Shown piece after piece: positions 1 to 64,000 of a stretch of 64,000 nt of DNA. The stretch's first letter is position 1. Every line of letters begins with the position of its first letter. The position numbers and the translations under genes are program-made. The notes under the pieces are model-generated. The model searched no databases and had not been told where the DNA came from. It saw only the letters and a program-made list of their open reading frames with translations. This DNA comes from Salinicoccus carnicancri Crm (GTDB lineage Bacteria > Bacillota > Bacilli > Staphylococcales > Salinicoccaceae), in assembly GCF_000330705.1 (NCBI RefSeq), contig NZ_ANAM01000003.1:1-64000 (forward strand), in the 5' to 3' direction.

Positions 1-5
1 GCTGA

Positions 6-62
6 TTTCGCCGTGTCCGGTATCCCGCTTTGACGGACACCGTCATTTTCGCCGTGTCCGGT
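6..62. repeat. 41-bp-period direct repeat at window edge
   Basis: A 16-base sequence (TTTCGCCGTGTCCGGT) occurs at 6-21 and again at 47-62, a spacing of exactly 41 bases. Within the first unit GTGTCCG (13-19) and CGGACAC (34-40) form 7-bp inverted arms with a 14-base spacer. The same 41-base period occurs in two other intergenic arrays in this window (7245-7313 and 17437-17811) with different sequences. The array probably continues to the left of the window, so its full size is unknown. Confidence 0.7.
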
Positions 63-84
63 GTACATCCCCGAAAAAGAAGAC

Positions 85-124
85 AAAAAACCGCTGCACC
101 CGGTATGCCGGGCGCAGCGGTTTT
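85..124. terminator. Intrinsic terminator behind the 131-523 gene
   Basis: The arms CCGCTGC (91-97) and GCAGCGG (114-120), extended by CCCGG/CCGGG inside, form a strong hairpin flanked by A-run and T-run. It lies just past the stop of the minus-strand gene and could work in both directions. Confidence 0.8.
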
Positions 125-130
125 CAATTT

Positions 131-523
131 CTAATATCCGCCGAGCTGCTGATCCATCTTGTAGAGGAGTCTGTTGATCTCGACCTGGTTGATGGCTTCG
201 ACCACGAAATAGGCGAAGATGGTGAAGACGAAAATGCCGCCGAGGAGCAGAACGTTATCCTGGAATACGCTGATCAGGATGGCCGGCAGGAAGACGAAGA
301 CCATGTAGAGGATCAGCATGATAAGCCGGTTGCCGTTGATGGAACGCTGGGCGTCCCTCAGCGCGTCACGGTACTCTTTGTTGACGGCTTCCATGTCGAC
401 TTCGGGGCCGTCTTCATAGACTTTTGTAATGGTGGGTTTTGCATCATACTTGTTTTCTGTGTACCGGAGATCCATGTGCCTGTTGTCCCAGACGAGATAC
501 TTGAAAAAAGCCAAATGAATCAC
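131..523 (-). CDS. Small two-helix membrane protein, unknown function
   Basis: This encodes a 130-residue protein that I do not recognise. It has a charged cytoplasmic-looking N-terminal half (about 65 residues) and then two hydrophobic stretches typical of membrane helices (around residues 67-88 and 92-110), with a short polar tail ending QLGGY. The start is uncertain. The frame opens at GTG 523, only two bases after a good AAGGGG ribosome site; TTG at 514 would have more usual spacing. An ATG at 475 would give a shorter protein without a clear ribosome site. It is divergent from the oxidoreductase operon, and the shared intergenic region (524-601) is AT-rich and probably holds promoters for both. 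It is probably a real gene because of the terminator behind it and the clean membrane topology. Confidence 0.6.
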   Translation of the reverse strand: MIHLAFFKYLVWDNRHMDLRYTENKYDAKPTITKVYEDGPEVDMEAVNKEYRDALRDAQRSINGNRLIMLILYMVFVFLPAILISVFQDNVLLLGGIFVFTIFAYFVVEAINQVEINRLLYKMDQQLGGY

Positions 524-601
524 ATCCCCTTCTTTAATATTCCAAATATTATGATATCATTATATAATGAAAGTATATTTTATTCAAAGGGGGAGTATCA
601 G

Positions 602-1387
602 ATGGCTGACAAAGATCAGAAAGAAAAGAAGTTTTCAAGGCGTGATTTCCTGAAGACGACCGGTGCGGCCACCGGGGGAATCATAGGTGGTTCGCTCCTC
701 GGCGGATCGATCGGCATGAATTTCGGTTCGGACATGTCCACTGAAGAGGAAGAATCACAGCAGACCGGAGAGAGCGGCGGAGAGGAGTCCGGCGGGACGG
801 AAAACCCCGGCAGGATCTTCTTCCATAATGATGCGGATTTCGAGACGATTTCCCAGGCGATGGAACGGATATTCCCCGAGGATGACCACGGCCCGGGCGC
901 CATCAAGCTCGGTGTCCCGTATTTCCTTGACATGCAGCTTGCGGGTGCCTACGGCAACAACTCGAAGGAGTACATGCAGGGGCCGTTCCGCGAAGGAGAG
1001 GCGACGCAGGGCTATCAGTCCCGTCTGACACGTGCGGAGCTGTTCACGATCGGCATCGAGGCGCTGAACAGCGAATCGCAGAATGATTACGACAATGGTT
1101 TCGCAGACCTCGAAGACGATCAGAAGGATGAGATCCTTACCAAATTCGAGGGTGGGGATGCGGATTTCGGCATTCCGAGGGCGGCCGGCAAACCGGAGGA
1201 TTTTTTCGGGCTGCTGCGCTCCGCCACTCTGCAGGGGGCGTATGCGGACCCGATGTACCGCGGAAACCGCGGCATGGAAGGCTGGAAGATGAAGGGTTTC
1301 CCGGGCCACCAGCACGCATACATCCAGCAGATCGATACGGACAGCTTCCAGGAAATAGAGCCACAATCACTTTACGGGGGGAAATAG
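602..1387 (+). CDS. Tat-exported small subunit, gluconate 2-dehydrogenase subunit 3 family
   Basis: This is a 261-residue protein whose N-terminus carries a classic twin-arginine signal: SRRDFLKTTGAATGG followed by a hydrophobic Gly-rich stretch. The mature part starts with an acidic Glu/Gly/Ser linker and then a domain resembling gluconate 2-dehydrogenase subunit 3 (FHNDADFETISQAMERIFP...). In that family the small subunit pairs with an FAD-containing GMC subunit and carries the export signal for the complex. The next gene is such a GMC protein, only 3 bases downstream, and a tatC follows. Start ATG 602 was chosen for the AAAGGGGGA ribosome site; the frame stays open upstream to 476, but those codons have no support and would bury the signal peptide. 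The substrate of the complex is not evident from sequence. Confidence 0.85.
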   Translation: MADKDQKEKKFSRRDFLKTTGAATGGIIGGSLLGGSIGMNFGSDMSTEEEESQQTGESGGEESGGTENPGRIFFHNDADFETISQAMERIFPEDDHGPGAIKLGVPYFLDMQLAGAYGNNSKEYMQGPFREGEATQGYQSRLTRAELFTIGIEALNSESQNDYDNGFADLEDDQKDEILTKFEGGDADFGIPRAAGKPEDFFGLLRSATLQGAYADPMYRGNRGMEGWKMKGFPGHQHAYIQQIDTDSFQEIEPQSLYGGK

Positions 1388-1390
1388 CAT

Positions 1391-3115
1391 ATGGTAACAG
1401 AGTTGGATAAGGTAGATGTTGTAACCGTCGGCGTCGGCTGGACCGGCGGGATCATTGCCGCAGAGGCGGCGAAGGCGGGCCTCAAGGTGATGGGGCTTGA
1501 ACGCGGCCATGAACGCGGGACGGATGACTACCAGAATGTGCACGATGAATACAAATACGCCATCCGCTATGAACTGATGCAGGATATGTCGAAGGAGACC
1601 ATCACTTTCAGGAACACGCGTGACCAGAGGGCGCTGCCGATGCGCGAGATGGGCTCGTTCCTGCTCGGGGACAACCTCGGGGGTGCGGGGACGCACTGGA
1701 ACGGACAGACGTGGCGCTTCCTGCCGTATGACTTCGAAATCCGTTCGATGACGGAAGAACGCTACGGTGCTGAAAAACTGAAGGATGATGAGGGCTACCG
1801 GATACAGGACTGGGGCATCACATACGATGAGCTTGAACCTTACTTCGACAAATTCGAGAAGACCGCCGGCATCTCCGGTGAGCCAAACCCGCTCGGGGGC
1901 GACCGTTCCGATGACTATCCGACCCCGCCGATGATCAAGACAAGGTCGCTCAAGATGTTCGAGGATGCAGCGAACTCACTCGGTTACAGCCCGATCATGA
2001 TGCCTTCGGCCAACCTGAGCGAAGCGTTCGAGAATCCGGACGGGCAGACGATCCAGGCATGCCAGTACTGTGCATTCTGTGAACGTTTCGGCTGTGAATA
2101 CGGTGCAAAGTCCTCGCCTGAGGTGACCGTCATCCCCGCCGCCCGCGACACCGGAAACTTCGAGGTGCGTCCGCATTCCAACGTCGTCGAGGTCATGAAG
2201 GACGATGATGACGACAGCAAGGTGACGGGCGTGCGCTTCATCGATACACGGAGCGGCGAGGAGTTCATCCAGCCGGCGGATGTCGTCGTGCTCACGAGCT
2301 ATCTGTTCAACAACTACAAGCTGCTCAGAGTGTCCGAAATCGGCGAGCAGTACGATCCGGAGACCGAAGAGGGCACGCTCGGCCGCAACTACTGCTACCA
2401 GGTCTTCGGCGGCGCGGTCGGGTTCTTCGATGAGCAGTTCAATACATTCATGGGGGCGGGCGCACTCGGCATGGCGTTTGATGACTTCAACGGCGACAAC
2501 TACGACCATTCCGATCTCGACTTCCTCCACGGCGGCAACATGGCGATCACCCAGACCGGTGCGCGTCCGATTGCGACCAATACGACACGCGAAGGGACAC
2601 CGTCATGGGGCGCCCGGTTCAAGAAGGAATCCATAGAAAACTATACACGCACGCTGCGCGTCCAGGCACAGTGTGCAACACTGCCGCACCGGGACAACTA
2701 CCTGGACCTCGACGAAGAGTATACCGATGCATACGATGTTCCGCTCGTGCAGCTGACATACAACTTCACCGACCAGGACAGGAACGTGCAGGGATATACC
2801 ATCGACCGCGCGGCTGAAGTGGTCGAGGAGATGGGCGCGGGCGAAGTCAAGAAGGACACCGTTGTCGAAGACTACGACATCGTGCCGTACCAGTCCACCC
2901 ACAACACCGGCGGCACCATCATGGGCGACGATCCCGAGACGAGTGTCGTGAACAACTACCTGCAGCACTGGGACCGTGACAATCTTTTCGTTGTCGGCGC
3001 AGGGAATTTCGCGCATAATGGAGGCTACAATCCGACAGCAACCGTCGGTGCGCTTGCCTACCGCTGCGCAGAAGGCGTCATCGAGTATGCGGAGGACAAC
3101 AGGCGTCTTGAATAG
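1391..3115 (+). CDS. GMC-family FAD oxidoreductase, large subunit
   Basis: This is a 574-residue glucose-methanol-choline oxidoreductase of the gluconate/sorbitol dehydrogenase type. The N-terminus has the FAD-binding fold (VTVGVGWTGG, residues 11-20, then an acidic LERG strand end). The C-terminal GMC domain has the expected VGAGNFAHNGGYNPTATVGA stretch with the active-site His/Asn region. It has no signal peptide of its own, so it is probably exported as a folded complex with the Tat-signal subunit encoded just upstream. Residues 224-235 hold four closely spaced cysteines (C-x2-C-x2-C-x4-C). FAD-dependent glucose/fructose dehydrogenases of this family are known to bind an iron-sulfur cluster, so this could be a cluster site, though I cannot prove it. 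The operon continues 15 bases later with tatC. The sugar or polyol oxidised is unknown. Confidence 0.85.
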   Translation: MVTELDKVDVVTVGVGWTGGIIAAEAAKAGLKVMGLERGHERGTDDYQNVHDEYKYAIRYELMQDMSKETITFRNTRDQRALPMREMGSFLLGDNLGGAGTHWNGQTWRFLPYDFEIRSMTEERYGAEKLKDDEGYRIQDWGITYDELEPYFDKFEKTAGISGEPNPLGGDRSDDYPTPPMIKTRSLKMFEDAANSLGYSPIMMPSANLSEAFENPDGQTIQACQYCAFCERFGCEYGAKSSPEVTVIPAARDTGNFEVRPHSNVVEVMKDDDDDSKVTGVRFIDTRSGEEFIQPADVVVLTSYLFNNYKLLRVSEIGEQYDPETEEGTLGRNYCYQVFGGAVGFFDEQFNTFMGAGALGMAFDDFNGDNYDHSDLDFLHGGNMAITQTGARPIATNTTREGTPSWGARFKKESIENYTRTLRVQAQCATLPHRDNYLDLDEEYTDAYDVPLVQLTYNFTDQDRNVQGYTIDRAAEVVEEMGAGEVKKDTVVEDYDIVPYQSTHNTGGTIMGDDPETSVVNNYLQHWDRDNLFVVGAGNFAHNGGYNPTATVGALAYRCAEGVIEYAEDNRRLE

Positions 3116-3130
3116 GAACAGGTGATTTAA

Positions 3131-3955
3131 ATGGATCCATTGCAGAAGCGGAATTCCGGATTTGGGGATGAAGACCCGGCGGCCGGCCAAAAGGGTGCCG
3201 CCCCAAAAGGGGGCGGGAAGCCGGGGAGCCCGTCAGAGGATCCGTTCGAACCGCTCGAGGACCAGCTCCTGGCTGTGCGCAGCCTGCTGATCAAGTCGGC
3301 TGTTGCGGCAGCCCTCTGGTTCATCATCATCTTCTTCACTGTTGAATGGTGGTTCTCGTTCGTTTCGAAAGGCTTTGAAATCGTCGTGATGGGGCCGTTC
3401 GAAGTCATCCGCTTCTATGTGCGGACCTCGGCGGCCATTGCGCTCGGCCTGTCGGTGCCGTTCATACTGTATTTCCTGTGGCAGTACGTACAGAAGGTGA
3501 TGGGGCTCCGCGGCGTGAACGTCTCCATGCTGCGCGGCATGGTGCCCCTCATGATCGGGCTGTTCTTTCTGGGGCTCGTCTTCGGCTATTTCGTCGTGCA
3601 CCCCGTGAGCTATTACTTCCTGATCCAGATGGGCGAGCAGAACTTCGATGTGCTGGTGACGGCGGACGAATACATGTCGTTCCTCCTGATGTCATCCATC
3701 CCGATGGGGCTCATCTTCCAGCTGCCGATGGCGGTTCTATTCCTCAATCACATTGAACTGCTGGATGCGGCGCTGATGGTGAAAGCACGCAAGTATTCCT
3801 ATTTCGCACTCATCGTGCTCACCGCGCTGATTGCACCGCCGGACCTGTTTTCACACCTCATCGTGCTTGCGCCGATGATCGTGCTGTATGAGGTCAGCAT
3901 CCATATTGTAAAAAGGAAAGAAAAAAAAGAGGCAGGACTCGGGGGCCGGGAGTAG
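3131..3955 (+). CDS. tatC: TatC, twin-arginine translocase core protein (copy 1)
   Basis: This 274-residue protein is an integral membrane TatC with six expected helices. Residues from about 48 match the family ([16 protein letters not shown]..., [13 protein letters not shown]..., [27 protein letters not shown]). TatC recognises the twin-arginine signal, so its place directly behind the Tat-signal oxidoreductase suggests a translocase devoted to that complex. The first roughly 45 residues are a Pro/Gly/Lys-rich cytoplasmic extension not usual in the family. Start ATG 3131 follows AACAGGTGATTTAA. A close paralogue sits at 5142-5957 on the other strand; both contain the identical stretch [20 protein letters not shown]. 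No tatA-like small gene is visible beside either copy. Confidence 0.93.
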
Positions 3956-3973
3956 ATTCCGGCCCTCTTTTTG
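3943..3973 (+). terminator. Terminator of the oxidoreductase-tatC operon
   Basis: GGGCCGG (3943-3949) pairs with CCGGCCC (3959-3965) and is followed by TCTTTTTG. The stem overlaps the tatC stop codon. Confidence 0.8.
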
Positions 3974-4010
3974 TTATAGTGGAACTTATAGATCAGTAGG
4001 AGGAGAATTT

Positions 4011-4934
4011 ATGCAGAAAGTGAAGAAAGCAGTCATTCCGGCGGCGGGCCTCGGCACCCGCTTTCTGCCTGCCACGAAAGCGATGCCGAAGGAGATGCTG
4101 CCGATTTTGGACAAGCCGACGATCCAGTATATCGTGGAGGAGGCCGTCGCGGCGGGCATAGAGGACATCATCATCGTCACCGGCAAGCACAAGCGGGCAA
4201 TCGAGGACCATTTCGACCAGTCGATGGAACTCGAAACCATCCTTGAGAACAAGGGGCAGGATGACCTTCTCGAAAAAGTCGAGCATGCCACCGGCCTCGC
4301 CAATATTTTCTACGTCAGGCAGAAGAAGCCGAAGGGGCTCGGCCATGCGATACATACAGCCAGGCAGTTCATCGGGGACGAGCCGTTTGCGGTGCTGCTC
4401 GGCGATGACATCGTCGACAACGGGGACGGCCCGCCCGCAATCGGCCAGCTGATCGAGCACTATGAAAGGCACCACAGTTCGGTCGTCGGCGTAAAAAGCG
4501 TGCCGGCGGATGCCACCTCGAGGTATGGCATCGTCGAATACGACAGCCACGAGGGCAACTGCTACCATCTCAACAACATGTATGAAAAACCGGCGCCGGG
4601 CGTGACCGATTCGCGGCTTGCCATCATGGGACGCTATGTGCTGACGCCGTCGGTGTTCAGCCACCTCGCCAGGGGCGAGGTCGGGGCCGGCGGCGAAATC
4701 CAGCTGACCGACGCCATCCGCGGCATCGCCCGATCCGGAGAGGACGTCTATGCAGTCGATTTCGAAGGCCGCCGGCATGACGTGGGCGCCAAACGCGGAT
4801 TCGTGAAGACGACGATCGAATACGCCCTGAAGTCGGACATGAAAGAAGAGCTCCTCGATTTCATGGAAGAGCTGACCCGCAGGCACCGCAAAGAACCGGA
4901 AGATGGAGCGGAGACGGACGGGAAAATCAAATAG
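4011..4934 (+). CDS. gtaB: UTP-glucose-1-phosphate uridylyltransferase
   Basis: This 307-residue enzyme makes UDP-glucose from UTP and glucose-1-phosphate in the cytoplasm. The nucleotide-binding signature [20 protein letters not shown] lies at residues 11-30, and the family motifs [12 protein letters not shown] and LLGDDIV follow. The start ATG 4011 has a near-perfect AGGAGG ribosome site. UDP-glucose feeds the diglucosyl-diacylglycerol anchor of lipoteichoic acid (whose flippase gene ltaA lies at 7376-8650) and many wall polymers, so the gene fits the cell-surface theme of the window. The last 20 residues are charged and extend a little past the catalytic core. No promoter is certain, but the operon terminator at 3943-3973 implies its own transcript. 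Confidence 0.95.
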
Positions 4935-4978
4935 AGTATCTTTACACCTCCTGTCATTGATGTATAAGGGGTTGTGTG

Positions 4979-5075
4979 TCGCCGGTATTATGTTACACCA
5001 TTTAAAAAATCAGATCGGCGATATTCATCCATATATAGTGAAGGAGGTTTTTTTAATGTTTTCTTCGCATATAAA
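4979..5075 (+). pseudogene. Orphan leader and first codons of a lost NERD-type gene
   Basis: This stretch resembles the leader of the NERD gene at 6248-7240: TCGCCG (4979-4984) and CGGCGA (5016-5021) as inverted arms, the sequence AATCAGATCGGCG, a CATATATAGTG element, an AAGGAGG ribosome site and an ATG (5056) opening MFSSHIKAPLK. After about 11 codons the sequence runs into the terminator of the tatC gene and no NERD protein follows. The best reading is a remnant of a duplicated gene, cut off right after its start. Alternatively it could be a stand-alone regulatory element. The judgement is based on eye alignment only. Confidence 0.5.
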
Positions 5076-5076
5076 A

Positions 5077-5118
5077 GCACCCCTGAAGTTGAATTTTGGA
5101 GTTCAACTTCAGGGGTGC
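5077..5118 (-). terminator. Terminator of the second tatC
   Basis: Perfect 17-bp arms (GCACCCCTGAAGTTGAA, 5077-5093, and its complement 5102-5118) enclose 8 bases. Reading on the minus strand the stem is followed by TTTTATATG, so it terminates transcripts from the tatC at 5142-5957. Confidence 0.85.
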
Positions 5119-5141
5119 ATCACAAAGGATCCGGGGTCATC

Positions 5142-5957
5142 TTATTCGGCCGCTTTTTTGGCCCGCTTCGCCGCACGCCGTTCACGGATCCTCACGATGT
5201 AGATGCTGATCTCGTACAGCACGATCATCGGGCTGATGGTGATGAGGTGTGTGAAGAAGTCGGGCGGGGCGATCAGCGCGGTGATCACCAGCAGTGCGAA
5301 ATAGACGTATTTGCGCACTTTTCTCATAAGCGCCGCATCCAGCAGTTCGATATGGTGCAGAAACAGCACGATGACCGGCAGCTGGAAGATGAGTCCCATC
5401 GGCATCGTCGATATCAGCAGGAACGACATGTATTCATCCGCCGTCACCAGTACGTCGAAGTTCTGCTCGCCCATCTGGATCAGGAAATAATAGCTCACGG
5501 GGTGCACGACGAAATAGCCGAATGACAATCCGCCGAGGAAGAGCAGGAACATCAGCGGGAAATAGGATTTCAAAAACTGTGTCTCCTTGTCGACGAGCCC
5601 CGGCCTCATGAACTGCCACAGGAACCGGCAGATGAACGGCAGGCTGAGGCCGATGCCGAGCGCTCCGGCAGTCCGTATGTAGAAGCGGATGACTTCGAAC
5701 GGCCCCCGCACGATCAGGTCATGGCCCTTCGACAGATAGGGGAACCAGTACTGGATGGTCAGGAATATGAGCATGAAGAAAATTACGAACACGACCGCCG
5801 ACTTTATCAGCATGCCGCGCAGATCATCCAGGTGCTCGACAAGCGTCGCATCCGGATCCTCTACCGTCACCCTGCTCCGCTTTGTCTCTTCATATCCGTC
5901 GTCGCTGATGGCTTTTATCGTATCTTTTCTGTCATTGTCATTGTCATTCGATGCCAT
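5142..5957 (-). CDS. tatC: TatC, twin-arginine translocase core protein (copy 2)
   Basis: This is a 271-residue TatC paralogue of 3131-3955. Both contain [42 protein letters not shown] and LIAPPD. Six membrane helices are expected. The N-terminal extension differs: here it is acidic/polar (MASNDNDNDRKDTIKAI...) rather than Pro/Gly-rich. The frame is open to 6113, but ATG 5957 is preceded by AGAAGGTGAACGTG, an ideal ribosome site, and the upstream codons look non-coding. The gene stands alone with its own terminator, convergent with gtaB. Two TatC proteins could serve different cargo sets or pair with different TatA proteins, but no tatA is seen nearby. Confidence 0.93.
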   Translation of the reverse strand: MASNDNDNDRKDTIKAISDDGYEETKRSRVTVEDPDATLVEHLDDLRGMLIKSAVVFVIFFMLIFLTIQYWFPYLSKGHDLIVRGPFEVIRFYIRTAGALGIGLSLPFICRFLWQFMRPGLVDKETQFLKSYFPLMFLLFLGGLSFGYFVVHPVSYYFLIQMGEQNFDVLVTADEYMSFLLISTMPMGLIFQLPVIVLFLHHIELLDAALMRKVRKYVYFALLVITALIAPPDFFTHLITISPMIVLYEISIYIVRIRERRAAKRAKKAAE

Positions 5958-6169
5958 CACGTTCACCTTCTTTTTCCGTTGATCCGCCAAAAGACATACA
6001 CGGAAAATTTTCGTATATGTCCCACTATACACTATTTTCTGCCACCAAATAAAGTTAAGCGCCAGCAAGCGCGCCCGAACCATTTCGAAGACCGGCTCTG
6101 CGAAGAATTCCAAACAGAATATTCAGAGTGAATCTACACCTACCGCTGCTGATATGAAAGGCTTTGGGT

Positions 6170-6214
6170 GCGCCCGATTTCCTTTTACACTATTTTGTAA
6201 AATCAAATCGGCGC
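6170..6214 (+). promoter_or_regulatory. Inverted-repeat leader of NERD gene 1
   Basis: GCGCCCGATTT (6170-6180) is complementary to AAATCGGCGC (6205-6214), with TTTTAC (6183-6188)/GTAAAA (6197-6202) forming an inner stem. The structure is followed by CATATACAGTATAGGAGG and the ATG of the NERD gene. A similar arrangement precedes the second NERD gene (18906-18966) and the orphan leader (4979-5021). It could be a protein operator or an RNA hairpin in the leader; the sequence does not decide. Confidence 0.6.
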
Positions 6215-6247
6215 ATTTTAAGCATATACAGTATAGGAGGTGTTTTT

Positions 6248-7240
6248 ATGTTTCTGAACATACGGCAGAAACCGCAGGAACTGATCTATCATGAAGCATT
6301 GTCAAACCGTTCCATACTGTCGGATAAAGAGCAGCGGAAGCTTGCGGCGCTCTCCAGCGGTCATGCGGGCGAGTGCGAGTATGACAGGCTGTTCGATGCC
6401 GCCGGCCACGGGGGTTTATTAATCTACCGGGATATTTGGATGAAAGTCGATGAAGCCGTCATTCAGGCAGACAGCCTAATCGTCGCCGATGGAGTGGTTG
6501 CTGTGGATGAAGTGAAGAATTTCAGCGGGGACTACAAGTATGCAGGCGGCGAGTGGACAGTCCGCGGCCGTCCGGGCTATGAAGATCCGCTCGCCCAGGT
6601 CTCACGCACCGCCGGCAGACTGGTGCGGCTCGGCGGCAGGATGCCGTACCGTTTCGATGTGCAAAAAAAGGTGGTATTTGTAAATCCTGACATGAATCTA
6701 GAATTCAATTCGGAAGAGAATCAGCGTTTCATCGTCGGGCGGTCCCGGCTCCGGGACCATTTCAAAGCGCTCGGGCGGCTCAGTGCCGGACCCGCCGCCC
6801 ATGAAAACGCCCGGGCGTTCCGCAGATTCTTCATCCGTAATCCGATGCCGCTGCCCGTGACGGATTTCAAACGGATACGGATGGGAAACTATTGTTATGC
6901 GTGTGGTGTGTTTGATCTTCATGTGGGGAAGTATAAAGTGGTGTGCCGCAGATGCGGCTATACGGAGACGACCGAGCGGATGTTCGTGCGTTCACTCATC
7001 GATTTCTCCGTGCTGTTTCATGATCGCAAGATGACCAGCGCCGGGATGTCTTTATTTGTCAGCCACGTGCTGAAGCCGCGGACGGTGCGCAAGTATTTAA
7101 GTAAGTATTGCCATGTGAGAGGGAGCAACAGGGCGACATATTATGTCATAAAGTCAATCCATCTGAAAAAGTTATTATCAGAGAATGGTTATGCATCAAA
7201 ATATGAAACGGATGAGCGGTTTAGAGCGGCCGATGTTTGA
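6248..7240 (+). CDS. NERD-domain, zinc-ribbon protein 1 (putative nuclease)
   Basis: This 330-residue protein has an N-terminal NERD (nuclease-related) domain and a central zinc ribbon. The expected PD-(D/E)XK-like residues are visible: GECEYD (41-46), D75 in QADSLIVAD, and E88/K90 in DEVKNFSG, with the family's DPLAQ motif at 113-117. Cysteines 216, 219, 233 and 236 (CYACG...CRRCG) form a zinc ribbon. The C-terminal 70 residues look like a small helical/winged domain. Start ATG 6248 has AGGAGGTG; the frame is open to 6164 but that region is the leader hairpin. The paralogue at 17812-18855 aligns without gaps for the first 140 residues. It is flanked by a hairpin leader and, 4 bases after its stop, by a 41-bp repeat. 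NERD proteins are predicted nucleases; the actual substrate is unknown. Confidence 0.8.
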   Translation: MFLNIRQKPQELIYHEALSNRSILSDKEQRKLAALSSGHAGECEYDRLFDAAGHGGLLIYRDIWMKVDEAVIQADSLIVADGVVAVDEVKNFSGDYKYAGGEWTVRGRPGYEDPLAQVSRTAGRLVRLGGRMPYRFDVQKKVVFVNPDMNLEFNSEENQRFIVGRSRLRDHFKALGRLSAGPAAHENARAFRRFFIRNPMPLPVTDFKRIRMGNYCYACGVFDLHVGKYKVVCRRCGYTETTERMFVRSLIDFSVLFHDRKMTSAGMSLFVSHVLKPRTVRKYLSKYCHVRGSNRATYYVIKSIHLKKLLSENGYASKYETDERFRAADV

Positions 7241-7244
7241 GCCC

Positions 7245-7313
7245 GTGCCATGAAACTCATTTGGTGGCACCCGTTCAGCGCACCTGTGCCATGAAACACG
7301 TTTGGTGGCACCC
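7245..7313 (+). repeat. Two-copy 41-bp repeat abutting NERD gene 1
   Basis: A 28-base sequence beginning GTGCCATGAAAC occurs at 7245-7272 and 7286-7313 with two mismatches and a period of 41. Each copy carries GTGCCA/TGGCAC inverted arms 14 bases apart. A short imperfect duplication (GCACCCTCGCACAAA / GCACCCCCGCACAAA) follows up to 7338. The array begins 4 bases after the stop of the NERD gene. Confidence 0.8.
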
Positions 7314-7336
7314 TCGCACAAAGAGCACCCCCGCAC

Positions 7337-7377
7337 AAAAAACCCGGAATCCCGTCAAAACGGGGGTTCCGGGTTTT
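7337..7377. terminator. Bidirectional terminator between NERD gene 1 and ltaA
   Basis: AACCCGGAA..CCCG pairs with CGGG..TTCCGGGTT, flanked by an A-run on the left and T-run on the right. It can end both the NERD transcript and the convergent ltaA transcript. Confidence 0.85.
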
Positions 7378-8650
7378 ACGCGCGGCGCCATCTGAACGCG
7401 AACAGCACGGCGTAATAGGCGAACAGCACGACGAAGATCAGGCCGCTCGCAAGCAGCGTGGCGTCGACGGTGCCGAACAGGTCGGCCGTCAGCCCGCCCA
7501 GGGCGGGGCCGATCATCGCGCCGATGCCCTGCACGGAGCTGATGACGCCCCATGATTCGGCGCGGCGGCCCTCCGCAATCGTGCCGGCGAGGTATTTATT
7601 CCACGCGGGCAGCATGATGCCGTAGGACAGCCCGATGAAGCTGGCGATCGCGAAGATGAGCCAGATCGTCTCGAGTGTCGAGAACCATATGATGCCGGCG
7701 GCATAGATGAAGAAACCGGCGCAGATGACGGCGGCCGTCAGCCGCATCGAATACGTATCGAGGCCGCGGCTCAGCACGGTCATGCTGAAAGCGACGAGGC
7801 CGAACACGATGAGGATGAAGAATGTGTACTGGAAATAGTTCAATGACAGCCCGGATGTGATATATGTCGGCAGCACGGGCAGCAGCATGCCGACGCCGAG
7901 CCCCTGCAGCATGATTCCCGGCATGTTCTTCATGTGGCGTTTCAGTATATGCCATGTATCACGGAGCGGCAGCCGCTTCTTCACGCCGCTCCTGTCGCGC
8001 CGCTTCGAGGACGACCCGCCCGCCTCACCTGTACTGTACACTTCCCGGCCGACCTTCTCCCCGACGGTCTCGGGGTCGCCGCCGACCGCGTCAACCAGCT
8101 CTTTCCGGTTGCCCGGCAGCACAAGGAAGGCCATCAGGTTCACGATGAACACGCCGGCCATCGCAAACACGGACTCCTCTGCGAATATCCCGATCAGGAA
8201 GTTCATCGCGACCATGCCGGCGCCGAGGCCGCTCAGCCACGAGAAGAACACGAGCCCCATGTCGCGGCCGCGGTTCTTCTCCTCGATGTTCGAGAGCGCC
8301 ATGATCCATATCGGACAGACGCTTACACCGAGCAGGCAGGATGCAGCCGCGAGCGTCCAGAAGCTCTGGTCGAAGCCGACCGCCACCATTGCGCCGATGC
8401 CCAGAAGGTAGCTCAGCAGCATCGTCCACACCTCGCCGATCTTGCGTATCAGGAACCCGAGCCAGACATTGGTCACCGCATCGAGCACGTAGTGCATCGT
8501 GATCACAATCGAGCTCAGACCGATCGAAATCAGGCCGATCGTCGGCAGGGCGGGCAGATAGCTCAGTATGAACATCCCCCGGACCATCTCGGTCAGGAAT
8601 AATATGAGAGCGAGTTTCCAAAATCGCTTCTTCTTCAAGTCATTTGTCAT
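7376..8650 (-). CDS. ltaA: LtaA, lipoteichoic acid glycolipid flippase (MFS)
   Basis: This 424-residue protein of the major facilitator superfamily has twelve expected helices. It closely resembles staphylococcal LtaA: FLTEMVRGMFILSYLPALPT, CPIWIMALSNIEEKNRG, FPGIxLQG-type central region (MPGIMLQGLGVG) and YGIMLPAWNKYLAG. LtaA flips diglucosyl-diacylglycerol, the lipid anchor of lipoteichoic acid, to the outer face of the membrane. In S. aureus it is encoded with the glucosyltransferase ypfP just before murE; here murE is next and divergent and ypfP is absent. The central loop (around 200-230) is longer and more charged than in S. aureus. The frame opens at TTG 8668, but AAGGTG six bases before ATG 8650 favours that start. 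Confidence 0.9.
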   Translation of the reverse strand: MTNDLKKKRFWKLALILFLTEMVRGMFILSYLPALPTIGLISIGLSSIVITMHYVLDAVTNVWLGFLIRKIGEVWTMLLSYLLGIGAMVAVGFDQSFWTLAAASCLLGVSVCPIWIMALSNIEEKNRGRDMGLVFFSWLSGLGAGMVAMNFLIGIFAEESVFAMAGVFIVNLMAFLVLPGNRKELVDAVGGDPETVGEKVGREVYSTGEAGGSSSKRRDRSGVKKRLPLRDTWHILKRHMKNMPGIMLQGLGVGMLLPVLPTYITSGLSLNYFQYTFFILIVFGLVAFSMTVLSRGLDTYSMRLTAAVICAGFFIYAAGIIWFSTLETIWLIFAIASFIGLSYGIMLPAWNKYLAGTIAEGRRAESWGVISSVQGIGAMIGPALGGLTADLFGTVDATLLASGLIFVVLFAYYAVLFAFRWRRA

Positions 8651-8700
8651 CATTTTCACCTTCGCCAATCAGAATCGACACCTAGGTCAGAACATGTATA

Positions 8701-8730
8701 ACCATACTTTCCATAAAGTGCCACTGTCAA
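8701..8730 (-). promoter_or_regulatory. Probable sigma-A promoter of ltaA
   Basis: On the minus strand TTGACA (8730-8725) is followed after 18 bases by TATGGT (8706-8701), about 50 bases before the ltaA start. A second TTGACA lies 13 bases further upstream. On the plus strand a TATAAT at 8761-8766 probably serves murE. Confidence 0.5.
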
Positions 8731-8792
8731 TTATCTCTGTCAAACACTCCATTATTATTGTATAATATAAAAGTTGAAAGGTGGCAGGAAAC

Positions 8793-10286
8793 ATGAATTC
8801 GAGGACGCTGATTTCCCAGCTGAAAATAAAAACCGCATATGGCAATTTCCCGGAAAATGTTACGGATATCACGACGGATTCGCGCGAAGCGGGGCCCGCG
8901 TCCGTGTTCGTCGCGCTGCGCGGGCACCAGGTCGACGGGTACAGCTTCATCCCGCAGGCAGTCGAAGCGGGATGCCGGTTCATCGTCACGGACCGCTACA
9001 TCGAACTCCCGGAAGACGCGGGGCTGCTCATCGTCAAAGACCCTTCCAAAGTGGCGTCGCTGTTCTCAGGGTACATATACGATTTCCCGCACGACAGCCA
9101 GACGATGATCGGTGTGACCGGCACCAACGGCAAGACGACGGTCGCGACGATGATCCACAACCTGAGCCGTTCTCTCGGCAAGAACAGCGCCTATCTCGGG
9201 ACGAACGGATTCATGATCAATGAAGACCGCTACGACAGCATCAATACGACACCGGAGACGACGAAGCTCCACAAGCGGCTGAAAGAGGCGAACGATGCCG
9301 AGACGGAAGTCTTCACGATGGAAGTGTCATCCCACGCGCTGAAGCTCGGACGGACATTCGGCATCGACTATGACATAACGATATTCACGAATCTCACCCA
9401 GGACCATCTCGACTTCCATAACACGATGGATGAATACGGCTATGTCAAGGGGCTCCTGTTCTCTCAGATGGGCCAGGATGTGCGTGACCGTAAATACATC
9501 GTGCTGAACAACGATGATGGGTGGTCACAGCGCTACAGCGGCATGACGCCGCACGAGGTCATCACATACGGTTTCGACGCTACGGCGGATTTCTGGCCGT
9601 CGGACATCGAGGGGACGCTCGAAGGGTTCAACTTTACACTCAATACCCCGGACGGCCCTTTCCGAATCAATTCACCGTTCATCGGGTACTTCAACATACA
9701 GAACCTGATGTGCGCCATCATCAGCGAGTGGCTGCAGGGCTACAGCCTGGAACGCATTGCCGCCGCCGTATCCGCCATGGAACCGGTCGAGGGCAGGCTC
9801 GAAGTGCTCGATCCGCACCTCCCGGTCGACATCATCATCGATTTCGCCCATACACCGGACGCGCTCGAAAAGATCATCGATACTGTCGAGCCGTTCGTCA
9901 CCGGACGGATGATCTTCCTGGTCGGTATGACCGGGGAGCGTGATATGACGAAAGCGGCCGAGATGGGGCGGATCTCAACCCGCGCGGACTACGCGATATT
10001 CACCCCCGACAATCCGGCCAACGACGATCCGCGGATGCTTGTCGAGGCACTCGAACAGGGGGCCTCACATGAAAATCACCGTTCATTCATCGACCGGGCC
10101 GAAGGCATCCAGCACGCCGTCGACATCTCGCGTCCCGGCGATACGATCGTGCTCGCATGCAAGGGCCGCGAACCATACCAGATCATGGCGGATTACGTCA
10201 AAGTGCCGCACCGCGACGACCTGCTCGCACTCGATGCCGCATACCGCAAGTACAGGAGCGAAGAATATGATTACGACGGGGATTGA
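8793..10286 (+). CDS. murE: UDP-MurNAc-tripeptide synthetase, L-lysine-adding
   Basis: This 497-residue cytoplasmic ligase adds the third amino acid to the peptidoglycan precursor. The ATP-binding motif GVTGTNGKTT lies at residues 107-116; SSHAL and NLTQDHLDFH are the usual Mur ligase motifs. Specificity motif DNPANDDPRM (406-415) is the L-lysine type; diaminopimelate enzymes have DNPR. This agrees with a staphylococcal wall. Start ATG 8793 gives the N-terminus MNSRTLISQLKIK, matching the family; the frame is open 12 bases further to a GTG without ribosome site. It overlaps the next small gene by 20 bases, so the two are translationally linked. Confidence 0.96.
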   Translation: MNSRTLISQLKIKTAYGNFPENVTDITTDSREAGPASVFVALRGHQVDGYSFIPQAVEAGCRFIVTDRYIELPEDAGLLIVKDPSKVASLFSGYIYDFPHDSQTMIGVTGTNGKTTVATMIHNLSRSLGKNSAYLGTNGFMINEDRYDSINTTPETTKLHKRLKEANDAETEVFTMEVSSHALKLGRTFGIDYDITIFTNLTQDHLDFHNTMDEYGYVKGLLFSQMGQDVRDRKYIVLNNDDGWSQRYSGMTPHEVITYGFDATADFWPSDIEGTLEGFNFTLNTPDGPFRINSPFIGYFNIQNLMCAIISEWLQGYSLERIAAAVSAMEPVEGRLEVLDPHLPVDIIIDFAHTPDALEKIIDTVEPFVTGRMIFLVGMTGERDMTKAAEMGRISTRADYAIFTPDNPANDDPRMLVEALEQGASHENHRSFIDRAEGIQHAVDISRPGDTIVLACKGREPYQIMADYVKVPHRDDLLALDAAYRKYRSEEYDYDGD

Positions 10287-10500
10287 CGTCGGGGAACACA
10301 CTGCCACAGCCTATATATACGACACCGGGACCGCATACATCATCAGCATCCCGTACATCAACTTCAGCCTGGAGCTCGATTGCTCCCTGCCGGCAGAAGA
10401 CAGGGAGGATGAGATCATCGCCCATCTCTTCCACATGATGGACGAGGCGGGATGTGCCCGGGTCGCCCGCAGGATCACGGAAGCAACAGATAAACAGTAA
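10267..10500 (+). CDS. Small YueH-like protein between murE and prfC
   Basis: This is a 77-residue protein beginning [21 protein letters not shown]. Its size and its position between murE and prfC match a small conserved gene at the same place in staphylococci, which I believe belongs to the YueH family; the match is from context and general appearance, not from a search. The function is unknown. It starts inside the murE end (20-base overlap, different frame) after an AGGAGCG ribosome site. The frame is open further upstream to 10039, but that part is only a shadow of murE. The stop is 10 bases before the prfC start. Confidence 0.75.
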
Positions 10501-10510
10501 GGAGATTTTT

Positions 10511-12073
10511 ATGAATCTGACACAGGAAATAGAGAAAAGGAAGACGTTCGCCATCATCTCCCACCCGGACGCAGGGAAGACGACGCTCACCGAGAAGCTG
10601 CTGCTCTTCGGCGGCGCCATCCGCGAGGCGGGTACCGTCAAGGGTAAGAAATCGAGCAAATTCGCCACATCCGACTGGATGAAAGTCGAGCAGGAGCGCG
10701 GCATCAGCGTGACGAGCTCCGTCATGCAGTTCGACTTCGACGGCTACAAGATCAACATACTCGATACCCCGGGGCACGAGGACTTCTCCGAGGATACCTA
10801 CCGTACACTCATGGCCGTCGACTCCGCCGTCATGGTCATCGATGCCGCGAAGGGCATCGAACCGCAGACACTCAAACTCTTCAAGGTGTGCCGCATGCGG
10901 GGCATCCCGATCTTCACGTTCATCAACAAACTCGACCGCGTCGGCAAAGAGCCGTTCGAACTGCTCGAGGAGATCGAATCCACACTCGAGATCGAAACAT
11001 ATCCGATGACGTGGCCCGTGGGCATGGGCCAGAGCTTCTTCGGCATCATCAACCGCAAGGACCGCACCATAAACCCCTACAGGGAAGAAGAAAGGCTCCA
11101 GTTGACGGATGACTACGAACTCAGGGACAATCATCCTATCGAAGCGGACGAAGCATTCCAGACAGCGGTCGAGGAGTTCATGCTCGTCGAGGAGGCGGGC
11201 GACGACTTCGACCGTGAGAAGATCGCAACAGGCGACCTCACACCGGTGTTCTTCGGCTCCGCACTGTCCACGTTCGGCATCGAGGAGTTCCTTGACACAT
11301 ATGTCGACTTCGCACCGATGCCGACATCGAGGCGGGCGACGGACGGCACGGAAATCGAGCCGACCGATGACGCCTTCCGCGGCTTCATCTTCAAGATCCA
11401 GGCCAACATGGACCCGCGACACCGCGACCGCCTGGCCTTCATGAGGGTCGTGTCGGGGAAATTCACGCGCGGCATGGATGCAACACTCGCCCGGACCGGC
11501 AGGAAGTCGAAAGTCACGCGCGCCACGATGTTCATGGCCGATGATACCGAGACGGTGAACGAAGCCTATGCCGGCGACATCATCGGCCTCTACGATACGG
11601 GCACCTACCAGATCGGCGACACGCTGCACAGTCCGGATGCCAGGAAGTTCGAGTTCGAGGCGCTGCCGCAGTTCACGCCCGAACTGTTCATGAAAGTGTC
11701 CGCCAGGAACGTCATGAAGCAGAAGCACTTCTACAAGGGCATCGAGCAGCTGGTGCAGGAGGGGACGATCCAGTACTACAAGACAACCCACACCAACCAG
11801 CCGATCCTGGGCGCCGTCGGGCAGCTCCAGTTCGAAGTGTTCGAACACCGCATGAAGAACGAGTACAACACGGACGTCATCATGGAGCCGATCGGCAAGA
11901 AGATCGCCCGCTGGATCGAAAACGAGGAGGACATCACGGAAGCGATGAACTCGCCGAGATCCAATCTGGTGCTGGACCGCTACGGCCGGAAGGTGTTTTT
12001 ATTCGAAAATGAGTTTGCCACCAGATGGTTCACGGACAAATTCCCGGAAATAAGGCTTTACAGCATGCTGTAA
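10511..12073 (+). CDS. prfC: Peptide chain release factor 3
   Basis: This is a 520-residue translational GTPase that recycles release factors RF1/RF2 from the ribosome. GTPase motifs are intact: SHPDAGKTT (17-25), DTPGHED (85-91) and NKLD (139-142). The length is normal for RF3. TAAGGAG stands before ATG 10511; 19 codons of open frame further upstream belong to the previous gene's region and are not used. It is the third gene of the murE operon, in the same order as in S. aureus. Confidence 0.97.
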
Positions 12074-12170
12074 GGATCCGCTTTACTTTTCCGGCCGGAT
12101 GCTTTATATTTAATGATGACTTATGAAAAGAATGCTGCCTTTCCCGGCCCCCAGAGGCGGCCGAAGCGGA

Positions 12171-12318
12171 AAAGGGGAGTAACGAATGGGGCGACCCATC
12201 AATGCATCGTCACTACGGAGAAATCCCGGTGCATTGAGCAATGGCATCACATTGTATCGTGAGACCTTGACCGGATCTGTGTGCGTCACGGATCCTGGAT
12301 CGGGGTCTCTTTTTGTTT
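12171..12318 (+). ncRNA. Probable yybP-ykoY manganese riboswitch with terminator
   Basis: The leader of the TerC gene begins with AAAGGGGAGTAACG (12171-12184) and ends its aptamer part with GAGACCTTGACC (12261-12272); both resemble the conserved sides of the yybP-ykoY aptamer. The second element overlaps a long terminator: AGACC (12262-12266) can pair with GGTCT (12304-12308) over an inner GGATC-rich stem, followed by CTTTTTGTTTT. Such riboswitches sense Mn2+ and commonly control TerC-type exporters. Binding would free the RNA from the terminator. The identification rests on motif, layout and target gene. Confidence 0.75.
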
Positions 12319-12347
12319 TGTCAAAACAAACTTCAGGAGGAATTTTT

Positions 12348-13136
12348 ATGGATTTTGCTGTTTTGCTCGAGTACTCATGGGTGCTCATCGTACTCATCGT
12401 GCTCGAAGGCCTGCTTGCAGCCGACAACGCTGTCGTGCTCGCAGTCATGGTCAAACACCTTGACCCGAAGAGGCGCAAGAGGGCGCTCTTCTACGGTCTG
12501 CTCGGCGCATTCGTCTTCCGCATGATCGCCATCCTGCTGCTCGTCTTCCTCGTCCAGTGGTGGTGGATGCAGGCGCTTGGTGCAATATACCTCTTCTACG
12601 TGTCGATTTCGCACCTCATCAAGATAAGGCAGGGGCAGAGCGAGGAGGAGGACCTGGAAAAGATGGAGAAGAAGCAGAAGGGCAGCGGCTTCTGGATGAC
12701 GGTATTCAAAGTCGAGCTGGCCGACATCGCGTTTGCCATCGACTCGATACTCGCAGCGGCCGCAATCGCGCTCGCACTGCCTGAGATCGGCGGCGACTTC
12801 TTCGGTGTCAATGCCGGACAGTATACAGTGATGCTCATCGGCGGCCTGATCGGCGTCATCATCATGCGGTTCTTCGCGACGTGGTTCGTCGAGATCCTCC
12901 AGCAGAAGCCGGGACTCGAAGTGGCGGCTTTCGTCATCGTCGGCTGGGTCGGCGTAAAACTCGCCGTACTCACGCTTGCACACGACCAGATCGGCGTCAT
13001 TCCGCACGAGTTCCCGCATTCGACAACATGGAAACTGATCTTCTGGGCAGTCATGGTCGTGGTCATCCTCATCGGCTGGTTCTCCAGTAAAAACACGGAT
13101 GGACACGGCGGCAAAAGAGTGGAAAGCAACTATTAA
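12348..13136 (+). CDS. TerC-family membrane protein, probable Mn2+ exporter
   Basis: This is a 262-residue TerC/YkoY-type protein with about seven helices. The two signature segments with acidic residues are present: EGLLAADNAVVLAVM near the N-terminus and ELADIAFAIDSILAA in the middle, thought to line the metal path. A highly charged cytoplasmic loop (GQSEEEDLEKMEKKQKG) separates the halves. The upstream riboswitch points to manganese export. Start ATG 12348 follows CAGGAGGAATTTTT; the frame is open into the riboswitch but is not coding there. The same gene follows prfC in S. aureus. Confidence 0.9.
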   Translation: MDFAVLLEYSWVLIVLIVLEGLLAADNAVVLAVMVKHLDPKRRKRALFYGLLGAFVFRMIAILLLVFLVQWWWMQALGAIYLFYVSISHLIKIRQGQSEEEDLEKMEKKQKGSGFWMTVFKVELADIAFAIDSILAAAAIALALPEIGGDFFGVNAGQYTVMLIGGLIGVIIMRFFATWFVEILQQKPGLEVAAFVIVGWVGVKLAVLTLAHDQIGVIPHEFPHSTTWKLIFWAVMVVVILIGWFSSKNTDGHGGKRVESNY

Positions 13137-13185
13137 AATCTCTATAATATAGTATAAGTTCATTTTTTGACAGGAGGCGTCGCAC

Positions 13186-14865
13186 TTGGATAAGGGAGAG
13201 AAACATATCATTCCGAGGGAACAGTACCGCCGCAAACGCAGAGTCTTTTCGTCGGAAGACAGTGGCAGCAGGCGTGAATTTGCGCCTGATTCCGCGCGTC
13301 AGCAGGCAGAGCGCCAGCAGGAGGCAGAGCGCACACGTGAATTCCAGAACGGCCCCGAAGCCCGGCGGGCATCGTCCGGCGGGCATCCTCCGGAGTCCCA
13401 CACCGATCCCGGCCTGAATCCGGACCAGAATCCCGCGCCGGCCGCGGCCGAAGATTCCGGCCGCGGCGCGGGCACAGACCCGGCGGAAAATGCTGCGCCG
13501 ACACCGGCACCGAACCAGCCGGCCGGGGAACAGAAGGAAGATGCTGCGCCGGAGCGGGACCATCACCCGGGCGGAGGCGGCAGCACCGGTCCGGACGAAC
13601 CGGACAGCCGTGGCGGCCCGCCCGGTGATGACGGTGGCCGGAAGGGGCGCGGGTGCCTGTTCTGGCTGGTGCCCCTCATCATGGGCGCAATCGGCGCCCT
13701 GGCCATGCTCCTCCTCTTCAGCGTCTTCGGAAATGATGACGAAGGCACCGGCATCCAGGAAGGCGAAGAGACGGCGGTCGAATCGGACCAGGAGGCCGTG
13801 CCGGAGGATGCCCGCAATGAGCTTGAAGACATCAAGCAGCAGCTCGAGGAAAACAGCGGGAACTCCGCAGAAGGCATCACCGATACGACCGCAGCCATCC
13901 AGAAGGCCAAAAAATCCGTAGTATCCGTCATCAACCTGCAGAAGGCGGAATCATTCATGCCGGGTACGGTAGAGAGCCCGGAAGCGGAACCTGAGGAAGC
14001 GGGCACCGGTTCCGGTGTCATCTACAAGCTGACGGACGACAAGGCATACATCGTCACGAACAACCACGTCGTGGAAGGGGCCGAAGAGCTCCAGATAAAT
14101 CTTGAGTCCGGTGAACAGCTCACAGCCTCCATCGTCGGTGCGGATGTCTGGACCGACCTTGCCGTGCTTGAAGTCGACCGGGGTGACATCGGCAGTGCCA
14201 TCGAATTTGCCGACAGCGATGAGCTGCTCGTCGGCGAGACGGCAATCGCCATCGGTTCACCGCTAGGGGAAGCATTCTCCGGCTCCGTGTCGCGCGGCAT
14301 CGTCTCCGGCCTCGACCGCAGCGTGCCTGTCGACATCGACGGCGACGGGAACTACGACTGGGAATCCAATGTCATCCAGACTGATGCCGCCATCAACCCG
14401 GGCAATTCCGGGGGCGCACTCGTCAACGCGTCAGGCAACCTGATCGGCATCAACTCCATGAAGATCAGCATGCCGACCGTTGAAGGCATCGGCTTTGCAA
14501 TACCGGCGAACGAAGTCAGGGAAATCGTGACACAGCTCGAGGAGAACGGCGAAGTCACAAGGCCATACCTCGGCATCCAGCTGCAGGACCTCTACACGGT
14601 GCCGACCGAAATACTGACCAGTGAGATGAACCTGCCGGAAGATGTCACAGAGGGCGTCATCGTCAGCAATGTGCAGCAGGGCACACCGGCTGCGGACGGC
14701 GGCCTCGAGCAGTACGACGTCATCGTGTCCCTCGACGGCGAGCCGATCCGGAACATGCTCGAGCTGCGCCAGTACCTGTACTATGAAAAGGAACAGGGCG
14801 AAGAGATGACAGTGGAATTCTACAGAAACGGCGAATCCCGGGAGACGACAGTCACCCTGGAGTAG
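13186..14865 (+). CDS. htrA: HtrA-like membrane serine protease
   Basis: This is a 559-residue single-pass HtrA/DegP-type protease. Residues 1-156 are a disordered Pro/Glu/Gly-rich cytoplasmic region, 157-181 the membrane helix, about 272-450 the trypsin-like domain with catalytic triad His294 (TNNHVVEG), Asp324 (WTDLAVLE) and Ser408 (NPGNSGGAL), and 460-559 a PDZ domain. It degrades or refolds damaged proteins outside the membrane. The start is TTG 13186 after CAGGAGG. A TATAAT at 13143-13148 suggests an own promoter. It follows terC and precedes ktrB as in S. aureus. The protease domain contains a DIDGDGNYDWES insertion that looks like a calcium loop. Confidence 0.93.
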   Translation: MDKGEKHIIPREQYRRKRRVFSSEDSGSRREFAPDSARQQAERQQEAERTREFQNGPEARRASSGGHPPESHTDPGLNPDQNPAPAAAEDSGRGAGTDPAENAAPTPAPNQPAGEQKEDAAPERDHHPGGGGSTGPDEPDSRGGPPGDDGGRKGRGCLFWLVPLIMGAIGALAMLLLFSVFGNDDEGTGIQEGEETAVESDQEAVPEDARNELEDIKQQLEENSGNSAEGITDTTAAIQKAKKSVVSVINLQKAESFMPGTVESPEAEPEEAGTGSGVIYKLTDDKAYIVTNNHVVEGAEELQINLESGEQLTASIVGADVWTDLAVLEVDRGDIGSAIEFADSDELLVGETAIAIGSPLGEAFSGSVSRGIVSGLDRSVPVDIDGDGNYDWESNVIQTDAAINPGNSGGALVNASGNLIGINSMKISMPTVEGIGFAIPANEVREIVTQLEENGEVTRPYLGIQLQDLYTVPTEILTSEMNLPEDVTEGVIVSNVQQGTPAADGGLEQYDVIVSLDGEPIRNMLELRQYLYYEKEQGEEMTVEFYRNGESRETTVTLE

Positions 14866-14872
14866 CATTTTT

Positions 14873-14899
14873 GCCGGCCTTACGGGCCGGCTTTTTCTT
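14873..14899 (+). terminator. Terminator of htrA
   Basis: GCCGGCC (14873-14879) pairs with GGCCGGC (14885-14891), followed by TTTTTCTTTT. Confidence 0.85.
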
Positions 14900-14964
14900 T
14901 TGGGGATGAAAGTCTTATCCCCTCCTGAAAACGGGTATGGATGATGGCACGCGGATGTCCATGC

Positions 14965-15009
14965 GTATACAAAAAATGGGATGCCAACTGAAATGATTTT
15001 TTGTATACT
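14965..15009 (+). promoter_or_regulatory. 13-bp perfect inverted repeat over the ktrB promoter
   Basis: GTATACAAAAAAT (14965-14977) and its exact complement ATTTTTTGTATAC (14996-15008) flank an 18-base spacer. The right arm contains a TATACT (15004-15009) that can serve as -10 box, 27 bases before the ktrB start. This looks like an operator for a dimeric repressor acting on potassium uptake, or an RNA hairpin if transcription starts earlier. Confidence 0.6.
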
Positions 15010-15035
15010 GGTAGTAATTGAAAGAAGGTGCATTG

Positions 15036-16391
15036 ATGCTTAGATGGCTGAAAGATTTTTTACACAAAATGAGTCCACAGCGTTGGATATTCGTCTACTA
15101 CCTGCTGGCATTGTCCATTGCGACACTGCTGCTCAGCTTTCCTCTGTTCTACCGGGGAGACAAGGAAATACCGTTGATCGACGTGATATTCGTCGCCGCC
15201 TCAGCGCTGTCGGTCACCGGCCTCACACCGGTCGGCATTGCAGAGACGTTCAACACGGGCGGCTATATCATGATCATGCTGATCATGAACCTCGGCGGCA
15301 TCGGCATCATGGCCCTCGGCACACTGGTCTGGGTGTTTTTCGGGTTCCGGATCGGCCTCCGCGAGCGCATGCAGATCATGGTGGACAACAACCAGACCAA
15401 GCTGTCCGGCGTCGTCCGTCTCGTCGTCGAAATTTTCAAGACGCTGATAGTCATAGAAATCGTCGGTGCATTCATATATATCATCTATTTCATGGCACAG
15501 GGCGGCAGCATCAGCCATTCGCTCATGACGGGAATCTTCCTGTCCGTCTCAGCGACGACAAATGCGGGGATGGACCTGTTCGGCAACTCGCTGCTTGACT
15601 ACACGGAGAGCTATTTTCTGCAGTTCGTGGTCATGCTGCAGATCATGCTCGGGGCCATCGGCTTCCCGGTGCTGCTGGAAGCCCGCGACTATCTGAGCCG
15701 GCGGGAGAAGAATTTCCGCTTCTCGCTGTTCACCAAAGTGACGACATCGACCTACGGACTCCTGCTCGCAGTCGGCACATTCTTCATATTCGTCATGGAG
15801 TCCCAGAACTATTTCAGGAATGACACGTGGTTCAAGACGCTCTCGAACAGTTTCTTCGCATCTTCGACCACGCGGAGCGGCGGGCTCACCACCGTCGACC
15901 CCGCACAATTTGCCGACGGTACACAGGTTGTCATGAGCGGCCTCATGTTCATCGGCGCGAGCCCAAGTTCAGCAGGCGGCGGCATCCGGACGACGACACT
16001 CGCGCTCGTCATACTGTTCCTAGTCGCATTCAGCCGCGGGCGTGACCGGGTCAACGTCTTCAACCGCGAAATCGTGCGGGAGGACCTGTACCGGGCATTT
16101 GCCGTCATTTCGCTCGCCGTCGTGCTGGTATTTTCCGGCATCGTATCGATCACCGTTATCGAGGATAGCCGCTTCGACCTGCTCGACATCATATTCGAAG
16201 TGACCAGCGCCTTCGGCACATGCGGCCTGTCGACCGGAATCACGGATGATCTGAGTGCCCCGAGCAAAGTCATCATCATGATGTTCATGTTCATCGGACG
16301 CATCGGTTTCATCTCGTTCCTGTTCAGTATCGGCGGGCGCCATCAGGAGCTGCCATACCGCTTCCCGAAAGAGCGTCTGCTGATCGGCTAG
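15036..16391 (+). CDS. ktrB: Potassium uptake membrane subunit, KtrB/TrkH family
   Basis: This is a 451-residue potassium translocating channel subunit. It contains four repeated helix-loop-helix units whose selectivity loops are visible: SVTGLTPVG, SATTNAGMD, STTRSGGLT and GTCGLSTGIT. It works with a cytoplasmic KtrA-type RCK regulator encoded elsewhere. Start ATG 15036 was chosen for GAAGGTG six bases upstream; in-frame TTG codons at 15018 and 15033 are less likely. The promoter region has a striking inverted repeat (14965-15009). No clear terminator follows, and the next gene starts 77 bases later. Confidence 0.93.
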   Translation: MLRWLKDFLHKMSPQRWIFVYYLLALSIATLLLSFPLFYRGDKEIPLIDVIFVAASALSVTGLTPVGIAETFNTGGYIMIMLIMNLGGIGIMALGTLVWVFFGFRIGLRERMQIMVDNNQTKLSGVVRLVVEIFKTLIVIEIVGAFIYIIYFMAQGGSISHSLMTGIFLSVSATTNAGMDLFGNSLLDYTESYFLQFVVMLQIMLGAIGFPVLLEARDYLSRREKNFRFSLFTKVTTSTYGLLLAVGTFFIFVMESQNYFRNDTWFKTLSNSFFASSTTRSGGLTTVDPAQFADGTQVVMSGLMFIGASPSSAGGGIRTTTLALVILFLVAFSRGRDRVNVFNREIVREDLYRAFAVISLAVVLVFSGIVSITVIEDSRFDLLDIIFEVTSAFGTCGLSTGITDDLSAPSKVIIMMFMFIGRIGFISFLFSIGGRHQELPYRFPKERLLIG

Positions 16392-16468
16392 GGGTTTTTA
16401 TCCGCACGGTCCGTTTGAAGTTGAATTTCGTCTGATTTGATAGATTTTCGGAAAGGAAGGGGAATTCC

Positions 16469-17383
16469 ATGCAGGAGTTTTTCAGCATCAGTCTCATCAT
16501 CACCCAGCATCTGAACCGGTCGCTCGGCGGGCGGGCGGGGGTCAGCCTGTCGAAGGTGTCCAAATACAAGCGCGGGCTGTCGCTTGAGGAGAACACGCAC
16601 ATTCTGCTGTCGGACCTCGGCGGCTCGATGGGCATCGATCAGGATTTCTCGCAGCCGCGCAATCCGGCAATCACATGCATGAACTACATGCTGTATGATT
16701 TCGGCGTCTTCAACCACCAGGATCTTTCCAACGTGTCGAAACTGCGCCGTGCGCTGAGCTTTTCGAATTTCCCGTGGATGAACTGCAACGTCACCCATCC
16801 GATGACAAAGGAGCCGTTCTTCGGCGAGCCGTACCAGGTGTTTAAGATCAACGGCATGAAGCTCGTCGTTGTGAGCGGCTACGGCGGGGACTTCATCCCC
16901 GAGGAGGGCGACCGGGATTCGACACTTTACATCTCGGGGCTCGGCAGCTCGGTGAAACGCTGGCTGCGCTATATATACGATTCCGTCGACCCCGATTACG
17001 TCATCGTCTGCATCTCCGACTGGGACGATGAAGCAGCCGCCGTCCTCCAGGATATGGAAGGTGTCGGGCTGGTCGTCACCGGCAGCCCCGAGCAGGAGGC
17101 AGGTGACGGTGAGGCGGATGGAGCGGATGCGGGCAGTGCCAGCGCCGTTCTGGGGCCGCGCATTTCAGACTCGAAATACGAGACGTTCAGTGTGCCGGAA
17201 GACGGCCGCGTGCCGATGTACCATCACCACCACAACAGCCAGGTGATGCACATCTCCCTGAACTTCAAAACCCGCACCAGCACATACGAATATCTCGGCC
17301 ACTCGGTCGCCTGTATCGATCAGGAAGTCTCCCGGCTCAGCGAAGACTACAACCTCCTGGATCTGGTGCACTATCATCTGTAA
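16469..17383 (+). CDS. Degenerate 5'-nucleotidase/phosphoesterase-like protein
   Basis: This is a 304-residue protein. The layout recalls the N-terminal domain of bacterial 5'-nucleotidases (UshA/YfkN type): a strand ILLSDLGGSMG (45-55), then YDFGVFNHQDLS (about 75-86, where a GNHEFD motif would be), NFPWMNCNV, PYQVFKINGMKLVVVSGYGG, and a final His-rich part (YHHHHNSQ). The usual metal ligands (DxH, GNHE, GHxH) are not all recognisable, so catalytic activity is doubtful. A Glu/Ala/Gly-rich insertion lies around 210-225. There is no signal peptide, whereas the classical enzymes are exported. It has a strong GGAAGGGG ribosome site at ATG 16469 and a good terminator. The family assignment is by eye only. 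Confidence 0.55.
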   Translation: MQEFFSISLIITQHLNRSLGGRAGVSLSKVSKYKRGLSLEENTHILLSDLGGSMGIDQDFSQPRNPAITCMNYMLYDFGVFNHQDLSNVSKLRRALSFSNFPWMNCNVTHPMTKEPFFGEPYQVFKINGMKLVVVSGYGGDFIPEEGDRDSTLYISGLGSSVKRWLRYIYDSVDPDYVIVCISDWDDEAAAVLQDMEGVGLVVTGSPEQEAGDGEADGADAGSASAVLGPRISDSKYETFSVPEDGRVPMYHHHHNSQVMHISLNFKTRTSTYEYLGHSVACIDQEVSRLSEDYNLLDLVHYHL

Positions 17384-17409
17384 GACACCCCCGCCGGGGT
17401 GTCTTTTTG
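17384..17409 (+). terminator. Terminator of the phosphoesterase-like gene
   Basis: GACACCCC (17384-17391) pairs with GGGGTGTC (17396-17403) followed by TTTTTGTT. Confidence 0.9.
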
Positions 17410-17436
17410 TTAATAAAAGCCGGGCGGCGGGGGGCC

Positions 17437-17811
17437 GCTCTTATCATCGATTGCGGATCGGGAATAAGCGACGGTCCGCTCTTATCATCGATCGCGGATC
17501 GGGAACAAGCGGCGGTCCGCTCTTATCATCGATCGCAGATCGGGAACAAGCAACGGGCCGGCTCTTATCGTCGATCGCGGATCGAGAACAAGCGACGGGC
17601 CGGCTCTTATCGTCGATCGCGGATCGAGAACAAGCGACGGTCCGCTCTTATCATCGATTGCGGATCGGGAATAAGCAAACGCCGGCTCTTATCATCGTTT
17701 TCGGATCGAGAACAAGCGGCGGCCGGCTCTTATCATCGATTCCAAAACAACAATAAGCAAACGCCGGCTCTTATCATCGATTCCAAAACAACAATAAGCA
17801 AACGCCGCCTC
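17437..17811. repeat. Nine-copy 41/42-bp tandem repeat array abutting NERD gene 2
   Basis: Units beginning GCTCTTATCATCGAT start at 17437, 17478, 17519, 17561, 17603, 17644, 17685, 17726 and 17767, with a broken unit at 17807; the period is 41 (twice 42). Units keep CTTAT near the start and ATAAG or ACAAG about 20 bases later, which can form a weak hairpin, and vary most in the linker. The period is not a multiple of three, so the open frames across it are not protein. On the minus strand the stop codon of the NERD gene (TAA, 17814-17812) is formed by the first repeat-like TAAGAGGCGG. There are no unique spacers, so this is not a CRISPR. Confidence 0.93.
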
Positions 17812-18855
17812 TTACAGATAATTCGCCTGCAGTTTATGCCTCCTTGGATGCGTTTCAAACATAAATTCCGGATCGTGTTCGTAATGTGAAGAATAGCCTC
17901 CGGCTTTTAAAGTTTTGACTGGATTATTATCAGCTATCCGGTAGTGGGTACGGGAACTGTTTGGGACAATGGGGAAATACTTTTTCATCAGCCGCTGGAC
18001 CCTCTGCAGATCCACTGATCCATCGAGAAAGTCGGAAATCTTCTTTTTCGTCACCTCCTCACCCGGGAACAGCACTGCGAAATCGACCACGGTGCGGACG
18101 ACCAGCCTTTCGACGGTCTCGGCATAGCCGCATCCGCGGCATATGGACACGAACCGTTTCATCTCCACGTCGAAACTTCCGCACCTAAAGCAGTTCACGC
18201 CCAGTCTGAGCCGCCCGTAATCAGTTTCCGGAACCGGATAGGGATCGGCGATGATGCGCCCCGCTATCTCCTCTGACAGGACTTTTGCGGAACGGCCGGA
18301 TGTATGGTTGCCGAGGCTGCGGAAGTACTGCTTCAGACGGTTCCGCATGATGAAATGCCTGGAGCCGCCGGCACCATCACTATCCCCACCCTCACCACCC
18401 CCGAAAATGAAATACGGATTGATGAAGACGATCTCCTTCTCAATATCGAATGGGAACCCCGACTCATTGCGGAGTTTCACAAGTTTCCCGGCAGCGCGGC
18501 TGAGCTGACTGACGGGATCCTCGGAAATCTGCTGGCCGCGCACCCTCCAGACCCCGTTCTCATACGAATAATTGCCGCTGTAATTTTTGATCTCATTCAC
18601 GGCCAAAACATTATCCGCCACGATCAGCGCATCGAACTGGACCTCACCGCCGCCGATCCGCAGCCATATATCCCGGAAAACGAAAAGATTGTCATGCCCG
18701 ACCGCATCAAGCACCGCATCATATTCACACTCGCCCGAATATCCCGACCGGTGCCGCCTGAGGTCTGCCGACTCCTTCCTATCAAGCTCCGCACGTCCCG
18801 ACAAAGTTTCAAAGTATACATGGTGCTTCGACCTGTTTCTCTCAGTAACGAACAT
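17812..18855 (-). CDS. NERD-domain, zinc-ribbon protein 2 (putative nuclease)
   Basis: This is a 347-residue paralogue of the NERD protein at 6248-7240. Key residues fall at the same numbers: GECEYD 41-46, D75 (QFDALIVAD), E88/K90 (NEIKNYSG) and DPVSQ 113-117. Zinc-ribbon cysteines are 222, 225, 239 and 242 (CFRCG...CRGCG). A Gly/Asp-rich insertion (about 151-165) is absent from the paralogue. The frame opens at TTG 18867, but that codon overlaps the GGAGG ribosome site; ATG 18855, five bases after it, gives the N-terminus that aligns with the paralogue. An inverted-repeat leader precedes it and the 41-bp array touches its stop codon. It is predicted to cut or bind nucleic acid; nothing more specific can be said. 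Confidence 0.8.
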   Translation of the reverse strand: MFVTERNRSKHHVYFETLSGRAELDRKESADLRRHRSGYSGECEYDAVLDAVGHDNLFVFRDIWLRIGGGEVQFDALIVADNVLAVNEIKNYSGNYSYENGVWRVRGQQISEDPVSQLSRAAGKLVKLRNESGFPFDIEKEIVFINPYFIFGGGEGGDSDGAGGSRHFIMRNRLKQYFRSLGNHTSGRSAKVLSEEIAGRIIADPYPVPETDYGRLRLGVNCFRCGSFDVEMKRFVSICRGCGYAETVERLVVRTVVDFAVLFPGEEVTKKKISDFLDGSVDLQRVQRLMKKYFPIVPNSSRTHYRIADNNPVKTLKAGGYSSHYEHDPEFMFETHPRRHKLQANYL

Positions 18856-18905
18856 ATCTGCCTCCAAACTTCATGATAAAAAGCTCTTCACCCTATATAT
18901 GCCTG

Positions 18906-18966
18906 AAAACGGCCGGTTTGATCTTTTCAGAATTAAAAAGGCAGATTTCGCAAAACCGGCACCGTT
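18906..18966 (-). promoter_or_regulatory. Inverted-repeat leader of NERD gene 2
   Basis: AAACGG plus CCGGTTT (18906-18919) is complementary to AAACCGG, a CA bulge, and CCGTTT (18953-18966). On the minus strand the structure ends next to a CATATATAGGGTGAAG element about 45 bases before the ATG of the NERD gene. It is equivalent in position and design to 6170-6214 and 4979-5021. Confidence 0.55.
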
Positions 18967-19033
18967 TCACTCCCATATCCCCGAATAATAGAAAAAATTG
19001 CCAAAACACACCGGAAATCCACCCTTGACACGA

Positions 19034-19069
19034 AAAAAATCCCGGCACCCTCACAACAGAGGGGCCGGG
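19034..19069 (-). terminator. Terminator of the DUF2187 gene
   Basis: CCCGGC-CCCTC (19041-19051) pairs with GAGGG-GCCGGG (19059-19069); on the minus strand an ATTTTTTTCG tract follows. Confidence 0.85.
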
Positions 19070-19092
19070 TCTCAACGCCAATATAAGAAATA

Positions 19093-19290
19093 CTATTCTT
19101 CTATGATCGTGTACCGTTTGTGGTTGACCACCGTCTTCTCGAACATCTCATGCTCGTCGAAGCTGTCGTTGATCGTGATGTCGACAATGACGGAATTGTC
19201 ATTCACCTTCTCAACCTTGCCTTTCATGCCGTCAAACGATACGATGTTGCCGACTTTCGCCGCAACTACTTCTTCATCTACATCTGCCAT
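19093..19290 (-). CDS. DUF2187-family small protein
   Basis: This is a 65-residue protein: a short acidic N-terminus, then a compact beta domain VGNIVSFDGMKGKVEKVNDNSVIVDIT followed by VNHKRYTIIEE. This is the pattern of DUF2187, a small KOW/SH3-like family conserved in Bacillus and Staphylococcus, with no established function. Ribosome site GGAGG lies eight bases before ATG 19290. A strong terminator follows the stop. Confidence 0.8.
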   Translation of the reverse strand: MADVDEEVVAAKVGNIVSFDGMKGKVEKVNDNSVIVDITINDSFDEHEMFEKTVVNHKRYTIIEE

Positions 19291-19442
19291 GCGTCATACC
19301 TCCACAACAATGATGTAAGACATTATACTACTTTTTGCAGCGTTTGTAATCAACATTCCGTCCGATTTACAAAATAATTGTTAACCGCTTACACCAATCC
19401 GGCGGGATGAAAACCCGCATCCGCTCGAAATACCGCCACCTG

Positions 19443-19973
19443 TCACCCGCGCAGCGCACCAAGCTTCGCCCGGGCACTCCGGCGCCAGTTCTTCACGCTC
19501 GACACGCTGAACCCGGAGGCTGCTGCTATTTCGACAACGGTGTAGCCGTCAAGTGTCAGCAGCAGCCACTGCCGTTCGCGCAAATCGAGCGTGCCCAGCA
19601 TGTCGCGGAGTTCGCCGAGGAGCACCGCCTCATTCCCGGATGCACCCGTATTCTCCATCAGGACGTCGTCATCGGTCGCACTGACGTTGTTCGTATAGCG
19701 CGACACGCGGCGGATCTCATCGATCATCCGCTGGTAGATGCGGGTGTAGACGAACTGCGACTCGGTTGCGCCGCGGGCGGCGATGTCGTCAAAAGTGGAT
19801 AATGCGTTGTACACCGCGAGCCGCCCGACCTGCATGTAGTCGTCCTGGTCGAAGCGGACATTCAGCCGTCCGATGATGCTCTGGATCATGGGTTCATACT
19901 CCATGATGCGCCGGTCGAACGCGCGGTCGTCCGCATCCATGTATTCTATGCCTTTATTATCAAAATCTGTCAT
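19443..19973 (-). CDS. sigH: Sigma-70-family factor, SigH/competence type
   Basis: This is a 176-residue small sigma factor. Region 2 is recognisable (YEPMIQSIIGRLNVRFDQDDYMQVGRLAVYNALSTFD, with the RIYQRMIDEIRR DNA-melting part), and region 4 ends with a helix-turn-helix (LDGYTVVEIAAASGFSVSSVKNWRRSARAKL). The size and style fit staphylococcal SigH, which drives competence genes. The divergent neighbour is comK, which strengthens that reading. The frame opens at 20030, but AGGAG six bases before ATG 19973 supports the shorter form. A perfect 16-bp palindrome (19987-20002) sits 14 bases in front of the start. The symbol is a best guess; an ECF-like role is the alternative. Confidence 0.75.
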   Translation of the reverse strand: MTDFDNKGIEYMDADDRAFDRRIMEYEPMIQSIIGRLNVRFDQDDYMQVGRLAVYNALSTFDDIAARGATESQFVYTRIYQRMIDEIRRVSRYTNNVSATDDDVLMENTGASGNEAVLLGELRDMLGTLDLRERQWLLLTLDGYTVVEIAAASGFSVSSVKNWRRSARAKLGALRG

Positions 19974-19986
19974 CACAATCTCCTGT

Positions 19987-20002
19987 GATGTATCGATACA
20001 TC
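19987..20002. promoter_or_regulatory. 16-bp perfect palindrome before the sigma gene
   Basis: GATGTATCGATACATC is its own complement and overlaps the leader just ahead of the ribosome site of the sigma-factor gene. It is a candidate operator for a dimeric regulator controlling the sigma gene, or both it and comK. Confidence 0.5.
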
Positions 20003-20125
20003 TGAAAGTATTTCCGGATGCACCCATCATAGCGCCGCCGGACGCCGGAAACGAATGTCACAGCCGTCCGGAATGGTCCCCCGGATGCTAATGAGTTAAC
20101 TATTTAAAATATTTTGTTAATTATA

Positions 20126-20154
20126 TGTTAAATAACTTGGAGTTGGGTTATAAT
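20126..20154 (+). promoter_or_regulatory. Probable comK promoter
   Basis: TATAAT (20149-20154) with a weak TGTTAA (20126-20131) 17 bases ahead lies about 44 bases before the comK start. The region from 20094 is very AT-rich with repeated GTTAA motifs, unlike the GC-rich surroundings, and suits a regulatory binding region. Confidence 0.45.
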
Positions 20155-20197
20155 TATCCTGAGTAACGGGCTAGACATAATAACATTGAGGTGAACC

Positions 20198-20698
20198 ATG
20201 AATCCTGAAAATCCGCTGAATGCCGGCGTGTTCTACATCGAACCGGTGCAGCATCCCGAGTTCCTCTGTCACATGGTATACAAGAACGGCCGCACACTGC
20301 CTTCGGCCAAACCGTCCGAATCACTGATCGATGCACTGCTGCTCCATACATACGGCTCGACCATCAAGGCGCGCCGCACCCACCTGAAAAAGGCGCATGA
20401 AATCCACAGGCAGGGGCCGATCATCCTCGATGAACAGCTGCAGTTCGTCCTGTTCCCGATTACGGTGAGCCGGCAGAGAAATCAGTTCTGGGTGAACCTG
20501 TACCACTTCCTGCGCTTCACGCCGGGGTCAGCCCCCGGCACGACCGTCATCCATTTCAGTGACGGGACGCGTGTGGACGTGCATGCGGATTTCGCATTTT
20601 GCGAGAAGCAGTACAGCAAGGCGCTTGTCGTCAACGACCGGCTGATCAAGATCAAGGAGCAGAACGCGATGTACGCCATCCGGCGAAGCTATACATGA
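20198..20698 (+). CDS. comK: Competence transcription factor ComK
   Basis: This 166-residue protein matches ComK. Diagnostic parts are a YGSTIKARRTHLKKAHEIHRQGPIILDE segment (the SS-YAGR..-SHKPPIMVD region of Bacillus ComK), FVLFPITVSRQRNQFWVNLYH, and VIHFSDGTRVDVHADFAFCEKQYSKA. ComK activates the DNA-uptake genes of natural transformation. Its N-terminus (MNPENPLNAGVFYIEP) and C-terminus are shorter than in B. subtilis, whose protein has an extra degradation tail. Start ATG 20198 follows TGAGGTGAACC. It is divergent from the sigma-factor gene, a pairing that may allow coordinated control. Confidence 0.85.
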   Translation: MNPENPLNAGVFYIEPVQHPEFLCHMVYKNGRTLPSAKPSESLIDALLLHTYGSTIKARRTHLKKAHEIHRQGPIILDEQLQFVLFPITVSRQRNQFWVNLYHFLRFTPGSAPGTTVIHFSDGTRVDVHADFAFCEKQYSKALVVNDRLIKIKEQNAMYAIRRSYT

Positions 20699-20797
20699 AG
20701 CTGCCCCGAAGTCACGAAACTTTCTGTAAATTATGGGCAATCGCTTTTATTTTCACGGCCAGTTTAGGATAATGGGTACAGGTGAGGGGGTGGCGCG

Positions 20798-22360
20798 ATG
20801 AAGATACTGGCGGCCGGCGGCATTTATATCGATATGGAAAACACGGACCACATCGAAACTGCCGGCGGATTCAAGATTGCATCACTCATCGGGCGATACT
20901 CCCGCAACGAAACTCATATACATACGAATTTCAGCACTGAAGAGACGAAGATCACAGGCGCCGTAAAGAAATCGCTGCATGCGGACGGTGTCGATACGCG
21001 GCGGGCCGGCAAGGTGTCGGCGGCATACGGACGCCTGTATGACAGCGGGTTTGACGCCGGCAGCAACAATTACGAAACGGTGAAGTCGGACCGGCGGTAC
21101 GGCCACTGGTTCCGGGATGCCGATGTGTTCGTGCTGTCGACGGACATCGCCGAGCGGGATTTCCGGGTACTCATGGCCGTCGCAAACAACAACGATATCG
21201 AAACACATGTCTTCACATGCGGCGAGTACCCGGTCACAGGCCGGCGGGGAAATGTCCATATCCATGCGCTTGACGGCACGGAACACAAGAAACCGGACTA
21301 CCACAACCAGCTCGACGCCATAATGGCCGTTCTGGCAGGTGCCGGCATCATCGGCCGGACCCCCGTTGAACGCGGCCCGGACGACATGCCGGGCACAGCG
21401 CTCCATGACGCGGGCCGCTTCTTTCTGCAGATTGTGTCCCTCGCCGTAGCCGCCGCCCTCGTCATACTCAGCGGGATGATGCTGCTCGAGCTGGGCGGGC
21501 CGGGGGAAGAATATGAAACCGACATTGACTGGCAGCAGCCGGTGGAGCATGCGGACTGTGCAACCATAGAAGAATGTAAGGAGACCGGCGACCGGTACCT
21601 GGATGATCTGTCGGAGTACATCGACATCGATGAGGAGCCGCATATCTTCATCGAGAACAGAAGCCGCACAGACTACATCACATACAGAGTGGACGACGAG
21701 CTGAGACTCGCGGATCCGGCGCATGAAAACACCCTGCCTGTCGGCACAGAGGAGGAATTCCGGGAGATCTGGGACATGTTCACGGCGATCATTCCGCCGG
21801 AACGCCTGGCCACGGTCACGGGCTTCGACCTGTTCTCGGACGGCGAGGGCAACACGCTCGCCTACGTCGACATACAAACAGACGGCACGACGCTCGGCGT
21901 CGATATCCGGGACAACACCAGCCGGGCGGCCCAGTACCGTACGCTGATCCATGAGTACGGGCATATCCATTCGCTCCCGGCCGGGGATTTCACGGACGGC
22001 TGCGGCACGGAACTAGACTGCCTGGAGCGGGACGCACTGCTCGGTGCCTACATCGAACGCTTCTGGAGCCAGTACGACGAAAAGTGGCTTGAGAACAAAT
22101 ACAAGTCGGATCCCGAAAAAGAGGCATTCTTCAACAACAACGCAGAAGACTTCTACGTGCCGTACCAGGCGCTGAACCCGAAAGAGGACTATGCAGTGAC
22201 ATTCACGGCATTCATCACAGGGACCATGCCGGAGACATCCCGGCCCGCGGACGTCAAAGTCCGGTCATTCTATGAAGACCCGGATCTCGCGGCGCTCCGG
22301 GTCGACATACTCAAAAACCTGTTAGCATACGAGGAAGAGAGGGCATCAGATGAAACTTAA
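20798..22360 (+). CDS. Kinase-like domain + membrane helix + HEYGH metallopeptidase
   Basis: This is a 520-residue protein of unusual build. Residues 1-190 look like a worn PfkB/ribokinase fold (MKILAAGGIYIDM, AGGFKIASLIGRY, LHADGVDTRR) but lack the GAGD catalytic motif. A membrane helix follows at 208-230. The outer part (from 231) is acidic and carries HEYGH (385-389), the HExxH zinc motif, with nearby acidic residues that could be the third ligand, so it is probably a membrane-anchored metallopeptidase. Start ATG 20798 has GTGAGGGGGTGGCGCG ahead. The next gene overlaps by 11 bases, so they form one operon. I know no named family with this architecture; the kinase-like assignment is tentative, the peptidase motif clear. 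Confidence 0.6.
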   Translation: MKILAAGGIYIDMENTDHIETAGGFKIASLIGRYSRNETHIHTNFSTEETKITGAVKKSLHADGVDTRRAGKVSAAYGRLYDSGFDAGSNNYETVKSDRRYGHWFRDADVFVLSTDIAERDFRVLMAVANNNDIETHVFTCGEYPVTGRRGNVHIHALDGTEHKKPDYHNQLDAIMAVLAGAGIIGRTPVERGPDDMPGTALHDAGRFFLQIVSLAVAAALVILSGMMLLELGGPGEEYETDIDWQQPVEHADCATIEECKETGDRYLDDLSEYIDIDEEPHIFIENRSRTDYITYRVDDELRLADPAHENTLPVGTEEEFREIWDMFTAIIPPERLATVTGFDLFSDGEGNTLAYVDIQTDGTTLGVDIRDNTSRAAQYRTLIHEYGHIHSLPAGDFTDGCGTELDCLERDALLGAYIERFWSQYDEKWLENKYKSDPEKEAFFNNNAEDFYVPYQALNPKEDYAVTFTAFITGTMPETSRPADVKVRSFYEDPDLAALRVDILKNLLAYEEERASDET

Positions 22361-23150
22361 AGTGAAGATCAGAGACACGAAGCTCACGATAGAGAAAGTG
22401 ACCATCGGCACGGACAGTACAGTGGATGCACTCATCACGGCACTCGCCCGGAAAAATCTCGTGAACGAAAGTTTCACCGGCGGTCTCAGAGTGAAGGGGG
22501 CGGAGGATGAAGATCTCATGTCCGTGACCCTGCACCACCTGTTCGGGGAAAGTGGGCGGGCCGAGATATACAACTCGGATATGTCGATTACACTGACCGA
22601 GAGCCGGGCGGAAGAGAATAACCTTGCCGGCCGCAAGCTTCTGGACTACTCCATGTTCATGGAGACGGTGGACAGGTTCCATGAACTCACCCGGACGACA
22701 TCCGTGGGGCCGGGGACCCTGTTCTACGTCCAGCAGCAGCAGAGGCAGTACTTCGTGCGTATGGATGGCACCGGGCTCGAGTTCTTCCATTTCAGGAACC
22801 AGTATGAGGATGCCTTCCGGAAATCGGACAGGCGGCCGTTCCTTGCGGTCGAACTGAAGACGCGTGAAGCACTGTCGCCGGATGAGCTCAGGTGGATCCG
22901 CTCCATCACTTTTCCGGCGAAGGAGAAGAAAAATCCGGTGATCCATTTTGACCCGGAGCGACTGAGCCAGGAAGTCATCGATGACATCAATGTGCTCATC
23001 CACCGGATTGTCGTCATCATCGGCCGTTTCAGGACCCGCGGCGAGGCGCTGGATGCTGCAACACCCCATATCCCCGCCTATGTGCAGGTCGGGGAGGAAT
23101 GTTCGGTGGGCTATATCCCAAAGGCGCAGCTTGAGCAGATCAGGAAGTGA
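22350..23150 (+). CDS. Unknown protein translationally coupled to the peptidase
   Basis: This is a 266-residue soluble protein without signal peptide or membrane segment; I do not recognise it. The first 80 residues (MKLKVKIRDTKLTIEKVTIG..., ending SITLTESRA) have the alternating pattern and length of a ubiquitin-like beta-grasp domain, a guess only. The middle (FYVQQQQRQYFVRMDGTGLEFFHFRNQYEDAF) is aromatic-rich and the C-terminus carries a long helix (SQEVIDDINVLIHRIVVIIGRFRTRGEAL). Its start overlaps the end of the preceding gene by 11 bases, so the two are probably made in fixed ratio and may act together at the membrane. The next gene (marR) has its own promoter. Confidence 0.7.
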   Translation: MKLKVKIRDTKLTIEKVTIGTDSTVDALITALARKNLVNESFTGGLRVKGAEDEDLMSVTLHHLFGESGRAEIYNSDMSITLTESRAEENNLAGRKLLDYSMFMETVDRFHELTRTTSVGPGTLFYVQQQQRQYFVRMDGTGLEFFHFRNQYEDAFRKSDRRPFLAVELKTREALSPDELRWIRSITFPAKEKKNPVIHFDPERLSQEVIDDINVLIHRIVVIIGRFRTRGEALDAATPHIPAYVQVGEECSVGYIPKAQLEQIRK

Positions 23151-23263
23151 AAGAATTCAAAAATTCAAATCATTTTTCCCTAAAATGTTTTTTTGTGCAT
23201 ACAGGTTGTGTATAATGATAGTAGAGTTATCACGAGTAAAATGTAAAGAAAGTCGGGAAGCCT

Positions 23264-23683
23264 ATGGACGTTACTATCGACACACGTAATCTGTGCAGAT
23301 ACATCTATCTGCTCAATGCGAAAATTGACCATCTTGCAGAGTTTGAAACCGACAGGGGAAACATCTCAAGGGATCAGCTGTACATCATAGAGATGATTTC
23401 AGAAGAACCTGGTATCACCCAGAAAAAGCTTGTGGAATGCTTCAAGAAGAAACAGACTTCCGTTTCCCGGGCGATTACGAGACTCACAGAGCGTGGTTTC
23501 ATCGAGAAAGAGTCCAATCCACAGGACAAGCGTGCCACACACCTCAATCTGACGGGTCTGGGAAAAAGGACGCTTGAAAATCTCGAGGGGGAAATATGCA
23601 AGCTGTCCGACCGTATCGTCGAAGACCTCGATGATGAGGAGAAGGCGGCCTTCATCAGGGCGCTTAAGAAGATCCATATATAG
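23264..23683 (+). CDS. MarR-family transcriptional regulator
   Basis: This is a 139-residue winged-helix regulator. The recognition region ITQKKLVECFKKKQTSVSRAITRLTERGFIEKESNPQDKRATHLNLTGLGK is typical of MarR, with the conserved D-x-R of the wing (QDKRA). Proteins of this family bind DNA as dimers and respond to small molecules or oxidation. It has a TATAAT at 23211-23216 and a strong terminator, so is monocistronic. It sits just ahead of the large surface-polymer locus and might regulate it, but there is no direct evidence. The ribosome site is weak (GGGAAG). Confidence 0.88.
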   Translation: MDVTIDTRNLCRYIYLLNAKIDHLAEFETDRGNISRDQLYIIEMISEEPGITQKKLVECFKKKQTSVSRAITRLTERGFIEKESNPQDKRATHLNLTGLGKRTLENLEGEICKLSDRIVEDLDDEEKAAFIRALKKIHI

Positions 23684-23693
23684 GGAGCGGGAA

Positions 23694-23727
23694 AAGACTC
23701 CGGGGACTGTGTTCCCGGAGTCTTCTG
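23694..23727 (+). terminator. Terminator of marR
   Basis: AAGACTCCGGG (23694-23704) pairs with CCCGGAGTCTT (23714-23724), then CTGATT. Confidence 0.8.
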
Positions 23728-23866
23728 ATTCCGGAGCGATTGTAAAGATTACGTAAAGAAGCGCGTTCCGGCCGGCTTTTAAATGACAGCCGGTGATGAA
23801 AGATGGTAAGATTTATCAAGTCGAAAGTAAAAATAATTCATCATCTGGATGGGCGGGGTGAAGCGC

Positions 23867-24847
23867 ATGGCGTCAAAAAGGATAGAGTGGCTGGACATCG
23901 CAAAGGCGCTCTCCATCATACTCGTCGTGCTGGGGCATGCAGGCCACCAGTACCTGGATGTCTATCTGGGATGGTTCAGGATCCCGCTGTTCTTCTTCCT
24001 GTCGGGCGTACTGTTCAAGCCGGTCTGGATCCGTGACTTCTTCAGCTGGGCTGCAGCCAAGATGCGCCGGCTGATGGTGCCCTATTTCGCATACGGCATA
24101 CTCATATTCGCCGTATTCAACCTACATAACATGGACATGATATTCGAGCATATCGCCACGCTCCTCTACGGGGGCCGGGTGCTGCAGGGCCCTTACGGCG
24201 TGTTCTGGTTCATCACCGTGCTGCTCATGACGCAGCTGCTCCTGGGCCTCATGAGCCCGCTCAGAAGAGGGGTGCAGGTGGCGCTCATCCTGGCGCTGTT
24301 CATCATCGGGCACACTCCGGTGCTTTCATCCTACGACTTCTTCTGGAACGTGGACACTGTGCCGGTTGCGGTCTTTTATTATTCGCTCGGGTATTATGCG
24401 AAGGATTTCATCGTCAAATACAACAATTCCTTCTGGCTGGCGGTGTCATCCGCACTCATTGCGGCATTTTTCATCGTGCTTGATGCGAACGGCTTCATGA
24501 CCCACGAAATGAATCTGAAGATGGGCCGGCTCAACAATGTGTTCATGGACATCATCATTCCGCTTTCGTTCTTCATGCCGGTCATCTATGTAAGCACGGT
24601 CCTGACCCGCTACAGGATCAAAGAGGTGTTCGAGACCGTGGGCAGATATTCCATCGTCATCATGTATCTGCACCTGCCGGTCAACATATTCTTCCGTACG
24701 GTGCTCGGCTACGATGTGACGGTGTTCGAATTCACGTGCTTCGGCGTGGTCATCCCGGTGATGCTCGGCATGCTGATGTCGCGTACGGGCGTCACGAGGA
24801 GACTGCTGCTCGGGGAGAAAAACAGAGTGCCGGAAACTGCGGGCTGA
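23867..24847 (+). CDS. Acyltransferase-3 family membrane O-acyltransferase
   Basis: This is a 326-residue integral membrane protein with about ten helices. The N-terminal signature RIEWLDIAKALSIILVVLGHAGH has the conserved His of acyltransferase-3 proteins, followed by FRIPLFFFLSGVLF. Family members transfer acetyl or other acyl groups to sugars on surface polymers. It is the first gene of the long glycopolymer region and may O-acetylate the polymer or its precursor. ATG 23867 was chosen for GGGGTG seven bases upstream, though ATG 23849 in the same frame is possible. Confidence 0.85.
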   Translation: MASKRIEWLDIAKALSIILVVLGHAGHQYLDVYLGWFRIPLFFFLSGVLFKPVWIRDFFSWAAAKMRRLMVPYFAYGILIFAVFNLHNMDMIFEHIATLLYGGRVLQGPYGVFWFITVLLMTQLLLGLMSPLRRGVQVALILALFIIGHTPVLSSYDFFWNVDTVPVAVFYYSLGYYAKDFIVKYNNSFWLAVSSALIAAFFIVLDANGFMTHEMNLKMGRLNNVFMDIIIPLSFFMPVIYVSTVLTRYRIKEVFETVGRYSIVIMYLHLPVNIFFRTVLGYDVTVFEFTCFGVVIPVMLGMLMSRTGVTRRLLLGEKNRVPETAG

Positions 24848-24878
24848 AGCGGAGGACCCGCTTTTGTCCGCTTTGTTC
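24847..24878 (+). terminator. Possible terminator after the acyltransferase gene
   Basis: AAGCGGA (24847-24853) pairs with TCCGCTT (24867-24873), followed by TGTTCT, overlapping the stop codon. The T-tract is short. A TATAAT at 24922-24927 then probably starts the tagG transcript. Confidence 0.5.
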
Positions 24879-24964
24879 TGACGGCCCTGCCCTTTGGCAC
24901 GCATCGATGGCAATTATGTAATATAATGATGGTTAATCATAAAAATACGCTTTGAGGGAATACA

Positions 24965-25774
24965 ATGAATCATGTACTGAAGTTATTGAATGAGCAATAC
25001 AGAAGCCTCCACCTGATATGGAAGCTGTCCCTTTACAACATCAAAAGTGAATACTCGAACCATTATCTCGGCTTGTTCTGGAACATACTCCAGCCGCTGA
25101 TGCAGGCGGCGATATACTACATGATATTCGGCCTCGGGCTGCGCGGTGCCACGGCGCCGGATGCGGATATCCCGTTCATCGTCTACCTGATTTCGGGGCT
25201 ATTCCCGTGGCTGTTCATCTCCCAGGCGATCAACATCGGCTCGAACGCGATCTATGCCCAGCTCGGGCTGGTGACCAAGATGCGGTTCCCGTCGAGTGTA
25301 CTGCTGTCGATTTCCTACACGAACAGCCTGATCAACCTGTTCTTCATGACGGTCATCATCGGGCTGATCTCGCTTGCCGGCCAGTACAGCAACCCGCTCT
25401 ATTTCCTGGGACTGCTCTATTTCCTGGTGGCATCATTTGCGCTGATCTTTGCGATCACGCTTGTGATGAGTACGCTCATCATACTGGTGCGCGACTTCAG
25501 GAATGTGCTGCAGAACCTCATCCGGATGGGCTTCTTCCTCACGCCGATCTTCTGGCAGGCGGGGGAGCGCGGCGGACTGCTGCAGGTGGTGTCGGATCTC
25601 AATCCGTTCGCCTATCTCGTCCAGACGTTCCGCAACGCTCTCATCTATGACGACGGGTTCCTATACGGCGACGGCATCGACCATCTGTATTTCTGGAGCA
25701 TGACGTTCTTCCTGCTCATCATAGGGAGCTATCTGCATATGAAATTCAGATATAAACTGATCGATTACTTATAA
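24965..25774 (+). CDS. tagG: TagG-type teichoic acid ABC exporter permease (copy 1)
   Basis: This is a 269-residue ABC-2 permease with six helices. Characteristic sequence: SLYNIKSEYSNHYLGLFWNILQPLMQAAIYYMIFGLGLRG and LVTKMRFPSSVLLSISY, as in TagG/TarG, which exports wall teichoic acid in staphylococci. The matching ATPase gene is not adjacent but five kilobases downstream (30012-30920), with four polymer-synthesis genes in between. A second, more AT-rich permease lies at 43605-44414; both have the length of 269 residues and the same core motifs. The start ATG 24965 follows GAGGGAATACA. Confidence 0.9.
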   Translation: MNHVLKLLNEQYRSLHLIWKLSLYNIKSEYSNHYLGLFWNILQPLMQAAIYYMIFGLGLRGATAPDADIPFIVYLISGLFPWLFISQAINIGSNAIYAQLGLVTKMRFPSSVLLSISYTNSLINLFFMTVIIGLISLAGQYSNPLYFLGLLYFLVASFALIFAITLVMSTLIILVRDFRNVLQNLIRMGFFLTPIFWQAGERGGLLQVVSDLNPFAYLVQTFRNALIYDDGFLYGDGIDHLYFWSMTFFLLIIGSYLHMKFRYKLIDYL

Positions 25775-25787
25775 AGGTGGTATTTTC

Positions 25788-26936
25788 ATGCAGAAATATC
25801 TGCTGATCTGCAATGCATATCCGACTGTGGAAAAAGTCTATGCCAACGGCTTCCTCCACAGGCGCGTCAAGTCCTACCAGAGGGCGGGGCTTGACGTCGA
25901 TGTCATCGTCATCACGACGAAGGTGCTGAAGGATAAGTTCTACGACGGCGTCCACATAAAATACATGGATGAATACCAGATTGCATCACATATGAAAGAG
26001 AATCACTACGGCACGGTGCTGTTCCATTTCATCAACCCGAAAATGTTTTACGGCGTGAGTGAGCTGCCGGAAGGGCAGCGGCCGAACATCGTCGTCTGGC
26101 TGCACGGCTTCGAAGCGGAAGCATGGCACCGGCGGTACTACAATTTCCTTGAGGACATCAAAAAGCTCGACACCCAGCTCGAAAAGAAGGATACGGCCTA
26201 TGAGGCGCAGCGGCAATTCCTGCGTGAGATCATGACAGGCGGCTACAACATCAAATTCGTCTATGTATCCCGGGCATTCAAGGAGCTGTACGCCGATCCG
26301 TTTACAGGTGTCGTGCCGGAGCGCTTCTACATCATCCCGAACATCGTGGATGAGACACTGTTCCCGTATCACCGGAAGGAAAAGCGGGACCGGCTCAACA
26401 TATGCAGCATACGGCCGTACACCGCACGGAACTACGCCAACGACCTGACGGCTGAATTCATACAGAAGATCAGCAGCAAGCGCTATTTCAAGAAGCTGAC
26501 GTTCAACCTGTACGGCGACGGGCCTTTATTCGACAGGATCAACCAGCCGCTTAAAAAATACGATAATGTCCATCTGCACAAACGGTTCGTGCCGCAGGGC
26601 GAAATCCCTGAAATCCACCGGGCGCACGGCGTCTTCCTCGGCCCGTCCCGGCATGACTCCCAGGGGGTATCGATCGGGGAGGCGATGAGTAGCGGCCTCG
26701 TGCCGATCTCAAATGCCATCGGCGGCATCCCCGAATTCGTGGATCACGATAAGACCGGCATGCTTGCCGGGCGGGATGATGTAGACGCGATGGTCGCATA
26801 CTACGACAGGCTGTACAGGGACCCGAAGAGATTTTTGAACATGTCAAAAAGGGCCTCTGCCGAAATAAAGCGGCAGGCGGGGGCTGATACAGTGATCAGA
26901 AAGGAACTGGAGGTGATTACAAGTGACTGGAGTTGA
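25788..26936 (+). CDS. GT4-type glycosyltransferase
   Basis: This is a 382-residue GT-B fold glycosyltransferase. The C-terminal nucleotide-sugar site is clear: RLNICSIRPYTARNYANDL, LYGDGPLFD and the E-x7-E-like GVSIGEAMSSGLVPISNAIGG (E near 298). The N-terminal acceptor half starts YLLICNAYPTVEKVYANGFLHRRV. It probably adds a sugar to the wall polymer or its linkage unit in the cytoplasm. It lies 13 bases after tagG and overlaps the next gene by 14 bases, so it is in the same operon. AAAGGTGG is the ribosome site. Confidence 0.85.
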   Translation: MQKYLLICNAYPTVEKVYANGFLHRRVKSYQRAGLDVDVIVITTKVLKDKFYDGVHIKYMDEYQIASHMKENHYGTVLFHFINPKMFYGVSELPEGQRPNIVVWLHGFEAEAWHRRYYNFLEDIKKLDTQLEKKDTAYEAQRQFLREIMTGGYNIKFVYVSRAFKELYADPFTGVVPERFYIIPNIVDETLFPYHRKEKRDRLNICSIRPYTARNYANDLTAEFIQKISSKRYFKKLTFNLYGDGPLFDRINQPLKKYDNVHLHKRFVPQGEIPEIHRAHGVFLGPSRHDSQGVSIGEAMSSGLVPISNAIGGIPEFVDHDKTGMLAGRDDVDAMVAYYDRLYRDPKRFLNMSKRASAEIKRQAGADTVIRKELEVITSDWS

Positions 26937-27300
26937 CTGGGAAAAAGCATACCGGGACCTTGAAAGCCATATCGGACAGATCATGGAGGAGACGAGTGCG
27001 CTTGTAAACAACGCATCGCCGAAACTCCGCATCAACGACGTCCATGTCAGGGATGCGGGAGGCACGCTCGAAGTGATCATCGACGCCACCGGCAACCGGA
27101 TGACCTACGCGGTCTATGTGACCGACCGCAAGGGCAGGATGGAGACGCTCAAACTGCCGTACCAGCTGTCCAACACATTCAACCTGGATGTGCCAAAAGG
27201 CAGGTATACCGTGCAGGGCTTTGCCCGCCAGCATGAGAACGACCTTGATATCGTGAGCGAAAAGGTGAGCATCAATTTCAAAAAGGATGATGGATCATGA
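26923..27300 (+). CDS. Small beta-rich protein in the polymer operon
   Basis: This is a 125-residue protein, unrecognised. A helical start (WEKAYRDLESHIGQIMEETSALV) is followed by alternating strands (LRINDVHVRDAGGTLEVIIDATGNRMTYAVYVTDRKGRMETLKLPYQ...YTVQGFARQ) that look like an immunoglobulin-like sandwich. There is no signal peptide. It starts with GTG 26923 after GGAGGTGA, inside the end of the previous gene, and its stop overlaps the ATG of the next gene (ATGA), so translation is tightly coupled. It is perhaps an accessory domain protein for the neighbouring glycosyltransferases. Confidence 0.7.
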   Translation: MTGVDWEKAYRDLESHIGQIMEETSALVNNASPKLRINDVHVRDAGGTLEVIIDATGNRMTYAVYVTDRKGRMETLKLPYQLSNTFNLDVPKGRYTVQGFARQHENDLDIVSEKVSINFKKDDGS

Positions 27301-27920
27301 GCAGACTGATCCGGGTCACGGACCTTGAAGGCGGCGGCACACGCCATATACTGGAAGCCGACAATGCGGCAACTTTCTGCAAAGATGTAAACTTGGCACT
27401 CGGCGAAGCGGACATGCTCCATGTCGATGTGGACAATCTTACCCACGGGGAGATCGGGGCAGCCATGGAGCAGATTCCACCGGAAGAGAGAGTGCGCATA
27501 AGGATCATGATCAGTCCGGATCACCTCAGTGAAGCCCTGCTCGAGTCGCTTGGGGCAGGTGACATCGCGGTGGAGGGCGGACGGTTCATCCTCGGAACCG
27601 GTACAGCCGGCCCGGACGTGAAAGAACGCTTCAGGATACTCTCACACAACCTCAGGCTCAAAAGCAGGACGTATGAGATGGAAATCATAGAGAGCCTGCT
27701 GAGTGATGCGGATGCTGAAACCCGGAAATATCAGGAACTGAAGTCGCGGTACGACAATCTGAAGGCTGTCTCGGGCATCAAACAGGATGAGGATCTCGCC
27801 AGCCGCTATCTGAATGTGATGGATAAGTACAAACAGGCGCTCGACCGCCTGGACCGGCTCCGCAAGTCGAAGCTCGGCCGCCTGCAGATGGCGTATTGGA
27901 ACAGAAAGGGGAGGCATTAG
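27297..27920 (+). CDS. Coiled-coil accessory protein with KLGRLQ tail
   Basis: This is a 207-residue soluble protein. Residues 1-105 form a mixed alpha/beta domain of unknown type; about 110-190 is a long coiled coil (EMEIIESLLSDADAETRKYQELKSRYDNL...). It ends RKSKLGRLQMAYWNRK, a basic-aromatic tail that, from memory, also occurs at the ends of some Gram-positive wall-polymer glycosyltransferases and may dock to the membrane or to another enzyme. It overlaps its upstream neighbour by 4 bases and is directly followed by the large glycosyltransferase. It may be a scaffold for polymer synthesis; function inferred from position only. Confidence 0.65.
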   Translation: MSRLIRVTDLEGGGTRHILEADNAATFCKDVNLALGEADMLHVDVDNLTHGEIGAAMEQIPPEERVRIRIMISPDHLSEALLESLGAGDIAVEGGRFILGTGTAGPDVKERFRILSHNLRLKSRTYEMEIIESLLSDADAETRKYQELKSRYDNLKAVSGIKQDEDLASRYLNVMDKYKQALDRLDRLRKSKLGRLQMAYWNRKGRH

Positions 27921-29996
27921 ATGAAGATTGATTTCAAGATTAACATGCAGGATGTCAACTCCGACTATATCAACAAAGAAATCGAGGCCTTCGGTGCCCC
28001 CCTCCCCCCCGGCGTCTCCGTCATCCAGCAGGTGGACGGGTGGAATGCATCTCTTGCGCATAATGTCAGCAGGGCGTCAGGCGATGTCCAGCTCATCGTC
28101 GCGTCAACAGATGACGAAGTGCTCGCAGGCGTCCCGGCGGATGACAACGTCATCCCCGTCAAGGGGACGGTGGAGGATGCAAAGCTTTATGTGAAGTTTT
28201 CGCACTTCATCATACTTGATGGGCATCAGACGCTCCGTTTCGAGGACGGGGGCACGGAATGGAAGCAGACGGACATCATACTGTGCGGCCTGAGCGACCC
28301 GAAATCCGTCGACGGTAAAATCTACAGGCATTTCCATCAGACGTTCGACCGGAGGGAGACGGCTGATGATTTCGGCGTCTATGACAAGCTGATCCGGGAG
28401 AACACCCTGCTGCTGCCGTCAAGGAAGCTGTTCGTCCACGAATTCGATCGGACCCTGAGTTTCCGCATGAACGCATGGCTCCAGCAGATCTTTGCCATTT
28501 CAACGTTCAGAGGCGAACTGAAGCGGACGGAGCGGGTCAGTATCCACGGCGAACCGGCCAGGGGCTTTCCGGACTCCGCCGATGCGCTGCTCACGGTCAT
28601 CAGCCACATAGACCGGGCACTCGGGAAACGGTATGACACCTCGGCCACTGCGATGCTCGGGCATTTCAACGAACAGTTCACGGTGCCGCTTAAAAATATG
28701 CTGGACCGGGGTGAAATCGGCAAGGATGCGCTCATCGGCAGGATGAGGCAGATCGGCATCAAAAACATCCACTACAAGGCACTCAACAAAGGGGACGCCA
28801 AAAAACTGGTGCTCGCCTACTGCTTCCCGCCCTACAATGATACGAGCGGCAACGTCATGGCAAAACGCATCCATGAATCGGGCGAAATCGTGGACATCAT
28901 CTCCAACAATATGGACCGCATACGTACGCGCGATGAAAAACTGCTCAACCTGGTATCCGGACTGCTCGATTCCCAGTTCATGCTGGACGGCCCCCAGGCC
29001 TTCAGCAGCTGGGGCAGCATCGAGAGCTATGTGCATGACGGTTACCGGCAGTTCATGAACCATCGCGAAAAGTACGGGGAAATCTATTCCCGGGCGATGT
29101 TCACGCAGTCCCATTTCCTGGGCTACGAGATCAAGCGGCACAACCCGGGCATCAAATGGGTGGCGGAGTTCTCGGACCCGCTCCACAAGGACGTGAATGC
29201 ACTTCAGAGATACGCGCCAATCGAGGATGATGAGTATATAGAGAACCTGAAGCGGGATGTGGCCCCGGAATATCACGGGCTGCTGAGCGACAACGTCTTC
29301 AACCTGTGTGAAGTGCTGCCGTTCCTCTACGCCGACGAGCTGATCTTCACGAACACCCATCAGCTCAGATATATGATGGAACGCTTCGATCCGGAACTTC
29401 AGGAACGGATCAGAAAGAAGGCCACGGTAAGCCAGCATCCGACACCGCCTGCGGCACTCTACAGTCTGGTGCAGTCGTATTATGCTTTGGATGACACGGT
29501 GATCAACCTGGCGTACTTCGGCAACTTCTACGATACCCGCGGATTCAGGCAGATCGAGCTCGTGGCCAGGCAGCTGTATGATAAAGGCATCAACAATTTC
29601 AGGATCCACGTGTTCACGAACCTGAACGGCAAAACGATGCAGTTCCACAAAAGCAGCGACTTCAGGGATTACATCGTGCTGAACCCGTATGTGTCGTACT
29701 TCGAGTTCCTGAACCTTTCAGGCAGGCTCGATATACTGATGATCTTCGATGCACAGACGATCGGCATCAAGCCGTTCAATCCCTATGTGCCGTCGAAGCT
29801 CAGCGACTACCGGGGCAGTTCAAGCTTCGTGTGGGCATTCACGGAACCGGGCAGTGTGCTGGACCAGACAGTCGATGGCAATATTGCCATCACCCGTCAG
29901 CATGACTATCACGAATATGCGCAGGCGTTCGGAAATCTTGCCGGAAGGCTCGGCAAAGAGCTGTACAGGGCGGACATGATCACCTGCTCTAAATGA
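27921..29996 (+). CDS. Two-part glycosyltransferase, N-terminal domain degenerate
   Basis: This is a 691-residue protein. The C-terminal part from about 296 (LVLAYCFPPYNDTSGNVMAKRIHESGE...) is a GT-B-like glycosyltransferase domain, with WVAEFSDPLHKD, NLAYFGNFYDTRGFRQIE and PYVPSKLSDYRGSSSFVWAF. The N-terminal 290 residues resemble the shape of a GT2 domain but lack the DDGS and DxD motifs, so are probably not catalytic. The paralogue 31260-33425 has the same C-terminal part and an intact GT2 half. The two could act as a pair in polymer chain extension. GGGGAGG precedes ATG 27921, overlapping the end of the preceding gene. Confidence 0.75.
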   Translation: MKIDFKINMQDVNSDYINKEIEAFGAPLPPGVSVIQQVDGWNASLAHNVSRASGDVQLIVASTDDEVLAGVPADDNVIPVKGTVEDAKLYVKFSHFIILDGHQTLRFEDGGTEWKQTDIILCGLSDPKSVDGKIYRHFHQTFDRRETADDFGVYDKLIRENTLLLPSRKLFVHEFDRTLSFRMNAWLQQIFAISTFRGELKRTERVSIHGEPARGFPDSADALLTVISHIDRALGKRYDTSATAMLGHFNEQFTVPLKNMLDRGEIGKDALIGRMRQIGIKNIHYKALNKGDAKKLVLAYCFPPYNDTSGNVMAKRIHESGEIVDIISNNMDRIRTRDEKLLNLVSGLLDSQFMLDGPQAFSSWGSIESYVHDGYRQFMNHREKYGEIYSRAMFTQSHFLGYEIKRHNPGIKWVAEFSDPLHKDVNALQRYAPIEDDEYIENLKRDVAPEYHGLLSDNVFNLCEVLPFLYADELIFTNTHQLRYMMERFDPELQERIRKKATVSQHPTPPAALYSLVQSYYALDDTVINLAYFGNFYDTRGFRQIELVARQLYDKGINNFRIHVFTNLNGKTMQFHKSSDFRDYIVLNPYVSYFEFLNLSGRLDILMIFDAQTIGIKPFNPYVPSKLSDYRGSSSFVWAFTEPGSVLDQTVDGNIAITRQHDYHEYAQAFGNLAGRLGKELYRADMITCSK

Positions 29997-30011
29997 CATG
30001 GATGTGAGAAT

Positions 30012-30920
30012 ATGGAATACAAAGTGCGTGTAGAGAATGTATCAAAAGTCTACAACGTAACCAAGAACAAAAAGAAGCTGTGGAATATGATCCTGCCGTT
30101 CATGGAGAAGAAGACGGAGTACTATCAGGCATTGAAAGATGTCTCCTTCGATGTGGAGCCCGGGGATTCCGTCGGCATCGTCGGCCTCAACGGCTCGGGC
30201 AAATCCACGCTGTCGAACCTGCTCGGCGGGGTGTCGGAACCTTCGACCGGCAGCATCGAAGTGAACGGGGAGGCATCGCTCATCGCGATTTCGGCAGGGC
30301 TCAACATGGAGCTGACCGGCAGGGAGAACATCCGCATGAAATGCCTGATGCACGGCATGAGCGAGCGGGAAATCGACGGGAAGTATGAAGACATTGTAGA
30401 ATTCAGCGAGCTCGGGGACTTCATGGAGCGGCCGATCAAGAACTATTCGAGCGGCATGCAGTCGCGGCTCGGCTTCTCCATAGCCGTCCACACCGACCCG
30501 GATGTGCTCATCGTCGATGAGGCGCTCTCAGTCGGTGACGATACATTTGCGAACAAATGCATACGGCGCATGGAACAGTTCCGCGAAGAGGGCAGGACGA
30601 TCTTCTTCGTCAGCCACTCCATCGGGCAGATCCAGAAGATGTGCAACAAGGCGCTCTGGATCCATTACGGTGAAGTGCGCGAATACGGCAACTGCATCCC
30701 CGTTGTCGGATTGTATGCGAGGTTCGTGCGCGGCTACAACCAGAAGCCCAAACATATCCAGCAGCGGTACAAGAAGGCCATGATCGAAGGGCAGCGGATA
30801 TTCGAGTTCGAGACGCTGAAGGATGATACGAAATTCGGAATATGGAACAGCCTGGTCCTGGGCGGCGTGACGGTCAGCATGATTGTTGCTGCCTATTTTC
30901 AGATCATCGGGCATCTTTAG
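30012..30920 (+). CDS. tagH: TagH-type teichoic acid ABC exporter ATPase (copy 1)
   Basis: This is a 302-residue ATP-binding subunit. It has Walker A GLNGSGKST (58-66), the polysaccharide-exporter signature (NYSSGMQSRLGFSIA), Walker B DVLIVDEALSVGD and the switch SHSIGQ. The short C-terminal extension ends in one hydrophobic helix (LVLGGVTVSMIVAAYF), as in TagH proteins. It partners with the permease at 24965-25774. It is the last gene of the operon before the terminator at 30939-30962. The second copy is 44529-45437, also 302 residues. Confidence 0.9.
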   Translation: MEYKVRVENVSKVYNVTKNKKKLWNMILPFMEKKTEYYQALKDVSFDVEPGDSVGIVGLNGSGKSTLSNLLGGVSEPSTGSIEVNGEASLIAISAGLNMELTGRENIRMKCLMHGMSEREIDGKYEDIVEFSELGDFMERPIKNYSSGMQSRLGFSIAVHTDPDVLIVDEALSVGDDTFANKCIRRMEQFREEGRTIFFVSHSIGQIQKMCNKALWIHYGEVREYGNCIPVVGLYARFVRGYNQKPKHIQQRYKKAMIEGQRIFEFETLKDDTKFGIWNSLVLGGVTVSMIVAAYFQIIGHL

Positions 30921-30938
30921 GCGGAATTTTTCATAATT

Positions 30939-30962
30939 TTCCCGGATTGACCGGGAATTTTA
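30939..30962 (+). terminator. Terminator after tagH copy 1
   Basis: TTCCCGG (30939-30945) pairs with CCGGGAA (30951-30957), followed by TTTTAAT. Confidence 0.75.
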
Positions 30963-31042
30963 ATCGAATATTAATGTACGTGTATTATACTGAATCTGCA
31001 ATACGGTACCCGGGTGCCAAAAAAGGATGGAAGTGAGTCAAT

Positions 31043-31252
31043 ATGGACCAGTTGAGTTATGAAGAATTGAAGAAGATTGCCCTCGAAAGCCTGGAGCAGG
31101 AGGAGCGCGTACTCAGTGAGTTCAAAATAATTGACCAGGAAATGTCGGCCCTGAAGAATGACAATGCCCGATTGAACCGCGAACTCCAGAAATACAAGGA
31201 GTTCCTGCCGATAAAAGCCGCTCTGAAGGCGAAAAAGATGATGAAGAAGTAG
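31043..31252 (+). CDS. Small coiled-coil protein
   Basis: This is a 69-residue protein that is nearly all heptad-like helix (YEELKKIALESLEQEERVLSEFKIIDQEMSALKNDNARLNRELQKYKEF) with a basic tail KAKKMMKK. It has no known family. GGAAGTGAG stands before ATG 31043 and the large glycosyltransferase gene begins 7 bases after its stop, so it is likely a structural partner of that enzyme. Compare the coiled-coil proteins at 27297-27920 and 56378-57478, also next to large glycosyltransferases. Confidence 0.7.
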   Translation: MDQLSYEELKKIALESLEQEERVLSEFKIIDQEMSALKNDNARLNRELQKYKEFLPIKAALKAKKMMKK

Positions 31253-31259
31253 GGATAAA

Positions 31260-33425
31260 ATGGCTGAACTTAACATTCGAAAGAGATTGCAGGAAATTGA
31301 GGAACAAAAACGTGCCATCACTCTGGGGAAAAAAACGGCAGGCCGCCCCGAAAGCCATGAACTCCCTTTATCCGAAGGCATCAGTGTCATCATCCCCGTC
31401 CACCGCGGCGAGGAATACATCGAGCGGCTGATCGGCTCGCTCGAGGCACAGACGCTTGAGCGTGAGCAGTTCGAGGTCATCATCATCTTCAACGGGGAAT
31501 ACGTCCGGACCGAGGAGATATTCAACTCTCTCGAAACAAAGAAGCAGTACAGAGTGATCTATACAGAACAGGGCGTGAGCCGGGCGAGGAACGCAGGCAT
31601 CGATAATGCATCCTATTCCAACATCGCCTTCCTGGATTCGGACGATACGATATCGGCCGACTACCTGGAGAAATCCCTCGAAGCGTGCGAGCCGTTCACC
31701 ATACTGCTCAACCGGCTGTATGACGTGAAAGGGCAGAAACCGGACGGCGGTGCCAACCATATCAACCGGGAACTTACGGGCCGGGATACCTATCCGGAAA
31801 GCTACTACAGTGTCGTCAAAAACCTGTCATTGAACGGCGGCAAGGTGCTTCCGACGCACCTTCTGAAAAAGACGAAGTTCGACGAGACACTGAACAACGG
31901 CGAGGACGTGCTGCTCTATATGCAGCTCATCTCAGAGCACAAGCCCATCGTCAAGGTGAATCCGGACGAAGCCGTATACTACAGGCATCTGGTCGACAAC
32001 TCGCTCTCCCGCACGAAATCCAATTACGAGTTCAGCATCACGGACCGCATTGCGGTACTCGGACGCCTCCAGGACATCCTCAAAGTCGAGGATGATGAGG
32101 AAGTGCGGACACTCATCATCGACCGCATGCGTGCCCAGGCCGGCTTCATGAACCGCTATCTGAAAGAGCACATGGAGGACTACGCACTTGTCGCAGGCGA
32201 AGTGGCGCACTACACGGATGAATACTTCCCGTATGCACGCATGAACGAGGATCTGGCAAAGCGGCTGTACATCAGCTACTGCTTCCCGCCGTACTCGGAT
32301 ACAAGCGGCATCGTCATGGCCAAGCGCATCGTCGAAAGAGGGGAGCCGTGCGACGTCATCCACAACAACATGTACGACGTGCGCAGCATGGATCTCACAC
32401 TCGAGCGCCTGGCCGGCCCCTTCATAGCCAGCCGCCGGGAGATAAACACTACATCCTCATTCACCAACAGCAAGTACATCAGCCTGTTCGTCGAACGTGC
32501 GATGGAGAAGCTCGATATATACAGATACAGGGAGATCTATTCGAGGGCGCTCTGGCCGGCGTCACATGTCCTTGCCTACGAGATCTTCAAGGAGAGCCGG
32601 AATATCAGGTGGATCGCCGAATTCTCGGATCCGCTGTACCGGGATATAAAGAACAACATCCGCCAGGCGGGCTTCTATACAAAGAAGGACATCAAGGAGA
32701 TAAAGAGGCACACCGCCTCCAACTACCAGAAATATCTCGATGGCAACCTGTTCAACATGGCCGAAGTCATCCCGTTCCTCTTTGCCGAAGAGCTGGTATT
32801 CACAAACGAACTGCAGCTTGAGTCGATGATCGAGCGCTTCGATGAGGATTTCAAGGAGATGGTCAGGCAAAAGTCGGTCATCGACCGGCATCCGACGCTT
32901 GCACCGGAGTACTACAACTATCAGAAGAACTATGTGGCGCTTGATAAAGACAAGATCAACATCGGCTATTTCGGCAATTTCTACGAGACGCGGAACGCAG
33001 AAGAGATCATGAACATCGCGCGCATCATCAAGGCGGAGTCGCTCGATGTGAAAATCCATGTCTTCACCAACAGTACCCGGCAGGTGAAGAGCCAGATATT
33101 CTCGAACGGCCTGAAGGACATCGTTGAGGTGAACCCGTACCTCAGATACTTCGAATTCCTGAGTGCATCAAAGGAATTCGACTACCTCATGCTGAGTGAT
33201 GCACGGACGGGCGGATACAAGAGGCGGAACCCGTATCTGCCGTCGAAGTTCAGTGACTACCTGGGCTCCGGCACGAAAATATGGGTGCAGTATGAGCCCG
33301 GGAGCACCCTTGCTTCCATATGCAGTGAGAAAAGCGACAGCATCATCTGCAACCCGCTCAATGACCACGGGGCGATAAAAGAGAATCTGAAGAGAATCAC
33401 ACAAAAAGAGGAGAACCCGGTATAG
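31260..33425 (+). CDS. Bifunctional GT2 + GT-B glycosyltransferase
   Basis: This is a 721-residue protein with two glycosyltransferase parts. Residues about 40-330 are a GT2 (GT-A) domain: GISVIIPVHRGEEYIERLIGSLEAQ, then FLDSDDTISADYLEKS near 123 with the metal-binding Asp residues. From about 335 (YISYCFPPYSDTSGIVMAKRI) comes the same GT-B-like domain as in 27921-29996. It probably makes the repeating unit of a teichoic-acid-like chain. It is transcribed with the small coiled-coil gene just upstream, apart from the tagG-tagH operon. AGGGATAAA precedes ATG 31260. Confidence 0.82.
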   Translation: MAELNIRKRLQEIEEQKRAITLGKKTAGRPESHELPLSEGISVIIPVHRGEEYIERLIGSLEAQTLEREQFEVIIIFNGEYVRTEEIFNSLETKKQYRVIYTEQGVSRARNAGIDNASYSNIAFLDSDDTISADYLEKSLEACEPFTILLNRLYDVKGQKPDGGANHINRELTGRDTYPESYYSVVKNLSLNGGKVLPTHLLKKTKFDETLNNGEDVLLYMQLISEHKPIVKVNPDEAVYYRHLVDNSLSRTKSNYEFSITDRIAVLGRLQDILKVEDDEEVRTLIIDRMRAQAGFMNRYLKEHMEDYALVAGEVAHYTDEYFPYARMNEDLAKRLYISYCFPPYSDTSGIVMAKRIVERGEPCDVIHNNMYDVRSMDLTLERLAGPFIASRREINTTSSFTNSKYISLFVERAMEKLDIYRYREIYSRALWPASHVLAYEIFKESRNIRWIAEFSDPLYRDIKNNIRQAGFYTKKDIKEIKRHTASNYQKYLDGNLFNMAEVIPFLFAEELVFTNELQLESMIERFDEDFKEMVRQKSVIDRHPTLAPEYYNYQKNYVALDKDKINIGYFGNFYETRNAEEIMNIARIIKAESLDVKIHVFTNSTRQVKSQIFSNGLKDIVEVNPYLRYFEFLSASKEFDYLMLSDARTGGYKRRNPYLPSKFSDYLGSGTKIWVQYEPGSTLASICSEKSDSIICNPLNDHGAIKENLKRITQKEENPV

Positions 33426-33441
33426 GCGGGTTCTCCTCTTT
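33407..33441. terminator. Bidirectional terminator
   Basis: AGAGGAGAACCCG (33408-33419 region) pairs with CGGGTTCTCCTCT, followed by TTTTTCTC, with AAAAAG on the other side. It ends the glycosyltransferase gene and the convergent acetyltransferase operon. Confidence 0.85.
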
Positions 33442-33444
33442 TTC

Positions 33445-33867
33445 TCATAAACTGCGTTCCATATATACGTGCGGAATGCCCGCATCCTCGAATTCATCGG
33501 ATACTATTTCGTATCCCAGCTTTTCGTAGAAGTCGGCGGCATGGGTCTGTGCACCGAGCCGCGCCTTCTCATAACCGTAGTGGCGGGCGTGTTCATGGAC
33601 GAATTCCATGAGCCTGCGCCCAAGCTTCATGCCGCGGGCCTCCGGCAGGACGGCCATGCGTTCGACCTTGATGGTCTCCTTGGACAACGGGCGGTACCTG
33701 ACGGTGCCGAGCGGCGTGTCATCCCGCAAAAGTATATGCGTTGAGAAATCTTCATGTTCATCGATCTCGAGGTCAAGGGGTACATCCTGTTCCTCGACGA
33801 ATACGCGCTTGCGGATTGCCAGGCACTGTTCGTAAAGCTCTTTTGATTCTGCAACTGTGATTTCCAT
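33445..33867 (-). CDS. GNAT-family N-acetyltransferase
   Basis: This is a 140-residue acetyltransferase. The acetyl-CoA site appears in MAVLPEARGMKLGRRLMEFVHEHARHYG (the R/Q-x-x-G-x-G/A type loop), and AQTHAADFYEKLGYE is the usual C-terminal strand-helix. The N-terminus (LYEQCLAIRKRVFVEEQDVP) resembles the YjcF/ElaA type. Start ATG 33867 follows AGAGGTGACACA; the frame is open seven codons further. It is the last gene of a three-gene operon after an LCP protein and a DUF2538 protein. Substrate unknown. Confidence 0.85.
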   Translation of the reverse strand: MEITVAESKELYEQCLAIRKRVFVEEQDVPLDLEIDEHEDFSTHILLRDDTPLGTVRYRPLSKETIKVERMAVLPEARGMKLGRRLMEFVHEHARHYGYEKARLGAQTHAADFYEKLGYEIVSDEFEDAGIPHVYMERSL

Positions 33868-33877
33868 TGTGTCACCT

Positions 33878-34345
33878 CTACATTGCATTTTTGCGGCGGA
33901 TCGCCGTGAACTGCCAGAATGTCTTCAGCTGCGCGATGTTCCAGTAGTTGAGGCCAAGGGACAGGGCGGGCTGTGTGTTGAAGCGGATGTTGCTCGCTTC
34001 CGCCGCAGCAAGCGCAATGTACTGCATGTGGGGCTTCAGCTGCTTGAATGAGTCAGAGAGCCTGCCCTCTGAATTCTTCACCCAGTCCATCGGGAACGTC
34101 AGCTCGAAGATGTCGACATTTTTGTAGATCTCCGGAATGGCCAGGATATAGCATGCCCCGTCCACTTCGGGATTCACGAGCGACTCGCTGAAATACCCCT
34201 TGATGGAGAGGTACATCTCCTTGTGTTCATGGTTGAGATAGAAATACTCATCCTCGATCTTCGGACGGCCGCTGTTTTTAATCTGATCTTCAAGGTAGTC
34301 GAACATCTCGTTGATGTTCGTCTCCTTGTCATACGTCTTTCTCAT
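33878..34345 (-). CDS. DUF2538-family protein
   Basis: This is a 155-residue soluble protein resembling the staphylococcal DUF2538 family: MRKTYDKETNINEMFDYLEDQI, YFYLNHEHKE, NPEVDGACYILAIPEIYKNVDIFE and LNYWNIAQLKTFWQFTAI. No biochemical role is established. AGGAGC stands before ATG 34345. It is 12 bases downstream of the LCP gene and 10 bases upstream of the acetyltransferase, within one operon. Confidence 0.82.
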   Translation of the reverse strand: MRKTYDKETNINEMFDYLEDQIKNSGRPKIEDEYFYLNHEHKEMYLSIKGYFSESLVNPEVDGACYILAIPEIYKNVDIFELTFPMDWVKNSEGRLSDSFKQLKPHMQYIALAAAEASNIRFNTQPALSLGLNYWNIAQLKTFWQFTAIRRKNAM

Positions 34346-34357
34346 AGCAATCAGCTC

Positions 34358-35737
34358 CTAAACTCCGTTATAAGAACGACTTCCGCCTTCGAATCCGCCT
34401 GTACCCCCATTATACTCTTCTGTCGCCGGCTGTTCATCAAATTGAGCGCCCTGGCCGTCATCCTGGCCTGAGCCGTCATCGTAATATTCCTCGGAAGACT
34501 GTTCAGGCTGGGTTTCCCCGGCCGGTTCCCGAGGAACGTCCTCCCCGCCGGATTCCTCATTCTGTGGCTGCTCTTCGGGGCTGGTTTCGATATCCCCCTC
34601 TCCCTCTATGCTCTCTTCCGGATTGGATTCAGGGATGTCGAAGCCGTCACCGAACTGCGGCTCGTAGCCTTCCTGCATGAAGTACGGCGGCTGTTCCGGT
34701 TCGAATTCCTCGAGGTAATAGTCATCGAGGTACTGATACGGCGTGATGTAGTCCATCAGGCGGACGTTTATCATGTCGTATGGTTCCGGTTCCTCGAGGC
34801 CGAGTGTCTCCCGCAGTGTGCTTGAGATCGTATAGAGATGCTCCTCGTTCGCCCAGTAGAAGTAGGCGCCGTTGCCAGGGTTCCAGTAGTCGCTGCCGCG
34901 CAGCTGCGTGGAATTGAACTCCAGCTCGTTCGTCGAATAGTAGGCCGCAAGGCTCCGGATCGTCCCGGCTTCCATGTTGTGCTTCGTATTGTCCGCAACC
35001 ACCTTGATCAGGTCATCGAGCTTTGTCAGTGCACCGGTCGATTTTGCCTTGCTGAGTATCGATTCGACCATCTCGAGCTGTCTCTGTCCGCGCCCGAGGT
35101 CTGTATCCACACGGCGGCTCCGGACGACGGCCAGCGCCTCCTCGCCGTTCAGGGTCTGTTTGCCGGCGTCCAGCCTGGTACGGCCGTCATCGTTCAGGTT
35201 CGGCTCGTTCATGTCGAACGGTACATCGAACTCCACGCCGCCGAGCGAGTCAACCACATCGACGACCGCCGACATGTTCACCCTCACGTAGAAGTCGACC
35301 GGTACATTGAGCAGCGATTCCACCGCCGCCATCGAGTTGTCCGGCCCGCCTTCGCGGTGGGCGTGTGTAATCTTGTCGAAGTAATTCTGTTCGGGGAAGT
35401 AGGTGAGCGTATCCCTCGGGATGCCGGTCAGCTTCACTTCATCCGCTTCCTTGTCGAACGTCGCGAGCATCATGGTGTCGGTGCGGAAATCATCAGTATC
35501 CATGTTGTTCTTTTCACTGCGGGCATCATTCTCATCTACACCGAGGATGAGCACCGTGAAGCTGTCCATCGAAGGATCGATATCCTCCTCGCGCAGCTCG
35601 GAGCCTTCCCGGTCCGTCCCTTCGTACGAACTGTCTACACCGCTCTGGAAAGCGTTGAACAGGTTGAACAGGTAGACACCGATGACAACCAGGGCGATGA
35701 CCAGAAGGATGATCGCACCGTATAGAAATTTTTTCAT
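34358..35737 (-). CDS. LytR-CpsA-Psr (LCP) wall polymer ligase
   Basis: This is a 459-residue membrane-anchored LCP protein. A membrane helix lies at about 4-25; the outer catalytic domain has LILGVDEND, RTDTMMLATFD, GIPRDTLTY, AVVRSRRVDTDLGRGQRQ and the arginines that bind the polyprenyl-pyrophosphate donor. LCP enzymes attach teichoic acids or capsule to peptidoglycan, which fits the surrounding polymer genes. The last about 110 residues are a very acidic, Glu/Gln/Gly/Tyr-rich tail unusual in length. The ribosome site is weak (GTAGG, 12 bases away). A TATAAT on the minus strand near 35795 is a likely promoter. It heads an operon with the DUF2538 and GNAT genes. Confidence 0.92.
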   Translation of the reverse strand: MKKFLYGAIILLVIALVVIGVYLFNLFNAFQSGVDSSYEGTDREGSELREEDIDPSMDSFTVLILGVDENDARSEKNNMDTDDFRTDTMMLATFDKEADEVKLTGIPRDTLTYFPEQNYFDKITHAHREGGPDNSMAAVESLLNVPVDFYVRVNMSAVVDVVDSLGGVEFDVPFDMNEPNLNDDGRTRLDAGKQTLNGEEALAVVRSRRVDTDLGRGQRQLEMVESILSKAKSTGALTKLDDLIKVVADNTKHNMEAGTIRSLAAYYSTNELEFNSTQLRGSDYWNPGNGAYFYWANEEHLYTISSTLRETLGLEEPEPYDMINVRLMDYITPYQYLDDYYLEEFEPEQPPYFMQEGYEPQFGDGFDIPESNPEESIEGEGDIETSPEEQPQNEESGGEDVPREPAGETQPEQSSEEYYDDGSGQDDGQGAQFDEQPATEEYNGGTGGFEGGSRSYNGV

Positions 35738-35949
35738 AAATGAGTAACCTACTTTGATTGGATTTAGATGTAATGACTTTATACATAACTTTCATTATAA
35801 TATGAGATAAAGGTAAAATGAAATATTAATGGATGCCAATTACATTTATTTTTGAAAACTGTTGTCCATGATACCGAAAACTGCGGTGAATCACAAGGAA
35901 TTGTATGTTTACAGTTATGAATTTTTTATGAAAGCGATAGAGGTGCAGT

Positions 35950-37116
35950 ATGAAGCAGATAACGATGTTCGTCTGGAACAACTTTGTAAACGATGCGCGC
36001 GTGCTGAGGGAAGCCGCCGCGCTCACCGAAATGGGGTATACAGTCACAGTCATCGCCAAAAAGGAGATGGACGAACGGCAACTCCCGTCGGCCGAAACAA
36101 TCTCCCCCGGAGTAATCGTCAACCGGCCCCTGAAACTTGAACTGCCCGGGTTCATGCAGAGGAAGATGAAATCCGGTGTCCTGGACAAACACATCCCCAA
36201 CATGCTCACGATGCTGAAGATGATGGCGCTCGGCAGGCGCCAGGATGCGGACATCTACCATTCCCATGATCTGAACACACTGCTGCAGGGAATCGCCGGT
36301 GCGAAACTGAGGCTGGACCGGAAGCCGCTGATCTATGACTCCCACGAAGTGCAGACCAGCCGGACGCACTACAGCTTTGAGAAGATATACAGGATAGAGA
36401 AATTCCTGCTCAAGTTCGCCGACCACGTCATCGTCGAGAACGGCACACGGGCCGACTACCACAGGAGGCTGTACAAAAAGCGCCCGACACCGGTACACAA
36501 CTATTCGGAGTACTATGACATAGATGAAGTGGAAGCCTATCCGATCAGGCAGGAATTCGATATACCTGAAAGTGAGAAAATCGTCCTCTACCAGGGCGGC
36601 ATGCAGGAGGGCAGGGGACTTTTCAAACTGCTCGATGCCTTCAAGGATACAGAAGGCGCCAGACTCATCATGATCGGCGACGGCAAGGAAAGGCTAAACC
36701 TCATCAATTACCATAAGGAGATCGGGCTCGGGCACAAAGTCCATTTCATCCAGAGGGTTCCCTATAAAGAACTCAGGCGCTATACAAAAGCCGCCGACCT
36801 CGGCATCCAGTTCCTGGAGAACACGAACTTCAACCATTATTCCGCCTCCAGCAACAAACTGTTCGAGTACATCATGGCGCATGTACCCGTCATCGGATCC
36901 AGGCTGCCCGAGATAGAGGCCGTCATCGAAGGGGAGCAGGTCGGGCTCACGGTCGAGCCCGAGAGCACCGGGCAGCTGGAAGAAGCCATCCAGACGCTTG
37001 TGGACGACGACGCACTGCGACAAAAATTCCGCGAAAACGCAAAACAGGCAAAAGAGAAGTATAACTGGGATAATGAGAAGGAAGTGTTGAAGCGGGTGTA
37101 CAGGAAGTTCAGGTAA
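35950..37116 (+). CDS. GT4-family glycosyltransferase
   Basis: This is a 388-residue GT-B enzyme. KQITMFVWNNFVNDARVLREAAALTEMGYTV is the acceptor half; IYDSHEVQTSR, KIVLYQGGMQEGRGLFKLLDAF, MIGDGKERL and YSASSNKLFEYIMAHVPVIGS mark the donor half. The ribosome site AGAGGTG precedes ATG 35950. It is divergent from the LCP operon and followed 38 bases later by an ATP-grasp gene; GC content begins to fall after this gene. It probably adds a sugar during surface polymer synthesis. Confidence 0.88.
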   Translation: MKQITMFVWNNFVNDARVLREAAALTEMGYTVTVIAKKEMDERQLPSAETISPGVIVNRPLKLELPGFMQRKMKSGVLDKHIPNMLTMLKMMALGRRQDADIYHSHDLNTLLQGIAGAKLRLDRKPLIYDSHEVQTSRTHYSFEKIYRIEKFLLKFADHVIVENGTRADYHRRLYKKRPTPVHNYSEYYDIDEVEAYPIRQEFDIPESEKIVLYQGGMQEGRGLFKLLDAFKDTEGARLIMIGDGKERLNLINYHKEIGLGHKVHFIQRVPYKELRRYTKAADLGIQFLENTNFNHYSASSNKLFEYIMAHVPVIGSRLPEIEAVIEGEQVGLTVEPESTGQLEEAIQTLVDDDALRQKFRENAKQAKEKYNWDNEKEVLKRVYRKFR

Positions 37117-37154
37117 GACGTTTAGTAAAAGAGAGACAAAGGTGGAACGCTATA

Positions 37155-38336
37155 ATGAAAAGCAGTGATCTGGAGTATCTGTTCAACAATATTCCATATA
37201 CGGAAAGAAACATGTATCCGCAGGATATCGAAATTGAAAATGTAGCAATGTATAAGGATTATATGAAGAATAACGGATTTCATTATGAATATGAAAGACT
37301 GGGCACAGGATTCATGTCGGCGAACCTGTTGAGGCAGGACAATTCGAAGATTGCAGGAGTGAAGAATCCCTACTATCCGACCAATTCGAGACTGAGTTTC
37401 AGTATCGCAAGGAATAAGTTCGAGACAGAGAAGTATTTGAAGGCTGCCGGAGTGCCGACTACGAACTCAAAGAAATATACATTGGATCAGCTGGCAACAG
37501 CTAAAAGGGAAGCGGCTTCCTTCGCAGGCGATATTGTCATTAAACCGCTTAATCTCGCACTCAGCAAAGGTGTATATTCCAATGTGACTGCGGATACTTT
37601 TGAACATTATTGGAAGTTGTGTTCAAATATCATCAAAAAGAGTAAACGCAAAGGAAAACATATTCTTGTACAGGAATACATAGAAGGTTTCGAGGCCAGA
37701 GTGACTATACTCGAAGGCAAGGCCGTTTCAGTCATGACCAGGCTTCCCGGTAATGTCACCGGTGATGGACAGAGTACCATAGAAGAATTGATTGACGAGA
37801 AAAATGAACAGAAGAAACAGTGCGGATTCATGAGTAAATACCCGATCAAAAAAACCAAAGTGATTGAATCATTTTTAGAGAAGTCCGGGTACAGCTACGA
37901 TAGTGTACCGGCGAAAAATGAACATGTACTGCTGCTTTCAGTTTCCAACTTGGTAAACGGCGGGGAAATTGTGGATATTTCCGACCTGGTTTCTGAGGAA
38001 ATCAAAGAAACAGCATTGGATGCTTTGGCAGCGCTGCCAGGAATGAACTGCGGCGGGATTGATATCATGATCAAAGGGTTCGATGATACAACACCTAAAA
38101 TCATCGAAGTCAATGCGTTTCCCCTGTTATCGCTGACGAAGTATCCGACATACGGAAAGCCTTCAAAGGCCATTGAATATTTCATTGATGCGACAATAGT
38201 GCGTGATCAATATTTGAACAACACCGATAATGGCTATGAAATTGTGAATAAAGAGGAGATCCTATCGAACTATTTCAATTTTTTTGAACGAAAACAAAGA
38301 TTGGCAGTAAATCAGTTCATGGAAAACCGCAAATAA
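37155..38336 (+). CDS. ATP-grasp ligase, first copy
   Basis: This is a 393-residue ATP-grasp fold protein. Visible parts are SFSIARNKFETEKYLKAAGVPTTNSKKY (lid region), DIVIKPLNLALSKGVYSNV (ATP lysine strand), LVQEYIEGFEARVTILEGKAVSVMTRLPGNVTGDG and GMNCGGIDIMIKG...PKIIEVNAFPLLS (metal-binding Asp/Glu/Asn). It recalls the C-terminal part of cyanophycin synthetase and GshAB, enzymes that join amino acids by amide bonds. A relative lies at 46711-47871. Beside it is an asparagine-synthetase-like gene, so together they may attach an amino acid to the polymer or a precursor. AAAGGTGG precedes ATG 37155. The substrate is unknown. Confidence 0.78.
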   Translation: MKSSDLEYLFNNIPYTERNMYPQDIEIENVAMYKDYMKNNGFHYEYERLGTGFMSANLLRQDNSKIAGVKNPYYPTNSRLSFSIARNKFETEKYLKAAGVPTTNSKKYTLDQLATAKREAASFAGDIVIKPLNLALSKGVYSNVTADTFEHYWKLCSNIIKKSKRKGKHILVQEYIEGFEARVTILEGKAVSVMTRLPGNVTGDGQSTIEELIDEKNEQKKQCGFMSKYPIKKTKVIESFLEKSGYSYDSVPAKNEHVLLLSVSNLVNGGEIVDISDLVSEEIKETALDALAALPGMNCGGIDIMIKGFDDTTPKIIEVNAFPLLSLTKYPTYGKPSKAIEYFIDATIVRDQYLNNTDNGYEIVNKEEILSNYFNFFERKQRLAVNQFMENRK

Positions 38337-38362
38337 CGACTTCAAGGAGATGTACTGACATT

Positions 38363-40180
38363 ATGATTTTCAAATCCAACAATTACAGGAAAGGGTACTT
38401 ACTAGTCCCTGATGATCTTCAAGTGCAAAGTGTTGAAAATGCTGCGCAAATGGAAATAGGAGAATATCAGTTTTACTTTTCCAACGAATTAACAGTTCAT
38501 ACAAAGTCTGTTGATTCCGGTACTGCGATATTGGCAGGATATGCTTTTGATATCAGGAACCCGAATCTTGCCGAACATGAAATTTTGAACAATATACTGA
38601 CGTCAGTTGATGTGGTGGAGGAATTAGAGTACATAAATGGCCGGTATTTCGTTGTTATTCATAATACGGAGGGGACACAACTGTATTCAGATGCATCACA
38701 GTTGAGGCCACTTGTGTACCATGCAGCGTCAAAAGTGCTTGCCTCTCATGATGCAATGGTCCGGGACCTTCTGTCGGACCATGGGATTCATTTGGACAGA
38801 AGATCGAAGTTCAATCATAATGAGCTGGACTTTACAAGATTCCATGATGTTTTCAAATTCAATCCCAGTCTCTCGTTAGAGTTGAGCACTTTTGAATTTG
38901 AAAGGATATATCCAAGAACCGAATTAAAAGAAAGAACTCCAGGATACACATTCAGTGAAATGAAAGACTATCTGGACAACAGTATAAAATGGCTTAAGCA
39001 AAACCAGCAATATAAATTCTTAAGTATGACCGGTGGTGTGGATTCCCGGGTGTCAGCTGCGCTGACCAGGGAACTGAGCGATGACATCGAATATATGACA
39101 TATACAAGGTCTCAAAGGAAGCTTAAAACCGAACTGGCAAAATTGATATATTCAAATGATGATAAAATTACTGGTCAGATGCAGAAGAATCTGGCTTGGA
39201 ATCATACCATCTTCAATCTGGACGAATTTGAACCGGATGAACGTTTCATCGAAGAAAATGAAAAAGCACTCTATTCCAATCATTCCTATAAATTAGCCAA
39301 CTATTACAGAAACCACAGGAAATTTGATGATGCACTTCATATCAAATCGACTGTGTTCGGTATGGGGAAGGCGGATTTCCCGGAAGATCTGGATAACAAA
39401 AGTGACGACTTAAAATTTTATGAGAAATGTATCCATGGGCTTTCTGTAGCATTCAAAAAGCTTTATAAACTTGATGAGGAAGCACCAAAGTATTTTGAAA
39501 GGAACCTGGTTACTGAGGGAGTAACCCTCAACCGCCACTATTTCGACCTGTTCCACCTGGAATCCAGGATGGGAAACTGGCACAGTGCACTGACATTGGA
39601 GACTGATCCGGAGACTGAGGAATTCATATTCACGAATTCGAGAAAAATGATCGATCTTATACAACAGCCATCCCTCAGGGAAAGGAAAGAGTTCATACTC
39701 TATAAGCTGATCATTGATAATTACTGGCCGCTGCTTCTCCATTTCGGCATAAACAAATACCATGACATCGGCCTGGAATTCCTTAAAGATATCAAAGACA
39801 GTATAGAAGTGAGAAAAAATATTTTTGTAGAATACAATCCAAGCGAAGCTGTTGTTGAAAGGCAGAAGGGGAAGTTTTATCTGCAGCCGTCTGATGAAAA
39901 GGCGTTTGCATCAAAAAACTACGAGTTCATCATCTCAAATGACAGTGAGCAGGGTAGGCTCGGATTGAAAAGCACCTATTCTAATGAAAATGGCCGGGGA
40001 AGGATTAAAGTGGTCATACGAGGACATGGATTTTACAAGGAGTATGATGTCCTGGATATGAATAAGGAAATTCTGCTGGATATTTCAGAAAGCCCTTTAC
40101 TGATCAATATCACTTACGATAAGGATTATAAAAATACTTCCTGGCAATCCGCCGCAGGGTTATATTGTACTTTCAAGTAA
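38363..40180 (+). CDS. Asparagine-synthetase-like protein without glutaminase Cys
   Basis: This is a 605-residue protein with the layout of class B asparagine synthetases. An N-terminal Ntn-hydrolase-like domain (FAFDIRNP-type strands, INGRYFVVIHNTEGTQLYSD) is followed by a PP-loop ATP domain with SMTGGVDSR at 221-229. The protein begins MIFKSN, without the Cys2 needed for glutaminase activity, so it probably uses another amine or ammonia source. Relatives of this kind form amide bonds in natural-product and capsule pathways. A C-terminal 100-residue beta domain (from about 500) is extra. It lies 26 bases after the ATP-grasp gene; the ribosome site AGGAG is 13 bases from ATG 38363, longer than usual. 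Confidence 0.75.
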   Translation: MIFKSNNYRKGYLLVPDDLQVQSVENAAQMEIGEYQFYFSNELTVHTKSVDSGTAILAGYAFDIRNPNLAEHEILNNILTSVDVVEELEYINGRYFVVIHNTEGTQLYSDASQLRPLVYHAASKVLASHDAMVRDLLSDHGIHLDRRSKFNHNELDFTRFHDVFKFNPSLSLELSTFEFERIYPRTELKERTPGYTFSEMKDYLDNSIKWLKQNQQYKFLSMTGGVDSRVSAALTRELSDDIEYMTYTRSQRKLKTELAKLIYSNDDKITGQMQKNLAWNHTIFNLDEFEPDERFIEENEKALYSNHSYKLANYYRNHRKFDDALHIKSTVFGMGKADFPEDLDNKSDDLKFYEKCIHGLSVAFKKLYKLDEEAPKYFERNLVTEGVTLNRHYFDLFHLESRMGNWHSALTLETDPETEEFIFTNSRKMIDLIQQPSLRERKEFILYKLIIDNYWPLLLHFGINKYHDIGLEFLKDIKDSIEVRKNIFVEYNPSEAVVERQKGKFYLQPSDEKAFASKNYEFIISNDSEQGRLGLKSTYSNENGRGRIKVVIRGHGFYKEYDVLDMNKEILLDISESPLLINITYDKDYKNTSWQSAAGLYCTFK

Positions 40181-40182
40181 AG

Positions 40183-40223
40183 AGCCATGGGGCGTATCAA
40201 AATGATACGCCCCATGGCTTTTC
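40183..40223. terminator. Strong bidirectional terminator
   Basis: Perfect 17-bp arms (AGCCATGGGGCGTATCA, 40183-40199, and its complement 40203-40219) enclose three bases, followed by TTTTC. It separates the ligase genes from the convergent glucosaminidase gene. Confidence 0.9.
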
Positions 40224-40227
40224 AATC

Positions 40228-43200
40228 TTAGAAAATGTGTTTTGTGTAGTATTGTCCGCGTATGCCGAGCTGCCTGTAGTAGTTTCTTAAGTTCTGTGCA
40301 GTAGCATATGCCCAGTTCACATCAGTGGCATATTGGTAAGTGCCCGGGTTTACCGGATTCCATCTCATGGAATAGAGAGTGGTCTGGCCTCTGTTGAAGT
40401 AACTTTGGGAGATGAATCGTGCCCCGCCGACTATTGCCTTAGCAGGTGTATCCCAGCCCATCTGCTGAGCATATCGTGCCCCTGCCAGTACAGCATTGTG
40501 ATCATATGCGGCAATCCCGTACATATTGTAATATTTCTTGCCGCTTGAGGAGATGTTGCCATTGGAATCAAGTCTGACACCCTGGGCAAGTGTACTTGTG
40601 CCATTTCCAGTTTCATGCAAAGCATGGGAAATCAGGTAGACTTCGTTGATGCCATGTGTTTTTGAGGCATTCAGGAATGCACTGCCCTGTTGATTCAGAG
40701 TGCCTTTTCCATTTAGCAATTTACTGTTGATGGTTGAGCTCGCAATGTTCTGTGAACGATCAAGGTCAAGGAAAGTGTACATCCAGGTTTCTGAAGTTTG
40801 GTGGGATGTATCAAGGAAGTTTGCAACTTCACTTCTTGTCGCATTTCTCCAGCCACCGCCGGAAACCCATGCCTGGGGTTTGGATCTTAAGTTCATTTGA
40901 GTGTTCAGGACCTGGTTGAATGACTGATTATATTTTACTGTTTTGACGGAAGGGGATGGCGCAACCGGTGTGTATTCCTTCAGTCTGTTATCCTGGATCC
41001 ATCCATAATCATTCCCGATCTTACCGTAATGGAAAGTCAGGAGCCCCAATTTTAATGATTTCTGTGCCTGGAATACCTGATTGCCGTATTTGCTCAGTTG
41101 TGAAACTCTTTGATATGACGTTCCCCATGGGTTAGTCAAAAGATAGTCGTTCTTTCTTGCGACAGTATATTTTTTGGTGTGATTGGTTGGATTCGTCAGT
41201 CTGTATAGAGTAAGGTCTTTTTCCTTAATCCATCCCTGCATGGCACCACCAAGATTTGAATGGACACGGTAGAATGTTGTTCCGTTGTATGTCGCCTTTT
41301 GGGTGATGTACAGTGTCTGATCTTCTATGACACCCATTTTTTTACTTGTTTTGCTGGTTACAGGACTGTAAATTCCGGAGTTATTCCCATCATCCACTCT
41401 AGCAGCAAACCTTGCAGATGTTACTACAGGAGTAGCATCTTTGATCCTTGTTTCTTCCAACCATCCATAGTCATTGCCAATTTTACCGTAATAGTAGGTC
41501 AGGACCCCAAGGTCCAGTTCTTTTTCAGCCTTGAATAGTGAGTTTCCGTAGGCGGACAGTTTTTTGACCGTCTGGGTTGAAGAGCCCCATGGATTTGTCA
41601 GCAGATATTCATTTTTACGGGCGATTGAATACTCTTTCCTGTGTGTTTTCGGTTCTCCGAGACTCCACAGATCCAGATCTTCCTTCTGAATCCAACCCTG
41701 CATTGCACCATCATAGTTCTGGTGGACGCGATAGAATATTGTGCCGTTATAGTCTGCTTTTTGTGTAATATACAAAGTTTTGTCCTTCAGGAAGTTGAGG
41801 CTGTGCGATTCTCTGCTGGTGACAGGGCTGTAGAGCCCGGAATTTTTGTTTGTATTAAGTTTCGCTGCATAGTTTTCCCTGGTAACTTTTGGTGAGGAAG
41901 CAGCTTTCAGCCTGGAATCAGCCAGCCAGCCGTAATCATCACCGATTTTACCGTAGTAGAAAGTCAGGGCCCCGAGGTTCAGAGTATCTTCTGCCCTGAA
42001 GAGTCTCGTATCATATTTATCAAGGCGTTTGACCATCTGTTCATCAGTTCCCCATGGATTAGTCAATAGGTATTCGTTGTCTCTGCTCACAGCATAGTCC
42101 TTGGTATGCTTTCTGGAATCCGAAAGATGGAACAATCTGAGGTCTTTCTCTTTAACCCATCCCTGCATTGCTCCTTCGTAGTTTTTATGGACGCGATAAT
42201 AAGTGGTTCCATCGTGAACTGCTTTTTGAGTGATATAGACAGTCTTGCCATCCATGAAGTCCAGACTGACTCCTTCAGAGCTTGTAACTGGACTATAAAG
42301 GCCTGAATGCTTGCCGTCTGTAAATCTGGCAGCATACTGAGCTTTGGTTACAACGGGCTTATTGTTCTTTGCTTTAGTATCAAAAGAATACATTTTGATT
42401 GACTTGTCACTGCTCAATCTGAGTGTCTGTATTTCATGGATACCCGCGTCTTTCGTTTCTTTCTCTTTTTCATTCTCTGCAGTGTCATCTTCGGAAGCAT
42501 TTGTTTCCGTGTCAGTTTTCTGTTCGTCATTCTCTGCAGAATCATCTTCATCATCGGATATTTCTGTCGATGGATCATCTGAATTTTCTTCCCCTGTGAC
42601 CGTTGTTTCATTTGCCGCGGATTCTTCCTCAGTATCCTTGTTTACAGGGGCATCGGCTGTATTGACCTTTTGGTCATGATCCTGTTCTTTTTCAGAAACA
42701 GTTTCTTCATTATCTTTTGTTACAGGCGCTTTGGTTTCAGAACTGTCCGGAGTGTCCCGGCTTTCGTTTTCATTACCGAGGGATTCTTCTGATGGATCAT
42801 CTGAATTTTCTTCCCCTGTGACTGTTGTTTCATTTGCCGCGGATTCTTCCTCAGTATCCTTGTTTACAGGGGCATCAGTTGTATTGACCTTTTGGTGATG
42901 ATCCTGTTCTTTTTCAGAAACAGTTTCTTCAGTGTCTTCTGCCGACGATTCTTTGGATCCAGGTCCGTCTGATATTCCCTGTCCTGCTTCTTCAGATGAA
43001 TCAAGAGCTTCGGTGTTTTCCTCTACTGCCTCAACAGTGTTATCTGAATCACTGTTATTCCCCGGCGGTGCTGAAGTTTCCTCTGTTGGATTATTCTGCT
43101 GTGATGTTTTGGATGGAAGTTCATCAAACTGCTGGTTTTCGGCACTTTCAACACTCTCATCTTCGCTTCCTGTTTCAGAAACTTGTGGCTGCTGTGCAGA

Positions 43201-43362
43201 AGTTTGGCCATCATATGTATTCTTATCATCCAATTGTGGATTTTCTTCAATGTTGGTATCGGGTGTACTCTCAGCGCCTTCCTCAGCACTGGCTGTTGAA
43301 GGGGTGAAAAGGAATACGGAAGTGGCGAGCATGGGAACAAATAAGAATTTGGAATTTTTCAT
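40228..43362 (-). CDS. GW-repeat N-acetylglucosaminidase (autolysin)
   Basis: This is a 1044-residue secreted wall hydrolase. A signal peptide occupies 1-26 (ends STASA). About 30-310 is an acidic, disordered region with a 46-residue exact-like repeat (146-191 and 220-265). Three double GW modules follow (about 334-490, 495-650, 655-810), each with GWV/GWI/GWL motifs, which in Atl and InlB hold proteins to teichoic acids. The C-terminus (about 820-1044) is a GH73 glucosaminidase like that of staphylococcal Atl, catalytic Glu917 in HALHETGNGTSTLA. The Atl amidase domain is absent. The AGGAGG ribosome site is 15 bases from ATG 43362, unusually far, and a stop codon excludes any nearer upstream start. 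It sits between two polymer-synthesis blocks. Confidence 0.9.
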   Translation of the reverse strand: MKNSKFLFVPMLATSVFLFTPSTASAEEGAESTPDTNIEENPQLDDKNTYDGQTSAQQPQVSETGSEDESVESAENQQFDELPSKTSQQNNPTEETSAPPGNNSDSDNTVEAVEENTEALDSSEEAGQGISDGPGSKESSAEDTEETVSEKEQDHHQKVNTTDAPVNKDTEEESAANETTVTGEENSDDPSEESLGNENESRDTPDSSETKAPVTKDNEETVSEKEQDHDQKVNTADAPVNKDTEEESAANETTVTGEENSDDPSTEISDDEDDSAENDEQKTDTETNASEDDTAENEKEKETKDAGIHEIQTLRLSSDKSIKMYSFDTKAKNNKPVVTKAQYAARFTDGKHSGLYSPVTSSEGVSLDFMDGKTVYITQKAVHDGTTYYRVHKNYEGAMQGWVKEKDLRLFHLSDSRKHTKDYAVSRDNEYLLTNPWGTDEQMVKRLDKYDTRLFRAEDTLNLGALTFYYGKIGDDYGWLADSRLKAASSPKVTRENYAAKLNTNKNSGLYSPVTSRESHSLNFLKDKTLYITQKADYNGTIFYRVHQNYDGAMQGWIQKEDLDLWSLGEPKTHRKEYSIARKNEYLLTNPWGSSTQTVKKLSAYGNSLFKAEKELDLGVLTYYYGKIGNDYGWLEETRIKDATPVVTSARFAARVDDGNNSGIYSPVTSKTSKKMGVIEDQTLYITQKATYNGTTFYRVHSNLGGAMQGWIKEKDLTLYRLTNPTNHTKKYTVARKNDYLLTNPWGTSYQRVSQLSKYGNQVFQAQKSLKLGLLTFHYGKIGNDYGWIQDNRLKEYTPVAPSPSVKTVKYNQSFNQVLNTQMNLRSKPQAWVSGGGWRNATRSEVANFLDTSHQTSETWMYTFLDLDRSQNIASSTINSKLLNGKGTLNQQGSAFLNASKTHGINEVYLISHALHETGNGTSTLAQGVRLDSNGNISSSGKKYYNMYGIAAYDHNAVLAGARYAQQMGWDTPAKAIVGGARFISQSYFNRGQTTLYSMRWNPVNPGTYQYATDVNWAYATAQNLRNYYRQLGIRGQYYTKHIF
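42568..42927 (-). repeat. 138-bp direct repeat inside the glucosaminidase gene
   Basis: The codons for residues 146-191 (42790-42927) and 220-265 (42568-42705) are nearly identical, 222 bases apart. It is an in-frame duplication of an acidic linker segment, likely to vary in copy number between strains. Confidence 0.8.
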
Positions 43363-43604
43363 TTGAATTTATGTTAGCCTCCTATTAGCTTACTTATTAT
43401 AAGTTTAACTGATATTGTTCGGGAAAAGTATAAAATAATTGTAAAAATTTATATGTAATAAGATTGTAATAATTCGCATTACTAATGTGTGATTGGTAGA
43501 ATGAAAATATCATTTTTGGTACGAATAGGGTAATATGCACACACATGAAATAATGGTACAATAAATAGGTTATAAATATAGTTTTTGTGGACTGAGGCAT
43601 CATA

Positions 43605-44414
43605 ATGAATAATTTATTTAACTTTTTAAAAGAACAGTGGATACATAGAAGGCTGATCTTCGGCCTGACGATATACAGTTTGAAATCCCAATATGCAAAT
43701 CACTACCTTGGCCTCTTCTGGAATATTCTCCAGCCTGCAATGCAGGTTGGTCTTTACTATGTGGTTTTCGGACTGGGCTTGAGAGGTGACAGGGGGAATG
43801 TCGGTGAGCTGCCATTCATCATACACCTGATAACAGGGCTGTTCCCATGGCTATTCATCGCCGGTAATATAAATGCGGCTTCTGCCGCCATTCAGGGACA
43901 GTTGAGCCTGGTGACAAAGATGAAATTTCCATCGAGCACTCTTATTTCTGTGGCGATTGTCAACAACGTGATCAACTTGTTTATCACTTCAGCAATTGTA
44001 CTGTTCATAAGTCTCGCAAATGGCTATTCATCGCCACTGCATTATCTGGGCTTTTTCTATTTCCTCTTTGCGTCAGTAGCCATCACAACTGCAATCGGCC
44101 TGATCATGTCTACGCTAGTAATCCTGATAAGGGATATGAAGAATATTCTGCAGAATGTCATTCGCATGTTCTTCTTTGTAACGCCAATTTTCTGGGCATT
44201 AAATGAATCAACTGGATTGATGCAAACAATCTCAGCATTCAATCCATTTGCGTATTTGGTAATGAACTTCAGAACTGCGCTCGTACTGCAGGAAGCACCA
44301 TTGTACGGTGGCATGTCTGACCACATCTATTTCTGGTCGATCACATTATTCCTGTTTTACGTAGGGGTCAATGTCCATTACCGCTTCAGGGATAAATTGG
44401 TTGATTACCTATAG
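43605..44414 (+). CDS. tagG: TagG-type ABC exporter permease (copy 2)
   Basis: This is a 269-residue ABC-2 permease, a close relative of 24965-25774: SLKSQYANHYLGLFWNILQPAMQVGLYYVVFGLGLRG, LVTKMKFPSSTLISVAIVNN and VIRMFFFVTPIFWALNES. Codon use is far more AT-rich than in copy 1. Its ATPase gene follows after 114 bases, the usual pairing. TGAGG precedes ATG 43605. The 241-base gap before it is AT-rich and holds divergent promoters for this gene and the glucosaminidase. It may export the polymer made by the AT-rich block to its right. Confidence 0.9.
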   Translation: MNNLFNFLKEQWIHRRLIFGLTIYSLKSQYANHYLGLFWNILQPAMQVGLYYVVFGLGLRGDRGNVGELPFIIHLITGLFPWLFIAGNINAASAAIQGQLSLVTKMKFPSSTLISVAIVNNVINLFITSAIVLFISLANGYSSPLHYLGFFYFLFASVAITTAIGLIMSTLVILIRDMKNILQNVIRMFFFVTPIFWALNESTGLMQTISAFNPFAYLVMNFRTALVLQEAPLYGGMSDHIYFWSITLFLFYVGVNVHYRFRDKLVDYL

Positions 44415-44528
44415 AAGAGCAGTTTATACAGAGCAATAAATGAGTTTAGGGCGTTACCATGTTCATGAAACTGCTTTATACGATATCTTGGTGAAAATTA
44501 TCTTATTAAACCGGTAAGGACGATTAAA

Positions 44529-45437
44529 ATGGATTATAAAGTCAAAGTTGAAAATGTATCTAAAGTCTATGACCTCAACAGAAGCAAACTTTCAAAAATA
44601 AGATCCTTGTTTACATTGGGGCACCTCTATAAGGAAAAAACTTTTTACGCATTAAGGGATATAGATTTCGAAGTGCAGTCAGGAGATTCAGTAGGGATCA
44701 TCGGTTTGAATGGATCCGGGAAAACAACTCTATCTGATCTGCTCGGTGAAGTGACGGTTCCAACTTCCGGTTCGATAGATATTAATGGTAAAAGCTCATT
44801 GATAGCAATCAATGCAGGGCTGAACCAGGACCTCACCGGTGAAGAGAATATACGTATGAAGTGTCTGATGCATGGCATGACCAGGTCTGAGATCAAAGAT
44901 AAGTATGATGACATAGTGGATTTCAGTGAACTCGGGGAGTACATTGAACAGCCGATAAAATCCTATTCCAGCGGAATGCGGTCCCGCCTGGGTTTTGCAA
45001 TTGCAATTCATACAGACCCTGATGTACTTATCGTGGATGAAGCATTATCAGTTGGGGATTCCACCTTTGCGGATAAATGTCTGGATAGGATGAAAGACTT
45101 TCAAGAACAGGGCAAAACAATTTTCTTTGTCTCGCACTCTGCGGGACAGGTTGAGAAGATGTGCAACAAAGCTGTCTGGATCCAATATGGTGAGATGAAA
45201 GAATTTGGTGATGCATTGCCCATTGTTGAAAGCTATAATGAATTTATCAATGAATATAAACTGCTTACCAAAGAAGAGCAGTTACAATATAAAGAAAAAA
45301 TGATGGAAAAACAGAAAGAAAAATCAAGAAGGGCAAAACCCAAGAAGGATAAAGCGCCAGTATCAAGTCTAGTCCCTGCCTTCATACTTTTTCTACTGGC
45401 ATTGTTCGGAGTGTTCTTCCAGGTCATTAATCTTTAA
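44529..45437 (+). CDS. tagH: TagH-type ABC exporter ATPase (copy 2)
   Basis: This is a 302-residue ATPase with GLNGSGKTT, SYSSGMRSRLGFAIAIHTDPDVLIVDEALSVGD and SHSAGQ. A basic linker (EKQKEKSRRAKPKKDKAP) leads to a final hydrophobic helix (LVPAFILFLLALFGVFFQV). Sequence and length match copy 1 (30012-30920), so the two exporter sets are paralogues. TAAGGA precedes ATG 44529. Confidence 0.9.
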   Translation: MDYKVKVENVSKVYDLNRSKLSKIRSLFTLGHLYKEKTFYALRDIDFEVQSGDSVGIIGLNGSGKTTLSDLLGEVTVPTSGSIDINGKSSLIAINAGLNQDLTGEENIRMKCLMHGMTRSEIKDKYDDIVDFSELGEYIEQPIKSYSSGMRSRLGFAIAIHTDPDVLIVDEALSVGDSTFADKCLDRMKDFQEQGKTIFFVSHSAGQVEKMCNKAVWIQYGEMKEFGDALPIVESYNEFINEYKLLTKEEQLQYKEKMMEKQKEKSRRAKPKKDKAPVSSLVPAFILFLLALFGVFFQVINL

Positions 45438-45463
45438 AAAATATCAGATAAGTTAGGGTTTTT

Positions 45464-46639
45464 ATGAAAATACTACTAATTACTCAAAATTTCTATCCGG
45501 AGATCGGCTCAGGTGCAAACAGGTTTAAAAATTTATATATTCAACTTTCCAAAAAACATGATGTGAAAGTTGTCACAACGATTCCGAGCTATCCGAATGA
45601 ACGGATGTATAATGATGAAAAGTATTGGAATGATGATGAGATAACGCACTCCAATGATATTTTGAGGATACCAATGAGAATTGACAAGCAATCCAAGAGC
45701 ATGTATTCCCGAGTCGGTTATTATTTGGAGTTAGCTTACAAAGTAAGGCATTTCATCAAGAGTTATCAGAGAGAATTCGATGTCATCTATGTTACTTCGC
45801 CAAACATTTTCCTTCCCTGGGCTACATTCTTTTTCCAAAAGCAAATAAGTTCTGTGACAAAGGTCTTGGAAATCAGAGACTTATGGCCTGATAGCGTTAA
45901 GGATATTGAAAAACTGCCTGTAGACCGCTTTTGGGGAACACTGAAATTTTTAGAAAAGCGGATGTATAAGAAGGCGGATAAAATTGTCATTAATAATGAA
46001 GGGTTCAGAGAACATATATTGAGCATGACACCCGGGAAACCGATATTTTTCCTACCTAATGCATTTAACAATGGAGAAATAGATTTTCATCCTCCAAGCA
46101 GTGATTTTAAAGTTATATATACCGGTAATATTGGTCATGCACAAAGTTACCACCAGTTGACCGAAGTCTCGGAACTTCTGGAAAAAGAACAGATACATTT
46201 CAATATTATAGCTTATGGAGCGAATGCACCTGAATTTAAAGAATTCATTGAAGATAACAATTTCAAGTATATAAATGTTTATGGTGAAAAGACCAGGGAT
46301 GAGTGCCTCCATCTGATAAGGCAGCACAATGTTCAATTATCATTGTTGAAAGAAACTGACGTTTTTCTTAATGTACTCCCGGGAAAGGTGATTGATGGCA
46401 TTGGATGTGGGGTGCCGGTAGTGACAAACCTGGGCGGTTTTACAAACGCATTGATAAATGATAATGATGTGGGAATTGCTGTTGAAAAAGGATCGTCTGA
46501 ACAAATTGTAGAAGCGATTATAAAAATCAAAGGGAACTATGAACTTGAGGCACAATTCAGGGAGAATGCCAAAAAGCTTCTCAATGAAAAGTTTCTGTGG
46601 GAAAATAATACAGAAGAGCTTTCCCGCTTCATAAGATAG
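45464..46639 (+). CDS. GT4 glycosyltransferase, WbuB-like
   Basis: This is a 391-residue GT-B enzyme. MKILLITQNFYPEIGSGANRFKNLY and VLEIRDLWPDSVKDIEKL are hallmarks of the WbuB-type sugar transferases, which act on N-acetylated amino sugars in capsule and O-antigen pathways. The donor half has VIYTGNIGHAQSYHQL and FLNVLPGKVIDGIGCGVPVVTNLGG. It follows the second tagH by 26 bases and ends at a good terminator. Ribosome site weak (TTAGGG). Confidence 0.85.
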   Translation: MKILLITQNFYPEIGSGANRFKNLYIQLSKKHDVKVVTTIPSYPNERMYNDEKYWNDDEITHSNDILRIPMRIDKQSKSMYSRVGYYLELAYKVRHFIKSYQREFDVIYVTSPNIFLPWATFFFQKQISSVTKVLEIRDLWPDSVKDIEKLPVDRFWGTLKFLEKRMYKKADKIVINNEGFREHILSMTPGKPIFFLPNAFNNGEIDFHPPSSDFKVIYTGNIGHAQSYHQLTEVSELLEKEQIHFNIIAYGANAPEFKEFIEDNNFKYINVYGEKTRDECLHLIRQHNVQLSLLKETDVFLNVLPGKVIDGIGCGVPVVTNLGGFTNALINDNDVGIAVEKGSSEQIVEAIIKIKGNYELEAQFRENAKKLLNEKFLWENNTEELSRFIR

Positions 46640-46664
46640 CGCGAGGAATGAAGCAAAAAGATTT

Positions 46665-46712
46665 CCTTTCAAATCAGAGGAGTCGGCCGACCTTGATTTG
46701 AAAGGTGTTTTT
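46665..46712. terminator. Bidirectional terminator
   Basis: CCTTTCAAATCA (46665-46676) pairs with TGATTTGAAAGG (46694-46705), followed by TGTTTTTATA; AAAAAG lies on the other side for the minus-strand ATP-grasp gene. Confidence 0.85.
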
Positions 46713-47871
46713 ATATGTTCGTCAGTTCAAAAATACTGGTCATCTTTTTTGATTTGAGCGTATTGAACCGGGTAATCTCTTTTAAAATCTTTGTTTCTTC
46801 TTCCGTTAAAGACAGCCCGTTCCCCGTTTTGTATTTTATCAGGATGGATTGAACAAGGATGTCAAATGGATATTTCGGTTCCCCTTTCAATGGAACATGG
46901 TGCATTGTATAGTTTGCGTTCGTATTTATCTCAAGAATCTGCCCACCACCGTTTCTGAAGTCTTCACTCATCATATCAACACCGGCGGAGTATAGCTCGG
47001 GAATCGCAGCTGTAGCTTCCAGGGCGGCCTGCTTTATATCATCAGAGACCTCGTCAGTCACATCGATGCTGTCACCGCCAAGTGTCAGGTTTGAGATATC
47101 ATTGAGGATGAGGACTTCACCTTTCTCAGGAACACTGTCAATGTCTAAGCCATCCTCTGCCAGTCGTTTTTGCAGTTTCAAATCAATGGGTATCAACTTA
47201 TTTCTAAAGTAGGGCGTCATAGCTCTGATCTTGTTCTTTTGGCCAATCAACGCTTCAATTGATTGTTCTCCATCTCCGACAATATTTGGAGGCAGTCTCA
47301 ACAAAGCAGAAACGAATCTGCCTTCGATGATGCTTATTCTAATATCGAACCCGTTGATATAAGGCTGTACTATGCAGGAAGGCTGTGCAACATTTTTCTC
47401 TTTTTGTATCTTGATGCTGTTGTCCCATGCTTCAGAAAAATTTGCCGAATCAATGTTCAACTCTATGCCGTCTCCTCCGGCAAGACCGACAGGCTTTAGT
47501 ACATAATTATGTGAATGATCATTGTTTATCAATTCGTAGGCATGGGATTTCTCAAAAATATTCTGAGAGGTCAAAACAGGCAACTGCATGATTCTCAAAA
47601 AATTTTCAAGTCTGAATTTGTCGCTGCAGATTTGAAAGGCAATACTGCCTGTGGAAGAGGGCTTCAAACCTGTAAACTTCCCTACTTGTTTACCTCCCGC
47701 TAACAGATAGGAAAATTTCTTGCCGTTTACCTGTTTACAAGTAAGGTTATGTTTTTTGGCAGCATCGCCTATAAATCGTTTATAAGATGCAAAGCTTTCT
47801 TCGTATGTATTGAAAGGGACATGTTCGTACTTTAAAATTTCCTGTTTTATGAAGTCTTTTCCTTTGCTCAT
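46711..47871 (-). CDS. ATP-grasp ligase, second copy
   Basis: This is a 386-residue ATP-grasp protein related to 37155-38336: FQICSDKFRLENFLRIMQLPVLTSQ, NYVLKPVGLAGGDGIELN, IVQPYINGFDIRISIIEGRFVSALLRLPPNIVGDGEQSIEALI and SAGVDMMSEDF...QILEINTNANYTMH. The shared RLPxNxxGDG-x-S-x-E-x-LI stretch is typical of cyanophycin-synthetase-like ligases. It probably forms an amide bond on a polymer precursor or peptide. It stands alone on the minus strand between two glycosyltransferase genes. GGGAG lies ten bases before ATG 47871. Confidence 0.78.
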   Translation of the reverse strand: MSKGKDFIKQEILKYEHVPFNTYEESFASYKRFIGDAAKKHNLTCKQVNGKKFSYLLAGGKQVGKFTGLKPSSTGSIAFQICSDKFRLENFLRIMQLPVLTSQNIFEKSHAYELINNDHSHNYVLKPVGLAGGDGIELNIDSANFSEAWDNSIKIQKEKNVAQPSCIVQPYINGFDIRISIIEGRFVSALLRLPPNIVGDGEQSIEALIGQKNKIRAMTPYFRNKLIPIDLKLQKRLAEDGLDIDSVPEKGEVLILNDISNLTLGGDSIDVTDEVSDDIKQAALEATAAIPELYSAGVDMMSEDFRNGGGQILEINTNANYTMHHVPLKGEPKYPFDILVQSILIKYKTGNGLSLTEEETKILKEITRFNTLKSKKMTSIFELTNI

Positions 47872-48004
47872 TATTTATGGCTCCCAACGTAGAGTAATTA
47901 GTGCTAATGTAAGTATTAGGGTTTCTATGTATATTATAATGTATTATGCTTGTATTATATTTATCTGCAAATAGTTAACAATGTTTCGACTGAGGGGACA
48001 TACC

Positions 48005-50818
48005 ATGGCATACATAATTGGTTTAATTTCTTATATCACTTTACAATTAAATTTTCAATCCATATCAAAATTCCTACTGCGTAAAAGTCTGACGAAAGAA
48101 ATGGGCAGTAAAGAAAGCGGTATAAGCATATATTTACGTAAATCAAATCATTCAATGTTATTATATCAGATTAATAACATGAATTTGGACAGCGACTATA
48201 AAATGTTCTTGAATGCTCTTATCTTCAGACATGAAAAAAAATATGTCAAAGCATATAGAATGATAGAGAATATTGAAAATCCGAATATTCTAAGTTTGAA
48301 AGTGATGCTGCTATATGATTTGAAACTTCTCGACATCATCATCAATCTTTCAAACAAGGGTGTCGATGTACTGAAATATTTGAAGACTGATCAGCAATTC
48401 AATCTGGTCAGTTATTTAGTGAGCAGGAATCTTTATGATGAAGCTGAACAGTTGATTCAGATTACAGAGCAGGACAAAGACCATTTGATAGAGCAGTTTG
48501 AAGAAGATAAAAGCGATATATACTATAAATATACGTGGCGGCAGTATGCATCAAATTTCCTTGGCTTAAATGATACGAATGATGCAGACCTGCTGGAAGT
48601 CAAACGGAAGATTGATCTGTTGAATCTCCAAATGAAAAAACTTGGGTATGTTCTTGCAGTTAATGAATATTACAGTGATGAAAAGAATCTGGATCTGCTT
48701 GAACATGAGTATGTTCCATTCATCAAAGACAACAAAGACTTGTTCCAATACCTTGATTTTGAGGCGCTCCATACATTCAATATCACAGACAAATCCAATG
48801 ATGATAAGAGCATCAAGCTGCAAAGGATATTGAATTATTATCATTCCAATAATTTTTCAAAGCAAATGCTGCAGACCATATATGAGTTGATTCCACAAGT
48901 CAACCTGAGCACTCAGCATATCATGTCTCTCAGAAGAATGATCATGGATCGCCAGCTTGATTTGGGAGATGAAAAATTCAACAGATTGCTTAAAAGGGAC
49001 AGACGCCTCCACATCATATTCCATTATCCCCAATTGTTCATCAATAGTGAATTAAATGGTGAAGTCGATTATTTCATACATCATCAATTTACAAGACGGG
49101 AGCAGAAAAGAATTTATAATACAGTGATTAAAAAATTACTGCATTACAACATGAGAATTGACCTGCCGGAGCATTTCATCGAATATCTGAAAGTGACCTC
49201 CCCAAAAAGGATGTCCAATTCCCTTGTACTGGGCAGGTATTACTGTTCAAAAAGCGACCAGAAGCACCTTGACCAGCTGGTTAACACCAAACAGCCGGAT
49301 AAACAGTTTAAACTCAGGATCAATTTTGCGAAATATTACTTTCAGCTCAAAGAATATGAACTGTCTCTGAAAGAGACAGAAAAAGCTGGAAAGATAAAAT
49401 CATACCACCATGATGTTTTAAGGTCTTATATAAGGAACCACCATGTTGCTGGTAATATTACCGCAAGGTATAAAAACATCAAGCTCATGAAAAAATATTA
49501 TCCCGCGCGCCTGTTCCCTGGTGAATACCAGATGGCCCTGCAGGAATTCCAGCTATCCAACAGTGAGTGGCAATTGCCAATTTCATTGAGGGAAAGCCAT
49601 AATATCGATCCTGTCGATAAAAAGGTACTCTTTGTCCTGAACAAGGCGCTGCCTGTTACGAACGGCTATACAATACGTTCCAATGAAATTGTGAAACGCG
49701 TAAAAGCGCAAGGGTACGAACCGGTACAGACCACGAGGCTTGGCTGGTCTCCAAAACATGAAGGGTACGATATCCCCGAGAATGCAATCGATGGAATCAA
49801 GACGTATTATATCGATAAGTCAGATAAATACTTGACGAATAAGACGCCGATAAATGATTACTTCAATGTCTATGCGGAAGAGATACTCAAAATAGTCAAA
49901 GCAGAGCGTCCGCAGATGATCCATGCCGCATCCAATTTCCAGAATGCCCTGCCTGCATTGAGAGTGGGTGAGATGCTGGGACTTAGGACCATATATGAAG
50001 TGCGTGGCCTCTGGCATCATACGCAGACATCCAAGAATCCTCTTTTCTATCAGTCCGACCGGTTCAATTTTCAGGATGCATATGAAATACTTTGCTGCAA
50101 CATTGCAGACGAGGTGTTATGCATCAGTGAGAGCCTGAAATCATATCTGGTGGATAAGGGAGTCGAGGCTGAAAAAATAACAGTTGTTCCAAATGGAGTC
50201 GATACAAATAGTATGTCGCCGTCAGAACCGGATTCTGATATTATAGAAAAATATGGACTGGAAGACAGCGTTGTCCTTGGTTTCATCGGCTCCATCACAG
50301 TATATGAGGGCATTGATTTTATACTGAGGGCAATTAAAAATATTAATGACTCAAAGAAGCTCAGGAAGAGATTGAAGTTCCTGCTTGTAGGCGAGGGACA
50401 GTATCTGCCGCAGCTGCAGGCACTGGTTACAGAGCTTGGAATCAGGGAAGATGTCATCTTCACGGGAAAGATTCCCCATGAGCAGGTCTCGAAATTCTAT
50501 TCTGTCGTGGATGTTACGCCATTTCCAAGGACCAACGCACTGGTATGCCAGCTGGTCACCCCCATCAAAACCTATGAAGCGATGGCAATGGGCAAGAAGG
50601 TCATTGTCAGTGATGTGGCGGCTCTCAAGGAGATGGTGATCGATGGAGAGAACGGCACATACTTTGAAGCAGAGAACCCAGAGGCACTTGAGAAGGCAAT
50701 TATAGAAATATCACAGAATGAAGAAATAGGAAAGCATGCGCGGGAATGGGTCGAACAGAACCGCGATTGGGAAGTGCTGCTGCAGGACATCGTGGATATA
50801 TATGAAAAAGAGAGCTGA
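48005..50818 (+). CDS. Large GT4 glycosyltransferase with helical N-terminal region
   Basis: This is a 937-residue protein. Residues 1-25 are hydrophobic and may touch the membrane. About 30-530 is a helical, TPR-like region (KMFLNALIFRHEKKYVKAYRMIENI...; YYFQLKEYELSLKETEKAGK). From about 539 it is a GT4 enzyme: KVLFVLNKALPVTNGYTIRSNEIVKRVKAQGYE, YEVRGLWHHT, VLGFIGSITVYEGIDFILRAIKNI, LVGEGQYLPQLQALV and IKTYEAMAMGKKVIVSDV (near 855). ATG 48005 has GAGGGG eight bases ahead; the frame is open eight codons further. It probably extends the polymer chain, with the helical part binding the growing chain or partners. Confidence 0.82.
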   Translation: MAYIIGLISYITLQLNFQSISKFLLRKSLTKEMGSKESGISIYLRKSNHSMLLYQINNMNLDSDYKMFLNALIFRHEKKYVKAYRMIENIENPNILSLKVMLLYDLKLLDIIINLSNKGVDVLKYLKTDQQFNLVSYLVSRNLYDEAEQLIQITEQDKDHLIEQFEEDKSDIYYKYTWRQYASNFLGLNDTNDADLLEVKRKIDLLNLQMKKLGYVLAVNEYYSDEKNLDLLEHEYVPFIKDNKDLFQYLDFEALHTFNITDKSNDDKSIKLQRILNYYHSNNFSKQMLQTIYELIPQVNLSTQHIMSLRRMIMDRQLDLGDEKFNRLLKRDRRLHIIFHYPQLFINSELNGEVDYFIHHQFTRREQKRIYNTVIKKLLHYNMRIDLPEHFIEYLKVTSPKRMSNSLVLGRYYCSKSDQKHLDQLVNTKQPDKQFKLRINFAKYYFQLKEYELSLKETEKAGKIKSYHHDVLRSYIRNHHVAGNITARYKNIKLMKKYYPARLFPGEYQMALQEFQLSNSEWQLPISLRESHNIDPVDKKVLFVLNKALPVTNGYTIRSNEIVKRVKAQGYEPVQTTRLGWSPKHEGYDIPENAIDGIKTYYIDKSDKYLTNKTPINDYFNVYAEEILKIVKAERPQMIHAASNFQNALPALRVGEMLGLRTIYEVRGLWHHTQTSKNPLFYQSDRFNFQDAYEILCCNIADEVLCISESLKSYLVDKGVEAEKITVVPNGVDTNSMSPSEPDSDIIEKYGLEDSVVLGFIGSITVYEGIDFILRAIKNINDSKKLRKRLKFLLVGEGQYLPQLQALVTELGIREDVIFTGKIPHEQVSKFYSVVDVTPFPRTNALVCQLVTPIKTYEAMAMGKKVIVSDVAALKEMVIDGENGTYFEAENPEALEKAIIEISQNEEIGKHAREWVEQNRDWEVLLQDIVDIYEKES

Positions 50819-50839
50819 TTGACTATCAGCTCTCTTTAT
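50807..50839. terminator. Bidirectional terminator
   Basis: AAAGAGAGCTGAT (50807-50819) pairs with ATCAGCTCTCTTT (50825-50837) and includes the stop codon of the plus-strand gene; T-rich sequence follows on both strands. Confidence 0.85.
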
Positions 50840-52028
50840 TATTTGACAGATACTTTTCCAGTGTTTGCAGGAAAACCTGTTTCTTTTCAGGTTTTGGCAC
50901 TGATGAATCATTGCCGCTTTGTTCATCGACCATCCGATTGAAGACATACTCGAACAGTTCTGCCTGATGGAGTGTCAGATCATCACTCGCCTCTGTCGAC
51001 TGTATGACCGGTACACCGTGGTATCCGTCCGGAAATCTGAATGGATTGCCTATTATGGCTTCAATTGCCTCATGTTCCAATACGTAGTCCAGAAGCCATT
51101 GATCATAGGCAGGCGGCATCTCGGCAAAGTTTATCTTTCTTTCCCCAAGGGACGAAAATGGGTTGAATTTATACGTCTGGGTAAACCTTGGATTTACCGA
51201 CTCATCCGTCAGATTGACACGAATGCGGTATCTGCCTTTTTCTTTTAAGTTGAACTTATAAAACCGCGATGTCGTCGGATCTGACATTTTCCAGGACTGC
51301 CCGTCTTTGTAGAGCTCGTAGACATACTCCCTTGGTTCAATATGGTTGATGAAAACAGAGAGTTCATCGTCTTCCAGCTTCTCATCAAACAGCATCTGAT
51401 CATGATAATTATCTGAAGTGAATTTCTTAAGGTTGAAGTTGACGGAATCATAGTATTCGATCGGTGCATTGAAATAGTCTTTCCCTTCAGGCGGGGCGGG
51501 CAGAGTCAGCACGAGATGGTTATGGAACTCCTCCTGTATCATCCCATAGAGAGCATTCAGGAAATCCGCTTCGATATCATCAACGATATCGGGCTTGATG
51601 ATGATGAGTCTTTCATACTGGTCAAGGAAGTTGAAAACCTCCCTCTGGTTATCCTGAAGTGCACGAAATTTCTGGATGTGTGATAGATTGGTGTAGTCGG
51701 GTACATCCCTTAACAGCTCCATCGATGTCTCGTTGAAATAGCCCTGGTTGAACCGGCACACAGTATTGAGTTCACTCAGCAGGTCAAGGATCAATACTTC
51801 TGATTCAGAAGTTCTGAAAGCATTGAACTGAGACTTGTTGAAGTCCCGGTATGCGGTTGAGATGATGTGTATGTCGTCCGTTTCAAGGTCCACCATATCT
51901 ACAGGGTGGGGAGCGGAAATCAGGGACAGCAGACTCTGGCCGCTGACAAAATTATTTATCTTATATGGGAAATTTTTGAATTCGGTAAGCTTTTTGACCA
52001 AAGCACTCCCGATAATATCCACTTTCAT
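50826..52028 (-). CDS. DUF6270-like polysaccharide-locus protein
   Basis: This is a 400-residue cytoplasmic-looking protein. The opening MKVDIIGSALVKKLTEFK and the SGQSLLSLISAP segment resemble DUF6270 proteins, which are found in capsule and teichoic-acid loci and look like SGNH-type hydrolase relatives; here the catalytic-type Ser/Cys in the GSC motif position is replaced (GSA). The C-terminal half contains FSSLGERKINFAEMPP and a beta domain (YVYELYKDGQSWKMSDPTTSRFYKFNLKEKGRYRIRVN). Function not established. Ribosome site AGAGGTG. A relative starts at 63311. Confidence 0.6.
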   Translation of the reverse strand: MKVDIIGSALVKKLTEFKNFPYKINNFVSGQSLLSLISAPHPVDMVDLETDDIHIISTAYRDFNKSQFNAFRTSESEVLILDLLSELNTVCRFNQGYFNETSMELLRDVPDYTNLSHIQKFRALQDNQREVFNFLDQYERLIIIKPDIVDDIEADFLNALYGMIQEEFHNHLVLTLPAPPEGKDYFNAPIEYYDSVNFNLKKFTSDNYHDQMLFDEKLEDDELSVFINHIEPREYVYELYKDGQSWKMSDPTTSRFYKFNLKEKGRYRIRVNLTDESVNPRFTQTYKFNPFSSLGERKINFAEMPPAYDQWLLDYVLEHEAIEAIIGNPFRFPDGYHGVPVIQSTEASDDLTLHQAELFEYVFNRMVDEQSGNDSSVPKPEKKQVFLQTLEKYLSNNKES

Positions 52029-52118
52029 ATTTGCACCTCTTATTTATCGAATACGAATTTTAAAATGACACATATAATAGTATAATATATTATGAATGAT
52101 GACTAGGGGAGAAATAAT

Positions 52119-52637
52119 ATGCACTTTCTGAAAAGGAACTTCAAAACGATCGTACTTTACACGCTGATCCTGGGTACAACGGGCACACTGGTTGCGTATT
52201 TTCTGGCCGGCAGTACATATGACTATGAAGAATACTATTCGCTATCGGAGCCGCTTACGACTACACAGGAAGACGAACTTTCGATAGGGCTGAACCAGGA
52301 AATCAATTCCCAGTACGAGGGACAGGCGGCTTCTATCGGGTATTCATCTGAATCACAATATTTATCACTTAATGTGGATTCGATGTCACAGAGTGAACTT
52401 TCAACTATTAAAACCCAATTCGATTCCATGCTGGAAGAGATGGGGATTCAGTACGAGGACGGGGTGGATGTAACAATCACTGCCGACTCAAATGCTGTTT
52501 TCAAACTTGTTATCATTGGAGTTTCACTGCTGGTGGGTGTTATCCTTGGCATAATCCACGGCATTTGGAACCGGCGGGTTGAAACTGATGAAGACGTCAG
52601 GTATTACCTGAACGAAAAGACACTGGGAATATTCTAG
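52119..52637 (+). CDS. Wzz/CapA-like chain-length determinant
   Basis: This is a 172-residue membrane protein: helix at about 10-30 (IVLYTLILGTTGTLVAYFLAG), an outer domain of 100 residues with Gln/Ser/Glu-rich helices, and a second helix at about 127-150 (AVFKLVIIGVSLLVGVILGIIHGIW), ending in a short cytoplasmic tail. This is the build of CapA/YwqC proteins, which regulate polysaccharide chain length together with a tyrosine kinase encoded next. The outer part is shorter than usual. AGGGGAG precedes ATG 52119. Confidence 0.8.
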   Translation: MHFLKRNFKTIVLYTLILGTTGTLVAYFLAGSTYDYEEYYSLSEPLTTTQEDELSIGLNQEINSQYEGQAASIGYSSESQYLSLNVDSMSQSELSTIKTQFDSMLEEMGIQYEDGVDVTITADSNAVFKLVIIGVSLLVGVILGIIHGIWNRRVETDEDVRYYLNEKTLGIF

Positions 52638-52648
52638 GAGGCAGATGG

Positions 52649-53287
52649 ATGAAAAGAACAGATGCTATGACAGGAGAAGGCCGTGATCTGGATGCCAGAG
52701 CCCTGGATGCTTTATACAATTCTGCCAAGTCAATCCTCAACACAAGCGAAAAGAGAGGCTTGGGCACTGTGTTGTTCAGTTCCGTCAATGATGCAGAAGG
52801 AACATTCAAGGCTGCGAGCCACATCAGCTATATACTGACACAACTTGAGAAGAAAGTCCTGCTTGTGAATCTGGACTTGGGACATGTTGACGGCCTGGGC
52901 ACCTATTTCGAGACTGATGGTGCAAAAACGCTGGTTGAAACAGTGTCCAACTCCTACTATTTGAGTGAGGCCATCCAGCAGACGCAATATGAGAACCTCG
53001 ATGTCATTGCACTTGAAGAGGTGGGGGAGCCGGAATTCATTGAAGTATTGAATACGAGGGACATCAAATCAAAACTGAACCCTCTCAAAAATTATTATGA
53101 TCTGGTGCTGATCATCGGACCGGAGGCCGAAAAGTTCGAGCATTATTCAAATATTTTTGAACTTGCTGATGGAACGGTAACGGTTTCAAAGGACAAAACG
53201 AGTGATTATAAGGCTTTAAAGCGCCATATCGACAAATTGGGTCTTTTTAATATAGTGTCTTTTGGTATAATTAGAAACAGCAAATAA
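52649..53287 (+). CDS. CapB-like tyrosine-kinase relative lacking the P-loop
   Basis: This is a 212-residue protein in the position and general fold of CapB/YwqD kinases: ALYNSAKSILNTSEKRGLGTVLFSSV, then KVLLVNLDLGHVDGLGTYFE and YDLVLIIGPEAEKFEHYSNIFELADGTVTVSKDKT. The Walker A motif (usually GxGKS/T) is replaced by SSVNDAEGTFK (44-54), the acidic Walker A' Asp is weak, and there is no C-terminal tyrosine cluster. It is therefore likely an inactive partner of the Wzz-like protein, perhaps binding it without phosphorylation. AGGAGG lies eight bases before ATG 52649. Confidence 0.72.
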   Translation: MKRTDAMTGEGRDLDARALDALYNSAKSILNTSEKRGLGTVLFSSVNDAEGTFKAASHISYILTQLEKKVLLVNLDLGHVDGLGTYFETDGAKTLVETVSNSYYLSEAIQQTQYENLDVIALEEVGEPEFIEVLNTRDIKSKLNPLKNYYDLVLIIGPEAEKFEHYSNIFELADGTVTVSKDKTSDYKALKRHIDKLGLFNIVSFGIIRNSK

Positions 53288-53312
53288 CATTCAGAAAGCA
53301 AGGTGTCTTTAA

Positions 53313-54566
53313 GTGAAACTAACTACTATTGGTCTTGGCTACATAGGTCTTCCAACTTCAATCATGTTTGCCAAACATGGTGTAGATGTACTTGGTGTCG
53401 ATATCAAACAGGAAGCTGTCGACAGTCTAAACAGCGGCAAAATCCATATCGAAGAACCTGGTCTGCAGGAAGCATTGGAGGAAGTGATCGGGAAAGGTAC
53501 ATTCAAAGCTGCAACCGAGCCTGAAGAAGCTGATGCATACATCATCGCAGTACCTACCCCAAACAAGGACGATGAATTCAAGTCATGCGATATATCAATC
53601 GTCATGTCCGGCGTGAAAAGTATTGTTCCGCTGCTCAAAAAAGGAGATACTGTCATCGTCGAGTCGACAATCGCCCCAAGAACGATGGATGATCATGTTG
53701 CACCGTATCTTGAAGAGCAAGATTTCAAAATTGGAGAAGACATCTTCCTCGTGCATTGTCCGGAACGTGTGCTTCCGGGGCAGATCATGCATGAGCTGAT
53801 CTACAATAACCGCATAGTTGGCGGAATGACACCTGCCTGTGTTGAAGCCGGCAAGAAAGTATACGGCACTTTCGTACAGGGTGAAATGATCGAAACAAAT
53901 GCCAAAACCGCAGAAATGTCCAAATTGATGGAGAACACATATCGTGATGTGAATATCGCCCTGGCCAATGAACTGGCTAAAATCTGTAATGAACTGGATA
54001 TCAATGTCCATGATGTCATCGAGATGGCAAACAAGCATCCGCGTGTAAACCTCCATACACCGGGACCTGGAGTCGGCGGACACTGCCTGGCGGTAGACCC
54101 GTACTTCATCATTGCGGAAGCGCCGGAGAAAGCGCCACTCATCCGGCTTGCACGGGATATCAACGTTTCAATGCCGCAATACGTAGTGGATTACACTAAG
54201 GAAATCCTTGATAAGCTTGAAGGGGATAAAGTGACGGTCTTCGGTCTCACGTATAAAGGCGATGTTGATGATATCCGTGAATCTCCTGCATTTGATATTT
54301 ATGAACTGCTCAGAAAAGATGGCAGCATGAATGTCGTGGCATATGACCCACATGTCAAACTCGACTGGGTGGAGAAGGATGTCAAGAAAGCAGTCGCTGA
54401 CAGTTCACTCGTACTCGTGCTGAGCGATCACAGTGAATTCAAGGAAATGGATGACTCTGACTTCTCAACTATGAAAGACAAAAATATCTTTGACACGAAG
54501 AATGTGATGAAAAACGACTTCAAAGAAGTTCAATACTACAACTACGGCAACATACAAAAACTTTAA
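53313..54566 (+). CDS. UDP-N-acetylmannosaminuronate-type dehydrogenase
   Basis: This is a 417-residue UDP-sugar 6-dehydrogenase (WecC/CapO type) that oxidises C6 of a UDP-N-acetylhexosamine to the uronic acid with two NAD+. N-terminal NAD site GLGYIGLPTSIMFA (7-20), HCPERVLPGQIMHELIYNNRIVGG, catalytic Cys258 in GVGGHCLAVDP, and FGLTYKGDVDDIRESPA. It indicates a uronic acid such as ManNAcA in the polymer. The start is GTG 53313 after AAGGTG. It follows the Wzz-like pair closely and ends at a strong terminator. An epimerase to make UDP-ManNAc is not in the window. Confidence 0.9.
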   Translation: MKLTTIGLGYIGLPTSIMFAKHGVDVLGVDIKQEAVDSLNSGKIHIEEPGLQEALEEVIGKGTFKAATEPEEADAYIIAVPTPNKDDEFKSCDISIVMSGVKSIVPLLKKGDTVIVESTIAPRTMDDHVAPYLEEQDFKIGEDIFLVHCPERVLPGQIMHELIYNNRIVGGMTPACVEAGKKVYGTFVQGEMIETNAKTAEMSKLMENTYRDVNIALANELAKICNELDINVHDVIEMANKHPRVNLHTPGPGVGGHCLAVDPYFIIAEAPEKAPLIRLARDINVSMPQYVVDYTKEILDKLEGDKVTVFGLTYKGDVDDIRESPAFDIYELLRKDGSMNVVAYDPHVKLDWVEKDVKKAVADSSLVLVLSDHSEFKEMDDSDFSTMKDKNIFDTKNVMKNDFKEVQYYNYGNIQKL

Positions 54567-54598
54567 TTGGGAATTACAGCCTGATAGCATGTTGCTAG

Positions 54599-54641
54599 GA
54601 CTGTAGACATGGTCTCGCAAAACATGTCTGCAGTCTTTTTA
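54599..54641 (+). terminator. Terminator after the UDP-sugar dehydrogenase
   Basis: GACTGTAGACATG (54599-54611) pairs with CATGTCTGCAGTC (54623-54635), one mismatch, followed by TTTTTATTATTTTATT. Confidence 0.9.
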
Positions 54642-54671
54642 TTATTTTATTATGAGAGGTATGTAGATAAG

Positions 54672-56348
54672 ATGACTGGAGATTTTTTCTCAGAGTATAA
54701 CAATAATAGTGACGATAATAAAATAGACATTTCCAGGGAGGATGTATTTCCATTATTAAAATACAGAAAGGATACCAAAAAGGTTGCGGATAAGGCGTTG
54801 AATAACAGTATTATCCCATTTCCAGGTTTTGATTCTGTACCATTTGATAAAAATTATTGGTATACAGATAAAAAGAAAAAATATGGGGACAGTTATCAGT
54901 TGTATCTTCAATCAATGAGGGTATGCGCAGAACTTTTAAATGAATATACAGAATCGGAAAATATAGATTATCTGAAAAAAGCAGAAGAAATTATTCAATC
55001 ATGGATTAATTTTGTAAACAAAGGAACAAAAGAAAAGATGGTCTGGTATGATCATCCAACAGCCAACCGAACTCAGGTCATCATTCAATTCCTATATTTG
55101 GCTAAAAGTGCAGGTTTAAAAATTGATGAAGGACTATTTAAATCGGTGTTGAATAAACATGGGCAAGTCCTTAGCAACGATGCGAAATATAATAATAATA
55201 ACCATGGTTTGATGATGGATAAAGCGCTAATGGTGCTAGGCAATGTTCTGGGTGATTTGCACTTATTCAGTAAAGGTTACTACCGGGCTATAGACACATT
55301 CTGGTACAGTTTCAGTTATTGTGGCATACATATAGAAAATTCTCCGGACTATCATAATATGGTAGTGAGGATGTATGAAGAAATTGAAACTTACCTGAAA
55401 AGCTCAGGTAGAACTTTTGGTGCAAATGTAAATGGATATTTGGATTTGGCTAAAATATACCCGCAAGTGTTGTTAAAACCCGATAGAACTTTCCCATCTA
55501 TTGGTGATTCTGGAGATGGAAAAAGAAAGTTTCATAAACTATATAGTAACTTATATGATGAAGAAGCAGGTATTTCCATACTGCAATATAGGGATCCTAA
55601 ACCGATCTATATGAGTTTTGTCTGTGGTTACAGCAGCAGAGTGCACAAACATAAAGACGACCTGAGTATTACATTGAATTATAATGGTGTCGACTTTTTT
55701 GAAGACCCGGGAAAGTATAATTACAGCAAATCAGAAGAACGCAAGTATATGATATCCAGAAGGGCGCACAGCAGCTTTTTCTTGAAACAATTCGATTACA
55801 CTATCAGACCGGAAAACCGGTTCGAGAGAAAAGTGAAACTGACAGGATACTATGATAATAAATCTTACTCTCTTGTCCAGGGGGAGAACGGAGATTATGA
55901 TGGAAGCAACGCTGTTCTATCAAGGAAAGCCGTACTTTTTAAGTCTGCTCCGGTTATCATATTGGTGGATGATGTGGATACAAGGGTCAGGCATAATCTA
56001 AAATTTGTTCAGAATTTTAATCTGGCCTCAAGCGTAAGCATCGAGGAGTCGGGTGAAGGCTACAGGTTGACCAACAAAGAGGAAGCCCTTAGCATAAAAC
56101 AGTTTAATGCAATTGATACCAATGAAATTGTTGAAGGTGACTTTGAAAAGCCGGTGGCGATCAACACGACAGGTTTTGGTAAAGCTGAAAAGACGAACCA
56201 GCTAAGATTTGAAAGAGCATCAAACAAAGGCAATGTCTACTGTACTGCAATATATGATGATCGAGTGGTCAAGAATCTTAATATAACAATCGCAAACGAT
56301 GTAATTAATATTGACATTGGTGGGAAGGCATATCAAATTCATCTGTAA
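54672..56348 (+). CDS. Heparinase II/III-family polysaccharide lyase-like protein
   Basis: This is a 558-residue protein. The N-terminal part is an (alpha/alpha) toroid-like region (LLNEYTESENIDYLKKAEEIIQSWINF, DHPTANRTQVIIQFLYLAKS, NNNNHGLMMDKALMVLG) and the C-terminal part a beta-sandwich with HKHKDDLSITLNYNGVDFFEDPGKYNY, both typical of heparinase II/III. Such enzymes cleave uronic-acid polymers, which fits the UDP-uronate dehydrogenase just upstream. No signal peptide is present, so it may act in the cytoplasm. ATG 54672 was chosen although GAGAGG is 12 bases away; the frame is open back to 54609 within the terminator, which cannot be coding. Confidence 0.82.
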   Translation: MTGDFFSEYNNNSDDNKIDISREDVFPLLKYRKDTKKVADKALNNSIIPFPGFDSVPFDKNYWYTDKKKKYGDSYQLYLQSMRVCAELLNEYTESENIDYLKKAEEIIQSWINFVNKGTKEKMVWYDHPTANRTQVIIQFLYLAKSAGLKIDEGLFKSVLNKHGQVLSNDAKYNNNNHGLMMDKALMVLGNVLGDLHLFSKGYYRAIDTFWYSFSYCGIHIENSPDYHNMVVRMYEEIETYLKSSGRTFGANVNGYLDLAKIYPQVLLKPDRTFPSIGDSGDGKRKFHKLYSNLYDEEAGISILQYRDPKPIYMSFVCGYSSRVHKHKDDLSITLNYNGVDFFEDPGKYNYSKSEERKYMISRRAHSSFFLKQFDYTIRPENRFERKVKLTGYYDNKSYSLVQGENGDYDGSNAVLSRKAVLFKSAPVIILVDDVDTRVRHNLKFVQNFNLASSVSIEESGEGYRLTNKEEALSIKQFNAIDTNEIVEGDFEKPVAINTTGFGKAEKTNQLRFERASNKGNVYCTAIYDDRVVKNLNITIANDVINIDIGGKAYQIHL

Positions 56349-56377
56349 CAAAAAACTATTCATAAAGGAGCAAAACC

Positions 56378-57478
56378 ATGAATAACACTTTAGACACATA
56401 CAATTACTCCAGACAATTTATACTGGTTGAAAACCAGGATAAAAAGATCAGGAAAAGAATCAACTCTGACGTGGAACTTATTGATATCGACGATTATCTT
56501 TGGAAAGTTATAACGACAATCTCATTGCAAAGCTTTGAAGGGAAAATGTATCACCTGATACAGCATGAAGATAAGAAACTGGGATGGATCGAACTTGAAG
56601 ATTCCATACAAATACTCAGATTCCCGGCACAACACTACAAAGTCATAGAGGAAAGATTCAACAATAACGAAATCAACAGCAATATGAATATTGAGAAAGA
56701 CTTTATCTCACATTTCAAAGGCAAACTTCTGAATATTAAATCTCAAATAATATATAATGACGAAATATACTACAGCGTATTTATAAAGGACAAGTTCCAT
56801 GGCTTTCACCACCATAGTGTGTTAGATCCAATGAGAGAATGCGATATTGAAATAGATAAGAATCAGTTGGATGATAATATTCAGTTATACAAAGTGAGTA
56901 ACTTAACAAAGCCAGTCGAAGGTGAGTATGATATTGAAGCCTTGAAGCTGATTTCAGTTTTCCAGGAAACGAAGGTAGGCAAAGCAAGAGTGAATCAGCA
57001 GGATAATTTCTGGATAGATTTAGCGAGTATCGACAATTTAACGTTGGATTTAGGAGAAGAAGGGCAGAAATCAATAGAGGAATTAAAATTGGATGATATC
57101 TTCTATAGCATAAATTCTGAAAGAAAGAAAAGTAAGGAAATAGTTAAAACCGTGCTGAACGCCAAAGACTTTTTAAACGATAAGAAAAACAAAAAAATCA
57201 GTAGCAATCAGCTGAGGGCATCTTCACACCGTGATGAGGAACTGAATAGTAAATATAATGAGTTGAAAAAAGAACATCAGGAACGAGGTAAATTGCTCAG
57301 AAAAACTACAGGTGACCTGAAACTTGCTGAAAAAAGGCTGGATCAACAGAAAGACTATAGTTCACGACTGGAAGCCCAGAAAGACAAATATAAAAAACGT
57401 ATGGAAACGGTAGAGGAAAAGTTGAAGAACCTCGATGCCAAATACAAAGAGCTGAAGGAAAAAACGACACAGAAATAG
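56378..57478 (+). CDS. GW-like-domain protein with C-terminal coiled coil
   Basis: This is a 366-residue protein without a signal peptide. Residues 30-100 (LWKVITTISLQSFEGKMYHLIQHEDKKLGWIELEDSIQIL) and 105-160 (GKLLNIKSQIIYNDEIYYSVFIKDKFHGFHHHSVLDP) resemble GW/SH3 modules such as those of the glucosaminidase at 40228-43362. A third, weaker unit follows. From about 285 to the end is a long, highly charged coiled coil. A GW-like protein in the cytoplasm is unusual; it might bind the polymer before export and link synthetic enzymes. It lies between the lyase and a large glycosyltransferase gene. AAAGGAG precedes ATG 56378. Confidence 0.65.
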   Translation: MNNTLDTYNYSRQFILVENQDKKIRKRINSDVELIDIDDYLWKVITTISLQSFEGKMYHLIQHEDKKLGWIELEDSIQILRFPAQHYKVIEERFNNNEINSNMNIEKDFISHFKGKLLNIKSQIIYNDEIYYSVFIKDKFHGFHHHSVLDPMRECDIEIDKNQLDDNIQLYKVSNLTKPVEGEYDIEALKLISVFQETKVGKARVNQQDNFWIDLASIDNLTLDLGEEGQKSIEELKLDDIFYSINSERKKSKEIVKTVLNAKDFLNDKKNKKISSNQLRASSHRDEELNSKYNELKKEHQERGKLLRKTTGDLKLAEKRLDQQKDYSSRLEAQKDKYKKRMETVEEKLKNLDAKYKELKEKTTQK

Positions 57479-57529
57479 CAGCTATCGTTAATCAATTCAA
57501 ACAATTATATTTAAAGGTGATGAACGATA

Positions 57530-60151
57530 TTGGATAGAAAACAATTAAAAGCTAAACTGAAACAATATAACAAAGATCTGGATGATAATTTTTCAGTCAC
57601 TTTAAATGAGATGATCAATGACCTGAACCCCAGCATCAATATTCACGAATACAGTCCAAACTATCTGTTCAAACAGGATTCCGATCCTTTCTACTATATG
57701 AAAGTGGAAGAGTTGAAGCGACATCAAGCTCTTGATGAATTTAAAGAAATCATTGATGAGATCCCCGCGAGCAACGGCAGCAGATTCTATAAAAAGCTGG
57801 ACTATAAAATCGGAATCATCTCAGATCAATTCCTGTATGAATCTTTCAAGGATGTAGCGGATGTCGAATATATTAACAGGCATGACAGAGATAACATTAA
57901 AGATTATGATTTTGTCATCTTTGCAACGACCTGGAAGGGCATCGATCAGTCGTGGATGGGGGCTGCCACACCAAATGGTCCAATCAGACGGCAGATGATT
58001 CTATTGGCCGAGGAGTATAACCAACGGGGCATCCCGACTGTGTTCTACTCAAAAGAGGACCCGGTCAACTATAACCTCTTTAAGAGCCTGGCAAAACACT
58101 GTAAGTACATATATACAACAGCCCAGGAAGTGGTTCCGTTGTATAAAGAGTATACAGGGAACGAGAATGTAAAAGTGCTGCAGTTCGGTGTGAATCCCGA
58201 AATTCACAATCCAGTGGGGAGCAGGACAAAATATGCTGAAAAATATAAGGATAATATTCTGTTTGCAGGAAGCTGGCTGTCCAAATATCCTGTGAGAATG
58301 AGTGAGACAAAACGGCTCTTTGATTCAATCCTTTCAGAGAATGCGCCGCTTACTATTATTGACAGGAACCTGGAGTTAAAAGACCCAAGATATCAGTTTC
58401 CGTCACAGTTTATAGAGAACCTGACACCACCTGTAAGCCATGATTTCCTCATGAAGCTTCATAAGATAATCCGTTGGAGCATCAATATGAACTCTGTGAA
58501 ATACTCGGAGACCATGTTCGCAAACAGAGTCTATGAACTGCAGGCATTCGGCAATATTCTGCTATCAAATTACAATACGGGCATCAATAACCAATTCCCT
58601 AATGTGCGAATGGTGCATGCGCCGGATGATTTCAAAGTGATCTACAACACCGAAGAAAAAGACTTGAAAGATTTACAGGCACAAGGCATCAGGTCAGTTA
58701 TGAACGGTCACACGACCTATGAAAGAATACAGACGATTGCAGGCGATCTTGGTTTGGAAGTCAAGGAAGACAAAAACAAGATTCTGGTTGTGCTGGATGA
58801 TCATTTGGAAGAGACCAGGAAAAGCTTCGACAGGCAGATTTATCATAATAAAACTGCAGTGTCCAAAGACGAACTTGAAAGTATCACGATGTCCGACTAT
58901 GATTTCATCACGTTCTTTTCTGGCGACTATGTATATGAGGAATATTACCTGGAAGACATGATCAGTGCATTCAAGTATACTGATGTGGATTTTGTGACAA
59001 AGGATTCAGATGCTGAAGAGCATAACTTCATAAACCATCTGAGTAATGCTGACCGTTCACTAATCGACATAGAGAGCATCAGTTCTTTGGATGAAATTAA
59101 AAATCTTACCAACGGTTATAATCTCGATAGTGTGGAGATAGTCTCATCCCAGGAAAACAAGATGCTCCAAAACAAGACTTTCGGAACAAAAGAACTCAGC
59201 GTAATTGTACCTATTCATAATAATGGAACTTATCTCGAAGAAAAATGTTTTGCGAGTTTGAAAAGGTCCAGCAGTTTTGACAAAATGGAAATCATCTTTG
59301 TAAATGATGGAAGCACAGACGACACCACTATAAAAATAATCGACAGGCTGAGAAGAAGGCACCCGGATATTGTCTACTTCGAGTTCGACAGCGGTTCAGG
59401 AAGTGCATCCAGGCCGCGTAACAAAGGTGTGCATTTGGCGACTACGGAACTAATAACGTATCTTGACCCTGATAATGAAGCTTCTGGTGATGGTTATCAT
59501 CGAATGCTTGAAGTGATGAAAAAGCAGGATGTTGATATGGTAGTTGGAAATATCATCAAAGAAGATAATCAGAAAAGAACTGCCGGTAAATACAGTGGTA
59601 CAATCAAGAAGTATAACTTCAACAAATTGTATATATCAGATCCACGGGAGTATCTGATTAGAGCAGCGATGAGGGTGCAGAGTATCCAGGCACTCATAGT
59701 CAAAAAATCCGTTATTGTAGATAATGACATTATCATGGTTGAAGGTGCGGCTGGACAGGATACGATGTTCTTCCAGGAACTCGTGTTGAACTGCGATAAG
59801 ATACAAGGAATAGATAAATTCATCCATATCTACTATGCTGCAGTCGCCGGCAGTGTTACAAACACAATTTCCAAATCATTCTTTGATAAATATTATAAAT
59901 TGGAGATAGAACGCATACCATATCTGGAAAAGTATGATCTCATGGATGTCTATTTAAAAGAAAGATATAGTTTCTACATCAGGAAGTGGTATATGCCTCG
60001 TCTTGAACGCGTTAATCCAGAGCAGCGAAGTGAAGCAGTGAGAAGATTCCTGGATATTATTGAACTGTACGAAAAATATGAACCGGAATATGAATTGGAA
60101 GTTCAGGAATTCTTGGATGCTCTATACGAAGAAGTTAACAAGATAAAATAG
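57530..60151 (+). CDS. Bifunctional GT-B + GT2 glycosyltransferase
   Basis: This is an 873-residue protein. The first half holds a CgeB-like GT-B domain: KIGIISDQFLYESFKDVADVEYI, GIPTVFYSKEDPVNYNLFKSLAKHC, VLQFGVNPEIHNPVGS, ILFAGSWLSKYPVRMSE and MFANRVYELQAFGNILLSNY. From about 552 comes a GT2 domain: ELSVIVPIHNNGTYLEEK, VNDGSTDDT (near 591) and YLDPDNEASGDG (near 643). The start is TTG 57530 after AAAGGTGA; an ATG ten bases earlier meets a stop at once. It probably builds a polymer repeat with two sugars. A paralogue with a decayed GT2 half is at 60787-63276. Confidence 0.82.
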   Translation: MDRKQLKAKLKQYNKDLDDNFSVTLNEMINDLNPSINIHEYSPNYLFKQDSDPFYYMKVEELKRHQALDEFKEIIDEIPASNGSRFYKKLDYKIGIISDQFLYESFKDVADVEYINRHDRDNIKDYDFVIFATTWKGIDQSWMGAATPNGPIRRQMILLAEEYNQRGIPTVFYSKEDPVNYNLFKSLAKHCKYIYTTAQEVVPLYKEYTGNENVKVLQFGVNPEIHNPVGSRTKYAEKYKDNILFAGSWLSKYPVRMSETKRLFDSILSENAPLTIIDRNLELKDPRYQFPSQFIENLTPPVSHDFLMKLHKIIRWSINMNSVKYSETMFANRVYELQAFGNILLSNYNTGINNQFPNVRMVHAPDDFKVIYNTEEKDLKDLQAQGIRSVMNGHTTYERIQTIAGDLGLEVKEDKNKILVVLDDHLEETRKSFDRQIYHNKTAVSKDELESITMSDYDFITFFSGDYVYEEYYLEDMISAFKYTDVDFVTKDSDAEEHNFINHLSNADRSLIDIESISSLDEIKNLTNGYNLDSVEIVSSQENKMLQNKTFGTKELSVIVPIHNNGTYLEEKCFASLKRSSSFDKMEIIFVNDGSTDDTTIKIIDRLRRRHPDIVYFEFDSGSGSASRPRNKGVHLATTELITYLDPDNEASGDGYHRMLEVMKKQDVDMVVGNIIKEDNQKRTAGKYSGTIKKYNFNKLYISDPREYLIRAAMRVQSIQALIVKKSVIVDNDIIMVEGAAGQDTMFFQELVLNCDKIQGIDKFIHIYYAAVAGSVTNTISKSFFDKYYKLEIERIPYLEKYDLMDVYLKERYSFYIRKWYMPRLERVNPEQRSEAVRRFLDIIELYEKYEPEYELEVQEFLDALYEEVNKIK

Positions 60152-60786
60152 TATCATATAAATCGAGTTTTAACATTGCCTTAAGTATTTGTTATAAATT
60201 ACGTGTAGTATATTTATTAGGTATTTAACTTTTATTTATAAAAGATTGACTTCATATGGTTGTATAATAAGCATAAAAGCCGCACTTTCTCCCTACATTA
60301 TATGTAAGACGGAGACAAGCATGGTTCCAAAAGACCATCAAACAAAATATGCAGTGAGATACTATGAATGAGACTGTTCATGTCTACTACCGTCCGAAGA
60401 TTCTGTGACGAATGGAACGAAATACGAGATTGTATTCGGTACTCTCGAGTTTGGTTTTGAAGGATTGTTCATTTCATGATGGTACCTGAGTCTCGTTATA
60501 TTTTATTGACGACGACAAATAAGCATTGAACGTTTCAATGAGGAGAACTAAAGGCTGTATTATAAGACATATAGTACTATATGTCTTATAATACAGAATC
60601 ATGGAATAAACATGCTAAAATAAGAGCATGTCCTGGATTTGTTTAACTAGTTTGTCCGATATTATGGGCAGGTCTTTCACTATATATAAGAATTTTTTCA
60701 TTAAATAAATTTTTCCTATGTCAATAAATCATAGTTTTTATAGAAACAATTTTAATTTTACCATTTGTAGAAAAAAGGTGAGATAT
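60152..60786. other. 635-base intergenic region with no clear gene
   Basis: Between two large glycosyltransferase genes lies a stretch with no convincing protein. It contains a TATAAT-like box at 60263-60268, a 42-bp perfect palindrome at 60555-60596 and, at its right end, very AT-rich sequence leading to the next gene. A 30-codon open frame at 60369-60461 has no ribosome site and resembles nothing I know. It marks the step to the lowest GC content of the window and may be the scar of an insertion or the site of a small RNA. Confidence 0.6.
60555..60596. repeat. 42-bp perfect palindrome
   Basis: The sequence starts CTGTATTATAAGACATATAG and continues as its own exact complement, centre at AGTACT, with no spacer. 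As RNA or extruded DNA it would form a 21-bp hairpin. T-tracts do not follow on either side, so it is not a usual terminator. Confidence 0.9.
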
Positions 60787-63276
60787 ATGCAAAAACAAAC
60801 TAATAAAAAAATATTGAATAATATTATAAAGAATATTGATGATGAAAGTAAAATTGAAGAAGTAAAAAAAACCCCTGAAAAATATTACTCATTGGTTGAT
60901 AATTATGGTATTTCAAATAAATTAAACAAGATTATAGATGATTTTGAAGAGGGAAATCCAGCACAAATAGAACTATATGAAAAACTAGATTTAAATATAG
61001 GAATAATCTGTGATGAGTTTTTATATTATTCTTTAAAAGATGCAGCTAATTTTATATATATACCGTATGAGGAGAAATTAGAAATAAATCAGGAAATAGA
61101 TTTATTTTTGGTAGTGACCAGTTGGAGAGGTTTAGACCATTCATGGGATTATGTGGCTAATCCAAAAGGTAACAAACGTTATAAACTAATTGAGCTGATT
61201 CGAATGTATAGAGAAGAAGGTATACCTACTGTATTCTATTCTAAAGAAGATCCTGTCAGTTATAATGAATACCTTTCACTAGCCAAAGAATGTGACTTTA
61301 TTTTTACTTCAGCACATGAATCTATTGAAAAATATAAAAGAGATACGCAAAACCATAATGTTGATCATTTAGAATTTGGTGTTAACCCGATGTACCATAA
61401 CCCTGTGGGTAAGGATTTAACAGATAAGTATTTAAAAAAGCAAGTAACTTTTGCAGGTAGTTGGATGAAAAGGTTCCCAGAACGGAATCAAGAGGCTTTG
61501 AAGATGTTTGAAGGGGTTAATAAAACTAATTTTGAATTGTGTATTATAGATAGGCAGTATGAAAGACAGATGGAAAGGTACCATTATCCGCCATTTTTAT
61601 TAAAACAAATATCTGCAACAATTCCTCATGAAAGATTGATGAAATTACATAAAGCAACAATGTGGGGGCTGAATTTGAATTCAGTTAAAAGCTCTAATAC
61701 TATGTTTGCAAACAGGGTGTATGAATTACAGGCAATGGGAAACGTTGTGATTAGTAATTATAATGTTGGTGTTCATAAAAAGTTCCCTAATATTGTATTA
61801 GTGAATTCTCGCAGAGATGTCGAGGATGTTTTAAAAGGAACAACATTTAAAGAGCAAAAAAGACTAATTGCCAATGGATTGAGAAAAGTGATGTTAAACC
61901 AAACTTCATATCACAGATTAGCAAAGATAGCTAACGCTATAGGTATTGATTACCAAATTAAAAGGCCAAAAATTTTAGTGGTTGGATCAGGGGAAAACTC
62001 TAAGGAATCTTATAATAAACAAATGTATATGAATCTTGATTATATAGATCAAAAAAACTTCAATGAGGATAATATTAATTTAACCAATTACACCTTCATT
62101 TCTTTTTTTTCAGATAACATTGACTATGGTGAACATTATATAGAAAATTTATTATCAACTTTTGCATATACTAATGCCGATGTAGTATATATGAACAAAG
62201 ATAAATTTAATTATACGGATAAAAGTGAATTTATAAAGAGCACATCCATGGTAAAGTCAACTTCATATTCGGGAAATTATAAATTGGATGACTTAAAATA
62301 TTTCAATATACCGAGGACAGAAATTAAAAAAATTGAAAAGAAAGAATTTGATGATGAAAAAACGAAAGTTTTAACTGCGATAATACCTATTAATGATGAC
62401 TATGAATACTTAGAAGATAAAATAATAAGCAGCTTAAATAAATATAAGATTAACGAATCGCTAGATGTGATATTAATTGATACAAAAAAACCAGATCCTA
62501 AAGAACAAGCAGTAATAAGAAGATTATTACAAAGCTATTCATTTATTAAATATTTTGAGGCAAAGAATGAGGATGATAATCTCTCAAAAGTTAAAAATAG
62601 GGCAATAGAACGTATAAAAACTAAGTTTGTTGTATTTCTAAATGCACAAAACCAAGTTTCTTCGTATAATTTTAAATCAATGTTAGAGAAGTTAAAAGTT
62701 AATAATGAAGTAGATATTATCCTCGGTAAAATAAGTGAATTATCCAATTCTAATTTTATTGATTCAAATTTTGATAATATCTTGAAAAAATACTATGAAC
62801 TAAATGAAAGTATAGATTCAGTTATTATCAATAAATCATTTTTAGAAAGAAAAAACATACTATTTGATGAATCTTTAGACGATGACAAAGAGATTTTTAC
62901 ATTAAATGTTCTTTATCAAGCTAAAAATATAATAGAAATGAATAAAGCTGTATATAATAATTTTATTCATGATTATTACCCTGAGAAGTTTTCTGCAGAT
63001 TATAAGTTAAATAATGAATGTATAATAGAAAGCAAAAAGAAAAAAATCATTGAAGATATAGAGCTCGCGGAATACTATGGTAATCAAATATTTCCGATTC
63101 AGTATTTAAATAATTATTTAGATTACTTTAATGATAAAAATATCGATAAAGTTAAGGGATTTATTAATTTACGTTATTTATTCGAACTATATAAACCATA
63201 TTATAAAAATGTTAATAATGATTTTAATCAAATTATAAAACTAATGTTTGGATATGACATAAATAAAACGGAATAA
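60787..63276 (+). CDS. GT-B glycosyltransferase with decayed GT2 domain
   Basis: This is an 829-residue paralogue of 57530-60151: NIGIICDEFLYYSLKDAANFIYI, GIPTVFYSKEDPVSYNEYLSLAKEC, LEFGVNPMYHNPVGK, VTFAGSWMKRFPERNQEALKMFE and MFANRVYELQAMGNVVISNYNVG are shared. The C-terminal half keeps the GT2 outline (VLTAIIPINDDYEYLEDKIISSL) but the nucleotide and metal motifs are replaced (LIDTKKPD for VNDGSTD, FLNAQNQ for YLDPDNE), so only the GT-B half is likely active. Base composition is extremely AT-rich compared with its paralogue, suggesting recent arrival from another source. ATG 60787 has AAAGGTGAG five bases ahead; the frame is open to 60718 but has no other ribosome site. Confidence 0.8.
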   Translation: MQKQTNKKILNNIIKNIDDESKIEEVKKTPEKYYSLVDNYGISNKLNKIIDDFEEGNPAQIELYEKLDLNIGIICDEFLYYSLKDAANFIYIPYEEKLEINQEIDLFLVVTSWRGLDHSWDYVANPKGNKRYKLIELIRMYREEGIPTVFYSKEDPVSYNEYLSLAKECDFIFTSAHESIEKYKRDTQNHNVDHLEFGVNPMYHNPVGKDLTDKYLKKQVTFAGSWMKRFPERNQEALKMFEGVNKTNFELCIIDRQYERQMERYHYPPFLLKQISATIPHERLMKLHKATMWGLNLNSVKSSNTMFANRVYELQAMGNVVISNYNVGVHKKFPNIVLVNSRRDVEDVLKGTTFKEQKRLIANGLRKVMLNQTSYHRLAKIANAIGIDYQIKRPKILVVGSGENSKESYNKQMYMNLDYIDQKNFNEDNINLTNYTFISFFSDNIDYGEHYIENLLSTFAYTNADVVYMNKDKFNYTDKSEFIKSTSMVKSTSYSGNYKLDDLKYFNIPRTEIKKIEKKEFDDEKTKVLTAIIPINDDYEYLEDKIISSLNKYKINESLDVILIDTKKPDPKEQAVIRRLLQSYSFIKYFEAKNEDDNLSKVKNRAIERIKTKFVVFLNAQNQVSSYNFKSMLEKLKVNNEVDIILGKISELSNSNFIDSNFDNILKKYYELNESIDSVIINKSFLERKNILFDESLDDDKEIFTLNVLYQAKNIIEMNKAVYNNFIHDYYPEKFSADYKLNNECIIESKKKKIIEDIELAEYYGNQIFPIQYLNNYLDYFNDKNIDKVKGFINLRYLFELYKPYYKNVNNDFNQIIKLMFGYDINKTE

Positions 63277-63310
63277 GAACCTTGAAAATCTAAATAAAGG
63301 AAGTGTGAAA

Positions 63311-64000
63311 ATGAAAGTAGATTTATATGGTAGTAGATCATTTCTTATAAATATACTGAAAGTAAAAGCGAAACTGGGTTTAGAGTTGAATGATGCATTT
63401 ACTGGTACAACAATTGATAGCCAAATGAAAAAGGAGCTTCCTATAGATGAAAATCGTTTTGAAAATTTTATAAGTAATCACGAAGTGTTAGAAATTAAAA
63501 CAGATTTCTTAAAGAGATTTAGAAAATGTCATTCTTTTACGAAAAGTAATATTCTATTAGTGGACCTTATGCATGAAGGTAAATTACTTATAAGATATAA
63601 AGATGGTACTGTGGCGAAACGTCCAGTACTAAATCGATATGGATATAAATGGGAAAATGGGAAAGAACTAACCTATGACGATAAGATTAGTAGAGTGGAA
63701 GAGTATGTGGATAACTTCATCAATTATTTATCAAGTTATGACTTAGTCATTATGAATAAAGCAAGAATCCCTAAATATAAACTTGATGAAAATGGTAAGT
63801 TAATCTTGAAAGATGGGATAAAAGATATAAATTTTTTGAATTATTATGCTGAAACTTTTGAAGATATACTACTTAGAAAGAAAAAAGATATTATTATTAT
63901 ACCGGAATATAAACGAGTGGATGAACTTCAAGACGATTACCTTAATGCCAAGGAGTATAGAACCTTTTTAACGGAAAACTTAGGACGGTTACTAGTCGAT
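63311..64000 (+). CDS. DUF6270-like protein (cut by window end)
   Basis: The frame opens at ATG 63311 after AAAGGAAGTG and continues without stop to the end of the window (230 codons seen). The start MKVDLYGSRSFLINILKVKAKLGLELNDAFTG, followed by a TTIDSQM segment, follows the same layout as the DUF6270-like protein at 50826-52028 (MKVDIIGSALVKKL... SGQSLLSL). Later parts (YSSYDLVIMNKARIPKYKLDENG-like and DIIIIPEYKR) would fit the same fold. Function unknown; very AT-rich like the gene before it. Confidence 0.6.
   Translation, partial: MKVDLYGSRSFLINILKVKAKLGLELNDAFTGTTIDSQMKKELPIDENRFENFISNHEVLEIKTDFLKRFRKCHSFTKSNILLVDLMHEGKLLIRYKDGTVAKRPVLNRYGYKWENGKELTYDDKISRVEEYVDNFINYLSSYDLVIMNKARIPKYKLDENGKLILKDGIKDINFLNYYAETFEDILLRKKKDIIIIPEYKRVDELQDDYLNAKEYRTFLTENLGRLLVD

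Follow-up and report, generated by a model that had tools for sequence, protein, structure and literature searches.

Why is the gene of a predicted nuclease followed at once by a repeat of its own, and is this arrangement more than an accident of one locus? The question arises in a window of 64,000 nucleotides that forms the start of contig C3 in the 2.67 Mb genome of Salinicoccus carnicancri Crm. A first-pass annotation, made from the letters alone, had described here a NERD/zinc-ribbon gene packed between an inverted-repeat leader and a 41-bp-period repeat (Table 1). The gene assignment held: the protein matches the PF08378 profile (E 1.1e-7) and has the four zinc-ribbon cysteines C216/C219/C233/C236. 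The repeat was also found as described. Its copies, 7245-7270 and 7286-7311 (GTGCCATGAAAC..TTTGGTGGCAC), have a spacing of 41 and begin 4 bases past the stop codon. Taken alone they are modest evidence; their self-match score of 25 was reached by 6 of 464 unrelated genes, and the array is absent from the output of Tandem Repeats Finder (TRF). The inverted repeat behind it looks, by eye, like a terminator in common with the converging gene at 7376-8668. For the second NERD gene of the window the same three-part layout had been claimed, and this was half right: the 41-bp array is there (TRF counts 7.4 plus 4.2 copies, which overlap), but the hairpin leader is not (z -0.69).

Table 1. Positions in the window of the two NERD genes and of their flanking elements
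Feature	Position	Strand	Description
Leader stem-loop of first NERD gene	about 6170-6215	+	z -3.55
Promoter motif TCAAATCGGCGCATTTTAAGCATATACAG, first gene	6203..6231	+	28.7 bits, matrix from com-gene promoters
First NERD gene	6248-7240	+	330 aa; NERD (PD-(D/E)XK-like) + zinc ribbon + winged helix
First array	7245..7311	+	two 26-bp dyad units, 41 bp apart
GC-rich inverted repeat, then T run	7342..7377	.	read by eye
41-bp tandem array of second gene	17435-17814	-	extends into stop codon of second gene
Second NERD gene	17812-18855	-	347 aa; NERD + zinc ribbon + winged helix
Promoter motif, second gene	18893..18921	-	36.0 bits, same com-gene matrix

The genome contains six NERD genes. Four of them combine NERD, zinc ribbon and a C-terminal domain (PF08378 scores 32.8, 39.3, 39.4 and 41.1 bits, all above the cut-off of 22.1), and each of them is followed, 3' of the stop codon, by a 41-bp repeat whose sequence differs from gene to gene; the two copies at the first gene were recognised by eye, the other three arrays by TRF. 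The remaining two genes (L001 and L003) have a different architecture, without zinc ribbon and winged helix, and no arrays were found at them. They look like relatives of SmdA, and one of them has a hydrophobic N-terminus and a coiled-coil-like stretch. The fourth family gene, G000:C2:14607-15575 (L002, L203), is interrupted by an in-frame TAG at about residue 43. It has an array of 7 copies despite this, and several dispersed arrays belong to the same repeat family. Adjoining the first NERD gene there are two similar genes on opposite strands (3131-3955 and 5142-6113), presumably with a TatC-like sequence; two stretches matching them are present in other genomes of the genus too. A prophage, a plasmid or a known defence system was rejected as an explanation: PHROG gave no matches for four proteins, the first gene's protein had no plasmid match, one viral pattern scan found no relative, and the PADLOC matches were weak and roughly limited to the NERD part.

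How far does the association of gene and array extend? The search for homologues covered 12 genomes from the genus, 33 from the family, 157 from the order and a sample of 348 from the class, where the numbers are lower bounds, as no more than six candidates per genome were scored. Of the gene copies in the fetched stretches, 215 include the C-terminal end; 191 of these are distinct, and 188 have sufficient downstream sequence. Among these 188 class Bacilli homologues an array lies 3' of the stop codon in 155 and 5' of the gene in 47; 172 have one on either or both sides, which leaves 16 without an array at the threshold. The first-pass annotation had named a lack of arrays at most NERD homologues as an outcome that would refute the link; the reverse was found. 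TRF gave a similar picture for 125 family genes (from the family's genomes and two others): an array lies within 300 bp 3' of the stop in 97, within 900 bp upstream in 21, and on either side in 105. In a matched control of stretches fetched for genes alone, arrays accompany 69/78 family genes and 6/464 unrelated ORFs (Fisher p about 1e-69, with genes treated as independent and relatedness uncorrected). Four of the six control matches are themselves 41-bp arrays. A broader control found arrays at 45 of 836 unrelated genes, a value inflated because most of these matches lie in stretches fetched for, or syntenic to, arrays. Arrays do therefore occur beside unrelated genes, which had been named as a reason to doubt the link, but much more rarely, and they are dispersed copies with a likeness to the repeats of NERD genes in the same genome. 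By these sequence comparisons the link, put forward earlier as a hypothesis, is strongly supported across the family. Separately, some ORFs of about 120-200 aa in several genomes of the genus match the zinc-ribbon/C-terminal part only (L018, L028, L034, L035, L036 and G000:C6:97418-97705); the one compared with Pfam had no match there, and the five read by lag score had no arrays.

Dispersed copies can be traced within single genomes. With the four own-genome units as query there were 62 matches in the Crm genome. The 17 matched stretches contain 16 arrays apart from those of the four genes, three at contig ends. Although this sample is biased, the stretches having been fetched for such matches, 15 of the 16 exceed the 99% null in similarity to a NERD array of the same genome (L149 not clearly). 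A less biased case is offered by the second gene's syntenic site, where four genomes have gene plus array, seven a lone array and G006 neither. Each of the seven lone arrays is similar to an array linked to a NERD gene in its own genome (0.37-0.52, against a 99% null of 0.17); three match their own genome's linked array best, and four score higher with that of a sister genome. One repeat family has 8, 16, 8, 13 and 17 matches in G002, G003, G005, G007 and G009, which may be one clade, and none in the other seven of the 12 genomes of the genus; in each of the five a NERD-linked array belongs to this family. G006, among the seven, has no full-length family gene, and there is no array in its 19.9 kb spanning both sites. 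In G020, a genome in one contig, the ten unit types used as queries have 229 matches, with at least 25 array places away from genes among the matches listed. Six of 25 such listed gene-less arrays lie within 60 kb of their gene, and as many were obtained in 1093 of 20000 label shuffles, which is weak clustering; that in G002, with 4/5 gene-less arrays within 38 kb of the gene, is suggestive.

The lone arrays lie chiefly between converging genes, in 12/19 classed sites (8/13 in the Crm genome) versus 14/117 background gaps, as classed by crude ORF calling and with 7 of 20 sites being one locus in different genomes. Gene positions are stable: the 61 gene loci of genus g3 occupy 13 syntenic sites, and so the arrays rather than the genes appear to spread. 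Ends of the Crm contigs C1, C2 (both) and C3 (both) are in or near array-matching sequence, and since contigs end at arrays, the number of arrays is probably underestimated.

The periods of the arrays say something about how they may be read. Downstream of the genes they cluster at 20-21, 41-42, 51-53 and 61-62 bp, that is, at whole turns of the double helix: 20 bp in 6 genes, 21 in 9, 41 in 74, 42 in 18, 51 in 11, 52 in 24, 53 in 2, 61 in 1 and 62 in 2, followed by the longer periods 80 (1), 82 (2), 83 (3) and 103 (2). Upstream periods are chiefly 41-42 and 20-21, with single cases of 26, 31, 39, 40, 93, 101 and 102; some of these (26, 39) and one downstream period (80) are not whole turns. 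The best-fitting pitch for the 155 downstream arrays is 10.33 bp (resultant 0.956). Since each clade of genes has one period, it is fairer to take the four classes as four observations, and they came as near whole turns in 1 of 20000 random draws, with class limits set after the data were seen and with the 61-62 class consisting of 3 genes. Such phasing points to double-stranded DNA, whose repeat copies would be read on one face.

The emphasis of the first-pass annotation on hairpins was not borne out. Dyad symmetry of the arrays is modest, with z above 2 in 39/118, and mismatches in the dyad arms show no consistent preference for G-U over A-C (58 vs 91 in the consensus, 223 vs 167 in the copies); the RNA-hairpin reading was rejected for this reason. 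In some Bacilli (L225, L226, L229) the unit of about 20-21 bp appears by eye to have a conserved core of ~12 bp and a variable rest, so that spacer letters vary while the spacing is constant.

What kind of protein accompanies these arrays? In an alignment of 89 sequences the residues of PD-(D/E)XK type are well conserved, D75 being invariant and E42, E88, K90 and Q117 present in at least 90%. The AlphaFold2 model from these 89 sequences reached pLDDT 96.1 and pTM 0.91 and superseded a poor model from 4 sequences (pLDDT 50.0). Its secondary structure, read by eye, suggests a winged-helix arrangement at about 242-301. The top Foldseek matches in the PDB include PD-(D/E)XK nucleases and winged-helix regulators, none of them at E <= 0.001.

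If the protein reads its own repeats, which part of it changes together with them? We compared repeats and domains in 138 genes whose arrays have periods of 38-64. When all 9453 pairs are taken together, repeat similarity correlates weakly with every domain, at 0.11-0.17 (NERD part 0.141, winged helix 0.123). In the 185 close pairs (identity 0.55-0.97) the winged helix reaches 0.64, the C-tail 0.66 and the zinc ribbon 0.54, with the N-terminus, NERD and linker at 0.23-0.27. The partial correlation of the repeat with residues 214-330, given 1-213, is 0.67, and none of 1000 within-cluster permutations was as high; the converse, residues 1-213 given 214-330, is 0.045, with 134/1000 permutations as high. 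Between pairs with the same and with different repeats the widest identity gap falls at residues 271-330. Orthologues of the first gene illustrate this. G000 and G011, whose arrays are unlike, are identical at 182/213 positions in 1-213 and at 27/64 in 264-330. With G008, G000 has the array in common and agrees at 64/67 positions of the latter stretch. It is well supported, for close pairs only, that the repeat follows the C-terminal winged helix and not the nuclease part; the DNA-reading end of the protein seems to recognise its own repeats.

The leaders gave a different result from the one expected. The stem-loop described upstream of the first gene is present and is retained in two orthologues (z -2.33 and -5.85), but it is not general: four further homologues that were folded do not have it (z -0.02 to -1.00). 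Folding took in 7 of the 32 leaders of the genus, and a general hairpin leader was rejected, as among them the stem-loop occurs only in the first gene and its orthologues. Common instead is a promoter-like motif, TCAAAWYNG..TTTT..ATATATAG, found throughout the Salinicoccus NERD leaders and overlapped by the stem-loop in the first gene. The promoter control with genes outside the family gave 1/566. An exact pattern derived from these leaders has 18 matches in the 12 genomes (the reversed pattern 0), of which 11 are before full NERD genes, one before a NERD fragment, five before comGA and one before comEA. These com promoters are chosen for likeness to the NERD motif, because the pattern was drawn from NERD leaders. 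NCBIfam placed one comGA product above the ComGA cut-off, while the other four are similar by eye; comEA was above the cut-off for the ComEA repeat region and below that of the full comE model.

A matrix was then built from the six com promoters, with the 99th percentile of controls as threshold. It is exceeded before 31/32 Salinicoccus NERD genes (the sole miss is a fragment beginning after a stop), 39/61 in g3 and 12/17 in g4, and before 0/15 genes of g2, g5, g6 and g10. The top score among 1254 controls belongs to coiA, a competence gene. This coiA (L138:2677-3681, on C2 of the Crm genome) has the promoter motif of the NERD genes, and arrays at C2:1-87 and C2:6162-6273 flank it. A promoter of competence type is thus a better description of the leader than a repeat, and the motif, as judged from sequence, is common to NERD and com genes in Salinicoccus and more weakly in two related genera. 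By this promoter, which they have in common with the comG and comE operons, the NERD genes agree with a late competence regulon, which in staphylococci is of SigH type. In S. aureus, SigH transcribes comG and comE (PMC3486894), and we infer that the motif is a SigH site. ComK-like boxes in other Bacilli (8/49 vs 3/128; Markov expectation 2.45, never above 6 over 60 runs), seven of the eight falling in the lower-scoring group, are only suggestive. The leader of L134 (genus g10) contains TTTACGAATC, which we take to be reminiscent of the streptococcal ComX box.

We favour, with a confidence slightly better than even, the following explanation: this is a family of competence-expressed proteins of PD-(D/E)XK type which read their own repeats, probably cut or nick there and so drive recombination and spread of the arrays. 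The C-terminal part would recognise one tandem-repeat family as double-stranded DNA, several copies being bound together along one face of the helix, which would account for the whole-turn periods. One cognate array would stand beside the gene and more arrays of the same family would be scattered between other genes. During natural competence the protein would bind its arrays and then nick or cut them, and repair or recombination with incoming or sister DNA would homogenise, expand and copy them, so that gene and repeats could maintain themselves, either selfishly or as a recombination hot spot. The proposal builds on what can be read from the genomes, namely the linkage of genes with arrays, the phasing, the scattered cognate arrays, the co-variation of repeat and C-terminal part, the catalytic-type residues and the com promoter motif; binding, cutting or nicking, the timing in competence and copying via recombination are the steps that it would add. 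A more far-reaching version, which we hold as a tentative possibility and somewhat doubt, is a drive coupled to transformation. Here cuts or nicks made in the own arrays at the time of competence would be safe hot spots between converging genes, and DNA of kin would be preferentially integrated there. Arrays and gene would be copied in the process, protein specificity and repeats would chase each other, and the whole would be a bacterial counterpart of satellite DNA with a co-evolving reader.

The chief rival is binding in the service of the host without cleavage of the arrays. The uncut arrays would be a parking place, a self-mark or a chromosome-organising site in competence, and the nuclease would target other DNA, for example foreign DNA. 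The stable gene positions, the preference of arrays for gaps between converging genes, the competence-type promoter and a phasing that fits cooperative binding all agree with this. Repeat families are nevertheless replaced between related species, which is unusual for a fixed housekeeping site, and no further partner gene was noticed among neighbours viewed unsystematically; on balance we consider this explanation unlikely. Less probable again is a homing-type mobile gene that cuts arrays already present and thereby inserts itself into them. The TRF arrays that flank 13/125 genes on both sides, several with an identical unit, could be read in this way, as could the Salinicoccus site with gene plus array in 4 genomes and array alone in 7, but the confinement of the 61 g3 genes to 13 common syntenic sites means that gene movement is rare at that depth.

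Three further explanations concern the array itself, and we give them still smaller chances. The position of the array directly 3' of the stop codon would suit an operator or an mRNA-stability element of the gene itself; such autoregulation is improbable, as it explains neither the same repeat family far from the gene nor the arrays that are upstream only. It is hard to believe that the array acts as RNA, giving rise to hairpin or guide RNAs in the manner of type III toxin-antitoxin or CRISPR-like systems. Folding is possible for single units of the first array (z -1.12 and -2.51), and the 3' UTR probably includes the array, but the G-U counts, the modest dyad symmetry, periods that track DNA pitch, near-identical units without variable spacers and the absence of Rfam matches in the window all speak against it. 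Tandem arrays readily expand, and this ease of expansion would allow a neutral satellite whose duplications merely adjoin these genes by chance. Such an origin has hardly any plausibility left, being contradicted by the matched control (69/78 vs 6/464), by the co-variation with the winged helix and by the helical phasing.

Linked genes, arrays and a promoter of DNA-uptake type point to an undescribed system, which may shape the recombination of incoming DNA. It would join two questions: the origin and spread of dispersed arrays in Gram-positive bacteria, and the role of uncharacterised NERD genes of Bacilli. With the presumed target lying beside most genes, the homologues are ready protein-DNA pairs, and the C-terminal part could serve as a new kind of exchangeable DNA reader. 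If true, an enzyme under competence control that acts on chromosomal repeats would change the picture of recombination after uptake.

Which known systems resemble this one? One open-access library yielded no earlier account of NERD genes accompanied by repeat arrays, though one may exist in print. The NERD domain itself is known from SmdA of S. aureus, PglW and MkoA, and this domain is the likeness to them. The DNA uptake sequences of Neisseria and Haemophilus are likewise species-typical repeats linked with natural transformation; they are short single sites read during uptake, whereas here there are arrays and a presumably intracellular nuclease-like protein. The arrays, judged alone, do not have the unique spacers of CRISPR, their units being near-identical throughout. 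Type III toxin-antitoxin systems have an upstream repeat RNA and a ribonuclease of ToxN fold; here the arrays are mostly downstream and the fold is another.

Closer are the non-CRISPR arrays reported by FLSHclust (PMC10910872), regular arrays by nucleic-acid enzymes, one of these with a PD(D/E)XK domain. Their spacers are hypervariable, and an AddB-like protein or GGDEF partner stands in place of the NERD protein; NERD was found in that paper only in a figure legend, among putative CRISPR auxiliary genes (PMC10910872). STAR elements of Staphylococcus are also dispersed intergenic arrays, with locus-specific spacers and a dispersal mechanism described as unknown (PMC3532100), but their motif is another. 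The STAR core TGTTGNGGCCC, repeated after a 30-55 bp spacer, is without a match in the genus (0 in 12 genomes), and the 11 genomes in which it was present are all of one Staphylococcus-type genus, where no family member was found at E <= 1e-20. At 18 of the 33 listed NERD places in 17 Staphylococcus-type genomes there was neither a family gene nor the STAR motif. STAR was rejected as the same system, no partner gene having been found. In the STAR arrays themselves the inner-stem arms co-vary by eye between copies, e.g. GAATTTC..GAAATTC and GAAATTG..CAATTTC (G076, G078, G080, G092, G098, G112, G114, G131, G139, G151, G153).

The nearest likeness in layout had been suggested at the outset, to REP sequences and RAYT proteins, and part of it stands. 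As with REP/REPIN and RAYT, the gene adjoins its own repeat family, and other copies are dispersed between genes. The analogy fails at the enzyme. RAYT (TnpA-REP) is a Y1 HUH transposase that acts on single-stranded hairpins, whereas the family described here has a PD-(D/E)XK-like NERD fold joined to a winged helix, and its repeats stand in helically phased tandem arrays.
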